From a virus: 44,722 nucleotides of DNA. The first letter of the stretch is position 1, and each line of letters begins with the position of its first letter. Both the position numbers and the translations under genes were made by a program. The notes below the pieces were generated by a model. That model made no database searches. It was not told the origin of the DNA and saw only the letters and a program-made list of their open reading frames with translations. Below are positions 1 through 44,722 of this stretch, one piece after another. Where the stretch lies: IMG/VR virus record IMGVR_UViG_3300033145_001596, positions 1 through 44,722 of that record; one strand, given 5' to 3'.

Positions 1-815
1 CGCTCACAGCCCCCAAAAACCCCATTTACAGTGCCCTGAGCCCCTCACAGCAGCCCATCACCACAACGCACGAGACAGCCAGCATCACAAGAGCGAAAGA
101 CACCACGAGTACCGAGCATCCACACACCCGATCACACCCAGCCCCAAGGGACGGACACACCAACAGCAGCACGACATGACCAGTCCACAATACACCTTGG
201 CGGTAGCTCGACCCACAGGCCATTGACCCCTTACTTCCCCCACCCGCAAGGCACAGCAGAGGGCAGCACCCCCAACCCAATGTCCACTCAATGCCCCCCC
301 GCACCCCCTGTGATGATAGCGGTGCCTACCTCAACGCATTATCAGGCCAATAAAGCCGGTGATGGGGTTCAGGTCAGCAGCACGGCCAGCAGGTCAGATC
401 AATCGGGCCCCGCACACAGATCGTCGGAGTCCCATTCCGCCAGAATCTTGACCACGCCCCCCGCCCCTTCGGGGATGATTCCCCTTAGTTACCTCCCCAC
501 ACGGCATATCATATTTCAAGACCAAACATTCAAGAGGTGGTTTCTATTTATATATATGCAAAAAATTGCGTCCTTTCAGGCCGGGGCATTCGCATATCCG
601 GGCGGGCCTTACGGCCCTTTTATGCGTCGTATTTCGGTCTATGTTGGTTTTTGGGTTGTTATGGGGGGTGGACTATTCTGGTGTAAACAATTCGGGTAGC
701 GTTTTTGCGTCAATAATACGTTTTTTGCTGGGCTGGTACTTTTGCGAGTTTTTAGGGCAGTCTTTAATGTCGGGAATATATATACATGGGGTGTGATGAA
801 TGTTTCACGTAAAAC
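1..815. other. Gene-free left end, C/A-rich then T-rich
   Basis: No convincing gene is seen in about 800 bases. Bases 1 to about 330 are strikingly rich in C and A on the plus strand with few G or T, unlike the coding sequence to the right. Open frames on either strand here translate to low-complexity Cys/Gly/Val-rich or Pro/Ser/Thr-rich strings with no recognisable motif. From about 480 onward the sequence is T-rich and contains a short GC hairpin with a T run (604-621), runs of alternating TA and a small palindrome (806-818). It may hold the late promoter and packaging site ahead of the terminase genes, but that is inference from position. Confidence 0.5.
604..621 (+). terminator. Short hairpin with T run
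   Basis: GGGCC (604-608), loop TTAC, GGCCC (613-617), then TTTT. The stem is only 5 bp, so it is a weak intrinsic terminator candidate. It would insulate the terminase genes from transcription entering from the left. Confidence 0.35.
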
Positions 816-818
816 GTG
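806..818. promoter_or_regulatory. Small palindrome CACGT-AAA-ACGTG
   Basis: A perfect 5-bp inverted repeat separated by AAA sits in AT-rich sequence about 35 bases before the small terminase start. It could be an operator or part of a promoter region, but nothing in the window names a binding protein. Confidence 0.25.
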
Positions 819-851
819 TATATTTTTGCGTTGTGTGCCGATCGATTATAC

Positions 852-1403
852 ATGCCCAAACGGATGTACAGTGCGGATTTGGCCAAGTTGCTCAAGAGTC
901 AGGGTCGTTGGCAGGCGTTTTCGTCGCGGAAAGCGGCGTTGCTTGCCGAGGGCCTCTCCAAGAAGGCGGCTTTTGAGCAGGCCCACGATGAGTTCATGGT
1001 TGGCACGGTTGCGATGGCCCCGACGAACAAGAAGGCGGAGATTGAAATGTTGCCTCGGTCGGTGTTTAAGCCAGCGGGCAGGCCGGTCAAGGCCCATGAG
1101 GTTGTCGGGTGGATTTACGACAATCTGCACATTTTAGACGTGAAGCCGGAGGACGCCCCGACGCCGGGTGCATGGTGGAATTTGATGGAGGTTCGGCAAT
1201 CGGCGGAGGCACGGCGGTATTTTCTCACATCGGTTTGGCCCAAGACCATCGTTTCTAAATCGGAAATTGACGCAACGGACAGGTTCAAAGATGACGGCAG
1301 AGGACTTTCTGAGCTTATTGAGCGACTTGCCGCTGAAAGTGATGCGGGTTCGGGAGAAATACCCGATATACTCGTCGTGCCTGAAGAACGTTTCGGGCTA
1401 TAA
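852..1403 (+). CDS. Putative terminase small subunit
   Basis: A 183-residue protein directly ahead of, and overlapping, the large terminase gene. That is the usual place for the small subunit, which recognises the packaging site and presents DNA to the ATPase. The N-terminal half is helical and basic (MPKRMYSADLAKLLKSQG, then an AFSSRKAALLAEGLSKKAAF stretch), fitting a DNA-binding helical fold. No family motif is clear, so the name rests mainly on position. The ATG at 852 is preferred over an upstream GTG at 816 because the extra residues are Cys-rich and unlike a natural start; neither has a good ribosome binding site. It overlaps the next gene by 113 bases in another frame, suggesting coupled translation. 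Confidence 0.5.
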   Translation: MPKRMYSADLAKLLKSQGRWQAFSSRKAALLAEGLSKKAAFEQAHDEFMVGTVAMAPTNKKAEIEMLPRSVFKPAGRPVKAHEVVGWIYDNLHILDVKPEDAPTPGAWWNLMEVRQSAEARRYFLTSVWPKTIVSKSEIDATDRFKDDGRGLSELIERLAAESDAGSGEIPDILVVPEERFGL

Positions 1404-3192
1404 GACCCGGGCGGGCAATCTGGCATATCGGCAGCGAATGCTCGCAGAATGCGCTACCTCCAAGGAGGCGGCTCATCGGGAGTGGATACGCTGCCGGCGC
1501 GATGTGCTGTACTACATCAACACTTACTGCTACACCTACGACCCCCGATTATCGCCAAAATCGACGGTTGTGCCGTTTATCACCTACAATTTTCAGGACA
1601 TGGCGCTCGATGACCTGGTTACGGCTATCGACGAGGACCGCGATATGCTGATCGAGAAGTCGCGGGATATGGGTGCGTCGTGGATGTCGATCACGGTTTT
1701 GGAGCATAAGTGGCATTTCTACGATTATCAGGCGATTCGGGCCATGTCGCGGACAGAGGACCTTGTTGACAAGACCGACGACCCGGACGCCCTGTTCTGG
1801 AAGGTCGATTTTATCCTCGAACATCTTCCGTCCTGGCTGGCGCCTCGGTACAAGCATAATCACCTGCATTTCACGAATAGGGACGGCAGATCGACGCTGG
1901 ACGGCATGACCACGGCCTCGGATGCAGGTCGTGGCGGTCGCTGCGGGGTCCTGTTCATCGACGAGTTTGCGGCGGTGCCTGACGACAACGCGGTTTTAAG
2001 CTCCACTCGTGATACAACGACCTGTAGGCTTTTCAATTCGACGCATCAGGGGGCGGCGACGGCGTTTTACAAGCTCAGCAAGGGCAGAATACCGAAGCTC
2101 ATCCTGCACTGGTCCCTGCACCCGGCAAAGCAACGCGGGCTGTATATGACCGGCGAAGATGGCAAGGTTCGGCCGCTGGATAAGAATTTCCGGGGCAAGG
2201 TCAAGGACATCGAGGGTAACGAGTACGATTTCCCGTTCGATTACCCCTTCAGGCTCGACGGCAAGATGCGTTCGCCATGGTACGATAACGAGTGTGATCG
2301 TGCAGCTCACCCTATGGAGATCGCCCAAGAGCTTGACATTGACCCCTTCAGCAGCGACTTCCAGTATTTCGACGCTAAAGAGATTTCGCTGGTCGAGAAA
2401 CGCGATTGCCGCACGCCGTTCTTCGAGGGTGATCTTGAATTCGATCCGGATTCGCTGAAGCCGCTTGAGTTCGTGCCGAGACCGGGCGGGCCTTTGAAGC
2501 TGTGGGTCATGCTCGATGCCCAGGGCAATGTGTCCGAGAGCCTTACCGATGTCGTCTTCGGTATCGACGTGTCGGCAGGTACCGGGGCCTCGAACTCGGC
2601 GATAACCGGGGGGAATGCGCGTACCGGCGAGAAGATTCTCGAATACGCCAACCCGAATATCAAGCCCGAATCGTTCGCCGCCTACACGTATGCACTGGCT
2701 AATGCCTTCAATCAGGCCTTTTTGGTTTGGGATGCCGGTGGGCCTGGTGGTACGTTTGGGGACACGATTATCGAATTGGGGTATCGAAACGTCTACTACA
2801 AGCGAAACGAGCTTACCCTGTCCAAAAAAGTAACCGACACGCCCGGCTTCTTCCTGTCCAACAAGGACATCAAGAGACGGCTGATCGGCGACTATCGCAG
2901 AGCCCTGAAAGCTCAGACCTTTATCCAGCGGTCAAGAGTTGCAAACGAGGAATGCCTGTCGTACATCTACACGACTCGAAAAACCATTGAGCACTCGGCA
3001 GCACTCAATTCGGTGGATCCTTCCGGGGCCGGCGACTCCCACGGTGATCGCGTGATCGCAGACGCCCTGTGCAATAAGGGCATGAAGGTGATGAAACCCG
3101 ACGTTAAGAGCGAGTCGCACGAGCCGCAAAACTGCTATGCGGCCCGACAGCGAGAATGGTTACAGAAACAGAAAGCGAAAGAAAGGTGGTAG
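1291..3192 (+). CDS. terL: Terminase large subunit (packaging ATPase/nuclease)
   Basis: Motor that translocates phage DNA into the procapsid and cuts it. The N-terminal half has a Walker A-like EKSRDMGASW and a Walker B CGVLFIDEFA, typical of terminase ATPases. The C-terminal half has an RNase H-like nuclease: FGIDVSAGTG holds the first acidic residue, VWDAGGPGG the second region, and GDSHGDRVIADAL the last. Length (633 residues) fits the family. ATG 1291 has an AGG stretch just upstream and is preferred; a TTG at 1267 would add eight residues. The next gene begins three bases after the stop, so the two are co-translated. The identification is strong on motifs and gene order (TerS, TerL, portal, scaffold, capsid). 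Confidence 0.93.
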   Translation: MTAEDFLSLLSDLPLKVMRVREKYPIYSSCLKNVSGYKTRAGNLAYRQRMLAECATSKEAAHREWIRCRRDVLYYINTYCYTYDPRLSPKSTVVPFITYNFQDMALDDLVTAIDEDRDMLIEKSRDMGASWMSITVLEHKWHFYDYQAIRAMSRTEDLVDKTDDPDALFWKVDFILEHLPSWLAPRYKHNHLHFTNRDGRSTLDGMTTASDAGRGGRCGVLFIDEFAAVPDDNAVLSSTRDTTTCRLFNSTHQGAATAFYKLSKGRIPKLILHWSLHPAKQRGLYMTGEDGKVRPLDKNFRGKVKDIEGNEYDFPFDYPFRLDGKMRSPWYDNECDRAAHPMEIAQELDIDPFSSDFQYFDAKEISLVEKRDCRTPFFEGDLEFDPDSLKPLEFVPRPGGPLKLWVMLDAQGNVSESLTDVVFGIDVSAGTGASNSAITGGNARTGEKILEYANPNIKPESFAAYTYALANAFNQAFLVWDAGGPGGTFGDTIIELGYRNVYYKRNELTLSKKVTDTPGFFLSNKDIKRRLIGDYRRALKAQTFIQRSRVANEECLSYIYTTRKTIEHSAALNSVDPSGAGDSHGDRVIADALCNKGMKVMKPDVKSESHEPQNCYAARQREWLQKQKAKERW

Positions 3193-3194
3193 TT

Positions 3195-3338
3195 ATGGAC
3201 ACGGAAAAACTCAAGGCAAAGATCATTCATGGGCTCAATCTGGCAAGTCGGATGTGGCCCAACCTGTCTATTGAGGTCAAGAACAGCGAAGACGACGACG
3301 CCCCTCAACGGAATAATGTAAACCCATATTTTATTTAA
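3195..3338 (+). CDS. Small hypothetical protein after terminase
   Basis: A 47-residue charged protein beginning MDTEKLKAKIIHGLNLASRM and ending in NVNPYFI. It starts three bases after the terminase stop and has a good AAAGGTGG ribosome binding site that overlaps the end of terL. I do not recognise a family. Its spacing within the operon and its coding-like composition support a real gene; the role is unknown. Confidence 0.6.
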   Translation: MDTEKLKAKIIHGLNLASRMWPNLSIEVKNSEDDDAPQRNNVNPYFI

Positions 3339-3350
3339 GGAGCAAGAGTT

Positions 3351-3803
3351 ATGACTAAGCGCTACATTGGAACGAAGATTATCGAGGCCAGGCCGATGAC
3401 GCTTGGCGAGTACAACCTGTACCGTTCATGGAAAATCCCGGATGATGAGGACCCGTGCCGTAAAGGCTACTTGGTGATCTATCAGGATGGCTACGAGTCC
3501 TGGAGCCCGGCGACCGTGTTCGAGGAAGCTTACAGGTTGTGCGATGCAATGACGTTTGGCCTGGCAATCGAGGCCATGAAGAAGGGCAAGAAGGTCGCTC
3601 GTGCCGGGTGGAACGGTAAAGATATGTTCATCTTCCTGCGTGAAGGACGCCAGATTACAGGCGTTGCACCGGACAGCCCAATGGGCGGGGATTTCGAGAG
3701 CAGGGGTCATTTCTGCATGAAAGACGCCCAAGGGCTTTGCGTTGTCGGCTGGCTGGCCTCTCAGACCGACATGATCGCCGAAGACTGGTTCATGGTGGAA
3801 TGA
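3351..3803 (+). CDS. Tad2-like (DUF2829) anti-Thoeris protein
   Basis: A 150-residue protein whose C-terminal ~85 residues match the DUF2829/Tad2 pattern: MTFGLAIEAMKKGKKVARAG, then WNGKDMFIFL, and near the end GWLASQTDMIAEDW. Known Tad2 proteins form homotetramers that sequester signalling nucleotides made by Thoeris ThsB, and some relatives bind CBASS nucleotides. The N-terminal ~60 residues (MTKRYIGTKI, then GYESWSPATVFEEAYR) are an extra domain seen in many phage proteins of unknown function. The ribosome binding site is AAGGAGCAAGAGTT. It lies between terminase and portal, and its stop overlaps the next start (ATGA). The family call is fairly sure; anti-defence activity of this copy is inferred. 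Confidence 0.8.
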   Translation: MTKRYIGTKIIEARPMTLGEYNLYRSWKIPDDEDPCRKGYLVIYQDGYESWSPATVFEEAYRLCDAMTFGLAIEAMKKGKKVARAGWNGKDMFIFLREGRQITGVAPDSPMGGDFESRGHFCMKDAQGLCVVGWLASQTDMIAEDWFMVE

Positions 3804-4012
3804 TGGCGACTTCACAGGCCCGGATTAGGAAAATCGAGAACATGCTTGCAGATCGGCAGTCTGATCGTGAGTTCACCGCCAGAAAGGCGGTTTCTGAGTT
3901 CTTAGAGCAGGATGACCGGCGACGTGAGCAGGAGGCAGATGCCTGTTTTGAGGCTCTGTGTCGGGACGGTGTGATACGTCCGGCTGCCGAAACTGAAAAG
4001 ATTGTCGTTTAA
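3800..4012 (+). CDS. Small helical hypothetical protein
   Basis: A 70-residue, highly charged, predicted helical protein (ATSQARIRKIENMLADRQSD, later EFLEQDDRRREQEADACFE). Its start ATG overlaps the Tad2-like stop in an ATGA, showing translational coupling. No known domain is recognised. It is the last gene before a strong terminator, so it closes the first late transcription unit. It might assist the Tad2-like protein or terminase, but that is only position-based. Confidence 0.6.
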   Translation: MMATSQARIRKIENMLADRQSDREFTARKAVSEFLEQDDRRREQEADACFEALCRDGVIRPAAETEKIVV

Positions 4013-4137
4013 TGACGATGAAAACAGGGCTTACTTACCTTCGGTAAATTGTGTTTTTGGAGAGCAGTCATGTTGTAATGGCTAATAACGGGTTTGCTTG
4101 TCAGCCGGCCAGTTGACAGGCGACGAATAGAACAATC
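4013..4137 (+). other. Gene-free stretch with small hairpins
   Basis: Between the small helical gene and the terminator there is no open frame of note. It contains TTACC-TTC-GGTAA near 4034 and TGTCAGC (4099-4105) pairing with GTTGACA (4112-4118). Together with the terminator that follows it could be the 3' untranslated end of the operon or a short structured RNA. Confidence 0.35.
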
Positions 4138-4180
4138 AAAGCGGCAATAGGGTGCCCTATCACCCTGTTGCCGCTTTTTT
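4138..4180 (+). terminator. Strong intrinsic terminator inside the late region
   Basis: A 14-bp stem, 4141-4154 pairing with 4161-4174 (one G-U pair), with a 6-base loop CCCTAT and followed by six T. It also has A residues ahead, so it may work in both directions. It separates terminase/Tad2 genes from the portal gene, implying a separate promoter or antitermination for the head genes. Confidence 0.88.
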
Positions 4181-4200
4181 GTTGCCCGTTGCACGAGACT

Positions 4201-5967
4201 ATGGGCTTTAATCCAAAAAACAAAGATGACATCATACGGCTTTCAACCGCCGTAAAGTACAGCTTCGGCAAGGCGCTTAAGCCTTTCCGCGATCATCGCC
4301 TGGAAGCGATTCGTGAATATGTCGGCAGGCACTACTCCGACAACGGCACCTCAGACCGCGTTCCGATCAACCTGCTGGAATTAGCGGTCAACATCTACCT
4401 GCAACGGCTGGCGTCAAAGGCGCCGAATGTAGATGTCAGCACCAAGTTCAAGCAACTCAAGGACAAGGCTGATCGGTTCGGAATAGCCCTCAACTACCTC
4501 ATCACCGAGGAAATCGAGTTTGCAGACGCCCTGGAAATGGTCGTGCTGGATGCGGTCTTCTCGGTCGGGATTATGAAGGTGGGGATCAATAACACCACTG
4601 TCGAGGTCGGCGGGATCCTGCACGATGTAGCACAGGCCTTCGCCGATCATATCTCGCTTGACGATTGGGTTCACGATATGACGGTCAAGCGGTTTGAGCA
4701 GGCTCAGTTCATGGGCAACCGCTACCAGATGCCGCTTTGGCAGGCAAAGGAGCTTTTCCCAGACAAGGCCGACAAGCTCATCTCCGTGGAACGTCGGAGA
4801 GGCCAGGAAACAGACCGCGATCTGTCAGAGGGTGAATCATCGACTATCGAACGGTTCAACGAGGTTGTTGACCTGTGGGACCTGTGGCTGCCGCAGGAAA
4901 ATGTGGTGCTTACCTGCCAGGTTGACGACGCTACCGGAGGGATAGCCGAAGTGCTCAACGTGGTCGAATGGACGGGTCCGGAAAAAGGCCCTTATCACTT
5001 CCTGAGCTTCAGTAAGGTCCCGAACAACACCATGCCGTTGGCCCCGGCTGCGTTGTGGATGGACCTGCACAAGTTGGCCAATGAACTCTTTCGCAAATTG
5101 GGCAGACAAGCGGGGCGGCAGAAGACGGTTATCGGTGTTCGCGGCGGCGCCGACGCAGACGGCAATCGCATCCTGAGCGCCAACGACGGCGACATGGTAC
5201 GGCTCGACGACCCGAAGGCTGCGCAGGAATACAAGTTCGGCGGCATCGACCAGGAGAGTCTCGGCTTCCTCATCATGGTCAAGGACCTGTTCGCCTACCT
5301 GGGCGGCAACCTCGACGCTTTGGGCGGTCTCGGCCCGCAGGCTGAGACATTAGGCCAGGACCAGCTCTTGACGGCCAGCGCCTCTCAGCGAATGCAGAAG
5401 ATGCAGAATCGCACGGTGGGGTTCACAAAGAGAGTCATAGGCGATCTCGGCTGGTATCAGTGGACCGACCCCACCACAGAATATGCTGTAACTAAGCGCG
5501 TGCCGGGTCTGGATGTGGCGGTCGAGGATGTCTTCGGGCCGATGGACCGCGAGCAGGCCAGCGAGTTCATGCGGTTCAACATCAAGATACAGCCCTACAG
5601 TATGCAGAACCAGACGCCTGAGATGAAACTCATGGCGATCAAGGAAATCTTTATGAACTTCCTTGCCCCGTTCGCCCCGCAGATGGCCGAGCAGGGGATA
5701 ACGATCAACTTCGAGGGATTGCTCAAGCTCATCAGCGATCTCGGCAACCTGCCGGAGCTTAACGAGCTTTTGGACTACGCAAACCCTCAGCAGCAACAGC
5801 AACCCACCCAACCGCCAAAACAGAGCCCGGTAACGACGCGGAAGTACGAACGCATTAATCGACCGGGGGCAACCAGGCAGGGCAAGGACCAGATCATGCA
5901 GCAGGCGCTGTTCGGAGGCAAGCCGCAGAACAGTGAAATGAGTTCGCTTATGCGACCTACAGGATAA
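4201..5967 (+). CDS. Portal protein
   Basis: A 588-residue protein placed between terminase and the scaffold/capsid genes, where the portal ring subunit belongs. The portal forms the dodecameric DNA gateway at one head vertex and docks the terminase. The N-terminus is helical and basic (FNPKNKDDIIRLSTAVKYSF), the middle is alpha/beta, and the C-terminal third contains long helices and a Gln/Pro-rich linker (QQQQQPTQPPKQ) before a short basic tail. The ATG at 4201 is chosen because the upstream TTG lies within the terminator hairpin. The ribosome binding site is weak. Size and order support the call; no single diagnostic motif is visible. Confidence 0.75.
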   Translation: MGFNPKNKDDIIRLSTAVKYSFGKALKPFRDHRLEAIREYVGRHYSDNGTSDRVPINLLELAVNIYLQRLASKAPNVDVSTKFKQLKDKADRFGIALNYLITEEIEFADALEMVVLDAVFSVGIMKVGINNTTVEVGGILHDVAQAFADHISLDDWVHDMTVKRFEQAQFMGNRYQMPLWQAKELFPDKADKLISVERRRGQETDRDLSEGESSTIERFNEVVDLWDLWLPQENVVLTCQVDDATGGIAEVLNVVEWTGPEKGPYHFLSFSKVPNNTMPLAPAALWMDLHKLANELFRKLGRQAGRQKTVIGVRGGADADGNRILSANDGDMVRLDDPKAAQEYKFGGIDQESLGFLIMVKDLFAYLGGNLDALGGLGPQAETLGQDQLLTASASQRMQKMQNRTVGFTKRVIGDLGWYQWTDPTTEYAVTKRVPGLDVAVEDVFGPMDREQASEFMRFNIKIQPYSMQNQTPEMKLMAIKEIFMNFLAPFAPQMAEQGITINFEGLLKLISDLGNLPELNELLDYANPQQQQQPTQPPKQSPVTTRKYERINRPGATRQGKDQIMQQALFGGKPQNSEMSSLMRPTG

Positions 5968-5979
5968 AGGAATGACATT

Positions 5980-6162
5980 ATGCCGCCAGGATCGGAAAAA
6001 CCGTGTGCAGCTCACGATGTAAGAATCACCAACATGGAAAAGCGCCAGGATAAGGTGGACGTGATTCTTGAGAAGATACGGAACCGCCTGCCGGTCTGGG
6101 CAACGTGTGTAGTTTCACTTCTGACGTTAATCATCGGACTTTTATGGAAGATGGGAAAATGA
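5980..6162 (+). CDS. Small membrane protein, XhlA/holin-like topology
   Basis: A 60-residue protein: a polar N-terminus, a short amphipathic coiled-coil (ITNMEKRQDKVDVILEKIRN), then one transmembrane segment (VWATCVVSLLTLIIGLLW) and a Lys tail. This layout resembles XhlA-type haemolysin/holin accessory proteins, which work with holins in lysis. Its place in the head operon is odd for a lysis gene. The ribosome binding site is AAAGGA; its stop overlaps the next start. The function is uncertain, the topology is clear. Confidence 0.6.
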   Translation: MPPGSEKPCAAHDVRITNMEKRQDKVDVILEKIRNRLPVWATCVVSLLTLIIGLLWKMGK

Positions 6163-6596
6163 CTAAAAGCAGCAAACCCAAAGTAATGACTTGCGTTTTT
6201 CGCAGGCTCGACAACAACGCGCCTGTTGTACTGTACATGACCCATGATGAGTGGCTGGACCAGATCGAGAGCATCCCCGAATCTCAGGACTGGTGCATCA
6301 AGCTCGATGACGGCGGCTACGCTCGCTTCTGTAGACAGGAAACGGACATCCGACGCTACGGCAAGTTCAACCATACGCCCGGCAACTGGCCTATGACCTC
6401 GACCGCTGCCGGCGTTGCCGCAAGTCAGGTTGCCGAGTTGACAGAGTATGACCGAGAGCATGGCGTCCCTACGGAATATACCCCGGACGGCGACCCTATT
6501 TTCACAGGCAAGGAGCACAGGAGAAAGCACTGTGCCCTTCACGGCATGTACGACCGTAACGCCGGCTACGGAGACCCCGCGCCGGTGAACAGATAA
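6159..6596 (+). CDS. Hypothetical protein before scaffold
   Basis: A 145-residue mixed-charge protein starting MTKSSKPKVMTCVFRRLD, coupled to the preceding gene by an ATGA overlap. It contains several aromatic and Cys/His residues (QDWCIKLDDGGYARF; KEHRRKHCALHGMYDR) but no recognised zinc motif. It lies between portal and scaffold, so a head or procapsid role is possible. No function is assigned. Confidence 0.6.
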   Translation: MTKSSKPKVMTCVFRRLDNNAPVVLYMTHDEWLDQIESIPESQDWCIKLDDGGYARFCRQETDIRRYGKFNHTPGNWPMTSTAAGVAASQVAELTEYDREHGVPTEYTPDGDPIFTGKEHRRKHCALHGMYDRNAGYGDPAPVNR

Positions 6597-6627
6597 ACCC
6601 AACAACTAAACCCAAGGAGCAAAGAAC

Positions 6628-7662
6628 ATGGCAGACAAAGAAAAAACAGAGCAGACCTCAAACGAGGAAGAACAGAAGCAGGAAGAATCCCCCGAAATCG
6701 CAAGCGCCGAAACGCTCGATGCACATGAGGCCTTCGATGCGAAGATGGATGCTGACGACGACGACGACAAGGGTGGAGACGAAAAAACCGACGATTCCGG
6801 CGATGAAAAAAATACCGCCGATGACAAAGGGACCGACGAAAAAGATTCCGGCGACGAGAAGAAGGACGAGGAAGGCGAGCAGCTCTCAGACGAACTGCTC
6901 CAACGTGCCGAGGCAGTAGGTATCTCGAAAGAAGATGCCACGGCTGTCGGCAACCCGAAGGCTCTTGAGGCGAGCGTTTCTATCCTCGAAAGCAGGAGCC
7001 AAAAGCAGGATGATGACAAAAAGGAAGGTGACGAGAAGGACGGGGATTCAAAGGGCGGCGACAAATCTGCTGACAAAGGCGACGAAGAAGACAAGCCGTA
7101 TGATTGCGGTCTGGACCCAAAAGAGTGGGAGCCGGAGCTTATCGAGTCTTTGAACAAGCAGGGCCAGCAGCAGCAGGACACTATCAAAGAGCTGCGAAAG
7201 GATGTCGAGGGCCTCAAGGGCGAACTTGCCAGCGAAAGGAAGTCGGCAGGCGCACGTGAAGCCGAGGCTTTTACCGAGCAATTCGATGGCATGGTTTCCG
7301 GTCTCGGCGACGACTTCGCCGACGAGTTGGGCAAAGGCACCATTGACGACCTCGATGCCAACAGCCAGGAGTACAAAAACCGTGTTGCTGTCCAGGACAA
7401 GATGATCGTTCTGGCAAACGGCTACGCCAGCTCCAAAAAAGGCAAACCCCCGTCAGTACAGGGACTGTTTGAAGAAGCGGTCCAACTCGTGTTTCCAAAC
7501 AAAAAAGCAGCCGTCGCTGTCAAAGAGGTCTCGAAAAAGGCCAAAGCGCGTGCCAGTCAATCCATTGGCAGGGGCGCCGACAGCGGACGGAAGAAGACAG
7601 GTTCGGATAAGGCACTTGATGCAAACATCGAGTTCGATAAGAAGCTCGATGAAGACGATTGA
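6628..7662 (+). CDS. Putative scaffolding protein
   Basis: A 344-residue, very acidic and Lys-rich protein with low-complexity D/E/K/G stretches in the first 160 residues, a Gln-rich helical middle (NKQGQQQQDTIKELRKDVEG) forming a probable coiled coil, and a basic C-terminal tail (KAKARASQSIGRGADSGRKK). Scaffolding proteins commonly sit just before the major capsid gene, are helical and soluble, and bind coat through a basic C-terminus. This gene fits on all counts. The ribosome binding site is AAGGAGC. An alternative is a general head-assembly protein. Confidence 0.7.
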   Translation: MADKEKTEQTSNEEEQKQEESPEIASAETLDAHEAFDAKMDADDDDDKGGDEKTDDSGDEKNTADDKGTDEKDSGDEKKDEEGEQLSDELLQRAEAVGISKEDATAVGNPKALEASVSILESRSQKQDDDKKEGDEKDGDSKGGDKSADKGDEEDKPYDCGLDPKEWEPELIESLNKQGQQQQDTIKELRKDVEGLKGELASERKSAGAREAEAFTEQFDGMVSGLGDDFADELGKGTIDDLDANSQEYKNRVAVQDKMIVLANGYASSKKGKPPSVQGLFEEAVQLVFPNKKAAVAVKEVSKKAKARASQSIGRGADSGRKKTGSDKALDANIEFDKKLDEDD

Positions 7663-7703
7663 AAAGCCTTGTCTGAGACCACAGATAAGGAAAGGAACGA
7701 ACT

Positions 7704-8789
7704 ATGAGTATAAAAGACAGTGATATTGAAGACCTCCTGACGACTACGCACTATAACGAGCCCAAGGGGAAGATAACAGACATCTCCCAGGACTTGCAAA
7801 GGTTTGTCGTCATGTCGTGGCTGTTCACGAAGAACGGCGGTCTTATCGTTAAGAAAAGCGGCGTCGGTATCAAAGAGACGCTGATGATAAACTACGGCGG
7901 CGAGAGTCGCTGGATTGGCGAGTACGACGAAGATGTTATCATGGTTGGCGATCACCTCACGAAGATGCAGCTCAACTGGTGCCTGCTGACGGATAACCTG
8001 GCATACAGTCGCGGCGAGATTCTTGAGAACCGGGGCGAGGACCGCATCAACAACGTCATCAAGCCGAGACGCCGGGCCTTGCAGCTCCGAATCGCCAAGA
8101 GCATGGAAAATACGTTCTTCGATGCACCGGACGCCGATGACGACCTGTCGCCGTGGGGCCTGATGTACTGGATTGTCAAGAACCCCAGCACCGGCTTCCA
8201 CGGCGGGTATCCGCCGGGCGGCTTTACCCGTATCGGCAACATCAATCTCACCAAGGCGCCGAACTTCAAGAACTACACCGGCACCTACACAGCGGTCAGT
8301 AAGACCGACCTGATCGCCAAGATGAGGAAGGCACACCGCAAGACCGGATGGGTCGCACCCAAGACCATGAAGGACTTCGAGGGCGACATCGGCAACCGTC
8401 GTGTCATCCTGGTCAATGAGGAAACCGTTGACGCCCTGGAAATGGTCGGTGAGGCTCAAAACGAGAACCTCGGTCGGGACATGGCCCCGATGACCGGCGA
8501 CAGGGTATCAACTCGAAAGAGGGACACGCTGTTTGTCGATGGCGAGATCACCTTCAAGAAGCATCCGATTGTGTGGGTGCCGAAGGTGGATGAGGATACG
8601 ACCAATCCGGTCTATATGCTGGATAAGGCGACAATGAAAGCCTTGACCCTCAAGGGCGACAATATGCGTGAAGGCGACTTTAAGGCTCTGCACGGCAGCC
8701 AGCACCGCGTGTTCGCATCGCACGTTGACCACAAGTGCCAGTATATGTGCACCAACAGGCGCAATAACGTGGTCTTCTACCAGGCGTAG
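7704..8789 (+). CDS. Major capsid protein
   Basis: A 361-residue protein right after the scaffold-like gene. The pattern of a short helical start (MSIKDSDIEDLLTTTHYNEP), an alpha/beta core and a C-terminal domain fits an HK97-fold coat subunit. The stretch IGEYDEDVIMVGDHLTKMQL followed by RGEDRINNVIKPRRRALQ resembles coat proteins of short-tailed phages. The ribosome binding site is AAAGGAACGAACT. It has no cleavable delta domain, as expected when a separate scaffold is used. Order and size make this a good call, though no sequence search supports it. Confidence 0.82.
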   Translation: MSIKDSDIEDLLTTTHYNEPKGKITDISQDLQRFVVMSWLFTKNGGLIVKKSGVGIKETLMINYGGESRWIGEYDEDVIMVGDHLTKMQLNWCLLTDNLAYSRGEILENRGEDRINNVIKPRRRALQLRIAKSMENTFFDAPDADDDLSPWGLMYWIVKNPSTGFHGGYPPGGFTRIGNINLTKAPNFKNYTGTYTAVSKTDLIAKMRKAHRKTGWVAPKTMKDFEGDIGNRRVILVNEETVDALEMVGEAQNENLGRDMAPMTGDRVSTRKRDTLFVDGEITFKKHPIVWVPKVDEDTTNPVYMLDKATMKALTLKGDNMREGDFKALHGSQHRVFASHVDHKCQYMCTNRRNNVVFYQA

Positions 8790-8843
8790 CAGGCGATGAC
8801 GACGGAACGAAACAAGAACTTCTTTACTTAGGAGAATAGAATT

Positions 8844-9950
8844 ATGAGTATGAGAAACCTTGTGAACTATCACAAGCAGAGGCGCCAGAACCTTCGGGAA
8901 GTTTGGTTTACAGGCGATGTCGCTCTCAAAAAGGGTATGGGTCTGTGTTGCGACATGGATTACGTGACAACCGAGACGGGTTGGAAGGCGACCGACAAGC
9001 TCGGCGCCCGGGGCAACTACGTACAGGTACCTGTAGCAGCCAACAGCCTGGCTTTTGCCGGCGTAACAACCCAGTCGTATGCCGCCAAGGAAGGCGGGCA
9101 GTTCGTTACGATTGCAGAGCCCGGCAGCGTGTGCGAGATTCTGGCCGGTGGCGTCGCTACGACCCTCAACAGCACCCTGCTGACTTGTTCGGCACAGTCG
9201 ATTGATGCCGGTCGTTTCACGCTTGGCGGTTTTGCAGGTCGCGGGTCGGCCCTGGCATTGCAGACAGTGGCGCTGACGGCGCTGACGGCGAATGCGTTTG
9301 CTTCGTGGACCGGAACTGCAACAGCGGCTACGACTACGATCACGGCAACCGGCATCGGAACCGCGTGCGGCTACGGCGCTGACCCGGCTGTTGACGCAAC
9401 CGACTTCACTGTGTATGTGGCGGGCGGCGGAGACGATGATGAGGTCAGTGCGCCGAGTGCGCAGCAGGTCTTGACGGCGCCAACGGCAGACACGATCACC
9501 GTAGGAACCTCCGTTGGAACCACGACCTTCAATGCCGTTTACGTTGTCAGGGGCAACGGGCCGCTTATTCTGGCCGAACTCCTGGATGGCCCCGAATCCG
9601 GCTTGATCGAGTATGTATCTCCGAGCGACAATGTTGCCGCACAGCACGCGCTGCCTGGCGGTGTAACATTCATCTGTGGCGGGTACACGCTGACAACGGG
9701 CGACTCAACCTCCACTCTGGCGGACGGCGTTATTGACGGCCAGAGGAAGGGCTTCGCTAATATCGGGACGCTTACCACCCACGGATACATTGTGACGGTT
9801 ACAAGTGGATTGACGCTGGCGGGTGGGGCATTGGCTAACATCACCCAACTTGCAGCCGGCATCCATCACACGCTTGAGTGGCACGGCAACTTTGGCAACG
9901 GTTCGACCGGTGCGTGGCGAGCTTTAGAAGGCACAGGCACCGAGGCTTAA
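8844..9950 (+). CDS. Probable capsid decoration/structural protein
   Basis: A 368-residue Ala/Thr/Gly-rich, beta-rich protein immediately after the capsid gene, with ribosome binding site TTAGGAG. The start is basic (RNLVNYHKQRRQNLREVWF), followed by VALKKGMGLCCDMDYV, then long Thr/Ala-rich segments of beta structure. This resembles DUF2190-like or other head decoration proteins that attach to the capsid surface. A virion role is likely; the exact one is inferred from position. Confidence 0.6.
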   Translation: MSMRNLVNYHKQRRQNLREVWFTGDVALKKGMGLCCDMDYVTTETGWKATDKLGARGNYVQVPVAANSLAFAGVTTQSYAAKEGGQFVTIAEPGSVCEILAGGVATTLNSTLLTCSAQSIDAGRFTLGGFAGRGSALALQTVALTALTANAFASWTGTATAATTTITATGIGTACGYGADPAVDATDFTVYVAGGGDDDEVSAPSAQQVLTAPTADTITVGTSVGTTTFNAVYVVRGNGPLILAELLDGPESGLIEYVSPSDNVAAQHALPGGVTFICGGYTLTTGDSTSTLADGVIDGQRKGFANIGTLTTHGYIVTVTSGLTLAGGALANITQLAAGIHHTLEWHGNFGNGSTGAWRALEGTGTEA

Positions 9951-9982
9951 ATAAGACTTCTGTTTCTGCATTGGGTTTAGTT

Positions 9983-10015
9983 GAGGATGTCCCGGTTTGT
10001 AGCCGGGGCGTCCTT
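9983..10015 (+). promoter_or_regulatory. Stable intergenic hairpin
   Basis: GGATGTCCCGG (9985-9995) pairs with CCGGGGCGTCC (10003-10013) with two G-U pairs and a 7-base loop; flanking bases extend the stem. No T run follows, so it is more likely an mRNA-stabilising or partial-termination hairpin ahead of the duplicated small genes than a full terminator. Confidence 0.45.
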
Positions 10016-10040
10016 GGCTTGCTTGCAGGGACTTTAACTG

Positions 10041-10500
10041 AAAGGAAATGATATGAGCGGTCAATTGCCTCAAGGAATTATCGCACAAACGCCGAGCGAC
10101 GGCATCCTTCATGCGTTCGGTATCACGGTGCCAGCCGACGAGACAGGCGGCTATGCTATCGGGTGCCTGTTTGCGCATACCGACGGCGGCGACGGCTCGG
10201 CCCTGTACGTCAACGAGGGCACGCTGGATTCGTGCGATTTCAATTTGGTTACTGTAGCGGCGGCATAAAGTTCGAGACCTCCGGAGAAGGACAAAAAGGA
10301 AATGATATGAGCGGTCAATTACCACAGGGAATTATCGCACAGACCCCGAACGACGGCATCCTTGCCGCGTTTGGCATCACGGTGCCAGCCGACGGGACAG
10401 GCGGCTATTCGCCGGGTGCGATCTTCTTGCATACCGACGGCGGCGCCGGGACCGCGTTCTATGTGAACGCCGGCACCCTGGCGTCCTGCAATTTTGACCC
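10041..10500 (+). repeat. Tandem gene duplication
   Basis: The ribosome binding site, start and first ~65 codons of the gene at 10053 are repeated at 10307 with strong nucleotide identity (the leader AAAGGAAATGATATGAGCGG occurs at both). The copies have diverged at scattered codons, and the second copy is followed by an extra C-terminal domain. Confidence 0.8.
10053..10268 (+). CDS. Small virion-like protein, first copy
   Basis: A 71-residue protein (MSGQLPQGIIAQTPSDGILH start; later HTDGGDGSALYVNEGTLDSC). It is a stand-alone version of the N-terminal domain of the next gene. The repeated DGI-AFGITVPAD and TDGG-G-YVN-GT pattern looks like a compact beta module found in phage head or fibre proteins. 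A decoration or capping role is plausible; no function is known to me. Confidence 0.65.
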   Translation: MSGQLPQGIIAQTPSDGILHAFGITVPADETGGYAIGCLFAHTDGGDGSALYVNEGTLDSCDFNLVTVAAA

Positions 10501-11005
10501 GATAGACGAAGGTGTCGTACTCGGGGCCAACGTGAGCATTGCCGATGCTTACGCCAACTATACGGGCACGACCCTGGAAGCGGCGCTTCAGGAACTCGGT
10601 GGAGTGTCGTATGCCAATCGCTTCGTCATAACGGAAGTGCTTGCAGGGACCAGCGCTGCATCGGCAGCCGGCTACGGCAAGATATTCGTTGCCCCGAAGG
10701 CTTGCACGGTCAAGAAGATCAGTGAAGTGCATACGACAGCCAGCACCGATGGAAGTGCTGTAACGCTTCACGTCGAGAGATTGCAGGGCACAGAGACCTC
10801 GGGCAACGGGGACAACCTGCACACGACAGGCATCGACCTCAAGGGTACCGCCGAAACGCCACAGTCGCCGACGCTGCTGACATCCGGCGTATGCGCCCTT
10901 GCGGCGGGCGACAGGCTCAACCTGGTCGATACCGGGACGCTTACGAGCCTGGCTGGACTTTGCGTGACAGTCGAACTCGAATGGGATGTCGCAGACAACT
11001 CGTAA
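10307..11005 (+). CDS. Two-domain virion-like protein, second copy plus C-terminal domain
   Basis: A 232-residue protein. Residues 1-67 duplicate the preceding small protein (AFGITVPADGTGGYSPGAIF). A linker (residues ~68-105) contains YANYTGTTLEAALQELG, a motif common before the shaft of phage fibre proteins. The C-terminal ~120 residues (YGKIFVAPKACTVKKISEVH, later VTVELEWDV) form a beta-sandwich-like domain. The ATG at 10307 is used because it carries the duplicated ribosome binding site; the open frame extends upstream only by overlapping the first copy. It is likely a head fibre or decoration protein. Confidence 0.65.
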   Translation: MSGQLPQGIIAQTPNDGILAAFGITVPADGTGGYSPGAIFLHTDGGAGTAFYVNAGTLASCNFDPIDEGVVLGANVSIADAYANYTGTTLEAALQELGGVSYANRFVITEVLAGTSAASAAGYGKIFVAPKACTVKKISEVHTTASTDGSAVTLHVERLQGTETSGNGDNLHTTGIDLKGTAETPQSPTLLTSGVCALAAGDRLNLVDTGTLTSLAGLCVTVELEWDVADNS

Positions 11006-11048
11006 CGGTTCGTTTAACTAAACCCATGTTTCATTAGCGGAGATCATT

Positions 11049-11564
11049 ATGGAAATCAGTCAAAGCAACCAGGACCGTCTCAAGCAGATGTTCAACCTGC
11101 AAGAGATCCCCGAGTTTCTCGAAAGGGCCTTCTTCCAGTACAAGAAGCCCCTGGACAGAATCGGGACGCCTCTCAGTGAGGAAGGTCTGGTGACTATCGG
11201 GCTCATCGCCGGCTACGATCTGGAGCTTCAGTGCTTCCCGGGCCGGGAAGTCGAGGAAGTCGAGGACGAGGACGAAGAAGCAGGCGGTGCTGCCCTCGGC
11301 GTGGCGGATCCTGAACCGGATCCGGATCCGGATCCGGAGCCTGAACCTGAACCTGAACCGGAGCCTGAAACACAGAGCAACGAGACGGGGCCGACATCGG
11401 AGCCGAAGAAGTGCCAGGTGTGGGACAACAGCAAAGGCGAGACGCTAAACGGTATTCTTGTGTCCGAAGGCGAAGGCGACAACGGCACGTTCAGTATGGT
11501 GCTTATCGACGGTGAGACTGTATCGCGACAGGTCCTTTCGACTGACGTGAAGATTCTGGACTGA
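11049..11564 (+). CDS. Hypothetical protein with (E/D)P repeat linker
   Basis: A 171-residue protein with a helical N-terminal domain (residues 1-65), an acidic linker of EVEEVEDEDEEAGG and then DPEP/EPEP dipeptides (about residues 86-110), and a small beta-rich C-terminal domain ending STDVKILD. The linker is coded by short tandem repeats (GGATCC and CCTGAA units, 11310-11367). Such rigid Pro-Glu linkers separate domains on particle surfaces. No family is recognised; a virion role is inferred from position. Confidence 0.6.
   Translation: MEISQSNQDRLKQMFNLQEIPEFLERAFFQYKKPLDRIGTPLSEEGLVTIGLIAGYDLELQCFPGREVEEVEDEDEEAGGAALGVADPEPDPDPDPEPEPEPEPEPETQSNETGPTSEPKKCQVWDNSKGETLNGILVSEGEGDNGTFSMVLIDGETVSRQVLSTDVKILD
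11310..11367 (+). repeat. Short in-frame tandem repeats
   Basis: CCGGAT and CCTGAA hexamers repeated in frame encode the alternating acidic-proline linker. Copy number could change by slippage without shifting the frame. Confidence 0.7.
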
Positions 11565-11582
11565 CGAAAACGACGGTGAGGG

Positions 11583-11603
11583 GTGGGGACAAAACGTCCC
11601 CAC
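11583..11603 (+). terminator. Intergenic hairpin
   Basis: A perfect 8-bp stem GTGGGGAC (11583-11590) and GTCCCCAC (11596-11603) with loop AAAAC. Only a short, weak T stretch (TCTT) follows, so termination is probably partial or the hairpin protects mRNA. Confidence 0.4.
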
Positions 11604-11630
11604 TCTTAACCTGAACAAAGGGAGCCGAAC

Positions 11631-12599
11631 ATGACTACTCTGTATGCCGGTTATGTTGAACTGAGACTGGCCGTAGCGCACTTCCTGGGCTATGGCCTGA
11701 CCGCAGAGTCATGGTCAGCCGATGCGATCACCGAGATCGGCATGGTTATGAACAGCGGTCTTCGGCAGTTCTACCTTCCCCCGAAGATCGAGGGACAAAA
11801 AGAGCCGCATCAGTGGAGCTTCCTCAAGCCAATAGCAACGCAGGCGACGGTCGGTACCTACAGCACAGGGACGGTCGAGGTCTCATCCGGCACCTGCACA
11901 CTTTCAGACGGGACATGGCCTTCCTGGGCGGCAACGCACGGTACGCTTACCATAGACTCGACAGAATACTCAATCACAACGAGAGACAGTGATTCAGAGC
12001 TTACTGTCGTTGGCGATGACGTGGATGCCGGCGAAAGCTACACCTTGCAGCACAGCGGCAACTATACCCTGCCGGCAGACTTTGCAGGGATTGAGGGGCC
12101 TTTGACCTATGACTCGCCGGAGAACAAGGCTGACATCCAGATCGTCGGGGAGGGGCAGATCAGGAGTCTCAGGCGAGGCACCACAACGAGAAGCCATCCG
12201 CGATACGCTGCGATCAGACCGATAGAAAGCGACGGCGCCGCCAGGCAGACCTTCGAGATCATGTTCTTTCCCATCCCGAACGATGCCTACACGCTGAGCT
12301 ACCGCAAGATCGTGCAACTTAACGCGCTAACAGCAGAAGCCCCTTACCCCCTGGGCGGCGACTATCACGGTGAGACCATTATCGAAAGCTGCCTGGCTGT
12401 AGCGGAACTGCGAAGCGACGACACGATGGGTAATCATCAGAAGAAGTTCATCGAACGGCTTACCGCCAGTATCGAATACGACAAGCAGGCACAGAAGCAG
12501 GAATACTTCGGCTACTGCGGGGACAACTCCGGTAGCCGTGAAAACGTGGTGCAGAGGCATCAGGGCGCGGTTATAGCGACGTACAAAGGGAACTATTAG
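11631..12599 (+). CDS. Probable head-tail adaptor protein
   Basis: A 322-residue protein. The N-terminus is helical (GYVELRLAVAHFLGYGLTAE, then DAITEIGMVMNSGLRQFYLP), a beta insertion follows (~residues 65-140), and the C-terminus is helical with DYHGETIIESCLAVAELRSD and MGNHQKKFIERL. This plan, helices around an inserted beta region after the coat gene, matches tail-tubular-A or gp4-like adaptors that sit under the portal in short-tailed phages. The ribosome binding site is AAAGGGAG. The name is inferred from layout and order. Confidence 0.6.
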   Translation: MTTLYAGYVELRLAVAHFLGYGLTAESWSADAITEIGMVMNSGLRQFYLPPKIEGQKEPHQWSFLKPIATQATVGTYSTGTVEVSSGTCTLSDGTWPSWAATHGTLTIDSTEYSITTRDSDSELTVVGDDVDAGESYTLQHSGNYTLPADFAGIEGPLTYDSPENKADIQIVGEGQIRSLRRGTTTRSHPRYAAIRPIESDGAARQTFEIMFFPIPNDAYTLSYRKIVQLNALTAEAPYPLGGDYHGETIIESCLAVAELRSDDTMGNHQKKFIERLTASIEYDKQAQKQEYFGYCGDNSGSRENVVQRHQGAVIATYKGNY

Positions 12600-12611
12600 A
12601 AAGGTAGAGCA

Positions 12612-14072
12612 ATGACAAGTAAAAAGTTTATATTATTATTACAGACGAAAAAATTCATCTTTGGGTCCATTTTATTTTGGTGTCTGTTATTTTCTGTTAA
12701 CTGTCAAGCTCAACGAGGCAGATATAGTCCCCCGTCTGAGGCAGAAATTGCTGATAGGGCTGGCTATACTCGATACACGGTAAGCACTGACGGTATTACT
12801 CGTATCCATGATCTCATAAATGACCAAACCAGAAACAGGATTATTGGGATAACGAGAAGTGATACAGCCCTAAATTATGTATTCACAATGGATAGGGATG
12901 GTGTAATCACAAAACAACAAACAGCAGCAGGAACTGGCGACGGTAGAGGGATGGAGATAACTTGGGGTGAAGGTTCTGTATGGGGAGCCATGTATGAAAC
13001 AACTAACCAGTTGATTAAAGTGAATCCTGAGACTTTAGCTATTACTGAATATCAGATCACAGCAAGCAGTCTTCCGTCAGCGTGCTTAGCTTACAATAAT
13101 AATGGTTACATTTTCATAGGCGGATTTATAACGGCTGAGAATAGTCCTATCTACCGTTTCAATATAAGCACTGAAACATTTGATACATATACAGCAACAG
13201 ACATCCGAAATTTATACTGGGCTTTATTTGACGGGACTGACTGTTGGTTCGCAGGAGAGGATCCCGATACTTCTCAAGCAGAAATTGTCCGAATTGAAGA
13301 GGATGGGACTATAACGAATTACGAGTTAGGAGTAACTGGAGGGCACGGAGCCGAGATAGAATATGATGGAAGGTATATCTGGTATGGGGGTAATGATATT
13401 GACGAATTATATCGGTTTGACACTTATGACTCATCAGTCGATACAATCCATACTATGTTCGCTCCTCGAGTTATTGGTTTTGATAGCAAAAAATTATGGA
13501 TGGCAAATGAGACGCTATATGCTGCAATAGATGTAGAGTCAATGGCAATAGAAAGAGCAGGCGATATTGCAGGGATAGCTTATGTTCATGGTCTAACATT
13601 TGATAAAGAAAATGTATACGTTGGGACATGGGCTGATACGTGCTATATATGGAAACTCCCAAAAAGGACATTCCAAAGCAACCCGTTCAGTATGATTGTA
13701 GCTGGAGGGTCTACAGCAATAGCTTATGGCGATTTACCAAAATATGCAGACACAACTGAGTGGATAGACACCGAAGCTACAGCCCAAATTCCCATGCCAG
13801 GAAGATTTGTGATGTATAGAATATCAGTTAATATAACTGCTAATACTCTTAATGGAACCTTAGGTCTTGGTGTTTATGCAGATTCTGATCTTGTTGAGTA
13901 CTTTACCATCGCTGCAACGAATACAGGGGTTATTGTTAGGGACGAGCCCGAAGACGGAACTCCCATTATAGCAAAAGGTGATTTATTAAGCATAAAAGCA
14001 TTTAACGGAACAGCTACTTCAGGAAGCGTAACATTGGGAAAAGTAACTGTTATGGGCACCCTTCTCTATTAG
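12612..14072 (+). CDS. Secreted beta-propeller protein, AT-rich, probably acquired
   Basis: A 486-residue protein starting with a clear signal peptide (SKKFILLLQTKKFIFGSILF, then a hydrophobic stretch to CQAQRG). Residues ~50-350 contain repeated motifs ending in W/Y-G and Y/F-R (SVWGAMYETTNQLIKVNPET; RYIWYGGNDIDELYRFDTYD), suggesting a six- or seven-bladed propeller like NHL or Vgb-type proteins. The last ~115 residues look like a jelly-roll (LGLGVYADSDLVEYFTIAAT). The gene is visibly richer in A+T and uses different codons from all neighbours, indicating recent transfer. A signal peptide is not expected in a virion protein, so it may be a lysogenic-conversion cargo or a receptor-binding protein in mid-exchange. 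Confidence 0.75.
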   Translation: MTSKKFILLLQTKKFIFGSILFWCLLFSVNCQAQRGRYSPPSEAEIADRAGYTRYTVSTDGITRIHDLINDQTRNRIIGITRSDTALNYVFTMDRDGVITKQQTAAGTGDGRGMEITWGEGSVWGAMYETTNQLIKVNPETLAITEYQITASSLPSACLAYNNNGYIFIGGFITAENSPIYRFNISTETFDTYTATDIRNLYWALFDGTDCWFAGEDPDTSQAEIVRIEEDGTITNYELGVTGGHGAEIEYDGRYIWYGGNDIDELYRFDTYDSSVDTIHTMFAPRVIGFDSKKLWMANETLYAAIDVESMAIERAGDIAGIAYVHGLTFDKENVYVGTWADTCYIWKLPKRTFQSNPFSMIVAGGSTAIAYGDLPKYADTTEWIDTEATAQIPMPGRFVMYRISVNITANTLNGTLGLGVYADSDLVEYFTIAATNTGVIVRDEPEDGTPIIAKGDLLSIKAFNGTATSGSVTLGKVTVMGTLLY

Positions 14073-14152
14073 TTTAAGTATTTGTGGTCGTGAACAGGGG
14101 ATGCAGCGGCATCCACAGACGTTTCAAGTAACGTACAAAGGAGATATTTAGC

Positions 14153-14713
14153 ATGAAACGATTTATTATGTTATGTGTAACGATGTTGGCAGCCGCCGTT
14201 TGTGTCACTTTTATGGGCTCATCGAGCGGTACCGGTGACAGGTGGAAGGTCGTGCGGGCATTGTCGGCTACTGACGATACCGGGCCGACGGCGACAACCA
14301 GCATGTACGTTGTGGGCGAGTGGGTGGAGGTCAACAGCACCTATACATCGCTCGGAGGGGTCATCGTACAGTTCGTCGGAACAGGCAACGAGAATACCAC
14401 AGGCACCTACTGCGTCGAGTTCAGCAAGGGGCTGGGCAGTCCTGCCGAGTATTGCTGTCACGGCACTTTTACGTTAGGGGCTACGATCAGAGGCAGCACG
14501 CGCTATGCCGACGTGATTACTCTCAATAATCACGAGTGGTATAAGGAACCCTGGGTCAAAACCGGCTATCTCTACAACATGGGCACAGGGGCGGTGGCAG
14601 GTGCGGGCGTCGGGGGTCTTATCGTTGACAGTTGCGAATACAACTACATACGGGTCAATATGGCAAAGGGCACCTGTACGACTGTCGGTGCCTATCTGCA
14701 TAACTTCAATTAG
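14153..14713 (+). CDS. Second signal-peptide protein, unknown
   Basis: A 186-residue protein with a textbook signal peptide (KRFIMLCVTMLAAAVCVTF) followed by a Ser/Gly cleavage region. The mature part is beta-rich with Cys residues that could form disulfides (YCVEFSKGLGSPAEYCCHG; VDSCEYNYIRVNMAKGTC). GC content returns to the phage level here. It has a good AAAGGAGAT ribosome binding site. Its place within the tail genes, next to another exported protein, suggests a shared role in the periplasm or at the cell surface. I do not recognise the family. Confidence 0.65.
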   Translation: MKRFIMLCVTMLAAAVCVTFMGSSSGTGDRWKVVRALSATDDTGPTATTSMYVVGEWVEVNSTYTSLGGVIVQFVGTGNENTTGTYCVEFSKGLGSPAEYCCHGTFTLGATIRGSTRYADVITLNNHEWYKEPWVKTGYLYNMGTGAVAGAGVGGLIVDSCEYNYIRVNMAKGTCTTVGAYLHNFN

Positions 14714-14719
14714 GCTGCT

Positions 14720-14974
14720 ATGACAAGACGACTCAAAACCTATTTCCCCATGAAGGGCAAGAACACTAACTTCGTGACGAGTACGCAGCCGAACCTGACC
14801 AGCCCGGACATGAACAATGTTTTTCCGGTCGATGTGCTGGGCGCTCAAAGCGATGTTCTCGGTGGACGCGCTCGAGGCGGTCAGAGGCCGGGTATGAACA
14901 GACAGTTTCTTGCCGACATTGGCAACGGCAAGCCGGTTGTTTGTATGGGTCATGTAACGACAGTGGAGCTATGA
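14720..14974 (+). CDS. Short conserved tail-associated protein
   Basis: An 84-residue protein with the pattern SPDMNNVFPVDVLG and RARGGQRPGMNRQF. That type of sequence commonly forms the N-terminus of tail nozzle/tubular-B-like proteins in short-tailed phages. Here it is a separate gene ending two bases before the nozzle-like gene starts. So it may be the split-off N-terminus of that protein or a separate small adaptor. The start is seven bases after the previous stop. Confidence 0.6.
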   Translation: MTRRLKTYFPMKGKNTNFVTSTQPNLTSPDMNNVFPVDVLGAQSDVLGGRARGGQRPGMNRQFLADIGNGKPVVCMGHVTTVEL

Positions 14975-14975
14975 T

Positions 14976-16883
14976 ATGGCATTGTTAAATCCAACTCCTG
15001 CTGATGAAGCGGTCGGCCAGTCGCCGGCCACGACCCTTTCATGGACCGACTCGGTATCCAGCGACCATTACAAGGTCTACTTCGGCACTGACTCCACAAA
15101 AGTCACCAACGGTCATTCTGAAGCATATCGCGGCATAGTCTACGAGACTGAGTACGACCCCCGCGTCAGCCTCACTCCCGACACCGATTACTACTGGCGG
15201 ATAGAGGCTTATCTTGACGGCGAGGACATGGTGGAATTGGGTACGGTAGAGTTTAATGTTGTAGCACTTGGCGCAAGTGTCCCCGATGCAAAGAAGTGGA
15301 AACGCCGGCTGTGGTCTCTGGCCGATAACAAATTCTGGTACGAAGACGATTCCACCCCGCCAAACATGGTGTCGTTAGGCAATCTTGAAGTAGACTCCGA
15401 CGGCGGGATAGACACTACCCATGCGATCTCTGCGGTTGCGGCTTACGGCAAGGTGTTTATTGTCAACGGCACCATAAAAAAGGTCGTGGACTTTCGCAGT
15501 ACGAAACTCACGCACGCAGGCTTGACAACTCCACCGGAACCGGGAGAAGAAATCACACAGGCCAACACCGGCGCGTCGATGATCGTGGATTTTGTCAATA
15601 CCGCAAAGACAGAGGTGTACGGCTTCACCACGACCGCCACGCCGTTTAACGACTCTGACACGATCACCACGACGGGCACGGACTTTGTACCGGCGACAGT
15701 AACCGAGCCGACAACCCCGCACTTCTACGACTGGACGCCTTACGCCACTGTCGGCGATACCAGCTACGGCACGATGCCGGCGGCGCCGACAATCGCATGG
15801 CTGTACCGGGGCAGGATAGGATTGGCCGGCACCCCCGACCATCCGCATGTGTGGTTCTATCCGAGACAGGGCAACCCGCACGATTGGGCCTACGGCGGCG
15901 ACGATGAACAGTCGGCCATTGCCGGCAACGACGCCGATGTAGGGCTGATAGGCGATATACTCGTGCAGGCGATACCATACGGCGACGACTATTGCCTTTA
16001 CGCCTGCATCGACGAACTCTGGCTGCAGCGCGGGGATCCGGCAGCGGGCGGCTCGCTTGAGCAGATCGGTTTCAATGTCGGTCTGATAGACCGCAGGGCA
16101 CGGTGCAGGGACAGGGCGGGCAACCTGTATATCATGGACGCCAAGGGGGTCTATAAGATACCGGCAGGCATGGGCCATCCTGAGCCGCTGACAGAAGACA
16201 CAATACCCGATATGGCCGAAGAACTCGGTCTCAACCCGGAAACGCAGGTCATAACGATGGGCTACTCGGCAAGGCGACATGGCATTATGATCTCGGTAAC
16301 GGAGCTTATAAACGGGTCGAATCAGTGCTACTGGCTGAGTCTCAAGACGGGCGGATTCTTCCCTTGCAGCTTCCCGGATGCGTTAGGTATCCACTACCAG
16401 CACTATTACAACTCTGACGAGCCGGAGTTTCGGCGGCTTCTGTTTGGGTGTGCAGACGGGCATATCCGCAGGCTGGACGATGCCGCAAAGGACGATGTTA
16501 CCGACGACGACACGAAGACGGCGATCAGCAGCCACGTGACGATTGGACCTATGCAGATTGCCCCTGACGACATGCAGGGCAAACTGAACCAGTTGACGGT
16601 AGTTACCGCAGGCGGGGCCAGTGGCGGCTCTCAGGCCGACAGCGACGGCGTTACGGCAGAAGTGTATGTTGCCGAGACCGCCGAGGAAATCATTGAGAAG
16701 GTGACGGCGGCAAGCAGCCCGTTTACGTCGTTTACGCTGACGGGACCGGGCAGGGGCAGACCTAACCGATGCAGGGCGCGTGGCGCCTTTGCAGCAGTAC
16801 GGCTCAAGAATACGACCCTGGGACAGACGTGGGCAATGGAGCGGGTGACGGCTGCGGTGCAGAGGGCCGGGAGGTTGCGATGA
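14976..16883 (+). CDS. Tail nozzle/stabilisation-like protein with FN3 domain
   Basis: A 635-residue protein. Residues ~1-90 form a fibronectin-III-like domain (NPTPADEAVGQSPATTLSWT; LTPDTDYYWRIEAYLDG). Residues ~120-520 have propeller-like repeats with WLYRGRIGLAGTPDHPHVWF and DELWLQRGDPA, resembling P22 gp10 or T7 gp12-type nozzle proteins that extend the tail tube. The C-terminus is a small beta domain ending in basic residues. Its stop overlaps the fibre gene start (ATGA). The nozzle call is based on fold-like motifs and gene order. Confidence 0.65.
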   Translation: MALLNPTPADEAVGQSPATTLSWTDSVSSDHYKVYFGTDSTKVTNGHSEAYRGIVYETEYDPRVSLTPDTDYYWRIEAYLDGEDMVELGTVEFNVVALGASVPDAKKWKRRLWSLADNKFWYEDDSTPPNMVSLGNLEVDSDGGIDTTHAISAVAAYGKVFIVNGTIKKVVDFRSTKLTHAGLTTPPEPGEEITQANTGASMIVDFVNTAKTEVYGFTTTATPFNDSDTITTTGTDFVPATVTEPTTPHFYDWTPYATVGDTSYGTMPAAPTIAWLYRGRIGLAGTPDHPHVWFYPRQGNPHDWAYGGDDEQSAIAGNDADVGLIGDILVQAIPYGDDYCLYACIDELWLQRGDPAAGGSLEQIGFNVGLIDRRARCRDRAGNLYIMDAKGVYKIPAGMGHPEPLTEDTIPDMAEELGLNPETQVITMGYSARRHGIMISVTELINGSNQCYWLSLKTGGFFPCSFPDALGIHYQHYYNSDEPEFRRLLFGCADGHIRRLDDAAKDDVTDDDTKTAISSHVTIGPMQIAPDDMQGKLNQLTVVTAGGASGGSQADSDGVTAEVYVAETAEEIIEKVTAASSPFTSFTLTGPGRGRPNRCRARGAFAAVRLKNTTLGQTWAMERVTAAVQRAGRLR

Positions 16884-19309
16884 GTGCGCAAGTGCCGCCC
16901 GGCGACTGGACAAAACTCAATAAGATCCTGAGGGACCTTCAGAAAGACAGCTTGGCCATCGACTTCAAGGGCGTGTACGCCGATGCAGCGGCGCTGATCG
17001 CAGACCTGGGAAGCCCTTCTCACGGTTGGGCTTATCTCAATTCTACCGATGGCTATCGCTACGTGTACCAGTTCAACGGGTGGGTGCAGATGCACGAGGA
17101 TGGCTACTCAATCTTCACGACCTACCACGACGCCGACCTTGATGCCAAACCGTCCGACCCGACCGGCGTGGGCACTACCGGAGGCTGGCACTGGACTGCG
17201 ACCGAAGACTGTAAATGGATAAGCTACAAGATCGCACGCAACGGTTCGGAAGGCGCCTGGACCGCGCCGGTGCCTATTCGCGGTGCCGATGGCGCCGACG
17301 GGACAGACGCCGTAGTCTATTACATCAAACCTACCACCGGCACAGCAATCCACAATGGATCGGGTACCCTTACAGTCGAAGCTCATAAGATCAAGGGTGG
17401 CAGCGATGACCTGCTGGCTGCCGGCACGATCAAGCTGTACGACCCAAGCAATGACGAGATTACTGTTGGCAACGGCTATGCGGCGGGAAGCGACGGATAT
17501 ACTGGCGTCCTGGACGCAGGAGACATCAGTAACAGTAAGATTATCACCATGAAAGACGGCGCTGGCGGTGATGTGCTGGATACCATTACGTTAGTGGATG
17601 TTGCTGACGGCGACAAAGGTGATGACGGCGACAAAGGTGATGACGGCAGCGATGCCATCGTCGGGTCCATCGAGTCGGATAATGGCCTTGCCTTTGTGCA
17701 GGCCCCGGATGGGGGAAGCTGGACGCCGGTGGGGGCAACGACGACGCTGACAGTTACGTTTTATCAAGGCGGGTCCCCGATTAATACTCGGACAGTGGTC
17801 ATTACCAGGACCGGCGAGAACCTGGCGGCGCCATCGCCTGATACTGTAGACGGCATAACCTACGGACGGACAGGCAGCGGTACACCGACTATCACTATCG
17901 AGTTTACGCATGTAGCAGGTGATATTACGGTTGCCGAGACGCTTTACGCCGTGCAAGGCGGCGATGATGGTGTGGACGGCGATAACGGCGACAACGGGGC
18001 GGATGCGGTTTTCTACTACATTATGCCGTTGGGCGGCATGTCGATCAAGAATGGCGTCGGAACGCTGACTATCGAAGCCCATAAGGTCGAGGGGGGTAGC
18101 GACAGTATCCTCAGCAGCGGCACGATCAAACTGTACGACCCGTCAAACGACTTAGTAACCGTTGGCAACGGCTATGCGGCGGGAAGTGATGGTTATACAG
18201 GAGTCCTCGATGCAGGGGACATCGACGGCAGCAAGATCATCACGCTCAAGGACGGGGCGGGCGGTACGGTACTGGATACGATCACACTGATGGATGTTGA
18301 CGATGGTTCGAGGGTGCCTGTACTGAGCGGCGTGGATTTTGAGTCAAACGACCCGACAGGTACCGCCGTGAGCTGGTCAGCGGGCAAGATACACGTAGAC
18401 GGCGGCCTGATAAACATGAGCGCCGGCGGCAATACGACGCTGAAGTACATCTATTGGAATGGGCCGTCTGCGACAACGCTGAGTACAACCGATACGCTTT
18501 CTACGGCTATGGACCGCAGCAACGATCACTGGCTGGTATGTGTCAATGACAGCGGTACGGCAAACCCGGCCATGGCGCAGAGATTGATAAACGCCGGCAT
18601 GATCGTAGCGACGACTATTTCGGCGATTGCCGCCGACCTCGGCAATATCACGGCAGGCGAGATCATCCTGTCGGCGAAGGACGGTTCGCCGACGACAGCA
18701 GCCCTGGGCAGGACACAGATCAAGCTCGACGGCAGCGGGTACTATGGCCGATGGAGGGGCTCTGGCCTGCCGGCGTGGTCAGATACCGAAAGCGGCAGCG
18801 GGGCAACGTACAACAGTGGTTGGCGGAAGATCATCGACATCAGCGACAACGAAGTGAGACTGTCATTTGATTCGCTTGATTCGGGCGACGACCTCCCTAT
18901 TGCGACGTCAACACCTGTTCCGAAATCTATCATCTTCTTTGAGCCGGGAAAGTCTTGCTCAAATACATACGCCGAAGATGACGGGACTGCCGTAACCGCT
19001 GCAACTGGCGGACTGATTCAGGGTAGCTTCAACTTCTGGCGAAGCGCGGGCAGCATGGAAGTCAACTTCAAACTTGAGGTAATGAAAGTCGGGTCTCCCG
19101 ATACGGTTGAGGAAGAAATATGCGATCTTGTAGATTATACTGGCGACGATGATGACAAATCGTTTCAGGAATTTGAGGTCGAGGTCGATGACGGCGAGCA
19201 GTATTATATAAAAATATCACGAAGCACCACCAGTGCAGGCACATACGGAAGGTACAACGGAAGTGCAGTTTATGCCGCACCAGTAACAATAACAGCTAAA
19301 AAATCTTAA
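16880..19309 (+). CDS. Tail fibre with collagen-like repeats
   Basis: An 809-residue protein. The N-terminal ~130 residues probably anchor it to the tail. There are three collagen-like G-X-Y stretches, at about residues 134-144 (GADGADGTDA), 242-258 (GDKGDDGDKGDDGSDA) and 361-376 (GDDGVDGDNGDNGADA). Each precedes a beta module. Modules at ~145-242 and ~377-477 are near-identical duplicates (both contain GTIKLYDPSND and SDGYTGVLDAGDI). The C-terminal ~330 residues hold the probable receptor-binding beta domains. G-X-Y stretches promote trimer formation in phage fibres. ATG 16880 is chosen because it overlaps the nozzle stop; the open frame upstream lies inside the nozzle gene. Confidence 0.8.
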   Translation: MSAQVPPGDWTKLNKILRDLQKDSLAIDFKGVYADAAALIADLGSPSHGWAYLNSTDGYRYVYQFNGWVQMHEDGYSIFTTYHDADLDAKPSDPTGVGTTGGWHWTATEDCKWISYKIARNGSEGAWTAPVPIRGADGADGTDAVVYYIKPTTGTAIHNGSGTLTVEAHKIKGGSDDLLAAGTIKLYDPSNDEITVGNGYAAGSDGYTGVLDAGDISNSKIITMKDGAGGDVLDTITLVDVADGDKGDDGDKGDDGSDAIVGSIESDNGLAFVQAPDGGSWTPVGATTTLTVTFYQGGSPINTRTVVITRTGENLAAPSPDTVDGITYGRTGSGTPTITIEFTHVAGDITVAETLYAVQGGDDGVDGDNGDNGADAVFYYIMPLGGMSIKNGVGTLTIEAHKVEGGSDSILSSGTIKLYDPSNDLVTVGNGYAAGSDGYTGVLDAGDIDGSKIITLKDGAGGTVLDTITLMDVDDGSRVPVLSGVDFESNDPTGTAVSWSAGKIHVDGGLINMSAGGNTTLKYIYWNGPSATTLSTTDTLSTAMDRSNDHWLVCVNDSGTANPAMAQRLINAGMIVATTISAIAADLGNITAGEIILSAKDGSPTTAALGRTQIKLDGSGYYGRWRGSGLPAWSDTESGSGATYNSGWRKIIDISDNEVRLSFDSLDSGDDLPIATSTPVPKSIIFFEPGKSCSNTYAEDDGTAVTAATGGLIQGSFNFWRSAGSMEVNFKLEVMKVGSPDTVEEEICDLVDYTGDDDDKSFQEFEVEVDDGEQYYIKISRSTTSAGTYGRYNGSAVYAAPVTITAKKS

Positions 19310-19320
19310 GGAGTATTATC

Positions 19321-20094
19321 GTGGCTTACACATTTCCGGGTGCTTATAACGGCATGTTCGTTACTACTGGCATGATGAGAGGTCAATCCGAACGGCAGAC
19401 AAGATGGCGTAATCTGCAAAATCTTGTCAACAGGGCCAAACAGTCAGGCAAGCTCGATGATTGGGAGAAGGTTGCACAGTTATCAAAAGAAGATCAGGCC
19501 TGGCTTTCAGGCGGAAACGCCAACAACATGGCCTTTAATTCGTGGCGAGGCGGGCAACTTTCGCCCCAACTCTACTCGCAGGTAAGCTATCTCGAACAGC
19601 AGGAGGCCGAGGCCAAGGCCAAGACAGCAGAAGACGAAGCCAAGACAGCCAACGAGACGCGATACGCCGACATCCTCAAGGGCTACGACAAGACCTATGC
19701 CGACGTTACCCAGGGCTACAACGACCGGTATGGTCAGGCGATGCAGATGCTTCAGGGCATGGGCGATGCCGAGAGAACGGACCTGCGGAAGACCTACGCC
19801 GGGCTGAACGCTTCGAGTATGCAAAGCCTCGTCAACAGCGGCATGGCCGGCAGCACGGTAGCGCCGTCTGTCAGGGCGCACAACACGCGGCGGCTGAATA
19901 CTGCGATGGGCCAGCTTAATGATCGTCTGCGAAGCCAGCAGGTAGGCTATCACACGAGCATGACCGGGCAGAGGTTGGCGGCACAGACAGGCTTGCAGAC
20001 ACAGAAATACGGTGTCATGGAGCGGCGAAACGACACGTACCCGCAGTCTTACGCCTTCGCCAAGCTGATGAACCAGTACGGAAACTATTCTTGA
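19321..20094 (+). CDS. Putative internal virion (ejection) protein 1
   Basis: A 257-residue helical, Gln/Ala-rich protein starting at GTG with an excellent AAGGAG eight bases upstream. It has a Lys/Ala/Glu coiled-coil (EAEAKAKTAEDEAKTANET) and a later region, GLNASSMQSLVNSGMAGSTV followed by RRLNTAMGQLNDRLRSQQ, of a type seen in small helical virion proteins of short-tailed phages. It is the first of three consecutive genes for probable ejected proteins. These leave the head with the DNA to form a conduit across the cell envelope. Role inferred from composition and order. Confidence 0.55.
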   Translation: MAYTFPGAYNGMFVTTGMMRGQSERQTRWRNLQNLVNRAKQSGKLDDWEKVAQLSKEDQAWLSGGNANNMAFNSWRGGQLSPQLYSQVSYLEQQEAEAKAKTAEDEAKTANETRYADILKGYDKTYADVTQGYNDRYGQAMQMLQGMGDAERTDLRKTYAGLNASSMQSLVNSGMAGSTVAPSVRAHNTRRLNTAMGQLNDRLRSQQVGYHTSMTGQRLAAQTGLQTQKYGVMERRNDTYPQSYAFAKLMNQYGNYS

Positions 20095-20103
20095 GGTTAG
20101 AAC

Positions 20104-21189
20104 ATGGGCATTACCGTATCACATGAAGTCCCTATAGAAGTCCTGAGTCAACTCGGCTATTCAGCCGGCAAAGGCCAGCAGCGTGAACGCGATATAGATC
20201 GGCGAAACGCCCTTGTCCTTGCACTCCGCAGGATGAATGACGCCGAGCGTGCCCGACAGGAGGGCCTGGCTTACAACAGGGAGCAGAGCGGGCTTAACCG
20301 GGAGCATGATCTGGAAATGTTCGACAGACGTACCGGCGCCGCCAGCGACCTCTACGGTCAGCAGCAGGGCGGGCGGATGGATCTTGCTGGTTTTCAGGCA
20401 GACCTCGAAGGTGAGATGTACGACCGGCGAACAGCCGATGCCTTCGATGCTCAGCGGATGCAGCAGCAAGGCGCGATGGACCTCCAGGGCCTTCGCAACC
20501 AAGGCTACGTGGACCGGGCACAGAAACAGTATTCGGCAGCACAGCAGCGAGAGATCGCCAAGATACAGGCCGGGCACGATTGGCTGGATAAGCAGGTCGC
20601 TTTGGGTACGTGGACGCCTGAACAGGCGGACGATGCGCATATGCAGTTGGAGGAACAACGGCACGGTATTACGCCGCGAGAGCCGATAGGCGCCGACAGC
20701 CCCTATCCGGTGGGTATGGACATTGGAGATACCTGGCTGCATAACACCGGCGCGATAATGACCAGGGACAGCAAGGGCGACGTGAAGATGTTGAACTCCC
20801 CGCCTAAGCCTAACGACAGCGACTTTACGTTCCCCACCGTCAGCAAGCTCTGGACGGATACTTATTCAGCGATGGCAAGTACCTTGACAGGGATGGAAGG
20901 CGAAACAGTGGATGTGGAGGAAGTAGACAAAGCTGTTTATCGAATAATGGACTTCTACCAGCGGATGACGGCCGTTGGACCGCCGGCACCAGGGGAAATG
21001 AGTAGCCCCGCAGCGGCGGCAATGAGTGCTATACCTGTACCTACACCGGAGTTGGAGCCGTATTGGGATAGGTTAGATGCTGTGAGCCAGCAGGAGGCTA
21101 TTGCGTATATGGCAGCAGCAACAAGTGAAGCCGACCGAAAGAAACGAGCGGCAACTTTGGCTAAAGTGGCACGGAGGGCAATGAAATAA
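20104..21189 (+). CDS. Putative internal virion (ejection) protein 2
   Basis: A 361-residue protein. Residues ~20-180 are strongly helical and charged with Gln- and Arg-rich repeats (LNREHDLEMFDRRTGAASDL; YDRRTADAFDAQRMQQQG). A less structured middle (~190-320) contains DIGDTWLHNTGAIMTRDSKG. The C-terminus is Ala-rich and basic (DRKKRAATLAKVARRAMK). Its TAA overlaps the start of the giant gene (TAATG), giving coupling. It fits an ejection protein partner; no catalytic motif is seen. Confidence 0.55.
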   Translation: MGITVSHEVPIEVLSQLGYSAGKGQQRERDIDRRNALVLALRRMNDAERARQEGLAYNREQSGLNREHDLEMFDRRTGAASDLYGQQQGGRMDLAGFQADLEGEMYDRRTADAFDAQRMQQQGAMDLQGLRNQGYVDRAQKQYSAAQQREIAKIQAGHDWLDKQVALGTWTPEQADDAHMQLEEQRHGITPREPIGADSPYPVGMDIGDTWLHNTGAIMTRDSKGDVKMLNSPPKPNDSDFTFPTVSKLWTDTYSAMASTLTGMEGETVDVEEVDKAVYRIMDFYQRMTAVGPPAPGEMSSPAAAAMSAIPVPTPELEPYWDRLDAVSQQEAIAYMAAATSEADRKKRAATLAKVARRAMK

Positions 21190-24100
21190 TGGGGATGTTC
21201 GCAACACTCCTTGAAGAAGAACAACAGGCGACGAAGCCACAAGGCATATTCCACGACCTGATTTCCAAAGAACCGCCCGCCAAGAAGCGACACATCGATA
21301 AACTGTTCGATGAGTTTATGTACGGTACGGGTCCGAAGGTGGACCGGGATTTGGTCAAAGAAGCCAGGATAGCAGACTTTGACAAGTGGGCTTCACCTGA
21401 CTGGAAATCTTCAATCCCTGATGAGAAGGACTGGTACTATAGCAAAAAGGAGCAGGCAGCGAACATTGCCGATTTTGAGCGGAGTCGGTACCGGACAAGA
21501 AACGGCGTGTCGCAACGCCTGAGTCCTGAACAACGAGAAGAACTTGCCAGGCAAGGCTTGACTCCTTCCGAGCCCGGCCCGACAGCTTATTTGCACCACG
21601 GCCCCGCCAACTACCCGGGCCGTGAAGACTATATCCGCAGCGGCGCCAAGCCTATCGGGGCCAAAGAGAATCTTATGCGTGGGAACTTTTGGGAGAAGCT
21701 GCCTTTCAGCCCGGCCAAGGCGGCAGAGTTGCTTGGGGTGTGGGATGCGGTCAAGAGGCTCAACTCCGACGACTTCTCCTGGTATTCCGAAAAGTATGGT
21801 TACGACGAGGCGAAGGGCAAGCTCCGCGATCAGCGTGTCGTGAGTGAATTCTTCAATGCCATGCAAGAACAAAGCGTCCGGGGCAAGACGTTCATGGCCG
21901 AAGTGGGTAGCGGGGTAGCCGAACTGCCTGCCTGGATGATCGAGTTTTGGGTTACGGGTGGACTGGCAAAGCTCGGCAGCAAGGCGGCAACAAAGGCCGG
22001 TATGAAGTTTATGAGCAAGTACGTCAAGACCGTGGCCGGCAGGAAGGCCCTGAAAATGGCGCTGCGGGTGGGGGCTGCGACGGTCATTACACCGACGATC
22101 AGGACCCTGCAACAGCCGCACAGGGTTACAGAAGGCGCGATCGAGAACATGATACAGGGCGATGGCACTGTCGAGGCATGGCTCAAGGCTGGTGTCGCAA
22201 ACAACATCGAGAACTGGTCAGAGGAAATGGGCGGCTACATCACCAAGGGCCTGCGAAAAGCGCCGGGCACAAAGCAGGTGATGGGTATATGGGATGACTT
22301 TGTAAAGCAACGGTTCATCGCCAAGGGCGGTACTGCTGCGGCGTATGCCAAGATTATCAAGAAGGGAGGCTACGACGGCCTGATTGGCGAATTCGGTGAG
22401 GAATGGGTAGGCGGCATGAGCCAAGCCCTACTCGGTACCGAGACCTACGGCGCCGAACAGACCGGCGACTTTTTGAAGGACACACAGGCGAGGCTGATAG
22501 CGGGGGCGAAAGCCCTGGCAAAACAGACACCCTCTATGGCTACAACGCTGTCGGTACCGGGGCTGCTCGGCGGGTCGGTCAACATGGCTTCGCGTATGAG
22601 AGGCAAGTACCTGGATTACAACTATCCGGGCAGGCTGGATATTGCCGACCAGGGGAAGTTCAAGGACCAAGCGATGACCGAGCAGGGCGCCGACATGGTG
22701 ATGGCATTGGCCCCGCAGGTAGCACATGACATAGCCAGGAAGATACAACCGAGTCGCAAGGACCTGCTGAATCTCGGCGTCAAGGGTTGGACAGCAGACG
22801 AGCGGGAAGCCTTTGCAGAGAAACTGAGGGGTGCGGCAAGGCGACAAAAGGATACAGGCTACGCCGAGCGGCAGCGGGAACTCATCCAGGAGGAAGTTAC
22901 CTTTGCTCAGCGCATGCAGGAGACCGACCCGGCAGAACTCACACGGCTGGCTGAGACCGGGGACCCTTACGCACAGTATGAGATAGATCGACGCCGTAAG
23001 GGCTACCAGCAGGCTGACCCCCTGAGTATGCAGCGATATGCAGAAGAAAACATCCGCGCAAAAGCTGACCAAGATATTCAACAAGATATTCCTGGCGAGC
23101 CGCAAGGTGCTGGCAGAGCAGGAGTTACAACTGGACGAGTTGAGACGGAAGTTGACGAAACTATTCCGGATGAAACAAAACCCCCTAAAACTGAAACAGA
23201 AGTGCCCAAAGACGAGGCAACAGCAAAGGCCAGTCAGGTATCACGGCGACAGGCATACCAGAATTACCGGGAGGCAATGCCAGACGCTACGGACGAGGAA
23301 ATCGTGTCGGCGATGATCAAAGATGGCATAGAGCCGCCGCCAGAGAACCTTGAGCCGTTCAAGCACTTGCCTGCCGTCCAGAATGTGCTTGCCGACCAGG
23401 ATACCAAGCGCAAGGCAGCAAAGGTGAGAGCCGAGAGTAAGGCCGCCGCGACAGAGAAGCAAACTATAAAGCTGGATTCACTGGCTGGCAAGATTCCTGA
23501 AAACCTTGAGACGAAAACCAACGAGCAGTTGCTTTCATTGATGAAGCGGACGCGACACAGCACGGTTGAAACGGCGGCAGGGAAAGTTCTCAGGAGTCGC
23601 GGATTTTGGGTGCTCAATGGGAAACTGGAACCTGTTGAAGTTGAACCAGAAAAGGAGATCGAACATGAGCAAGAAGCCATTACTGAGCCTACCCCGAGTC
23701 CTGAAGTGGACCAGGGGGAAACAGGGAAGCCTGTTGCCGAAAACACCCCGACAGGAAAGCTCGACCCCACGGACCTCGGACAAGCAATCGAAATAACTAA
23801 GCTGCACGCCGCCTGGGTGGCAGGTGGAAGTAAATATGACCTGCGCAACGTATGGGAGGGGGTTCATGGCAGGAAGTGGAACGCAAAAGAGGGAAAGTAT
23901 GAGCCGGGAGAGGTAGAGTACACGCCCGAACAGGTTGACGCAGCTTATCGGCTCGTCCAGAAACCCATACCATCGCCGATGGCTGACGTGAACCTCTTTG
24001 CAATGCCCGGTAAGGAAGCACAGTTGCAGGCTATCGCTGAAAAGATGCGCAGGCAGAAGCCTCAGAAAAAGAAAAAGGGGAGGTTGGCTAAACCAAAGCC

Positions 24101-27100
24101 GTTGCCGAAAGCAAAGACCAAGAAGACAGACCATATCAAAGCTGTTTATGTTGCCACTTCCGGGGATGTTACGGAATCGAGATATGGTATCAATGGTATT
24201 TTTGTTGAGGGCGACAACCTCGTAGCTACAGATGGCCGTAGAATGTTTATAGCAGAAGGCAAATGGGGCAAAGACGGAATATATTTGGATAAAACATCGC
24301 TCAAGAATGGGGTGCTCGGCAAGACTGACAAAACAGGAGCGAAGTTCCCCCATTGGCAGGACATTGTGCCTTATGTAAGCTCGCGAGATGCCATTATAGT
24401 AGAAGATTTTAGTAAGGTCTGGCGGCATGTCCATCAGGCAGCACTTATGGCGAATGAAGATTCAGCAGGGCTTGTGATTCTGGCAAACAAAGATGGTTCG
24501 TTGGGTTTTGCAACGGCAAGTCCAGAGGTAGGTCATTCTGAAGTTAATGTGTGGCCTGGTGCTGAAATACTGGGTGCAGTAAATCCCCAGTTTCTTATCG
24601 ACTCTATCGCTTTCCACGCAAAGAGGGGCAATGAATCTTTCGAGTTCTATTTCCAGCACCCGGAACGGCCCATACTCACAAGGAGTTCTGACGGCAAGAC
24701 ATCTACTGTGATTATGCCCGTCAACGTAGGAGAACCATCGGAAGCAATAAAAGAAGCAACCGGGGGCACAGAACAGCCACAGAAAGAGCAGGACGCTTTT
24801 GCCGCGGACATCGAGAAACTGTACGAGGAAGCGCTGTCGCAGCCTGACAGCAAGCGAGCGGTCGAATACGGCCAAGTAACACCGGAAATGGCTAACCGAA
24901 TCAAGGACGCAACAGGCAGGGATGTGAGCGGCTACAGCTTGCAAATCAACAGCGATGCAATCCGTCATATTCACAAGAAACACGGCGATCAGGGAGCGGA
25001 AGAAGGCAGAGGGCAGTTTGTCATTGGGCTGGGAGAAATCGAGTCGATACCGCAGATGGTCGAGGGCTTCGATTCAGTCGCCGTCGAGAAAACAGGCGAG
25101 GGGCAGGATGCCTTCGTATTCACAAAGAGAATGAACGGCAAATCTGTTGTTATTACGGTAATAGGGACCAAAAAGGAGCGTCTGTCTGTACGGTCAATGC
25201 GGATATTAAAAAATGGCCGGTCGCTCAATGCCGCACAAGGCAACCCTGAGCTCGACGTCCAAAACGCCACCGGCTCTATAGATAATATACGTCAGAAAAA
25301 GGGCAAAGTCAAGTCGGAGGGCGAAAAACAGCAAAAAAAGAGGGGACGCAAGCCCACAGAGCCCGTAACAGAGGAAAAAGCGGACGAAGTCACTGAGGCT
25401 GACTACGAGGAAGTCGATCTCGACAGCGACGGCGCCAGTGGGGCCTTTGTGAATCAGTACGCTGCCGAAAGACCTGAGCCGGGCACGAACCCGACACCCC
25501 CTGCCGAGAGGAACACAGCCGACAACGCGGTCTTCAACGTCATCGACCTGGTGAAGCTGGCCAGGGACCTGAATGCAGGCAAGTACCCGAAGATCGTAGC
25601 GAAGATCAAGGCTGCACGCGGAGAGGCCTTGGGTATATTCCAGCATGACAAGAAGACAGGCAGGATCAAGCTGAAGGCCGACATCTTCATCGGGCCGGCG
25701 ATCAAGGTCGTTGTTACCAGGTCGAACAAGGCCGATGCAGTTATCGAGCAGCTTCTCTATATCTTTGAACAGCAGGGGATGAAGCGTGATGATATTTCTG
25801 TCCGCAAGGAACGTGAAGGTGTTGGGAAAACGCGAATCACCTTCTACAAGAAGGACCCGAACTACGCAGCCAGCATTCTGGCTCACGAGATCGGGCACCT
25901 GGTCGATTGGGTGCCTGACAAGATGGTCAAGGGCAGGGGTAACATCCTCGGTCGAATCGCATCGCTGAAGAACTTCACGAAACATCAGTTGGAAGCGTAC
26001 CCGGGTGGGCCTGGTCCTCTGAGCAAGAAGGAAAAGGCACGTCTGAAACGACTTGCAAAGAAGATGCTGTCGGGATCCTACGAGATCGAGGTTGACGAGT
26101 ACATCGAGAAGACTTTCGGCATCAAGCCCGAAGACGTGGTGGCGGTCTTAAATACCATCGCCAGTGAAATGCACAAGGTAGACCCCAAGCTGCACAAGTT
26201 CATCGCCGAGGCCGATCGGAAGCTGAAGAAGTCAATCTTCGTCGAGGCGATGAGGGGCAAGCTCCATGAATCCCTGAAAGGCTTCGGTAAGACGGTTCGG
26301 GAAAAGACAGGCAGGAAGATCAAGCAGACCATCGAGCAGGATTCGTCGCCGGAAGCAATCGCAGCAAAGTACCGCGAGTTGTTCGAGGAAGAAATCAAGA
26401 AAAGGATGCTCCTGGACCGCGAGACCATCATGGAAGAACTTCAGAAGCTGACGAAGTGGTGGAACCCGTTCAACGAGTACAAGAGCGCCAAGTACACCGC
26501 ATACCGATACAGCAGCCCGGAACTGTACGCCGAGGCGATGAGCGTGCTCTTGAACAACCCGAGAGCCTTGCGGGATAAGGCGCCGGAGTTTTATCGTGCG
26601 TTCTTTGGGTGGCTGTCGAATAAGCCTGAAATGGAGGAAGCCTACAACGCCATTATCGACGAGATCAAGGCGGGCAATTCGGTCGAGGGGGGCGCGGTCA
26701 GGCTGCGGGAAGGTTTCAGGCAGGCAGAGAAAGCACATGCCAACGCACGCAAGAAGCGGGGCCTGAAGGTATTCGACCTGCTCAAGAACACCTTCAGGAT
26801 CGGCCTGCTCGACAGGGCGGCAGCGGTCAAGACAGCAGCAAGGCCGCTCACCAAGGGCGGCGACGTGAGAGCCGAACACGACCCGGGCCTGGCTATCGAC
26901 AGGGCAACCTACAGCAATTCCGAGCATGAGGCGTACCTGGCGCAGATCAAGTGGAACGTGGTCAAGGTTCTTGGCGATGTTAATCTGACAGCCGAAGACC
27001 TCAATGAGTACCTATTCCACCAGAGGGTAATTAACGACCGTGGCGAGTTCGCCAACCCGCAGGGCTTCACTCCGAAGACTTCAAAGCTGCGTCTCGGCGA

Positions 27101-29519
27101 GATGCGGTCGATGTGGGGGCCTGAGAAGTGGGATGCACTCCTGAAGGCTCAGAAGGCGTTTTGGAAGATCCGCGAGACCATGGTCGTCGCCAAGGTCAGA
27201 CGGTCGGGCGTATTCAACAGGGAGCTTGCCGACAAGATCGCCGACAACGAGCATTATGCGACTTTTGAAGTGGCGGCCTATATCGACAAGAAGCACGGCA
27301 AGGGCAGCGGGCTCAAGATATACCGGCAGATCGGTACGCTTGCCCCGATAGCAGGCCCCTTTGAGGCAACGCTGCACAAGGATATGCAGTTAATGGCAGC
27401 GATCAACTGGAACGATGCCAAACGCCTCACAGTCGATATGCTGCTCGATCATTCGCCCGAATCAATACGGAAGCCGGCAACTGTCTACAACAGGCTCACG
27501 CAGCCTGAGACCGACCCTGACAACCCTGACAGGCGGCTCGTACTCGTGATGAGGGACAGCAAGGTCGTACCGTACTACATCGACAAGTGGATGAATGAGG
27601 CGTTCCAGCGGGAAGCTGACGGCGTGATTCGTGGGGTATCACTGGTATTGAGATCATTGGCTACGCCAGTCAAGGCTTTGTTCACAGGTATCAATCCCGG
27701 CTTCTGGACTTTCAACGTGGTCCGCGACTTCAACAGGGCAGCGCTGAACCTGCCCGGCGCCGGCAAGCTGATCGGCAAGGACAAAAAGCATATATGGAGT
27801 TTCCTCAATCAGTACCGCAAATCCATCGGCCCCGCCTTCAGGAGCGTCTACGGTATCCCTGACAGTGTGGTCGAGGAAATGCTCAAGGGCAATATGCTCA
27901 TCTCCGTGGCTGACTATGGCGGGCACACAGCCGAAGATACACGGCTTGAGCGACTGCTGACCATGTACACCGGGGTAAGCCGCAAGAAGTGGAACAATAA
28001 CATTACCAAGCCCTTCAGGGCGATGTTCCACCATTTCCTGCGTTTAGGTGAGGCGATTGAGCGGATTCCGAAGATCGCCGGCTACAAGTATCTCAAAGAG
28101 GCTTTCCCGGATATGCCCGACGTGATGATCGAGGACATGGTTCGCACGAAAGTGGGATCTCCGTCGTTTCTGACCAAGGGCAAGATCACGCCGATCACCA
28201 ACAGCATCTTTCTGTTCAGTAACCCGATGATACAGGCATGGCGGTCTGACATCGACATATGGAAAGAGCGGCCAGGGGAGAAGGCTTGGAATACAGTCAA
28301 GTTCACCCTGCTTCCCAAGGCGGCGGCGTGGGCGTTGCGTGCAGGTGTCATAACCGCCCTGATGATGTGGCTCTATGACGACGACGAGGAAGCCACACCC
28401 GTAAAGCTGGCAATGGCCTATGAGGATATGTTCAAGGGAATCTCAGAGTACGATCTCAGCAACTACCATTGCATCCCGATAGGCATGACCCCTGAAGGCA
28501 AGACGGTCTACATCCGAATGCCCCTCGATGAGAATCAGAGGTTCATCGGCGGGCTATTCTGGAAGATGATGAACGTCCAGCAGCAGAAGCTCGGGACCAT
28601 CCCCATGCTGTTCGACTACACCGCCGATCAGATGCCTGGGCTCAATCCGGTCTATGGCGTCTCGATGGCAGCCTTTGAATACCTAAATGGCACGAACCCC
28701 TACGACACCTTCAGGGACCGCAAGGCAATTGAAGAGAATCTGTTCAAGGCCCAAACCAGAGAAACGCATATCGCTTTCGGCAAGTGGGCGGCGAATCAGT
28801 TGGGCGGGCCGATTATTTATCGCTTCAAGACCAGCGACATGGATTCTGTCCGAACCGAACTGAGTAATGTGGCAGGCTTCGACTTCGAGACCCCTGTTAG
28901 CGTCCCAGGACTGACGACAGCACGCACAGCCCCCGTTGTCGGGAACATAGTCGGTCGGTGGATAAAAGTCTCAGACAGAGGCAATGCCGAGGCCATGCAG
29001 CGTATCAGTGCAGACGAACAGAAAGAAAACGCCAGGGTAAACGTACAGATTCGCAAGATCGCCGACAAGATGCGCAAAAGCAAGGACCTGACCAGCGCAG
29101 AACAAGCTCTGGCGGACGAATACCCCGAGAAGCTGAAGAAGCGAAGCAGCTACGTGAAATCCAAGGCCGGCAACGCCTACGAAAGATCACTGCTCTACGC
29201 AGACACCACAAAAGAGCGGCACAGGCTGCAATTAGAGATAGCGAAACGAGAAGGCCCCGACTTCGACCTGATACCATACATCGAAAAGGACATCGTGACG
29301 ATGGCGGATAAGCTGGCTCGAACCATCCCGGCGAAACGGGTGGACCGGCAAAAGTACCTTGCAGATCGCGAAGAAGCCCTGAAGTGGATGAAAGATCGAA
29401 ACGTAACAGCCGAAGATGTGGTCAAGCTCTACGTCCCCCACGTCAAAAAGAGCATCAAGACCCTGAAGGCGCGAGGGGAGAAGATGACGCGGCTCAGGCG
29501 GGCGATCAGGCAGTTGTGA
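21189..29519 (+). CDS. Giant polyvalent virion/ejection protein with clamp-like, PBECR, zincin and LPD38-like domains
   Basis: A 2776-residue protein, the largest in the window. The N-terminal ~500 residues are helical with hydrophobic segments. Residues ~980-1180 resemble the last two domains of a DnaN sliding clamp: LVATDGRRMF near 1015, FPHWQDIVP at 1053, VNPQFLIDS at 1131 and VIMPVNV near 1176. Residues ~1230-1355 match PBECR-type nuclease domains, with DAIRHIHKKHGD at 1257-1268 (His 1260, 1262, 1265). A zincin follows: HEIGH at 1566-1570 and a likely third ligand in ELYAEAM (1778-1784). The C-terminal ~700 residues include GINPGFWTFNVVRDFNRA near 2166, typical of LPD38, and a hydrophobic helix near 2375-2396. 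Polyvalent proteins are injected with DNA and act early in the new host. The domain calls come from motif reading; the clamp-like one is the least expected. Confidence 0.85.
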   Translation: MGMFATLLEEEQQATKPQGIFHDLISKEPPAKKRHIDKLFDEFMYGTGPKVDRDLVKEARIADFDKWASPDWKSSIPDEKDWYYSKKEQAANIADFERSRYRTRNGVSQRLSPEQREELARQGLTPSEPGPTAYLHHGPANYPGREDYIRSGAKPIGAKENLMRGNFWEKLPFSPAKAAELLGVWDAVKRLNSDDFSWYSEKYGYDEAKGKLRDQRVVSEFFNAMQEQSVRGKTFMAEVGSGVAELPAWMIEFWVTGGLAKLGSKAATKAGMKFMSKYVKTVAGRKALKMALRVGAATVITPTIRTLQQPHRVTEGAIENMIQGDGTVEAWLKAGVANNIENWSEEMGGYITKGLRKAPGTKQVMGIWDDFVKQRFIAKGGTAAAYAKIIKKGGYDGLIGEFGEEWVGGMSQALLGTETYGAEQTGDFLKDTQARLIAGAKALAKQTPSMATTLSVPGLLGGSVNMASRMRGKYLDYNYPGRLDIADQGKFKDQAMTEQGADMVMALAPQVAHDIARKIQPSRKDLLNLGVKGWTADEREAFAEKLRGAARRQKDTGYAERQRELIQEEVTFAQRMQETDPAELTRLAETGDPYAQYEIDRRRKGYQQADPLSMQRYAEENIRAKADQDIQQDIPGEPQGAGRAGVTTGRVETEVDETIPDETKPPKTETEVPKDEATAKASQVSRRQAYQNYREAMPDATDEEIVSAMIKDGIEPPPENLEPFKHLPAVQNVLADQDTKRKAAKVRAESKAAATEKQTIKLDSLAGKIPENLETKTNEQLLSLMKRTRHSTVETAAGKVLRSRGFWVLNGKLEPVEVEPEKEIEHEQEAITEPTPSPEVDQGETGKPVAENTPTGKLDPTDLGQAIEITKLHAAWVAGGSKYDLRNVWEGVHGRKWNAKEGKYEPGEVEYTPEQVDAAYRLVQKPIPSPMADVNLFAMPGKEAQLQAIAEKMRRQKPQKKKKGRLAKPKPLPKAKTKKTDHIKAVYVATSGDVTESRYGINGIFVEGDNLVATDGRRMFIAEGKWGKDGIYLDKTSLKNGVLGKTDKTGAKFPHWQDIVPYVSSRDAIIVEDFSKVWRHVHQAALMANEDSAGLVILANKDGSLGFATASPEVGHSEVNVWPGAEILGAVNPQFLIDSIAFHAKRGNESFEFYFQHPERPILTRSSDGKTSTVIMPVNVGEPSEAIKEATGGTEQPQKEQDAFAADIEKLYEEALSQPDSKRAVEYGQVTPEMANRIKDATGRDVSGYSLQINSDAIRHIHKKHGDQGAEEGRGQFVIGLGEIESIPQMVEGFDSVAVEKTGEGQDAFVFTKRMNGKSVVITVIGTKKERLSVRSMRILKNGRSLNAAQGNPELDVQNATGSIDNIRQKKGKVKSEGEKQQKKRGRKPTEPVTEEKADEVTEADYEEVDLDSDGASGAFVNQYAAERPEPGTNPTPPAERNTADNAVFNVIDLVKLARDLNAGKYPKIVAKIKAARGEALGIFQHDKKTGRIKLKADIFIGPAIKVVVTRSNKADAVIEQLLYIFEQQGMKRDDISVRKEREGVGKTRITFYKKDPNYAASILAHEIGHLVDWVPDKMVKGRGNILGRIASLKNFTKHQLEAYPGGPGPLSKKEKARLKRLAKKMLSGSYEIEVDEYIEKTFGIKPEDVVAVLNTIASEMHKVDPKLHKFIAEADRKLKKSIFVEAMRGKLHESLKGFGKTVREKTGRKIKQTIEQDSSPEAIAAKYRELFEEEIKKRMLLDRETIMEELQKLTKWWNPFNEYKSAKYTAYRYSSPELYAEAMSVLLNNPRALRDKAPEFYRAFFGWLSNKPEMEEAYNAIIDEIKAGNSVEGGAVRLREGFRQAEKAHANARKKRGLKVFDLLKNTFRIGLLDRAAAVKTAARPLTKGGDVRAEHDPGLAIDRATYSNSEHEAYLAQIKWNVVKVLGDVNLTAEDLNEYLFHQRVINDRGEFANPQGFTPKTSKLRLGEMRSMWGPEKWDALLKAQKAFWKIRETMVVAKVRRSGVFNRELADKIADNEHYATFEVAAYIDKKHGKGSGLKIYRQIGTLAPIAGPFEATLHKDMQLMAAINWNDAKRLTVDMLLDHSPESIRKPATVYNRLTQPETDPDNPDRRLVLVMRDSKVVPYYIDKWMNEAFQREADGVIRGVSLVLRSLATPVKALFTGINPGFWTFNVVRDFNRAALNLPGAGKLIGKDKKHIWSFLNQYRKSIGPAFRSVYGIPDSVVEEMLKGNMLISVADYGGHTAEDTRLERLLTMYTGVSRKKWNNNITKPFRAMFHHFLRLGEAIERIPKIAGYKYLKEAFPDMPDVMIEDMVRTKVGSPSFLTKGKITPITNSIFLFSNPMIQAWRSDIDIWKERPGEKAWNTVKFTLLPKAAAWALRAGVITALMMWLYDDDEEATPVKLAMAYEDMFKGISEYDLSNYHCIPIGMTPEGKTVYIRMPLDENQRFIGGLFWKMMNVQQQKLGTIPMLFDYTADQMPGLNPVYGVSMAAFEYLNGTNPYDTFRDRKAIEENLFKAQTRETHIAFGKWAANQLGGPIIYRFKTSDMDSVRTELSNVAGFDFETPVSVPGLTTARTAPVVGNIVGRWIKVSDRGNAEAMQRISADEQKENARVNVQIRKIADKMRKSKDLTSAEQALADEYPEKLKKRSSYVKSKAGNAYERSLLYADTTKERHRLQLEIAKREGPDFDLIPYIEKDIVTMADKLARTIPAKRVDRQKYLADREEALKWMKDRNVTAEDVVKLYVPHVKKSIKTLKARGEKMTRLRRAIRQL

Positions 29520-29521
29520 GC

Positions 29522-29950
29522 CTAACCGTCAACGCTGCGGGCCTCCGGTTCCTGCTGAGCCTTCAACCCGTCAATGAAGATGCCGACAGCATAATCAGCC
29601 ATTAGAGCAGGCAAATCGAACGATGTACGCGGCAGACCCGGCTCAATAAAGTCGCCACAGCACCACTTCTCCACACCGTCAAGGAAAACACGGCAAATCT
29701 TGTATGCGTCGTATTCGAGGCTGACGACCCGTGTGGCTCCGCCGGCAGCCGGGTCAGCGGCAAACAGAGCCTCCCGGTCAACCTTGAACAGGGCGGCAAG
29801 CTGGTCAACGCGATGGGCTTTCGGAACGTGGCGGCCCGTCTCCCATTGATTAACCTGGCTGAGCGCGGCGTCGATCTCGTCGGCAACCTGCTGCTGCGTC
29901 AGTCCCTTAGCGTTGCGAAGGTGCTTTAGTTTCTTGCCTGAGAATTTCAT
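29522..29950 (-). CDS. XRE-family transcriptional regulator
   Basis: A 142-residue protein. Residues ~5-58 form a classic Cro/CI-type helix-turn-helix (KLKHLRNAKGLTQQQVADEI, then LSQVNQWETGRHVPKAHRV). The C-terminal ~85 residues (VVSLEYDAYKICRVFLDGVE) have no recognised fold and lack a LexA-type Ser/Lys protease pattern. The start overlaps the integrase stop in an ATGA, so the two are one leftward operon; an ATG six bases upstream is also possible. It may be the lysogeny repressor or an integrase regulator. It ends two bases from the giant gene's stop, with no visible terminator between the convergent genes. Confidence 0.85.
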   Translation of the reverse strand: MKFSGKKLKHLRNAKGLTQQQVADEIDAALSQVNQWETGRHVPKAHRVDQLAALFKVDREALFAADPAAGGATRVVSLEYDAYKICRVFLDGVEKWCCGDFIEPGLPRTSFDLPALMADYAVGIFIDGLKAQQEPEARSVDG

Positions 29951-30975
29951 TTCCATTCAAGCCATTCCTTAACAGGTAATTGATTAACTCGCACCTTTTG
30001 GATTAACGACAGGTCTGAGTAGTATTGCTGGGTAACATTTGTGCTGCTGTGCTCGAGCGCACGAGCGGCGGCCTGCAATCCGTCCGCCAGGCCCATAAGC
30101 GTGCCATGCGTCCGTCGGAAGTCTTGCCGTGTTATCTTGAAATTCGTGATCTTGCCGTCGATCTTCTCGGCATAGCCAGCCCGCAGGCGAAGGGCGTCCC
30201 ATTCTTTGCGGACATTTATATCTGGAAACAGCCGACCATTTTGTTGACTGCAACAATATGGTTCAAGCACTGGCATCAAAGCATCCGGCAAGGGCTTGAC
30301 ATCCACCTTGCCCGTCTTTTGGGACCGTGTAGCCACCTGCTGGCCCGCCACGTCCACATCGGCGGATTGCAGGGCTTCTACGTCATTCCGACGCAGGCCC
30401 GTCACAAGGCTCAGCAGCACGCGCATACGCCAAATCTCAGTAGGGCAGTGCCGCAGGAGGGTGTGGACCTGCGAAACGGATAATGACGGGTGATGCTGCC
30501 GCGCAACCTTCAGCTTCTTGAGTTTAATTCCGCCCCGGATATATCTGTTTTCGACGGCCCATGCGACGAAGGCTTTAAGATTTGAGATGTCTTTATTTAC
30601 GGTCCAGCGACCTACAGCCTGTTGGCGCTCGACGATGAAGTGGTTGATGTTGACTTGAGTCAAATCCTTTGAGCTTGCCGGCAGGATGAGTTTGGCGAAA
30701 TTGTTGACTGTCCAGATCGCCTGATACCGGGCTTCTTCTGTACAACCCCGCACAAGAAAAGTGTGCTCGTATTCTTTGACCATGTAAAGCCATTTGGCTG
30801 GAACTGGGTCGGTGAATACATCGTTGTTCAGGCGGTAGTAGAGCATCTTGGCGTAGTGGTCAGCCAGAGATTTCTTCTTGAACCCCTTCGCCCGCTCCCG
30901 TCCCCTGTCATACCATTTAACGAAATAGTAAGGACCAGAGGGCAAAATCCGAGTATCAACCCGAGTTTTTCGCAT
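29947..30975 (-). CDS. int: Tyrosine recombinase integrase
   Basis: A 342-residue phage-type integrase that recombines attP with a host attB. Residues ~1-60 form a small basic arm-binding domain (VDTRILPSGPYYFVKWYDRG), ~65-160 the SAM-like core-binding domain, and ~165-330 the catalytic domain. Catalytic residues seen: Arg 195/196 in VTGLRRNDVE, Lys 220 in SQKTGK, Arg 287 and His 290 in QDFRRTHGT, His 309 in ALEHSS and the nucleophile at Tyr 318 in QQYYSD. The second-box His is replaced by Gln (284), a known variation. It reads away from the tRNA-Thr half-site 70 bases upstream, so after integration the host tRNA promoter could drive it. Confidence 0.95.
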   Translation of the reverse strand: MRKTRVDTRILPSGPYYFVKWYDRGRERAKGFKKKSLADHYAKMLYYRLNNDVFTDPVPAKWLYMVKEYEHTFLVRGCTEEARYQAIWTVNNFAKLILPASSKDLTQVNINHFIVERQQAVGRWTVNKDISNLKAFVAWAVENRYIRGGIKLKKLKVARQHHPSLSVSQVHTLLRHCPTEIWRMRVLLSLVTGLRRNDVEALQSADVDVAGQQVATRSQKTGKVDVKPLPDALMPVLEPYCCSQQNGRLFPDINVRKEWDALRLRAGYAEKIDGKITNFKITRQDFRRTHGTLMGLADGLQAAARALEHSSTNVTQQYYSDLSLIQKVRVNQLPVKEWLEWK

Positions 30976-30999
30976 ACTGACATACCCCTGACTGCATCA

Positions 31000-31030
31000 A
31001 CGTAACTCTCTATACGCTCGTCAGTTACGT
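31000..31030. promoter_or_regulatory. Inverted repeat beside attP
   Basis: ACGTAACT (31000-31007) and AGTTACGT (31023-31030) form a perfect 8-bp inverted repeat with a 15-base spacer. It lies between the integrase start and the tRNA-derived core. This is where arm-type integrase sites, an excisionase site or an int operator would be expected. Confidence 0.45.
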
Positions 31031-31045
31031 CGTTTTCTCACCATC

Positions 31046-31082
31046 TTACAAAACCAGTGCTCTACCGTTGAGCTACGTTGGC
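31046..31082 (-). other. attP core candidate: 5' half of tRNA-Thr(UGU)
   Basis: On the minus strand 37 bases match tRNA positions 1-38: acceptor strand GCCAACG, TA, D-arm GCTC-AACGGTA-GAGC, A, anticodon strand CTGGT and loop TTTGTAA (anticodon UGU). After position 38 the match ends; the next bases GATGG cannot pair with CTGGT, and there is no T-arm. So this is a half tRNA, not a gene. A tRNA fragment just upstream of an integrase is the usual sign of an attachment core. Here it ends in the anticodon loop and carries the 5' side, which is less common than the 3' side. Confidence 0.75.
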
Positions 31083-31099
31083 AACGCTTTTACGGGGCC

Positions 31100-31801
31100 T
31101 TAACCCCGGTATCGATTACACGACAGACCCGCTTCCTGAAAGAAGCACTGGCAAAACCCTGACATAAATCCGTGTGTTAAATCCATCATTTCGCCTGCCT
31201 CAAGACGATTTATGCTCGCGCCCCCGTCGCTTCTGCGGCCAATCGGGTTCGCCATCAGGTAGTCGTTGATGAATGTGTCAACTAAGTCTTTGACTTGCTG
31301 TCGAACACGTTCCCTGAAAACGTTTTCGCTGCACCAGCCTGTCATTCCTTTACTCCACGTCGTCGCTTGGTTTGACAAACTGGGCATCCTTTGAAGATAA
31401 ACTTTTTGCTTAAAGTCTAAACGTATAGAAAAACAAAAGAAAGATCCCTGGGTCGCTTTGCCGCCGCCGATGCCTATAGCCAATGCAGCCTTATCTTCTG
31501 AGGCGGTCCACCCGTCGTAACGATTCACATGGATACCAGCTAAGCGTAGTTTCAATTCAGCGACATCCATCAATCCCTCCACAGTCAATCCCGCAGCCTT
31601 CGCATCGTCCCCCAACTCGTTAATGGCGACGCAAATACCCTTAACGCCGTACAGACCCTGTACGTCTTCACGCAACGCCAATAACCGGTTTGCCTCTGAC
31701 CAAGCCTTGTATGCTTCGGCTGCTTCAGCCTCCGATTTGTCATCCTGTGGAATGCCGATAGTGGAGATTGCAGCAAGCCCTAACCATAACAATACTTTCA
31801 T
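31100..31801 (-). CDS. Secreted protein of unknown function (probable cargo gene)
   Basis: A 233-residue protein with a signal peptide (MKVLLWLGLAAISTIGIPQ). The mature part contains LYGVKGICVAINELGDDAKA, ELKLRLAGIHVNRYDGW, KQKVYLQRMP, TTWSKGMTGW and LVDTFINDYLMANP. This is a pattern I associate with exported bacterial proteins of unknown role, in which a variable first half is followed by QxVxLxR and a terminal FINDYL-ANP helix. Placement next to attP on the strand of the integrase is typical of lysogenic-conversion genes. The ATG at 31801 is preferred; an upstream TTG would disrupt the signal peptide. Confidence 0.7.
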   Translation of the reverse strand: MKVLLWLGLAAISTIGIPQDDKSEAEAAEAYKAWSEANRLLALREDVQGLYGVKGICVAINELGDDAKAAGLTVEGLMDVAELKLRLAGIHVNRYDGWTASEDKAALAIGIGGGKATQGSFFCFSIRLDFKQKVYLQRMPSLSNQATTWSKGMTGWCSENVFRERVRQQVKDLVDTFINDYLMANPIGRRSDGGASINRLEAGEMMDLTHGFMSGFCQCFFQEAGLSCNRYRG

Positions 31802-31823
31802 TTTCCTTGCCTCCAAGCCTTTT

Positions 31824-31889
31824 TCAGAATAACCGGCAAATCCAATACACCAATAACACCACAGCGCCGACCACCAGCGAAAATTTCAT
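31824..31889 (-). CDS. Possible tiny membrane peptide (21 aa)
   Basis: MKFSLVVGAVVLLVYWIC followed by RLF and a stop. It is a single hydrophobic helix preceded by GGGAGCGG eight bases upstream, a good ribosome binding site. It ends 23 bases before the secreted-protein start. It could be a small membrane peptide or a translational leader. Its size makes it uncertain. Confidence 0.25.
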   Translation of the reverse strand: MKFSLVVGAVVLLVYWICRLF

Positions 31890-32060
31890 GTTCCGCTCCC
31901 AGTGCCTTGGCGACATCACGTGATCGGCCTTTCAAAAAAAACTTTCGCTCGCAATCCCCGACGCCTTCCGCACTTACAAGAAGTTGTATCTTTTCAAACT
32001 TTTTCGGCTTTACAACATGGGGGCCAACCCTTATGTTGTTCTACGTGGCGGCCTGTGACT
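31890..32060. other. Gene-free stretch
   Basis: No supported gene is seen. The minus strand has an open frame of about 75 codons without a usable early start. The plus strand has an inverted repeat ACAACAT...ATGTTGT (about 32014-32041). This probably holds the promoter for the leftward cargo gene. Confidence 0.35.
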
Positions 32061-32096
32061 AAAAAACAACGCCGTGGTCGGTAGAAACCGCATGGC
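32061..32096 (-). terminator. Terminator for the leftward regulator gene
   Basis: On the minus strand GCC-ATG-CGGT, loop TTCT, ACCG-ACCAC-GGC form an imperfect stem followed by GTTG-free spacing and six T (complement of 32061-32066). It lies about 105 bases after the stop of the 32202-32729 gene. Confidence 0.5.
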
Positions 32097-32104
32097 CGCT
32101 GTAA

Positions 32105-32122
32105 CTCCTTATGGATAAGGAG
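32105..32122. promoter_or_regulatory. Palindrome covering a ribosome binding site
   Basis: CTCCTTATGGATAAGGAG is a perfect 8-bp inverted repeat with a two-base centre. On the plus strand its right arm is an AAGGAG placed four bases before ATG 32126. If transcribed it would hide that site in a hairpin. Confidence 0.4.
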
Positions 32123-32125
32123 CCT

Positions 32126-32314
32126 ATGATGAGCAAGACCACCGAAGCAGTTCAAGACGTCCACACCCATAACTTCCACGAACACAAACTGGCACACGAC
32201 ATCACCCAGCTTTTGGGCGATTTCCGCCAGCCTTTTTTGGACGAGCTTTACGACGATCTACTTTGTCTGCAGCGCGAAGGGCGACATGTCCATAATCACC
32301 GACTTCGCCTTTGA
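32126..32314 (+). CDS. Doubtful small ORF overlapping the regulator gene
   Basis: Sixty-two codons (MMSKTTEAVQDVHTHNFHEH start) with AAGGAG nearby. The second half is antisense to the C-terminus of the leftward regulator gene, and no motif is recognised. The ribosome binding site is its only support. Confidence 0.22.
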   Translation: MMSKTTEAVQDVHTHNFHEHKLAHDITQLLGDFRQPFLDELYDDLLCLQREGRHVHNHRLRL

Positions 32315-32729
32315 GGGTCTCCGTGACCAACTCGTGAATGCGAGCACGCTGCTTATCTGTCGCACCAGAAGCATAACGCGACCACATAGCCTCAAGGGCC
32401 GCAGGCTTCTCGTCAGCGGAGAGCAGGGAAAAGACGCGACACGCTTCCTCTGGGGTAGGCACAATATCCTTGACCTCGCCCTCGAAAATGTCGCCGCGTT
32501 CCTGAAGAAGCCGCACGAATAGGTCTAAAAAATTCTCGTCAGTTTGGGATTTGTTGGCTAATCGCACCTGCACATCCAAGGGCAGGTCAACCCACAACCG
32601 GACTGCTGCTCGCAACGATCTTTTCTTCTTCGAATCCGCCTCTTCTGCCTGTCGCTTGAACTTTGCAACCAAAGCGTCGGGCAGTTCCGCACCCAACATT
32701 ATTTCGCCTGGTGTTTTTGCCATAAACAT
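32202..32729 (-). CDS. RHH-like regulator, leftward member of a paralogous set
   Basis: A 175-residue protein. Residues ~8-60 (EIMLGAELPDALVAKFKRQA, then LRAAVRLWVDLPLDVQVRLA) and TDENFLDLFV closely resemble the small protein at 33356-33595 (RLWADLPPDLQMKLYQ, SSENFLDLLM). A short beta strand followed by two helices suggests a ribbon-helix-helix-like DNA-binding fold. The C-terminal ~100 residues are extra, with a Lys/Arg-rich tail (DRRKARPKKAGGNRPKAG). It is transcribed away from the four related genes, like a repressor opposite its antagonists. ATG 32729 has AAGGA seven bases upstream. The fold is an inference. Confidence 0.7.
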   Translation of the reverse strand: MFMAKTPGEIMLGAELPDALVAKFKRQAEEADSKKKRSLRAAVRLWVDLPLDVQVRLANKSQTDENFLDLFVRLLQERGDIFEGEVKDIVPTPEEACRVFSLLSADEKPAALEAMWSRYASGATDKQRARIHELVTETLKGEVGDYGHVALRAADKVDRRKARPKKAGGNRPKAG

Positions 32730-32740
32730 AGGGTAGTCCT

Positions 32741-32798
32741 TATCTTACGAAAGATACATTAAAATTTAATAAAATTTTCTGTAATTTTCTTAAGAAAA
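32741..32798. promoter_or_regulatory. Operator-like inverted repeats in divergent region
   Basis: Within an AT-rich intergenic region are TATCTT-ACGA-AAGATA (32741-32756), TTTTCTGTA (32775-32783) and the perfect palindrome TTTTCTTAAGAAAA (32785-32798). The TTTTCTGTA word recurs inverted as TACAGAAAA at 32835-32843, just after the rightward -10. Such spaced symmetric sites fit dimeric regulators controlling both directions. Confidence 0.55.
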
Positions 32799-32801
32799 CA
32801 C

Positions 32802-32830
32802 TTGCCTTGGACCGATATGTGGATTATATT
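32802..32830 (+). promoter_or_regulatory. Rightward sigma70-type promoter
   Basis: -35 TTGCCT (32802-32807), exactly 17 bases, then -10 TATATT (32825-32830). Transcription would begin near 32837, about 23 bases before the first gene of the regulator/Cas12-like operon. The inverted copy TACAGAAAA overlaps the expected start point, suggesting repression there. Confidence 0.7.
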
Positions 32831-32859
32831 TTCGTACAGAAAACATAAGGAGCGGATAT

Positions 32860-33075
32860 ATGGCCAATGGCAAAGACGTAAAAATACTTCAAATTCAACT
32901 CCCTGCTGACCTGTACGATCGTTTTTCGGCGAGTAATCTCCGGCGTGAATGCCAGACGGACGTCGAAGCCATCCGTGGCATGCTAAGGATTGTACTTGAT
33001 TCAGAGCAGGCTTGTCAACAAGTAAATCCCTCGCCTGTGGGTGGGGAAAGTACTGAGGCGGAGGCGGGGGTTTGA
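32860..33075 (+). CDS. Small RHH-like protein A
   Basis: A 71-residue protein with ILQIQLPADLYDRFSASN then VEAIRGMLRIVLDSEQAC, fitting a beta-alpha-alpha ribbon-helix-helix pattern. AAGGAG lies eight bases before the ATG. It is the first gene after the promoter, and its TGA overlaps the next ATG (TGATG). It is the most distant member of the set, so paralogy is less sure for it than for the others. Confidence 0.65.
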   Translation: MANGKDVKILQIQLPADLYDRFSASNLRRECQTDVEAIRGMLRIVLDSEQACQQVNPSPVGGESTEAEAGV

Positions 33076-33359
33076 TGAAGAAGAAGGCCGCAAAAAAAAA
33101 TCAGTTCAATGTACATGTACATGTGGATGAGGATATTGCCGCGCAATTCGAGAAATGGCAAAGAACTATAACAGGCACAAAGGGAGATAAATTGGGTGCT
33201 GCACTGTTAGCGGTGGAAGCCTTGTTTCGCTTCAACGAGACGATTGTTTACCGATTGATGGCCGCGGGCGTGACTGTTGAGAAAGCAATGTCGCTTATCC
33301 GAGAGGGGATGATGGAAGCCAGCACAGACAACCAGCAAAATACGGAGGTGGGGTCGTGA
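33075..33359 (+). CDS. Small RHH-like protein B
   Basis: A 94-residue protein with a basic start (MKKKAAKKNQFNVHVHV), then DEDIAAQFEKWQRTITGTKG and LGAALLAVEALFRFNETIVY. The pattern of a strand, an amphipathic helix with F-x-x-W and a second Ala/Leu-rich helix is shared with the neighbours. It is coupled at both ends (TGATG before, GTGA after). A DNA-binding role is inferred. Confidence 0.65.
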   Translation: MKKKAAKKNQFNVHVHVDEDIAAQFEKWQRTITGTKGDKLGAALLAVEALFRFNETIVYRLMAAGVTVEKAMSLIREGMMEASTDNQQNTEVGS

Positions 33360-33595
33360 CACAGGATGAAACAAAATATGTGGGCGGGCCGATTCCGAGC
33401 AAACTGAAGGACCAGATCGAACAGCAATGCGGCGATTTCGGCCTCAAGGTCGGTCGTGTGGTAGTCGCAATGTCGCGGCTGTGGGCTGACTTGCCACCGG
33501 ATTTGCAGATGAAGCTCTACCAGCGAATCAACAGCAGTGAGAACTTCTTAGACCTGTTGATGGGCAGTATTTCAGATGCGGAGGTGCAGGCATGA
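33356..33595 (+). CDS. Small RHH-like protein C
   Basis: A 79-residue protein starting at GTG with GGAGGTGGGG just upstream, overlapping the previous stop (GTGA). The motif GGPIPSKLKDQIEQQCGDFG then VAMSRLWADLPPDLQMKLYQ and SSENFLDLLM is closest to the leftward regulator's N-terminal region, making common descent likely. It lacks that protein's 100-residue C-terminal extension. It could compete with it for DNA or form mixed dimers. Confidence 0.7.
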   Translation: MTQDETKYVGGPIPSKLKDQIEQQCGDFGLKVGRVVVAMSRLWADLPPDLQMKLYQRINSSENFLDLLMGSISDAEVQA

Positions 33596-33816
33596 CGGAA
33601 GGCAGGATTAAGAAAACTTATCATTTACCTGAAAAGCTCACAGAATCTTTTGCGGAGTGGTGTAAACCGGGCAGGGATTACTCGCCGAAAGTCGCCGGAG
33701 CGATGTTGGTTTGGATGACTTTGGCTCCTGCGGTGCGAGAGCAGGTTGTCCGGTTGGCTTACTCCGACGGCATTGATGCCGCCAAGAAGAAAGTTGCTAC
33801 ATTGGAGGTTGTGTAA
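33592..33816 (+). CDS. Small RHH-like protein D
   Basis: A 74-residue protein: KKTYHLPEKLTESFAEWCKP, then YSPKVAGAMLVWMTLAPAVR and EQVVRLAYSDG. It keeps the strand-helix-helix plan and the W-x-x-L-x-P word seen in the relatives. It overlaps the previous gene by ATGA and ends one codon before the HTH gene. Function is inferred from its relatives only. Confidence 0.65.
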   Translation: MTEGRIKKTYHLPEKLTESFAEWCKPGRDYSPKVAGAMLVWMTLAPAVREQVVRLAYSDGIDAAKKKVATLEVV

Positions 33817-34077
33817 ATGTCAGCCAAAGAAATCGAACCGCTCTACTGGAACGTAACAGAGGCGTCGCTCAGCACCGGCTGGACGAAATCGCAACTATAT
33901 AGTCTGCCACTTGACGGTGTGATGATCGTCCGGCGGGGCCGTCGCCGCCTGTTCAACATTGAAAAACTGCTCGAATGGACGAGCCGAAAGGACGAGCATT
34001 CGCGGCAAGAGTTTTTGAAAACCATCCTCTTGGAAAACCGAAGACCCCGGCGTAAGCCGCGCGCCGCAACCGCATAA
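33817..34077 (+). CDS. Excisionase/MerR-like small HTH protein
   Basis: An 86-residue protein with LYWNVTEASLSTGWTKSQLY then LDGVMIVRRGRRRLFNIEKL, a winged-helix pattern like phage excisionases and helix_turn_helix_17 proteins, ending in a basic tail (RRPRRKPRAATA). Ribosome binding site GGAGG. It could be the excisionase for the integrase, or a partner of the Cas12-like protein encoded 37 bases downstream. The fold is fairly clear, the role is not. Confidence 0.72.
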   Translation: MSAKEIEPLYWNVTEASLSTGWTKSQLYSLPLDGVMIVRRGRRRLFNIEKLLEWTSRKDEHSRQEFLKTILLENRRPRRKPRAATA

Positions 34078-34114
34078 AAATTAAAGAAGGACCGAACCAT
34101 TCGGAACGGAAGCC

Positions 34115-35170
34115 ATGACGCAGAAACAGACCACAGTTCGCAGGGCATACAAATTCAGGGCATATCCTGTAGGCCGCACAAGTCGCAAGGCCAAACGCGC
34201 CATGCGGACTTGCGGCGCGATTTGGAACGCTGCTGTTGGTGAACGCTGGGGCCGCTATCACGAATCGCAAAAAAATGATGATGTCAAGCCTGTGCGGGGC
34301 AGTTACGAGCAGTATCATCTGGTTCGCAAGCGTGAGCACCCCGAATACGCGCACATGGACGCCCAATCGATGCAGGATGTGCTGGTCAAGGTTGACGGCA
34401 GCTTCAAAAGTTATTGGGCATTAAAAAAGAAAGACCCCGATGCTAAGCCGCCAAAAATCAAAAAGGAACTATGGCATTACAAAGTTCTTGTGTTCCGTCA
34501 AAGTGGTTGGCGGCTGGAAGGCAATCGGCTGGTGCTCAGTCGGATTGGCGAATTCAAGCTAAAATTGCACAGGCCCTTTGCCGGTCGGATCAAGACCGTT
34601 ACCGTATCTCGCTCGTATAATAAGTGGTATGTGGTTTTTAGCTGCGACGAAGTTCCGACTTGCGCCTTGCCTGACACAGGCAAATCTGTGAAGATATTTT
34701 TTGCCGACGGCTGTTTTCTCTATGACAATAACGGCAGGCTTGTACATCATCCGCAGTTCTATTTCAGCCAAATATCCCGCCTCCGTGTCTTGAGTCGGGC
34801 TCTGAGTCGCAAGCAAAAGGGCTCGAAGAATCGCGACAAGGCCCGAACTATCTTTCGCCGATTCCATGCGGCGATCAAAGACAGGAGATCTCACTTTTTA
34901 TGGTCGTTGGCAAACGATTATGTTGCAAAATACGATGTGATCGATATCCCCTCCCTGCCCCTAAAGCGAATGATTCAGCACGCCGCGACCGGCATATACG
35001 CGATGCGTCTTTGCGATTCAGCATACGCTTTATTTGTCGACATGCTGCGGTGCAAGGCAGAAGAATACGGCAGAAAAATTACGGAATACGATTCCGACAA
35101 GCTCTTTGATATACAAAAAATTACCGGCCCGTGTAGGGCCATGTCGCATAAAGTCGTTGCGATTCAATGA
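34115..35170 (+). CDS. Nuclease-dead TnpB/Cas12-like protein
   Basis: A 351-residue TnpB/miniature Cas12 relative. The N-terminal half follows the OrfB pattern: RRAYKFRAYPVGRTSRKAKR, QSMQDVLVKVDGSFKSYWAL, then HRPFAGRIKTVTVSRSYNKW. The RuvC-like half keeps family spacing (NNGRLVHHPQFYF; RALSRKQKGSKNRDKAR; AEEYGRKITEYDS). But the RuvC-I Asp of the usual VGIDxG is Phe 195 in SVKIFFADG, the RuvC-II Glu of IVVEDL is Pro 279 in VIDIPSL, and the CxxC zinc ribbon and RuvC-III Asp are absent because the protein ends early. Cleavage should be impossible, while guide and DNA binding regions remain. It ends the regulator operon and directly precedes a CRISPR array; no TnpA or IS ends are seen. Likely an RNA-guided DNA-binding protein. 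Confidence 0.88.
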   Translation: MTQKQTTVRRAYKFRAYPVGRTSRKAKRAMRTCGAIWNAAVGERWGRYHESQKNDDVKPVRGSYEQYHLVRKREHPEYAHMDAQSMQDVLVKVDGSFKSYWALKKKDPDAKPPKIKKELWHYKVLVFRQSGWRLEGNRLVLSRIGEFKLKLHRPFAGRIKTVTVSRSYNKWYVVFSCDEVPTCALPDTGKSVKIFFADGCFLYDNNGRLVHHPQFYFSQISRLRVLSRALSRKQKGSKNRDKARTIFRRFHAAIKDRRSHFLWSLANDYVAKYDVIDIPSLPLKRMIQHAATGIYAMRLCDSAYALFVDMLRCKAEEYGRKITEYDSDKLFDIQKITGPCRAMSHKVVAIQ

Positions 35171-35195
35171 CTTGCGGCAAGAGCACCTCCCATCT

Positions 35196-35430
35196 GTTGG
35201 GAGCAACCCGTATTTGCGGTGTGTTTACAACTTTCGGGTATGTCGGGCAAGAATCGAATTGGTTGGGAGCAACCCGTATTTGCGGTGTGTTTACAACGCA
35301 TCAAACAAATAGTGTTCGACTTGTGTTGTTGGGAGCAACCCGTATTTGCGGTGTGTTTACAACCGGCTGATCCGAACGGCTCGGCGGCGATGATGTTGGG
35401 AGCAACCCGTATTTGCGGTGTGCTTACAAC
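35196..35430 (+). CRISPR. CRISPR array, four 36-nt repeats, three spacers
   Basis: Repeats at 35196-35231, 35262-35297, 35328-35363 and 35395-35430 begin GTTGGGAGCAACCCG and end TTTACAAC. The first three are identical; the last has C for T eight bases from its end, the usual mark of the leader-distal repeat, so the array reads rightward like the Cas12-like gene. Spacers are 30, 30 and 31 nt and unrelated to each other. The 36-nt repeat length is typical of type V. GTTG and CAAC words allow small hairpins. The array starts 25 nt after the Cas12-like stop, leaving no room for a long leader, so it may be cotranscribed. No Cas1/Cas2 genes are in the window. I saw no spacer match elsewhere here. 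Confidence 0.95.
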
Positions 35431-35499
35431 TAACCAACCAACTGGGAAGAAGTACCAGGACATAATCTTGCGAATTTTTGAAAAAAGAAAGCCGATCAA

Positions 35500-35817
35500 A
35501 TGAACAAAATGCTACGCGACATAATTACCATCATAACTGTTATCTGCCTGATGTGCTTGACGTTCTCGACGACTTTGTGGGGACTCAAGGAATATAAGAA
35601 GATGATGGGCTTTTCATCACCCACCTCCGAGGTAGGCGTGGATTCGTCTGCGCCTACCTTTTTCATGTCTACGCTGGAATTGCAGCGCGAATTAAACCGC
35701 CGCGACCCCACGCTGAAACTTAAAGAAGATGGCGTGTGCGGGAAGGCTACGCAGGCGGCGTGGGATGCAGCAGTCAACACCCAGTACGCTTTAGAGACAT
35801 GGCCAGAGGTGAAATGA
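35500..35817 (+). CDS. Membrane-anchored peptidoglycan-binding protein
   Basis: A 105-residue protein with an N-terminal membrane anchor (LRDIITIITVICLMCLTFST), a Ser/Pro linker and a C-terminal PG_binding_1-like helical domain (STLELQRELNRRDPTLKLKE, then DGVCGKATQAAWDAA). Such domains bind murein; with an anchor it could be part of lysis or superinfection exclusion. A terminator-like hairpin lies inside the coding sequence at 35631-35663. An in-frame ATG at 35665 could make the murein-binding part alone. There is no clear ribosome binding site at the first start. Confidence 0.65.
   Translation: MNKMLRDIITIITVICLMCLTFSTTLWGLKEYKKMMGFSSPTSEVGVDSSAPTFFMSTLELQRELNRRDPTLKLKEDGVCGKATQAAWDAAVNTQYALETWPEVK
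35631..35663 (+). terminator. Intrinsic terminator inside a coding region
   Basis: GGTAGGCG (35631-35638) and CGCCTACC (35651-35658) form a perfect 8-bp stem with a 12-base loop, followed by five T. It lies between the membrane anchor and the murein-binding part of the gene above. It could end the CRISPR transcript or attenuate this operon. Confidence 0.65.
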
Positions 35818-36008
35818 CAGGCAGGAGAATCAAAACCCTCGCGGGGCTGTACCGTGCTGCACGCAACAAAAGGGCGGTTATTTGCCCAGACGACCTTTGT
35901 TTCAGGAAGCCCCGACCAGCAGCGTTTGTGATAAGTATGCAGGGAACCGCTATTCTGAGGGCGTTCCGTTGTGGCATGTACCTCTACAAAAAGGAGAATG
36001 ACAAGTGA
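35814..36008 (+). CDS. Small basic hypothetical protein
   Basis: A 64-residue protein (MTGRRIKTLAGLYRAARNKR start; PAAFVISMQGTAILRAFRCG near the end). It overlaps the previous stop by ATGA and the next start by GTGA, so it is firmly in the operon. Similar short proteins with LYRAARNKRAV patterns are common in phage early regions; no function is known. Confidence 0.65.
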   Translation: MTGRRIKTLAGLYRAARNKRAVICPDDLCFRKPRPAAFVISMQGTAILRAFRCGMYLYKKENDK

Positions 36009-36991
36009 CTGACGGAGCGATTATTCAGACCGGCAACAGGGGACTTGTTTTGCGGACACACGAAGATATGCAGCGATGGGCGGACGGGGTATTGGCATCA
36101 GGTATGGCGCCGGAATCGTTGAGCACATCAGCGAAGATATTAGTGGCGACACAGTATGGGCTCGAACTTGGGCTTACGCCTATGGTCGCACTCAATTCAA
36201 TCGTCGTTTTGCGTGGCAGGCCGACGATCTACGGCGATACTGCTTTGGCGATGGTCAAGAAGTCCGGGCTGCTCAAGTCCTACCTTGAGAAGGTTACGGG
36301 TGAGGGCGACGGCATGGTGGCAGAGGTCATCAGTGAACGTATCGACTCTAACGGGTTTGAGAACAAAGTAGGAACCACCTTTACTGTTGCCGATGCCAGG
36401 CAGGCGGGGTTGTGGGGCAAGAAAGGAACATGGACAACACACCCGAAGCGTATGCTGAAGTATAAGGCTCGTGCGTTCAACCTGAGAGATAACTTCCCTG
36501 ACATCTTAACGGGTATGCACATATACGAGGAAATGCTCGGGGAGGAACTGGGCGGTGAACAGCTTGCCGCCCCGACCTGTGCGACGCCTAAGCGTGCTGA
36601 CAGGAAGCAGGTGGACTCGTCGCCTGTTGTTCCCCCTGAGACGACTGAGCCTGACCACCTTGACCATCCTGAACCTGAGCCGTCTGCCGAACCTGCTGCC
36701 GATGTTGCCGACGAGAAGACGGTGGAAATGATGGAGGCTGCTTGCAGGAACGAGTTTACCGACAAGGTTACGGAGATCAACGATCAACTGTTCTTAGACA
36801 TTGCTCGCATGAATAACTTGTGGGACAAGTTCACATCTTTCGTGCTGATGCTGTCGAAGGCGCCGGAAACTTACACGGTGGATATGCTTCGGACGATCAG
36901 CAAGGCGCTCGAGGCTCCCCTGGACCCGGCAATAACGGAAATGATACCTAAGCAGGAGACAGAGCATGACAGAGAAACAGAACGGACTTGA
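36005..36991 (+). CDS. RecT-like single-strand annealing protein
   Basis: A 328-residue protein starting at GTG. The core matches the phage RecT/Bet-type pattern: ATQYGLELGLTPMVALNSIV, LRGRPTIYGDTALAMVKKSG, FTVADARQAGLWGKKGTWTT and PKRMLKYKARAFNLRDNFPD. These proteins anneal complementary single strands during phage recombination and replication. The last ~130 residues are a Pro/Glu-rich linker (residues ~195-240) and a helical C-terminal domain, perhaps for SSB contact. It overlaps the next gene, a nuclease that probably supplies the single-stranded ends. Confidence 0.75.
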   Translation: MTDGAIIQTGNRGLVLRTHEDMQRWADGVLASGMAPESLSTSAKILVATQYGLELGLTPMVALNSIVVLRGRPTIYGDTALAMVKKSGLLKSYLEKVTGEGDGMVAEVISERIDSNGFENKVGTTFTVADARQAGLWGKKGTWTTHPKRMLKYKARAFNLRDNFPDILTGMHIYEEMLGEELGGEQLAAPTCATPKRADRKQVDSSPVVPPETTEPDHLDHPEPEPSAEPAADVADEKTVEMMEAACRNEFTDKVTEINDQLFLDIARMNNLWDKFTSFVLMLSKAPETYTVDMLRTISKALEAPLDPAITEMIPKQETEHDRETERT

Positions 36992-38204
36992 ACAGTTTGC
37001 ACCGAAGGCGATGCCGCCGATTCTCGGAGATAGATCTGCGCTTGATCGCGTGGCGACTTGCCCGCACTCACATCGCCTGCATCGGCTTGTGGAATTGATG
37101 CAGGTGCAAGCCAAGGGGACTGGACTCAGCCCCAAGTTGCTTGAGATCGTGGAGAGCGCCCCTATCGCCACGTCAGCGAAGATTGCGGCGGCGATAGAAC
37201 GGGGCGGGGACCTGCTGGCCCTGAATGACGTGCTGCCGGCGACAGGCACGATCATTCACGGACTGGTCGAGGAAGCGTTTAAGTTCTGCCAGACGCAGGA
37301 GGAAAAGCAGGACGCCGAAGGGAATGTCATACAGGCTGCGGCGTGGGACTATGAGCAGATTCCCGACTATTTCGTCCAGGAGCTTCCCAAGCAGCGCCCG
37401 GACCTTGTGCCGGAGGTTATTCGGGCTGCGGCGTGCGTAGCCGACCTGCTGGCTGACTTGCATGTTCGCGTGATCGGGGTCGAGGAACAGATCGACTGTG
37501 TTCTGCTGCCGGAAATACCTGACCAGCGCGGCGCCTTTATCGGGACCACCTGTGTTGACATACTGGCACAGGGTCAACACCAGAGCCTTCACGTGTGGGA
37601 CTGGAAGACCGGCTACAAGAGACGCACGAACACCGAGGCCAAGGATGACTTCCAGGCGATCTTTATCGCGTACCTGCTCTGGCAGCAGCCGCAGTACAAG
37701 AATGTCAACACGATACACTTCTGGTTTATCGAGACGCGGTGGGGTTCGAGGGCCTACGCACGATTTGACCGCCACGAAGAACACCATAAGCTGCCGCACT
37801 TGACGCAGGAGGAAGCGTTTGCCGCTCGAATCAGCCAGGCTGTTCGCTACTGGCTGACCAATTGCAACGACGCCTGGCCTGAGCCGAAGAAGTGCGAATG
37901 GTGCGATATGATTCGGTTCTGCAAGTACGCTAATACCGAAGCCTTGGAAATTGCGGCGGACCCGACAGCCTTCCTCGACAGATATGTGGTGACGGCGGAA
38001 CTGATGAAGAAGGACAAGGCGACACTGACGAAGTGGATTAAAAAAAGCGGGCCGGTCTACGGCACGAATGTTGTTTTCGATAAGAAGCCGGCGTCAACCC
38101 GGTTCTATTCCGAGTTTCGCAAGATAGCAGATGAAAAAGCGCCGGCTACGGCCAAGGCTGCGGCTCCCGGCGACAGTGATGATTTAAACAGCCATTTCGG
38201 ATAA
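36966..38204 (+). CDS. Cas4/RecB-type PD-(D/E)XK nuclease
   Basis: A 412-residue nuclease-like protein. The N-terminus has DRSALDRVATCPHSHRLHRL, the position of the first Cys of a 4Fe-4S cluster in Cas4/AddB-like enzymes; the C-terminal CEWCDMIRFCKY supplies the other three. The active-site core is IGTTCVDILAQG then LHVWDWKTGYK (D-x-K). AAGCAGGAGA precedes the ATG. In partnership with the RecT-like protein it would resect DNA ends, like Red alpha/beta. The ~50 residues after the Cys cluster and the acidic C-terminus are family-variable. Confidence 0.8.
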   Translation: MTEKQNGLEQFAPKAMPPILGDRSALDRVATCPHSHRLHRLVELMQVQAKGTGLSPKLLEIVESAPIATSAKIAAAIERGGDLLALNDVLPATGTIIHGLVEEAFKFCQTQEEKQDAEGNVIQAAAWDYEQIPDYFVQELPKQRPDLVPEVIRAAACVADLLADLHVRVIGVEEQIDCVLLPEIPDQRGAFIGTTCVDILAQGQHQSLHVWDWKTGYKRRTNTEAKDDFQAIFIAYLLWQQPQYKNVNTIHFWFIETRWGSRAYARFDRHEEHHKLPHLTQEEAFAARISQAVRYWLTNCNDAWPEPKKCEWCDMIRFCKYANTEALEIAADPTAFLDRYVVTAELMKKDKATLTKWIKKSGPVYGTNVVFDKKPASTRFYSEFRKIADEKAPATAKAAAPGDSDDLNSHFG

Positions 38205-38226
38205 CCCAAGCAAAAAGGAGTATCAG

Positions 38227-38529
38227 ATGAAGCGAGGTGATTTAGGGCACATCAAAGCACAGGCGAAAGCTGCGGATGAATTGAGAGAGAGGCTGGATGC
38301 CGCAAAGGCAGCCGTCGAAACTTTCGACACGAAGGCACAGGGTGCAAGTCGGCTCAGGATGGAAGTGAGCTTCTATGTAGCGAATGTCTATAAAGGCAGT
38401 ACGCCCTGCCCGACGGTACCGCCCGAGCTTTACTGCCTGCTGGAACTCATCCTGAAGGAACGGCGAGATCAACTGCAAAAGCAGTTCGATGAACTGGAAA
38501 TCGAAACTCAACGGAAGGAAACAGAATGA
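38227..38529 (+). CDS. Small helical hypothetical protein
   Basis: A 100-residue protein with two probable coiled-coil helices (AKAADELRERLDAAKAAVET; LKERRDQLQKQFDELEIETQ) around a Pro-rich centre (CPTVPPELYC). Its stop overlaps the ATPase start by ATGA, so it may help that protein. The ribosome binding site is AAAGGAG. No family is recognised. Confidence 0.65.
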   Translation: MKRGDLGHIKAQAKAADELRERLDAAKAAVETFDTKAQGASRLRMEVSFYVANVYKGSTPCPTVPPELYCLLELILKERRDQLQKQFDELEIETQRKETE

Positions 38530-39809
38530 AGATCATTAAACTAAGCGCAGAGAACTTTAAGCGGCTGGTAGCGGTGGAGATTAAGCCTGACGGCAGCACC
38601 ATCGTTATCAGCGGAAAGAACGGGGCCGGCAAGTCTTCGGTGCTTGACACGATCACGGCGGCGCTGTGCGGCAAGAAGGCGCTGCCTGACAAGCCGATCA
38701 GGGACGGGCAGGACCATGCCGAGATCACCGTCGAGACAGAGGACTATATCATCAAGCGGACTTTTACTGCCAAGGGCGGCGGCAGCCTGACAGTTACCAA
38801 CCGCGACAACATGGCGGCAAAGAGCCCCCAGGCGATGCTCGATAAGATGGTCGGCGCGATCGCGTTTGACCCGATGAGCTTTGTCAACGACATGGACGCC
38901 CGGCAGCAGAGAGAGACGCTGCTGAAGCTGGTGGGCCTTGACCTGTCGGAGTTCGACAAGAAGATCGCCGAGATCAAGCAGCAGCGCTCGAACATCAACA
39001 TCGAGAAGAAGGCGCCGGAGGCCGACCTTGCGAGGATTACGGTTACACCGGACCTGCCTGACGAGGAAGTCGATGTCGCGGCGCTGTCGCAGGACCTTGC
39101 CAAGTGGCAGGAGCATAACCATGCGATTCAACTGAAAAGAGACTTGAGGGCCGCAAAGGTAACGAGTCTCGCCGGTACTGAGGCATCCCTTACTATCAGG
39201 AAGAAAGAGATTGAGCGGCTACAGGCAGAGGTCGAAAATGTTGCGCAGCAGATGGCCAAGACGGAGGTGTCGCTGGCCGGTACACAGAAGCAAATCGCCG
39301 ACATCGAAGCCGAACTCGCAGAAGTCTCACCCTGCGACCTGAACGAGATCACGCAGAAGATCGCAAACGCCAACCAGACCAACGCCAACATCCGGTTAAA
39401 CCAGCAGGCAAAGGACTTAAAGACCAAGCTCGAAGTCCTCGGTAACAGTTACAGCACGCTCGGTACGGATTTGAAACAGATCGAGGCTGACAAGGCTGCG
39501 GCGCTGGGCAAGGCCGACATGCCTGTCAAGGGGCTCAGTGTGGACGAGACCGGCGTTGTCTTCGAGGGCATACCGCTTTCGCAAGTCAACTCTGCCAAGC
39601 AACTTGAGGTAGGCGTAGCGGTGTCGATGGCCCTAAACCCGAAGCTGCGGGTCATACGCATGAACGGTAACGATCTGGATTGCGACAGCATGGCTATTAT
39701 CTCGAAGCAGGTTGAGGACCAAGGGTATCAGCTTTGGTTAGAGCGGGTGTCGGACGACGACAAATGCGGAATTGTCATTCAAGATGGCATGGTTAAACAG
39801 GTAAATTGA
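38526..39809 (+). CDS. SMC/RecF-like ATPase with degenerate C-terminal motifs
   Basis: A 427-residue protein. The N-terminus is RecF/SbcC-like (IIKLSAENFKRLVAVEI) with Walker A GKNGAGKSS at residues 30-38. Residues ~120-320 form a broken coiled coil with a LAGTEASLTIRKKEIERLQA stretch. The C-terminal ATPase half has LSQVNSAKQLEVGVAVSMAL in the signature place, but LRVIRMNGNDLD where a Walker B usually has hhhhDE. The catalytic Glu/Asp pair therefore looks altered. Such ATPases of phage recombination operons handle DNA ends with a nuclease partner; here that would be the Cas4-like gene. Confidence 0.8.
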   Translation: MKIIKLSAENFKRLVAVEIKPDGSTIVISGKNGAGKSSVLDTITAALCGKKALPDKPIRDGQDHAEITVETEDYIIKRTFTAKGGGSLTVTNRDNMAAKSPQAMLDKMVGAIAFDPMSFVNDMDARQQRETLLKLVGLDLSEFDKKIAEIKQQRSNINIEKKAPEADLARITVTPDLPDEEVDVAALSQDLAKWQEHNHAIQLKRDLRAAKVTSLAGTEASLTIRKKEIERLQAEVENVAQQMAKTEVSLAGTQKQIADIEAELAEVSPCDLNEITQKIANANQTNANIRLNQQAKDLKTKLEVLGNSYSTLGTDLKQIEADKAAALGKADMPVKGLSVDETGVVFEGIPLSQVNSAKQLEVGVAVSMALNPKLRVIRMNGNDLDCDSMAIISKQVEDQGYQLWLERVSDDDKCGIVIQDGMVKQVN

Positions 39810-39831
39810 AGGAAGGAGTTGTAGACGGCCA

Positions 39832-40380
39832 GTGATAGATGCAAAAGACTTGAAATACGGCGAGAAGTTCTACGCTTACCATCTGAGCAGTATGCAGATG
39901 GCGCTCTTCTGTCCGTGTGTGGTTACGAAGGCAACGCGGGCGAACACCAACGTAATCATCGCTACTGACAGCAAGGCAAACGAGCGGGCGTTTAACGTGT
40001 ACAAGTTTGTGTTCAGCGAGCTGCCAATCGTGGAACAAGAGCAGGTCCCGGTAGTGAGCAGCGGTTACGAGAGCTTGTCGGCAGAGACGGTGCTTGAGAA
40101 GGCGTCGGCCAGGCTCTGGAAAAAATCCTGGCTTGAACTGCTGTTGGAAATACACCGGGAAATTCACACGTGCGATAGGCACTTTTGGCATATCGTCGCC
40201 GAGATCGAGAGGCAGACCGGGATGGCCAGTATGGTCAAGGTAGCGATTAAGCCCGAAGAGGAAGACGAGGACCCCGAGGAAGATGAGCAGGCTCAGGACG
40301 AGCCTGAAAACGAGGTGCCCGACGAGCAGGAGGCTGACAAGGCAGCTCAGGTGAATGCAGCGACGGAGAGCTGCACGTAA
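39832..40380 (+). CDS. Hypothetical protein with acidic tail
   Basis: A 182-residue protein starting at GTG, with AAGGAAGGAG about 15 bases upstream (a long spacing). The first ~65 residues are beta-rich (MIDAKDLKYGEKFYAYHLSS; CPCVVTKATRANTNVIIATD), the next ~65 are helical, and the last ~40 are very acidic (EEEDEDPEEDEQAQDEPENE). An acidic tail like this is common in phage DNA-binding or DNA-mimic proteins. The function is not recognised. Confidence 0.6.
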   Translation: MIDAKDLKYGEKFYAYHLSSMQMALFCPCVVTKATRANTNVIIATDSKANERAFNVYKFVFSELPIVEQEQVPVVSSGYESLSAETVLEKASARLWKKSWLELLLEIHREIHTCDRHFWHIVAEIERQTGMASMVKVAIKPEEEDEDPEEDEQAQDEPENEVPDEQEADKAAQVNAATESCT

Positions 40381-40388
40381 TGTTAATT

Positions 40389-40420
40389 GGGGCCGGCTGG
40401 ACCGGAAACCAGTCGGCCCC
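40389..40420 (+). terminator. GC-rich hairpin after the recombination genes
   Basis: A 12-bp stem: GGGGCCGGCTGG (40389-40400) and CCAGTCGGCCCC (40409-40420) with one G-U pair and an 8-base loop. Only TTAAT follows, so termination strength is uncertain. It sits between two genes and probably separates transcripts. Confidence 0.55.
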
Positions 40421-40451
40421 TTAATCGCAAAACCAGAAAGGACGCAGATTT

Positions 40452-40841
40452 ATGGCAAAGGGAACAAAGATCAGTACGACGGCCAAGATTACGGACGTCG
40501 CCGCGAAACGCAAGCAGGATATGCTTAAATTTGAGGAGTTGCAATTTTCGCTGTCAGACAATTCAAAGCTGGCCGCGATGGTTCGCAAGGGAACCGGGGT
40601 GTACCTGACGATTCAACTGGACATGCCAGGCGAGAAGCCAATCCAGTCGTCGGGCATACTTGTTCAGTCGGTAGTGAATGTGACGAACCAGAACCCACAG
40701 TTCAACAGGCTCAGGTTTTCGCCCAAACAGCACGCAGAACTGATTCAGTTGATGCGATCTGAAGCAGAGGTCACGGTCACCATTGAGCAGCCACAGGGCG
40801 ATCTTTTCGCGGACGAAGACGAGGGCAACTTGCAAGAGTAG
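40452..40841 (+). CDS. Hypothetical early protein
   Basis: A 129-residue protein with ribosome binding site AAAGGACG. A basic helical start (MAKGTKISTTAKITDVAAKR) is followed by beta segments (GVYLTIQLDMPGEKPIQSSG; EVTVTIEQPQGDLF) and an acidic tail. The plan hints at an OB-like or single-strand DNA-associated protein, but no motif proves it. It is followed by a cluster of RNA hairpins and a tRNA. Confidence 0.55.
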   Translation: MAKGTKISTTAKITDVAAKRKQDMLKFEELQFSLSDNSKLAAMVRKGTGVYLTIQLDMPGEKPIQSSGILVQSVVNVTNQNPQFNRLRFSPKQHAELIQLMRSEAEVTVTIEQPQGDLFADEDEGNLQE

Positions 40842-40974
40842 CGGCAGGGATGCCGCGAGCCGGGCGGAGCAGGTAGAAGTATACAACCTCATGGCCGCCC
40901 GGTCTTTATGGGGTCCGTTACCGTGTGCGTAAGACAGGCGCTGACGAGCGCGCAGCTAATCCGTAACCGACCCC
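40841..40974 (+). ncRNA. Possible structured RNA ahead of tRNA
   Basis: Three perfect or near-perfect hairpins in a row: GCGGCA-GGGA-TGCCGC (40841-40856); CCGGGCGG (40860-40867) with CCGCCCGG (40895-40902); and a long outer stem 40910-40921 with 40963-40974 (one mismatch) enclosing GCGCT-GACG-AGCGC (40938-40951). The region has no gene. It may be a processing or termination structure for the tRNA transcript or a separate small RNA. Confidence 0.45.
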
Positions 40975-40981
40975 ACCTTAT

Positions 40982-41054
40982 AGGGCAGTAGCTCAGTTGG
41001 CAGAGCAACGGGCTCATTACCCGAATGTCGCAGGTTCGAGTCCTGCCTGCCCAA
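40982..41054 (+). tRNA. tRNA-Met(CAU), initiator-like features
   Basis: A full 73-base cloverleaf without encoded CCA. Acceptor AGGGCAG pairs with CTGCCCA except 1-72, which is A-A. The D-arm is GCTC-AGTTGGCA-GAGC, the anticodon loop CTCATTA, the variable loop ATGTC, and the T-arm GCAGG-TTCGAGT-CCTGC. The anticodon is CAU. A mismatched 1-72 pair and three consecutive G-C pairs at 29-31/39-41 are marks of initiator tRNA. But C11-G24 is elongator type, 27-43 is an A-A mismatch, and base 37 is U where a purine is normal. Ile2 (modified CAU) is the other possibility. Confidence 0.92.
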
Positions 41055-41075
41055 TTTTTCTTGAAGGAGCATAAT

Positions 41076-41612
41076 ATGGAAAACACAACAGAGTGTGAAA
41101 GATGCGGGGTTCGCCTCCGGGTAGATCCGCTGCTGAACTCGGATGCGAGAATGTTACGCCGGGCTAAGGTGCCCAAGGGGTTGTGTATCAATTGCGCGGT
41201 TCATGATTTCCTGAGGAATACTTATCCGTGCAACATGCTCTTGGCCAAGGGGCCGGGCTCGTTGGCCTACCCGCACGTACAAGAGCAATTTGCCAGCATT
41301 ATGCGTGCGGGAATGTCCGATGCTCTCCCCGACGAAATCGGATGGGAGTTGATTATTGAAAACTGGGATTTGCCGTTTCCGCACAAGGTAAAACCCAGGG
41401 CCACGAATCCTTGTTCGCAGCTTGAGCTGGACGAGATAGCGGAGGGCAAGAGGCCGGGGCTTGGCGATATCCCTCGTGATTGCGCTCGTATGGATTCACC
41501 AAACTACCGGACGGCGTGTAACAGGGCTGCGCCAATCACAAGTTTTGAGCAGATAAACGAATTAGAGCCGGGGTTAGGCGATAAGATGAAAAAATGGTTG
41601 GGGATGGAATGA
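41076..41612 (+). CDS. Zinc-ribbon hypothetical protein
   Basis: A 178-residue protein. Two CxxC pairs near the N-terminus (CERCGVRLRV; CINCAVHDF) form a probable zinc ribbon at residues ~7-41. The rest is alpha/beta with conserved-looking Trp and Pro residues (IGWELIIENWDLPF) and a helical C-terminus. AAGGAG lies ten bases before the ATG, which follows the tRNA by 21 bases. It could bind nucleic acid; no family is recognised. Confidence 0.65.
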   Translation: MENTTECERCGVRLRVDPLLNSDARMLRRAKVPKGLCINCAVHDFLRNTYPCNMLLAKGPGSLAYPHVQEQFASIMRAGMSDALPDEIGWELIIENWDLPFPHKVKPRATNPCSQLELDEIAEGKRPGLGDIPRDCARMDSPNYRTACNRAAPITSFEQINELEPGLGDKMKKWLGME

Positions 41613-41824
41613 ACCTGGATTTAAAAAGTGTTCTTGACGAACGAAACCGAATAATAAACAGCTTCTCCGTACCCATTGAGCATACCTCGCTGGTCCTAAC
41701 AGATGCGGACATGGAAGATCACCGGACACAACTTGAAGAGGTCTATCGCAAAACACTGATCCACGAGGCTTCCGTATTTGACGATTGTTGCCAGAGGCTT
41801 AGAAAAGTATTTAGGTGGAATTGA
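41609..41824 (+). CDS. Small hypothetical protein
   Basis: A 71-residue mixed-charge protein (MNLDLKSVLDERNRIINSFS start; EVYRKTLIHEASVFDDCCQR later). It overlaps the zinc-ribbon gene by ATGA and precedes the resolvase by 28 bases. Function unknown. Confidence 0.6.
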   Translation: MNLDLKSVLDERNRIINSFSVPIEHTSLVLTDADMEDHRTQLEEVYRKTLIHEASVFDDCCQRLRKVFRWN

Positions 41825-41852
41825 TGGCAACTTTCAAGGAAGGAGTAGCGAT

Positions 41853-42332
41853 ATGAGTGTGGTTTTTTTCGTACCAGGTGAAGCTGCAACAGCCGGGAGC
41901 AAGCGGGGCTTCTATAATAAAAAACTCGGTCGGGTGATGATGGTGCCGGCCAGTAAGAAGCAGAAGCCGTGGATGGCAAATGTGCGTTTCTTCGCGATGC
42001 AAGAATACCAAGGTCCGCTGCTGGAAGGGCCGGTGAAGCTGACGATTGAGTTTCGCATGGTGAGGCCCAAGGGACATTACGGGACAGGACGCAATAGCGG
42101 CGTTGTGAAGCCCAAGTATAAGATGCCCTGGCACTTCATCAAGCCGGACCTTACGAAGCTGACGCGGGCATTAGAGGACGCCCTGAAGGGCATCATCTGG
42201 CATGATGATTCGCAGGTCAGCATACAGGAGACCCGCAAGGTCTATGTGGATCGGGATCCGGGGGCTATGGTCAAAATATCAACGATAATCGCAAGCAAGG
42301 AAACGACACTGTTCGATGGTAAGGACGTTTGA
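41853..42332 (+). CDS. rusA: RusA-family Holliday junction resolvase
   Basis: A 159-residue protein matching RusA in order of motifs: VVFFVPGEAATAGSKRGFYN at the start, then HFIKPDLTKLTRALEDALKG and IIWHDDSQVSI, with the Asp residues that bind metal (PDLTK and DD). RusA dimers cut four-way junctions made by phage recombination and replication. AAGGAAGGAG precedes the ATG at 41853; the longer upstream open frame has no support. It matches the recombination genes to its left. Confidence 0.88.
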   Translation: MSVVFFVPGEAATAGSKRGFYNKKLGRVMMVPASKKQKPWMANVRFFAMQEYQGPLLEGPVKLTIEFRMVRPKGHYGTGRNSGVVKPKYKMPWHFIKPDLTKLTRALEDALKGIIWHDDSQVSIQETRKVYVDRDPGAMVKISTIIASKETTLFDGKDV

Positions 42333-42335
42333 GTA

Positions 42336-43343
42336 ATGCGACACTTGGATTTATTTGCGGGTATTGGCGGTTTTCGTCTTGCGGCTGAAGCGGCGGAGAT
42401 GACCTGCGTGGGCGGCTGCGAGATCGATAAGTTTGCCCAGCAGTGTTATGTATCGCATTTTCCGAGCCCTGAGCTTGCCAGCGATATTCGCCAATGGGAT
42501 GGCGTCGATTGCGATGTGATGACGGGCGGGTTCCCCTGTCAGGATATATCGGTAGCCGGATTACAGAAAGGACTTGATGGTGAAAGAAGCGGATTATTCT
42601 ACGAGTTTACGCGATTGCTTCGATTACGCCGTCCCCGGTGGGCGGTCATCGAAAACGTTCCGGGTTTGCTCACCAGCCCTAAAGGCGATAAGGGACGGGA
42701 TATGGCCGCCGTCGTCAGTGAAATGGGAGAATGCGGGTATGGCGTGGCGTGGCGAGTGCTTGACAGTCGCTATTTCGGAGTCCCACAGCGGCGCCGTCGA
42801 ATCTTCTTTGTCGGACATCTTGGAGGACCGTGTCCCCCGGAAATTCTATTTGAGCCCGAAAGCATGCCGGGGCCTGCTGAGAAGATGCAGGCGGCGAAAA
42901 AGGACCTTGCCCGTTGTCTTACGGCGAGCACTGGAGGTGTCAGCGCGAAAGAGAGCCAGGCAACTCTTCTTCCCGTAGTGCTGCCGATGGCCGGCGGTAT
43001 GGAGCCGAGCCGGGCCGGGATGCTGATCGCCGGGACGGTGACGGCGCAATGGTCAAAAGGCAGGAGTGGCTTTGCCGGGGTCAATGAGACCGATCACCTG
43101 GTCCTCAGCGATGCGGTCATGCCGGGGGCGAGGTGTTCGGCGAATGTCGGGTGCAAAGTGCCGGACGGGGAATTAGCTGTGCGGCGATTGACGCCTCTGG
43201 AATGCGAACGGCTGCAGGGCTTTCCGGACCTGTGGACGGCGATGCTGTCGGACACGCAACGTTATAAATGCCTGGGCAACGCCGTGACGGTGTATGTCGC
43301 CAGGTGGATACTCAGAAGGATCAGCTCTTGGAAGAAGAAGTAA
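42336..43343 (+). CDS. DNA cytosine C5-methyltransferase
   Basis: A complete 335-residue m5C methyltransferase. Motif I is LDLFAGIGGF (residues 4-13), motif IV GGFPCQDIS with catalytic Cys 68, motif VI ENVPG, motif VIII QRRRRIF, motif IX RRLTPLECERLQGFP and motif X CLGNAV. The region ~175-280 is the variable target-recognition domain. It lacks a neighbouring restriction enzyme, so it is probably an orphan phage enzyme protecting DNA from host restriction or affecting packaging. It starts three bases after the resolvase stop. Confidence 0.95.
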   Translation: MRHLDLFAGIGGFRLAAEAAEMTCVGGCEIDKFAQQCYVSHFPSPELASDIRQWDGVDCDVMTGGFPCQDISVAGLQKGLDGERSGLFYEFTRLLRLRRPRWAVIENVPGLLTSPKGDKGRDMAAVVSEMGECGYGVAWRVLDSRYFGVPQRRRRIFFVGHLGGPCPPEILFEPESMPGPAEKMQAAKKDLARCLTASTGGVSAKESQATLLPVVLPMAGGMEPSRAGMLIAGTVTAQWSKGRSGFAGVNETDHLVLSDAVMPGARCSANVGCKVPDGELAVRRLTPLECERLQGFPDLWTAMLSDTQRYKCLGNAVTVYVARWILRRISSWKKK

Positions 43344-43354
43344 GGGTTTTAAGA

Positions 43355-44560
43355 ATGGCCACGGCAGGGAAGTCGGAAAAAAAGAAAAGGAAAAAAACCA
43401 AGCGGAAGAAAACGATTCTAAAAATCTTTCACTGGAAGGAACGTTTCGAAATCCCGCTGAAAACGGACAAATACAAAAAGGGCGGGCTGGATTTTGTCCG
43501 GATGTACGTGGGCGCCGGCTGCGATGACGAATCGGTTAGTCTGTATTGCCAAATCCAGGCGTTATCGTCAAGGGACGATTTTGATACACTGGAAGTGTGT
43601 TTCTGGCGCCTCGTGCGTTATCTTGCCCACTGGAGTCATCCATACCGCGGCTATGTGATCGATGCCTGTCAGAAACCAGCCAGCCCAAAGGCTGTTGGGC
43701 ACATCATAGGGAAGGACACAAACGAGACGAAGGTCATCATTGACGCGCTTAAGAGTGTGGGGTTGCTTGAGACAGTGGAGATGCCCAATTTCAAGAAGCG
43801 GCCGTCCGAGCCGCCCGCAAATCCTCCCCAAGAGGATATCCCCTCAGAAAACACCCCTGAAGGTGGCAAAAACGACGTTCCGGAAAATTCCGGAACAGAC
43901 CGGACTATTCCGGAACCCTTTCAAGAAGGGGAAGGGGTAAAGGGTGAAGCCTCGGCCTTCGGCCTCGGCAAAGACGAAGGTGAAGAAAAAGCGGCTTCGG
44001 CTTCGCCTCAGCCTGGAAAGGGGAAGTCTGAAGTTGAAGCCGAAGGTGCAAAGCCGAAGGCGAACGGGGAAGTTGGAGGACGAACCTCCTCTGCCCCGAC
44101 CGCCACCCCGCCGATTAGGCCGATTAAGCCGACTAAAGCCGACGCTGGGGGGGGGCAAGGACACAGGGTATCCGATACCCCCCCCCGCTCGGTTTTCACT
44201 TGCAGGAATATCTCAGGGCAACTGGACAGCCTCTATGACCCGAAATGCAAGGAGTTCGCGGGGGACATCTTCATCAAGCTCTTTGGCCGAACCCCAGACC
44301 CCGATCAACGGGAGCACTGCCGGGAATTCGGCTGTTTTGTTCACGCCTGGTCTGCGGCCCAGATGGGGGGGCTGCGACCATTCGACCTGGCAGAACTGAG
44401 GACCAAGAGCATGAAGGAGGCAGCAAAGATCGGGCGGGCCAGCCGGCAGGGCAAAGTTAATAAGCCAGGCGCCGTCTGGTGCAACTCATACCATCCTCGA
44501 TTGAGGAAAATGATACAGGAAAGGGGCATCAAACGGGTCCGCGACGGACCGCCTCTTTGA
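43355..44560 (+). CDS. Putative replication initiator/replisome organiser
   Basis: A 401-residue protein. It opens with a Lys/Arg-rich run (GKSEKKKRKKTKRKK), then residues ~30-150 contain VSLYCQIQALSSRDDFDTLE and KAVGHIIGKDTNETKVIIDA with KSVGLLETVE, a winged-helix pattern like DnaD/phage replisome-organiser N-domains. A Pro/Glu/Gly/Lys linker (~155-280) with homopolymer DNA tracts follows. The C-terminal domain (FAGDIFIKLFGRTPDPDQRE; PGAVWCNSYHPRLRKMIQER) may load helicase. ATG 43355 is chosen for its AAGGG; upstream codons overlap the methyltransferase. Called by pattern and by position at the start of replication genes. Confidence 0.6.
   Translation: MATAGKSEKKKRKKTKRKKTILKIFHWKERFEIPLKTDKYKKGGLDFVRMYVGAGCDDESVSLYCQIQALSSRDDFDTLEVCFWRLVRYLAHWSHPYRGYVIDACQKPASPKAVGHIIGKDTNETKVIIDALKSVGLLETVEMPNFKKRPSEPPANPPQEDIPSENTPEGGKNDVPENSGTDRTIPEPFQEGEGVKGEASAFGLGKDEGEEKAASASPQPGKGKSEVEAEGAKPKANGEVGGRTSSAPTATPPIRPIKPTKADAGGGQGHRVSDTPPRSVFTCRNISGQLDSLYDPKCKEFAGDIFIKLFGRTPDPDQREHCREFGCFVHAWSAAQMGGLRPFDLAELRTKSMKEAAKIGRASRQGKVNKPGAVWCNSYHPRLRKMIQERGIKRVRDGPPL
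44147..44186 (+). repeat. Paired G9 and C9 tracts with inverted repeat
   Basis: A run of nine G (44147-44155) and a run of nine C (44178-44186) lie 22 bases apart inside the replication-initiator-like gene. Between them GGGTATC (44166-44172) pairs with GATACCC (44174-44180). The runs can pair to extend the hairpin, and each is a slippage-prone site. Confidence 0.8.
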
Positions 44561-44722
44561 CTGTAAAGCCTTGTAAAGTCACAGGTTACAGCGATATAGG
44601 TTTGAGTGCCGCCGCCGTCCGGCGGCGAGGAAGCAAGATAATGAGCACGTGTAAAGCTAATAGTTACAAGCACTTATGTTACGGGTCCTTCCCAGAGGCA
44701 CCGACATCAAGGGTCAGTCAAT
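44561..44722. other. Gene-free right end with short repeated words
   Basis: No gene is seen. The word TGTAAAG occurs at 44562, 44572 and 44650, with inverted partners TTACAG near 44586 and TTACAA near 44664. A GC-rich hairpin CGCCG...CGGCG lies near 44611-44629. Repeats after an initiator-like gene may be an origin or operators, but the stretch is too short to judge. Confidence 0.4.

What the first reader, a model, noticed from the sequence alone, without database searches (positions are those of the whole stretch)
34115..35430. Phage-encoded nuclease-dead TnpB/Cas12-like protein with its own CRISPR array
Seen: an intact 351-residue TnpB/Cas12-like gene directly followed by four 36-nt repeats with 30-31-nt spacers. 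Its RuvC-I Asp is Phe 195, its RuvC-II Glu is Pro 279, and the zinc ribbon and RuvC-III Asp are missing. The remaining family sequence is well kept and the frame is open, so it looks selected rather than decayed. Known: dead TnpB relatives (TldR) act as RNA-guided repressors with single guide RNAs, and some type V effectors bind without cutting. Inferred: this is a very compact, phage-borne, CRISPR-guided repressor or interference system, distinct from both, at the end of a regulator operon.
Basis: partly seen in the sequence, partly recalled or inferred. Interest (0 to 1): 0.95.

Follow-up and report, generated by a model that had tools for sequence, protein, structure and literature searches.

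The report
Phage dead-TnpB with CRISPR guide array
A temperate phage carries a small RNA-guided DNA-binding protein that has lost its cutting site, together with a built-in guide-RNA scaffold and its own CRISPR array; a clade of such modules turns up in other phages, so phages appear to keep a DNA-silencing system that binds without cutting.

Summary
ORF 34115-35170 is a TnpB-fold protein (AlphaFold pLDDT 89, TM 0.78 to ISDra2 TnpB) whose RuvC Asp is Phe195 and whose Glu is Pro279; it ends before the zinc ribbon and third Asp. Four 36-nt repeats with 30/30/31-nt spacers follow. It is not a lone pseudogene: seven other loci, mostly phage contigs, carry homologues of about 32-44% identity. All lack the catalytic residues, all carry arrays, and they form one clade (support 100). 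None of about 110 catalytically intact homologues scanned has an array in or just downstream of the gene. It is a tracrRNA/omegaRNA-like scaffold with compensatory base changes and an anti-repeat, found at all 12 arrays and at no intact tnpB locus searched. In four relatives an array lies inside the effector gene, in frame in three. Best reading: a nuclease-dead, TnpB-derived, type V-like system of temperate phages that silences DNA by RNA-guided binding. Targets are unknown: no protospacer was found. It differs from TldR (no array), Cas12m (no tracrRNA) and Cas12f (active). Earlier cataloguing among about 50 known TnpB-CRISPR associations is not excluded.

The parts
34115..35170 (+). Nuclease-dead TnpB-like effector, 351 aa
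   Evidence: Pfam OrfB_IS605 1.5e-10; NCBIfam guided_TnpB 129 bits above its cut-off of 100; TnpB fold, TM 0.78/0.80 to 8exa
34697..34699 (+). Codon for F195 in place of the RuvC-I Asp (GxDxG motif lost)
34949..34951 (+). Codon for P279 in place of the RuvC-II Glu
35126..35195 (+). tracrRNA/omegaRNA-like scaffold; overlaps the last ~45 nt of the ORF
   Evidence: covariance-model hit 67.8 bits, E 1.5e-13, over scaffold plus repeat 1 (window was in the training set); covariation; fold z -4.4
35126..35140 (+). Helix H1: GGCCC-GTGTA-GGGCC hairpin
   Evidence: 91% of cells paired, 3 of 5 pairs with changes on both sides
35142..35179 (+). Helix H2: TGTCGC ... GCGGCA with variable apical hairpin; contains the stop codon of the ORF
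   Evidence: 92% paired, 3 of 6 pairs with changes on both sides
35181..35186 (+). Helix H3 5' arm (GAGCAC), pairs with repeat 1 at 35221-35226 (GTGTTT)
35187..35192 (+). Anti-repeat (CTCCCA), helix H4 with repeat 1 at 35198-35203 (TGGGAG)
   Evidence: swap test p = 0.0004
35196..35231 (+). CRISPR repeat 1
35232..35261 (+). Spacer 1
35262..35297 (+). CRISPR repeat 2
35298..35327 (+). Spacer 2
35328..35363 (+). CRISPR repeat 3
35364..35394 (+). Spacer 3 (31 nt)
35395..35430 (+). CRISPR repeat 4, one substitution (distal end)
33356..33595 (+). Small ORF of the upstream gene chain; homologue beside the relative in L010
   Evidence: BLASTP E 4e-8
33592..33816 (+). Small ORF of the upstream gene chain; weakly similar to the same L010 protein
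   Evidence: BLASTP E 4e-4
33817..34077 (+). Small ORF directly upstream of the effector gene; HTH-like by eye, no Pfam hit

Best explanation
The locus is a nuclease-dead, TnpB-derived, type V-like CRISPR module of a temperate phage. One + strand transcript carries the effector mRNA, a tracrRNA/omegaRNA-like scaffold that overlaps its 3' end, and the array. The scaffold's anti-repeat and junction arms pair with the repeat, in cis with repeat 1 and, by inference, in trans with later repeats, leaving ACAAC and then the spacer as guide. The protein holds this RNA and binds matching DNA without cutting it, blocking transcription or replication there. I think the likeliest use is silencing competing mobile elements from the prophage or during infection. 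Shown: dead active site, retained TnpB fold, conserved clade, arrays, covarying scaffold. Inferred: RNA processing, DNA binding, silencing, and the kind of target.
For: Predicted fold intact over residues 1-335. GxDxG and Glu motifs lost in all family members while TnpB core residues (K13, R15, Y17, P18, N38, P113, G145, R153, G157, R258, K314) are kept. One clade, SH-aLRT 100. Dead members with array: 8 of 8, L128 having it between its gene halves; intact homologues with an array in or downstream of the gene: 0 of about 110. Scaffold base pairs covary: 87% of cells paired versus 38-53% when slid, covariation 0.447 versus 0.198 shuffled, 0 of 500. Model hits lie only in family loci across 493 kb. 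Arrays hold 1-9 different spacers per virus. Binding-only interference is documented for inactivated Cas12m (PMC11013384; PMC12669027).
Against: No protospacer was found for any spacer, so the target class is a guess. No cas1/cas2 was recognised among the ORFs scanned, so spacer origin is unexplained. Expression, RNA processing and DNA binding were not measured. Helices H4 and H5 shift register between members, so they were tested only singly or by swap, and some anti-repeat assignments are weak (L013, L131 in-gene).
Confidence: 0.62

Rival explanations
1. It is a TldR-like regulator of host genes: the prophage uses the array as a set of guides to repress chosen host promoters and so alter the lysogen.
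For: TldRs are nuclease-dead TnpBs, some carried by temperate phages, that repress host fliC (PMC13418256). The window phage has an integrase and the gene ends a chain of small ORFs.
Against: Arrays hold several spacers that differ completely between viruses. No match to 392 Planctomycetota genomes beyond the array itself and short partial matches. No cargo gene comparable to fliC was recognised next to it.
Confidence: 0.22
2. It is a decoy: the dead protein and its scaffold sequester crRNAs of a host type V system, acting as an anti-CRISPR.
For: A phage-encoded Cas9 with dead RuvC and a phage tracrRNA is thought to sequester host crRNAs (PMC11656645).
Against: Each locus has its own array with varied spacers, and scaffold and repeat are matched to each other. 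The repeat core was found in 1 of 392 Planctomycetota genomes, and that one is the prophage locus itself.
Confidence: 0.08
3. A decaying tnpB that happened to land next to a CRISPR array; no function.
For: TnpB genes are common and spurious tnpB-array neighbours are known (PMC6452270). One relative (L133) holds a clearly broken second gene copy.
Against: Eight diverged proteins form one clade, keep open frames over stem and tip branches of 0.4-1.4 changes per site, share the same array arrangement and a covarying scaffold.
Confidence: 0.03
4. RNA-guided targeting for transposition or integration, as with Cas12k.
For: Cas12k is also an inactivated TnpB-derived effector with array and tracrRNA; weak fold match.
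Against: No Tn7-like transposition gene was recognised among the window ORFs scanned.
Confidence: 0.02

Closest known systems
TldR (TnpB-like nuclease-dead repressors), PMC13418256
   Same: Nuclease-dead TnpB, scaffold RNA by the gene, carried by temperate phages; one clade uses an RNase III-split dual guide
   Different: TldR uses single guides and no CRISPR array; here 2-10 repeats with many spacers, and a different clade-specific scaffold
Subtype V-M, Cas12m (PMC11013384)
   Same: Inactive RuvC effector with a CRISPR array, interference by binding, found on plasmids and some prophages
   Different: Cas12m is ~600 aa with a REC 'roof' and no tracrRNA; here 320-377 aa in the shortest members and a tracrRNA-like element; sequence is closest to TnpB
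Type V-F, Cas12f
   Same: Small TnpB-like effector, tracrRNA plus array; fold TM about 0.6
   Different: Cas12f has an active RuvC; the PADLOC Cas12f match is unspecific because ordinary phage TnpBs score higher
Natural dead Cas12f-gRNA complexes in the PDB (9n9c, 9n9m)
   Same: Titled dCas12f-gRNA complexes; fold match TM about 0.6
   Different: Sequence only 10-12% identical. From memory, the exapted dCas12f systems work with a sigma factor; none was recognised here
LaTranC, a TnpB-Cas12 intermediate (PDB 9jfo)
   Same: Between TnpB and Cas12; weak profile and fold match. From memory, it uses both omegaRNA-derived and array RNA
   Different: From memory an active nuclease; not phage-borne or dead as here
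Phage Cas9 with dead RuvC (II-C2), PMC12669027 and PMC11656645
   Same: Phage-borne dead effector with tracrRNA
   Different: Cas9 with HNH, thought to sequester host crRNAs

Membership tests
CRISPR array | Identical direct repeats with unique spacers of even length | tested here: met
   12 arrays, repeats of ~36 nt, most spacers 29-31 nt
CRISPR array | Degenerate terminal repeat | tested here: met
   last repeat mutated or truncated in window, L012, L090, L128, L131, L133 in-gene
CRISPR array | Spacers match mobile elements | tested here: inconclusive
   no protospacer found
TnpB superfamily | TnpB fold and core residues | tested here: met
TnpB superfamily | RuvC DED triad | tested here: not met
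TldR | TnpB-derived, nuclease-dead | tested here: met
   (by sequence)
TldR | Single guide, no CRISPR array | tested here: not met
TldR | Represses a host promoter | not testable with these tools
   host of the window phage unknown; needs experiment
Type V-M (Cas12m) | Inactive RuvC effector with array | tested here: met
Type V-M (Cas12m) | No tracrRNA | tested here: not met
   anti-repeat scaffold; Cas12m lacks it
Type V-F (Cas12f) | Active DED RuvC | tested here: not met
Type V-F (Cas12f) | tracrRNA pairing with repeat | tested here: met
   by sequence and covariation only
Type V-F (Cas12f) | Acts as a dimer | not tested
   no complex prediction run
Type V-K (Cas12k) | Tn7-like transposition genes nearby | tested here: not met
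   window ORFs scanned only
TranC | Uses both gene-end scaffold and array RNA | tested here: inconclusive
   both present; use not measured; definition from memory

The most novel reading that the evidence does not exclude
A distinct nuclease-free type V lineage that arose inside temperate phages straight from TnpB. Its tracr-like RNA would descend from the omegaRNA at the gene's 3' end, and in some members array and scaffold have moved into the effector's own reading frame, so one RNA is at once messenger, scaffold and guide precursor, and guide processing would limit effector production.
Probability: 0.4. Interest if true: 0.95.

Novelty: new variant of a known kind. Interest (0 to 1): 0.86.

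Why it matters
It joins features not seen together in the papers I could read: phage-borne, TnpB-sized (about 350 aa), all catalytic residues lost, a tracrRNA-like scaffold overlapping the gene end, and a multi-spacer array. It offers a testable intermediate on the path from TnpB/omegaRNA to Cas12/tracrRNA/crRNA. It also suggests that phages can favour binding over cutting, and would be a very small programmable DNA binder.

Tried and rejected
Pseudogene: rejected by the clade, the arrays and the covarying scaffold. Membership in Cas12f from PADLOC: rejected as unspecific. A zinc-ribbon remnant in the last 15 residues: considered from alignment A1, rejected because those codons are the RNA scaffold. 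Self-targeting spacers: none. Exact and degenerate repeat search in viral contigs: no copy of the window's own repeat. RecT-based search for related phages gave unrelated phages. Rfam: no family at gathering score. Spacer periods in frame in the in-gene arrays: suggestive only, as 66 nt is also the usual period elsewhere. Pattern search GACCTCGATTTG...: only known loci plus one contig-edge member, L160.

Full report
WHAT IS THERE. The gene at 34115-35170 and the four-repeat array at 35196-35430 are as described. The window is a 44.7-kb IMG/VR virus record with a large terminase, tail proteins and RecT, a tyrosine integrase, RusA, and a PD-(D/E)XK nuclease and DNA methylase, so it is most likely a temperate phage. 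The protein matches TnpB models and ISDra2 TnpB over residues 10-324. AlphaFold2 from a 38-row alignment gives pLDDT 89 and pTM 0.79; Foldseek puts ISDra2 TnpB first, TM 0.78/0.80, then other TnpB, Cas12f, natural dCas12f, LaTranC, Cas12m and Cas12k. The RuvC-I Asp column holds F195, with the flanking glycines also lost, and the RuvC-II Glu column holds P279. The exact residue opposite the Asp depends on the alignment (K193 in the pairwise one), but no acidic residue sits there in either.

IT HAS A FAMILY. A profile search of viral contigs gave 80 relatives. Of these and further phage proteins, only P0001, L010, L012 and L013 lacked all catalytic residues in complete proteins, and besides the window's own array three of the four other loci flagged for arrays were theirs (the fourth, L037, has its repeats upstream of an intact tnpB). 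A second search with those four found L090, L128, L131 and L133, also dead and also with arrays. Corrected for L128, whose array lies between two gene halves, and for L140, which is itself a dead-looking TnpB with an array, dead members with arrays are 8 of 8 in the clade and intact homologues with an array in or downstream of the gene are 0 of about 110. The eight form one clade with support 100 on a tree of 116 proteins, one change of the trait against 7.8 expected by shuffling; the window protein branches first. This is shared descent, so the Fisher value is not a count of independent events.

A CONSERVED RNA ELEMENT. Directly before the first repeat of every array lies the same structure, degenerate in a few members: hairpin H1 (GGCCC-GTGTA-GGGCC in the window); H2 (TGTCGC...GCGGCA) with a variable top; then an arm pairing with the 3' half of the repeat (H3) around an anti-repeat that pairs with its 5' half (H4), and often a hairpin inside the repeat (H5). 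The RNA ends ...ACAAC followed by the spacer. On 11 leaders, 87% of cells pair, against 38-53% when slid; 26 cells change on both sides; covariation is 0.447 against 0.198 +/- 0.031 shuffled, 0 of 500. I laid out these leaders by hand, cutting out the variable H2 loop, which leans the pair counts towards the structure; the slid controls and the next two tests guard against that. Anti-repeats fit their own repeat better than others' (p = 0.0004). A covariance model over 56 loci (493 kb, including dozens of intact tnpB loci) hits only family loci; L013's downstream leader was found without being in the training set, while the window and the other leaders were in it. In the window the element overlaps the last ~45 nt of the gene, as omegaRNA does with tnpB (resemblance from established knowledge, not a homology test).

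ARRAYS INSIDE THE GENE. L013, L131 and L133 carry a second scaffold and array between the WED and RuvC parts of the effector gene, read through in frame without stops in the coding frame; in L128 the array splits the gene into two ORFs. L133 has a third array behind a truncated second gene copy. This suggests that mRNA and guide precursor are one molecule, which is inference.

WHO CARRIES IT. L090 lies in a Planctomycetota MAG on a contig with integrases, GpA terminase and lambda-type portal, i.e. a prophage-like region. Of 392 Planctomycetota genomes only that one has the protein (at E <= 1e-25) or the repeat core. L013 and L090 have the module next to a GpA terminase, and L160 has an array at a contig edge next to one. 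The window phage has a different terminase and the module sits in another region, so the module has probably moved between phages. The host of the window phage is not known.

TARGETS. None of the spacers matches its own or a related virus better than chance, INPHARED phages, plasmids for the window spacers, or Planctomycetota genomes apart from the locus itself and two partial matches of 21-24 nt. Only one window spacer was scanned in viral contigs. The choice between silencing competitors and regulating the host therefore rests on analogy: multi-spacer arrays differing completely between viruses fit the first better.

AGAINST WHAT IS KNOWN. Inactivated type V effectors that act by binding are known (V-C, V-M, predicted V-O, V-P), about 50 TnpB-CRISPR associations have been inferred (PMC12669027), and dead phage TnpBs without arrays are known (TldR, PMC13418256). 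The combination here fails at least one tested defining feature of each: no array in TldR, no tracrRNA in V-M, an active site in V-F, transposition genes in V-K. I could not read the lists in Altae-Tran 2023, so earlier cataloguing of this clade is not excluded.

Noticed in passing
L140:4968-5981 and 6142-6521 (IMGVR_UViG_3300037264_006580): A distant TnpB-like protein (337 aa) with E, N and no third residue at the catalytic sites, followed by about seven ~30-nt repeats; perhaps a second, independent dead-TnpB-plus-array event. The scaffold model does not hit it.
   Followed up: partly
L133:3205-3520, L131:5640-5860, L013:2715-2900: Scaffold and CRISPR array inside the effector's own reading frame, open in the coding frame
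   Followed up: partly
L128:3608-5099: Effector gene split by its array into WED/REC and RuvC-like ORFs, the second with its own plausible ribosome-binding site
   Followed up: partly
L131 and L013, RuvC helical region: A CxxC...CxxC zinc-ribbon-like insertion at a new place in two dead proteins that lack the usual C-terminal ribbon
   Followed up: no
L012:4116-4502 and L013:3371-3733: Small ORFs of ~120 aa between effector gene and downstream array, no Pfam hit
   Followed up: no
window 3351-3803: Tad2-like (Thoeris anti-defence) protein, Pfam PF11195 E 8.9e-25
   Followed up: no
L037:2687-2942: Four 39-nt repeats spaced 71-73 nt just upstream of an intact tnpB
   Followed up: no
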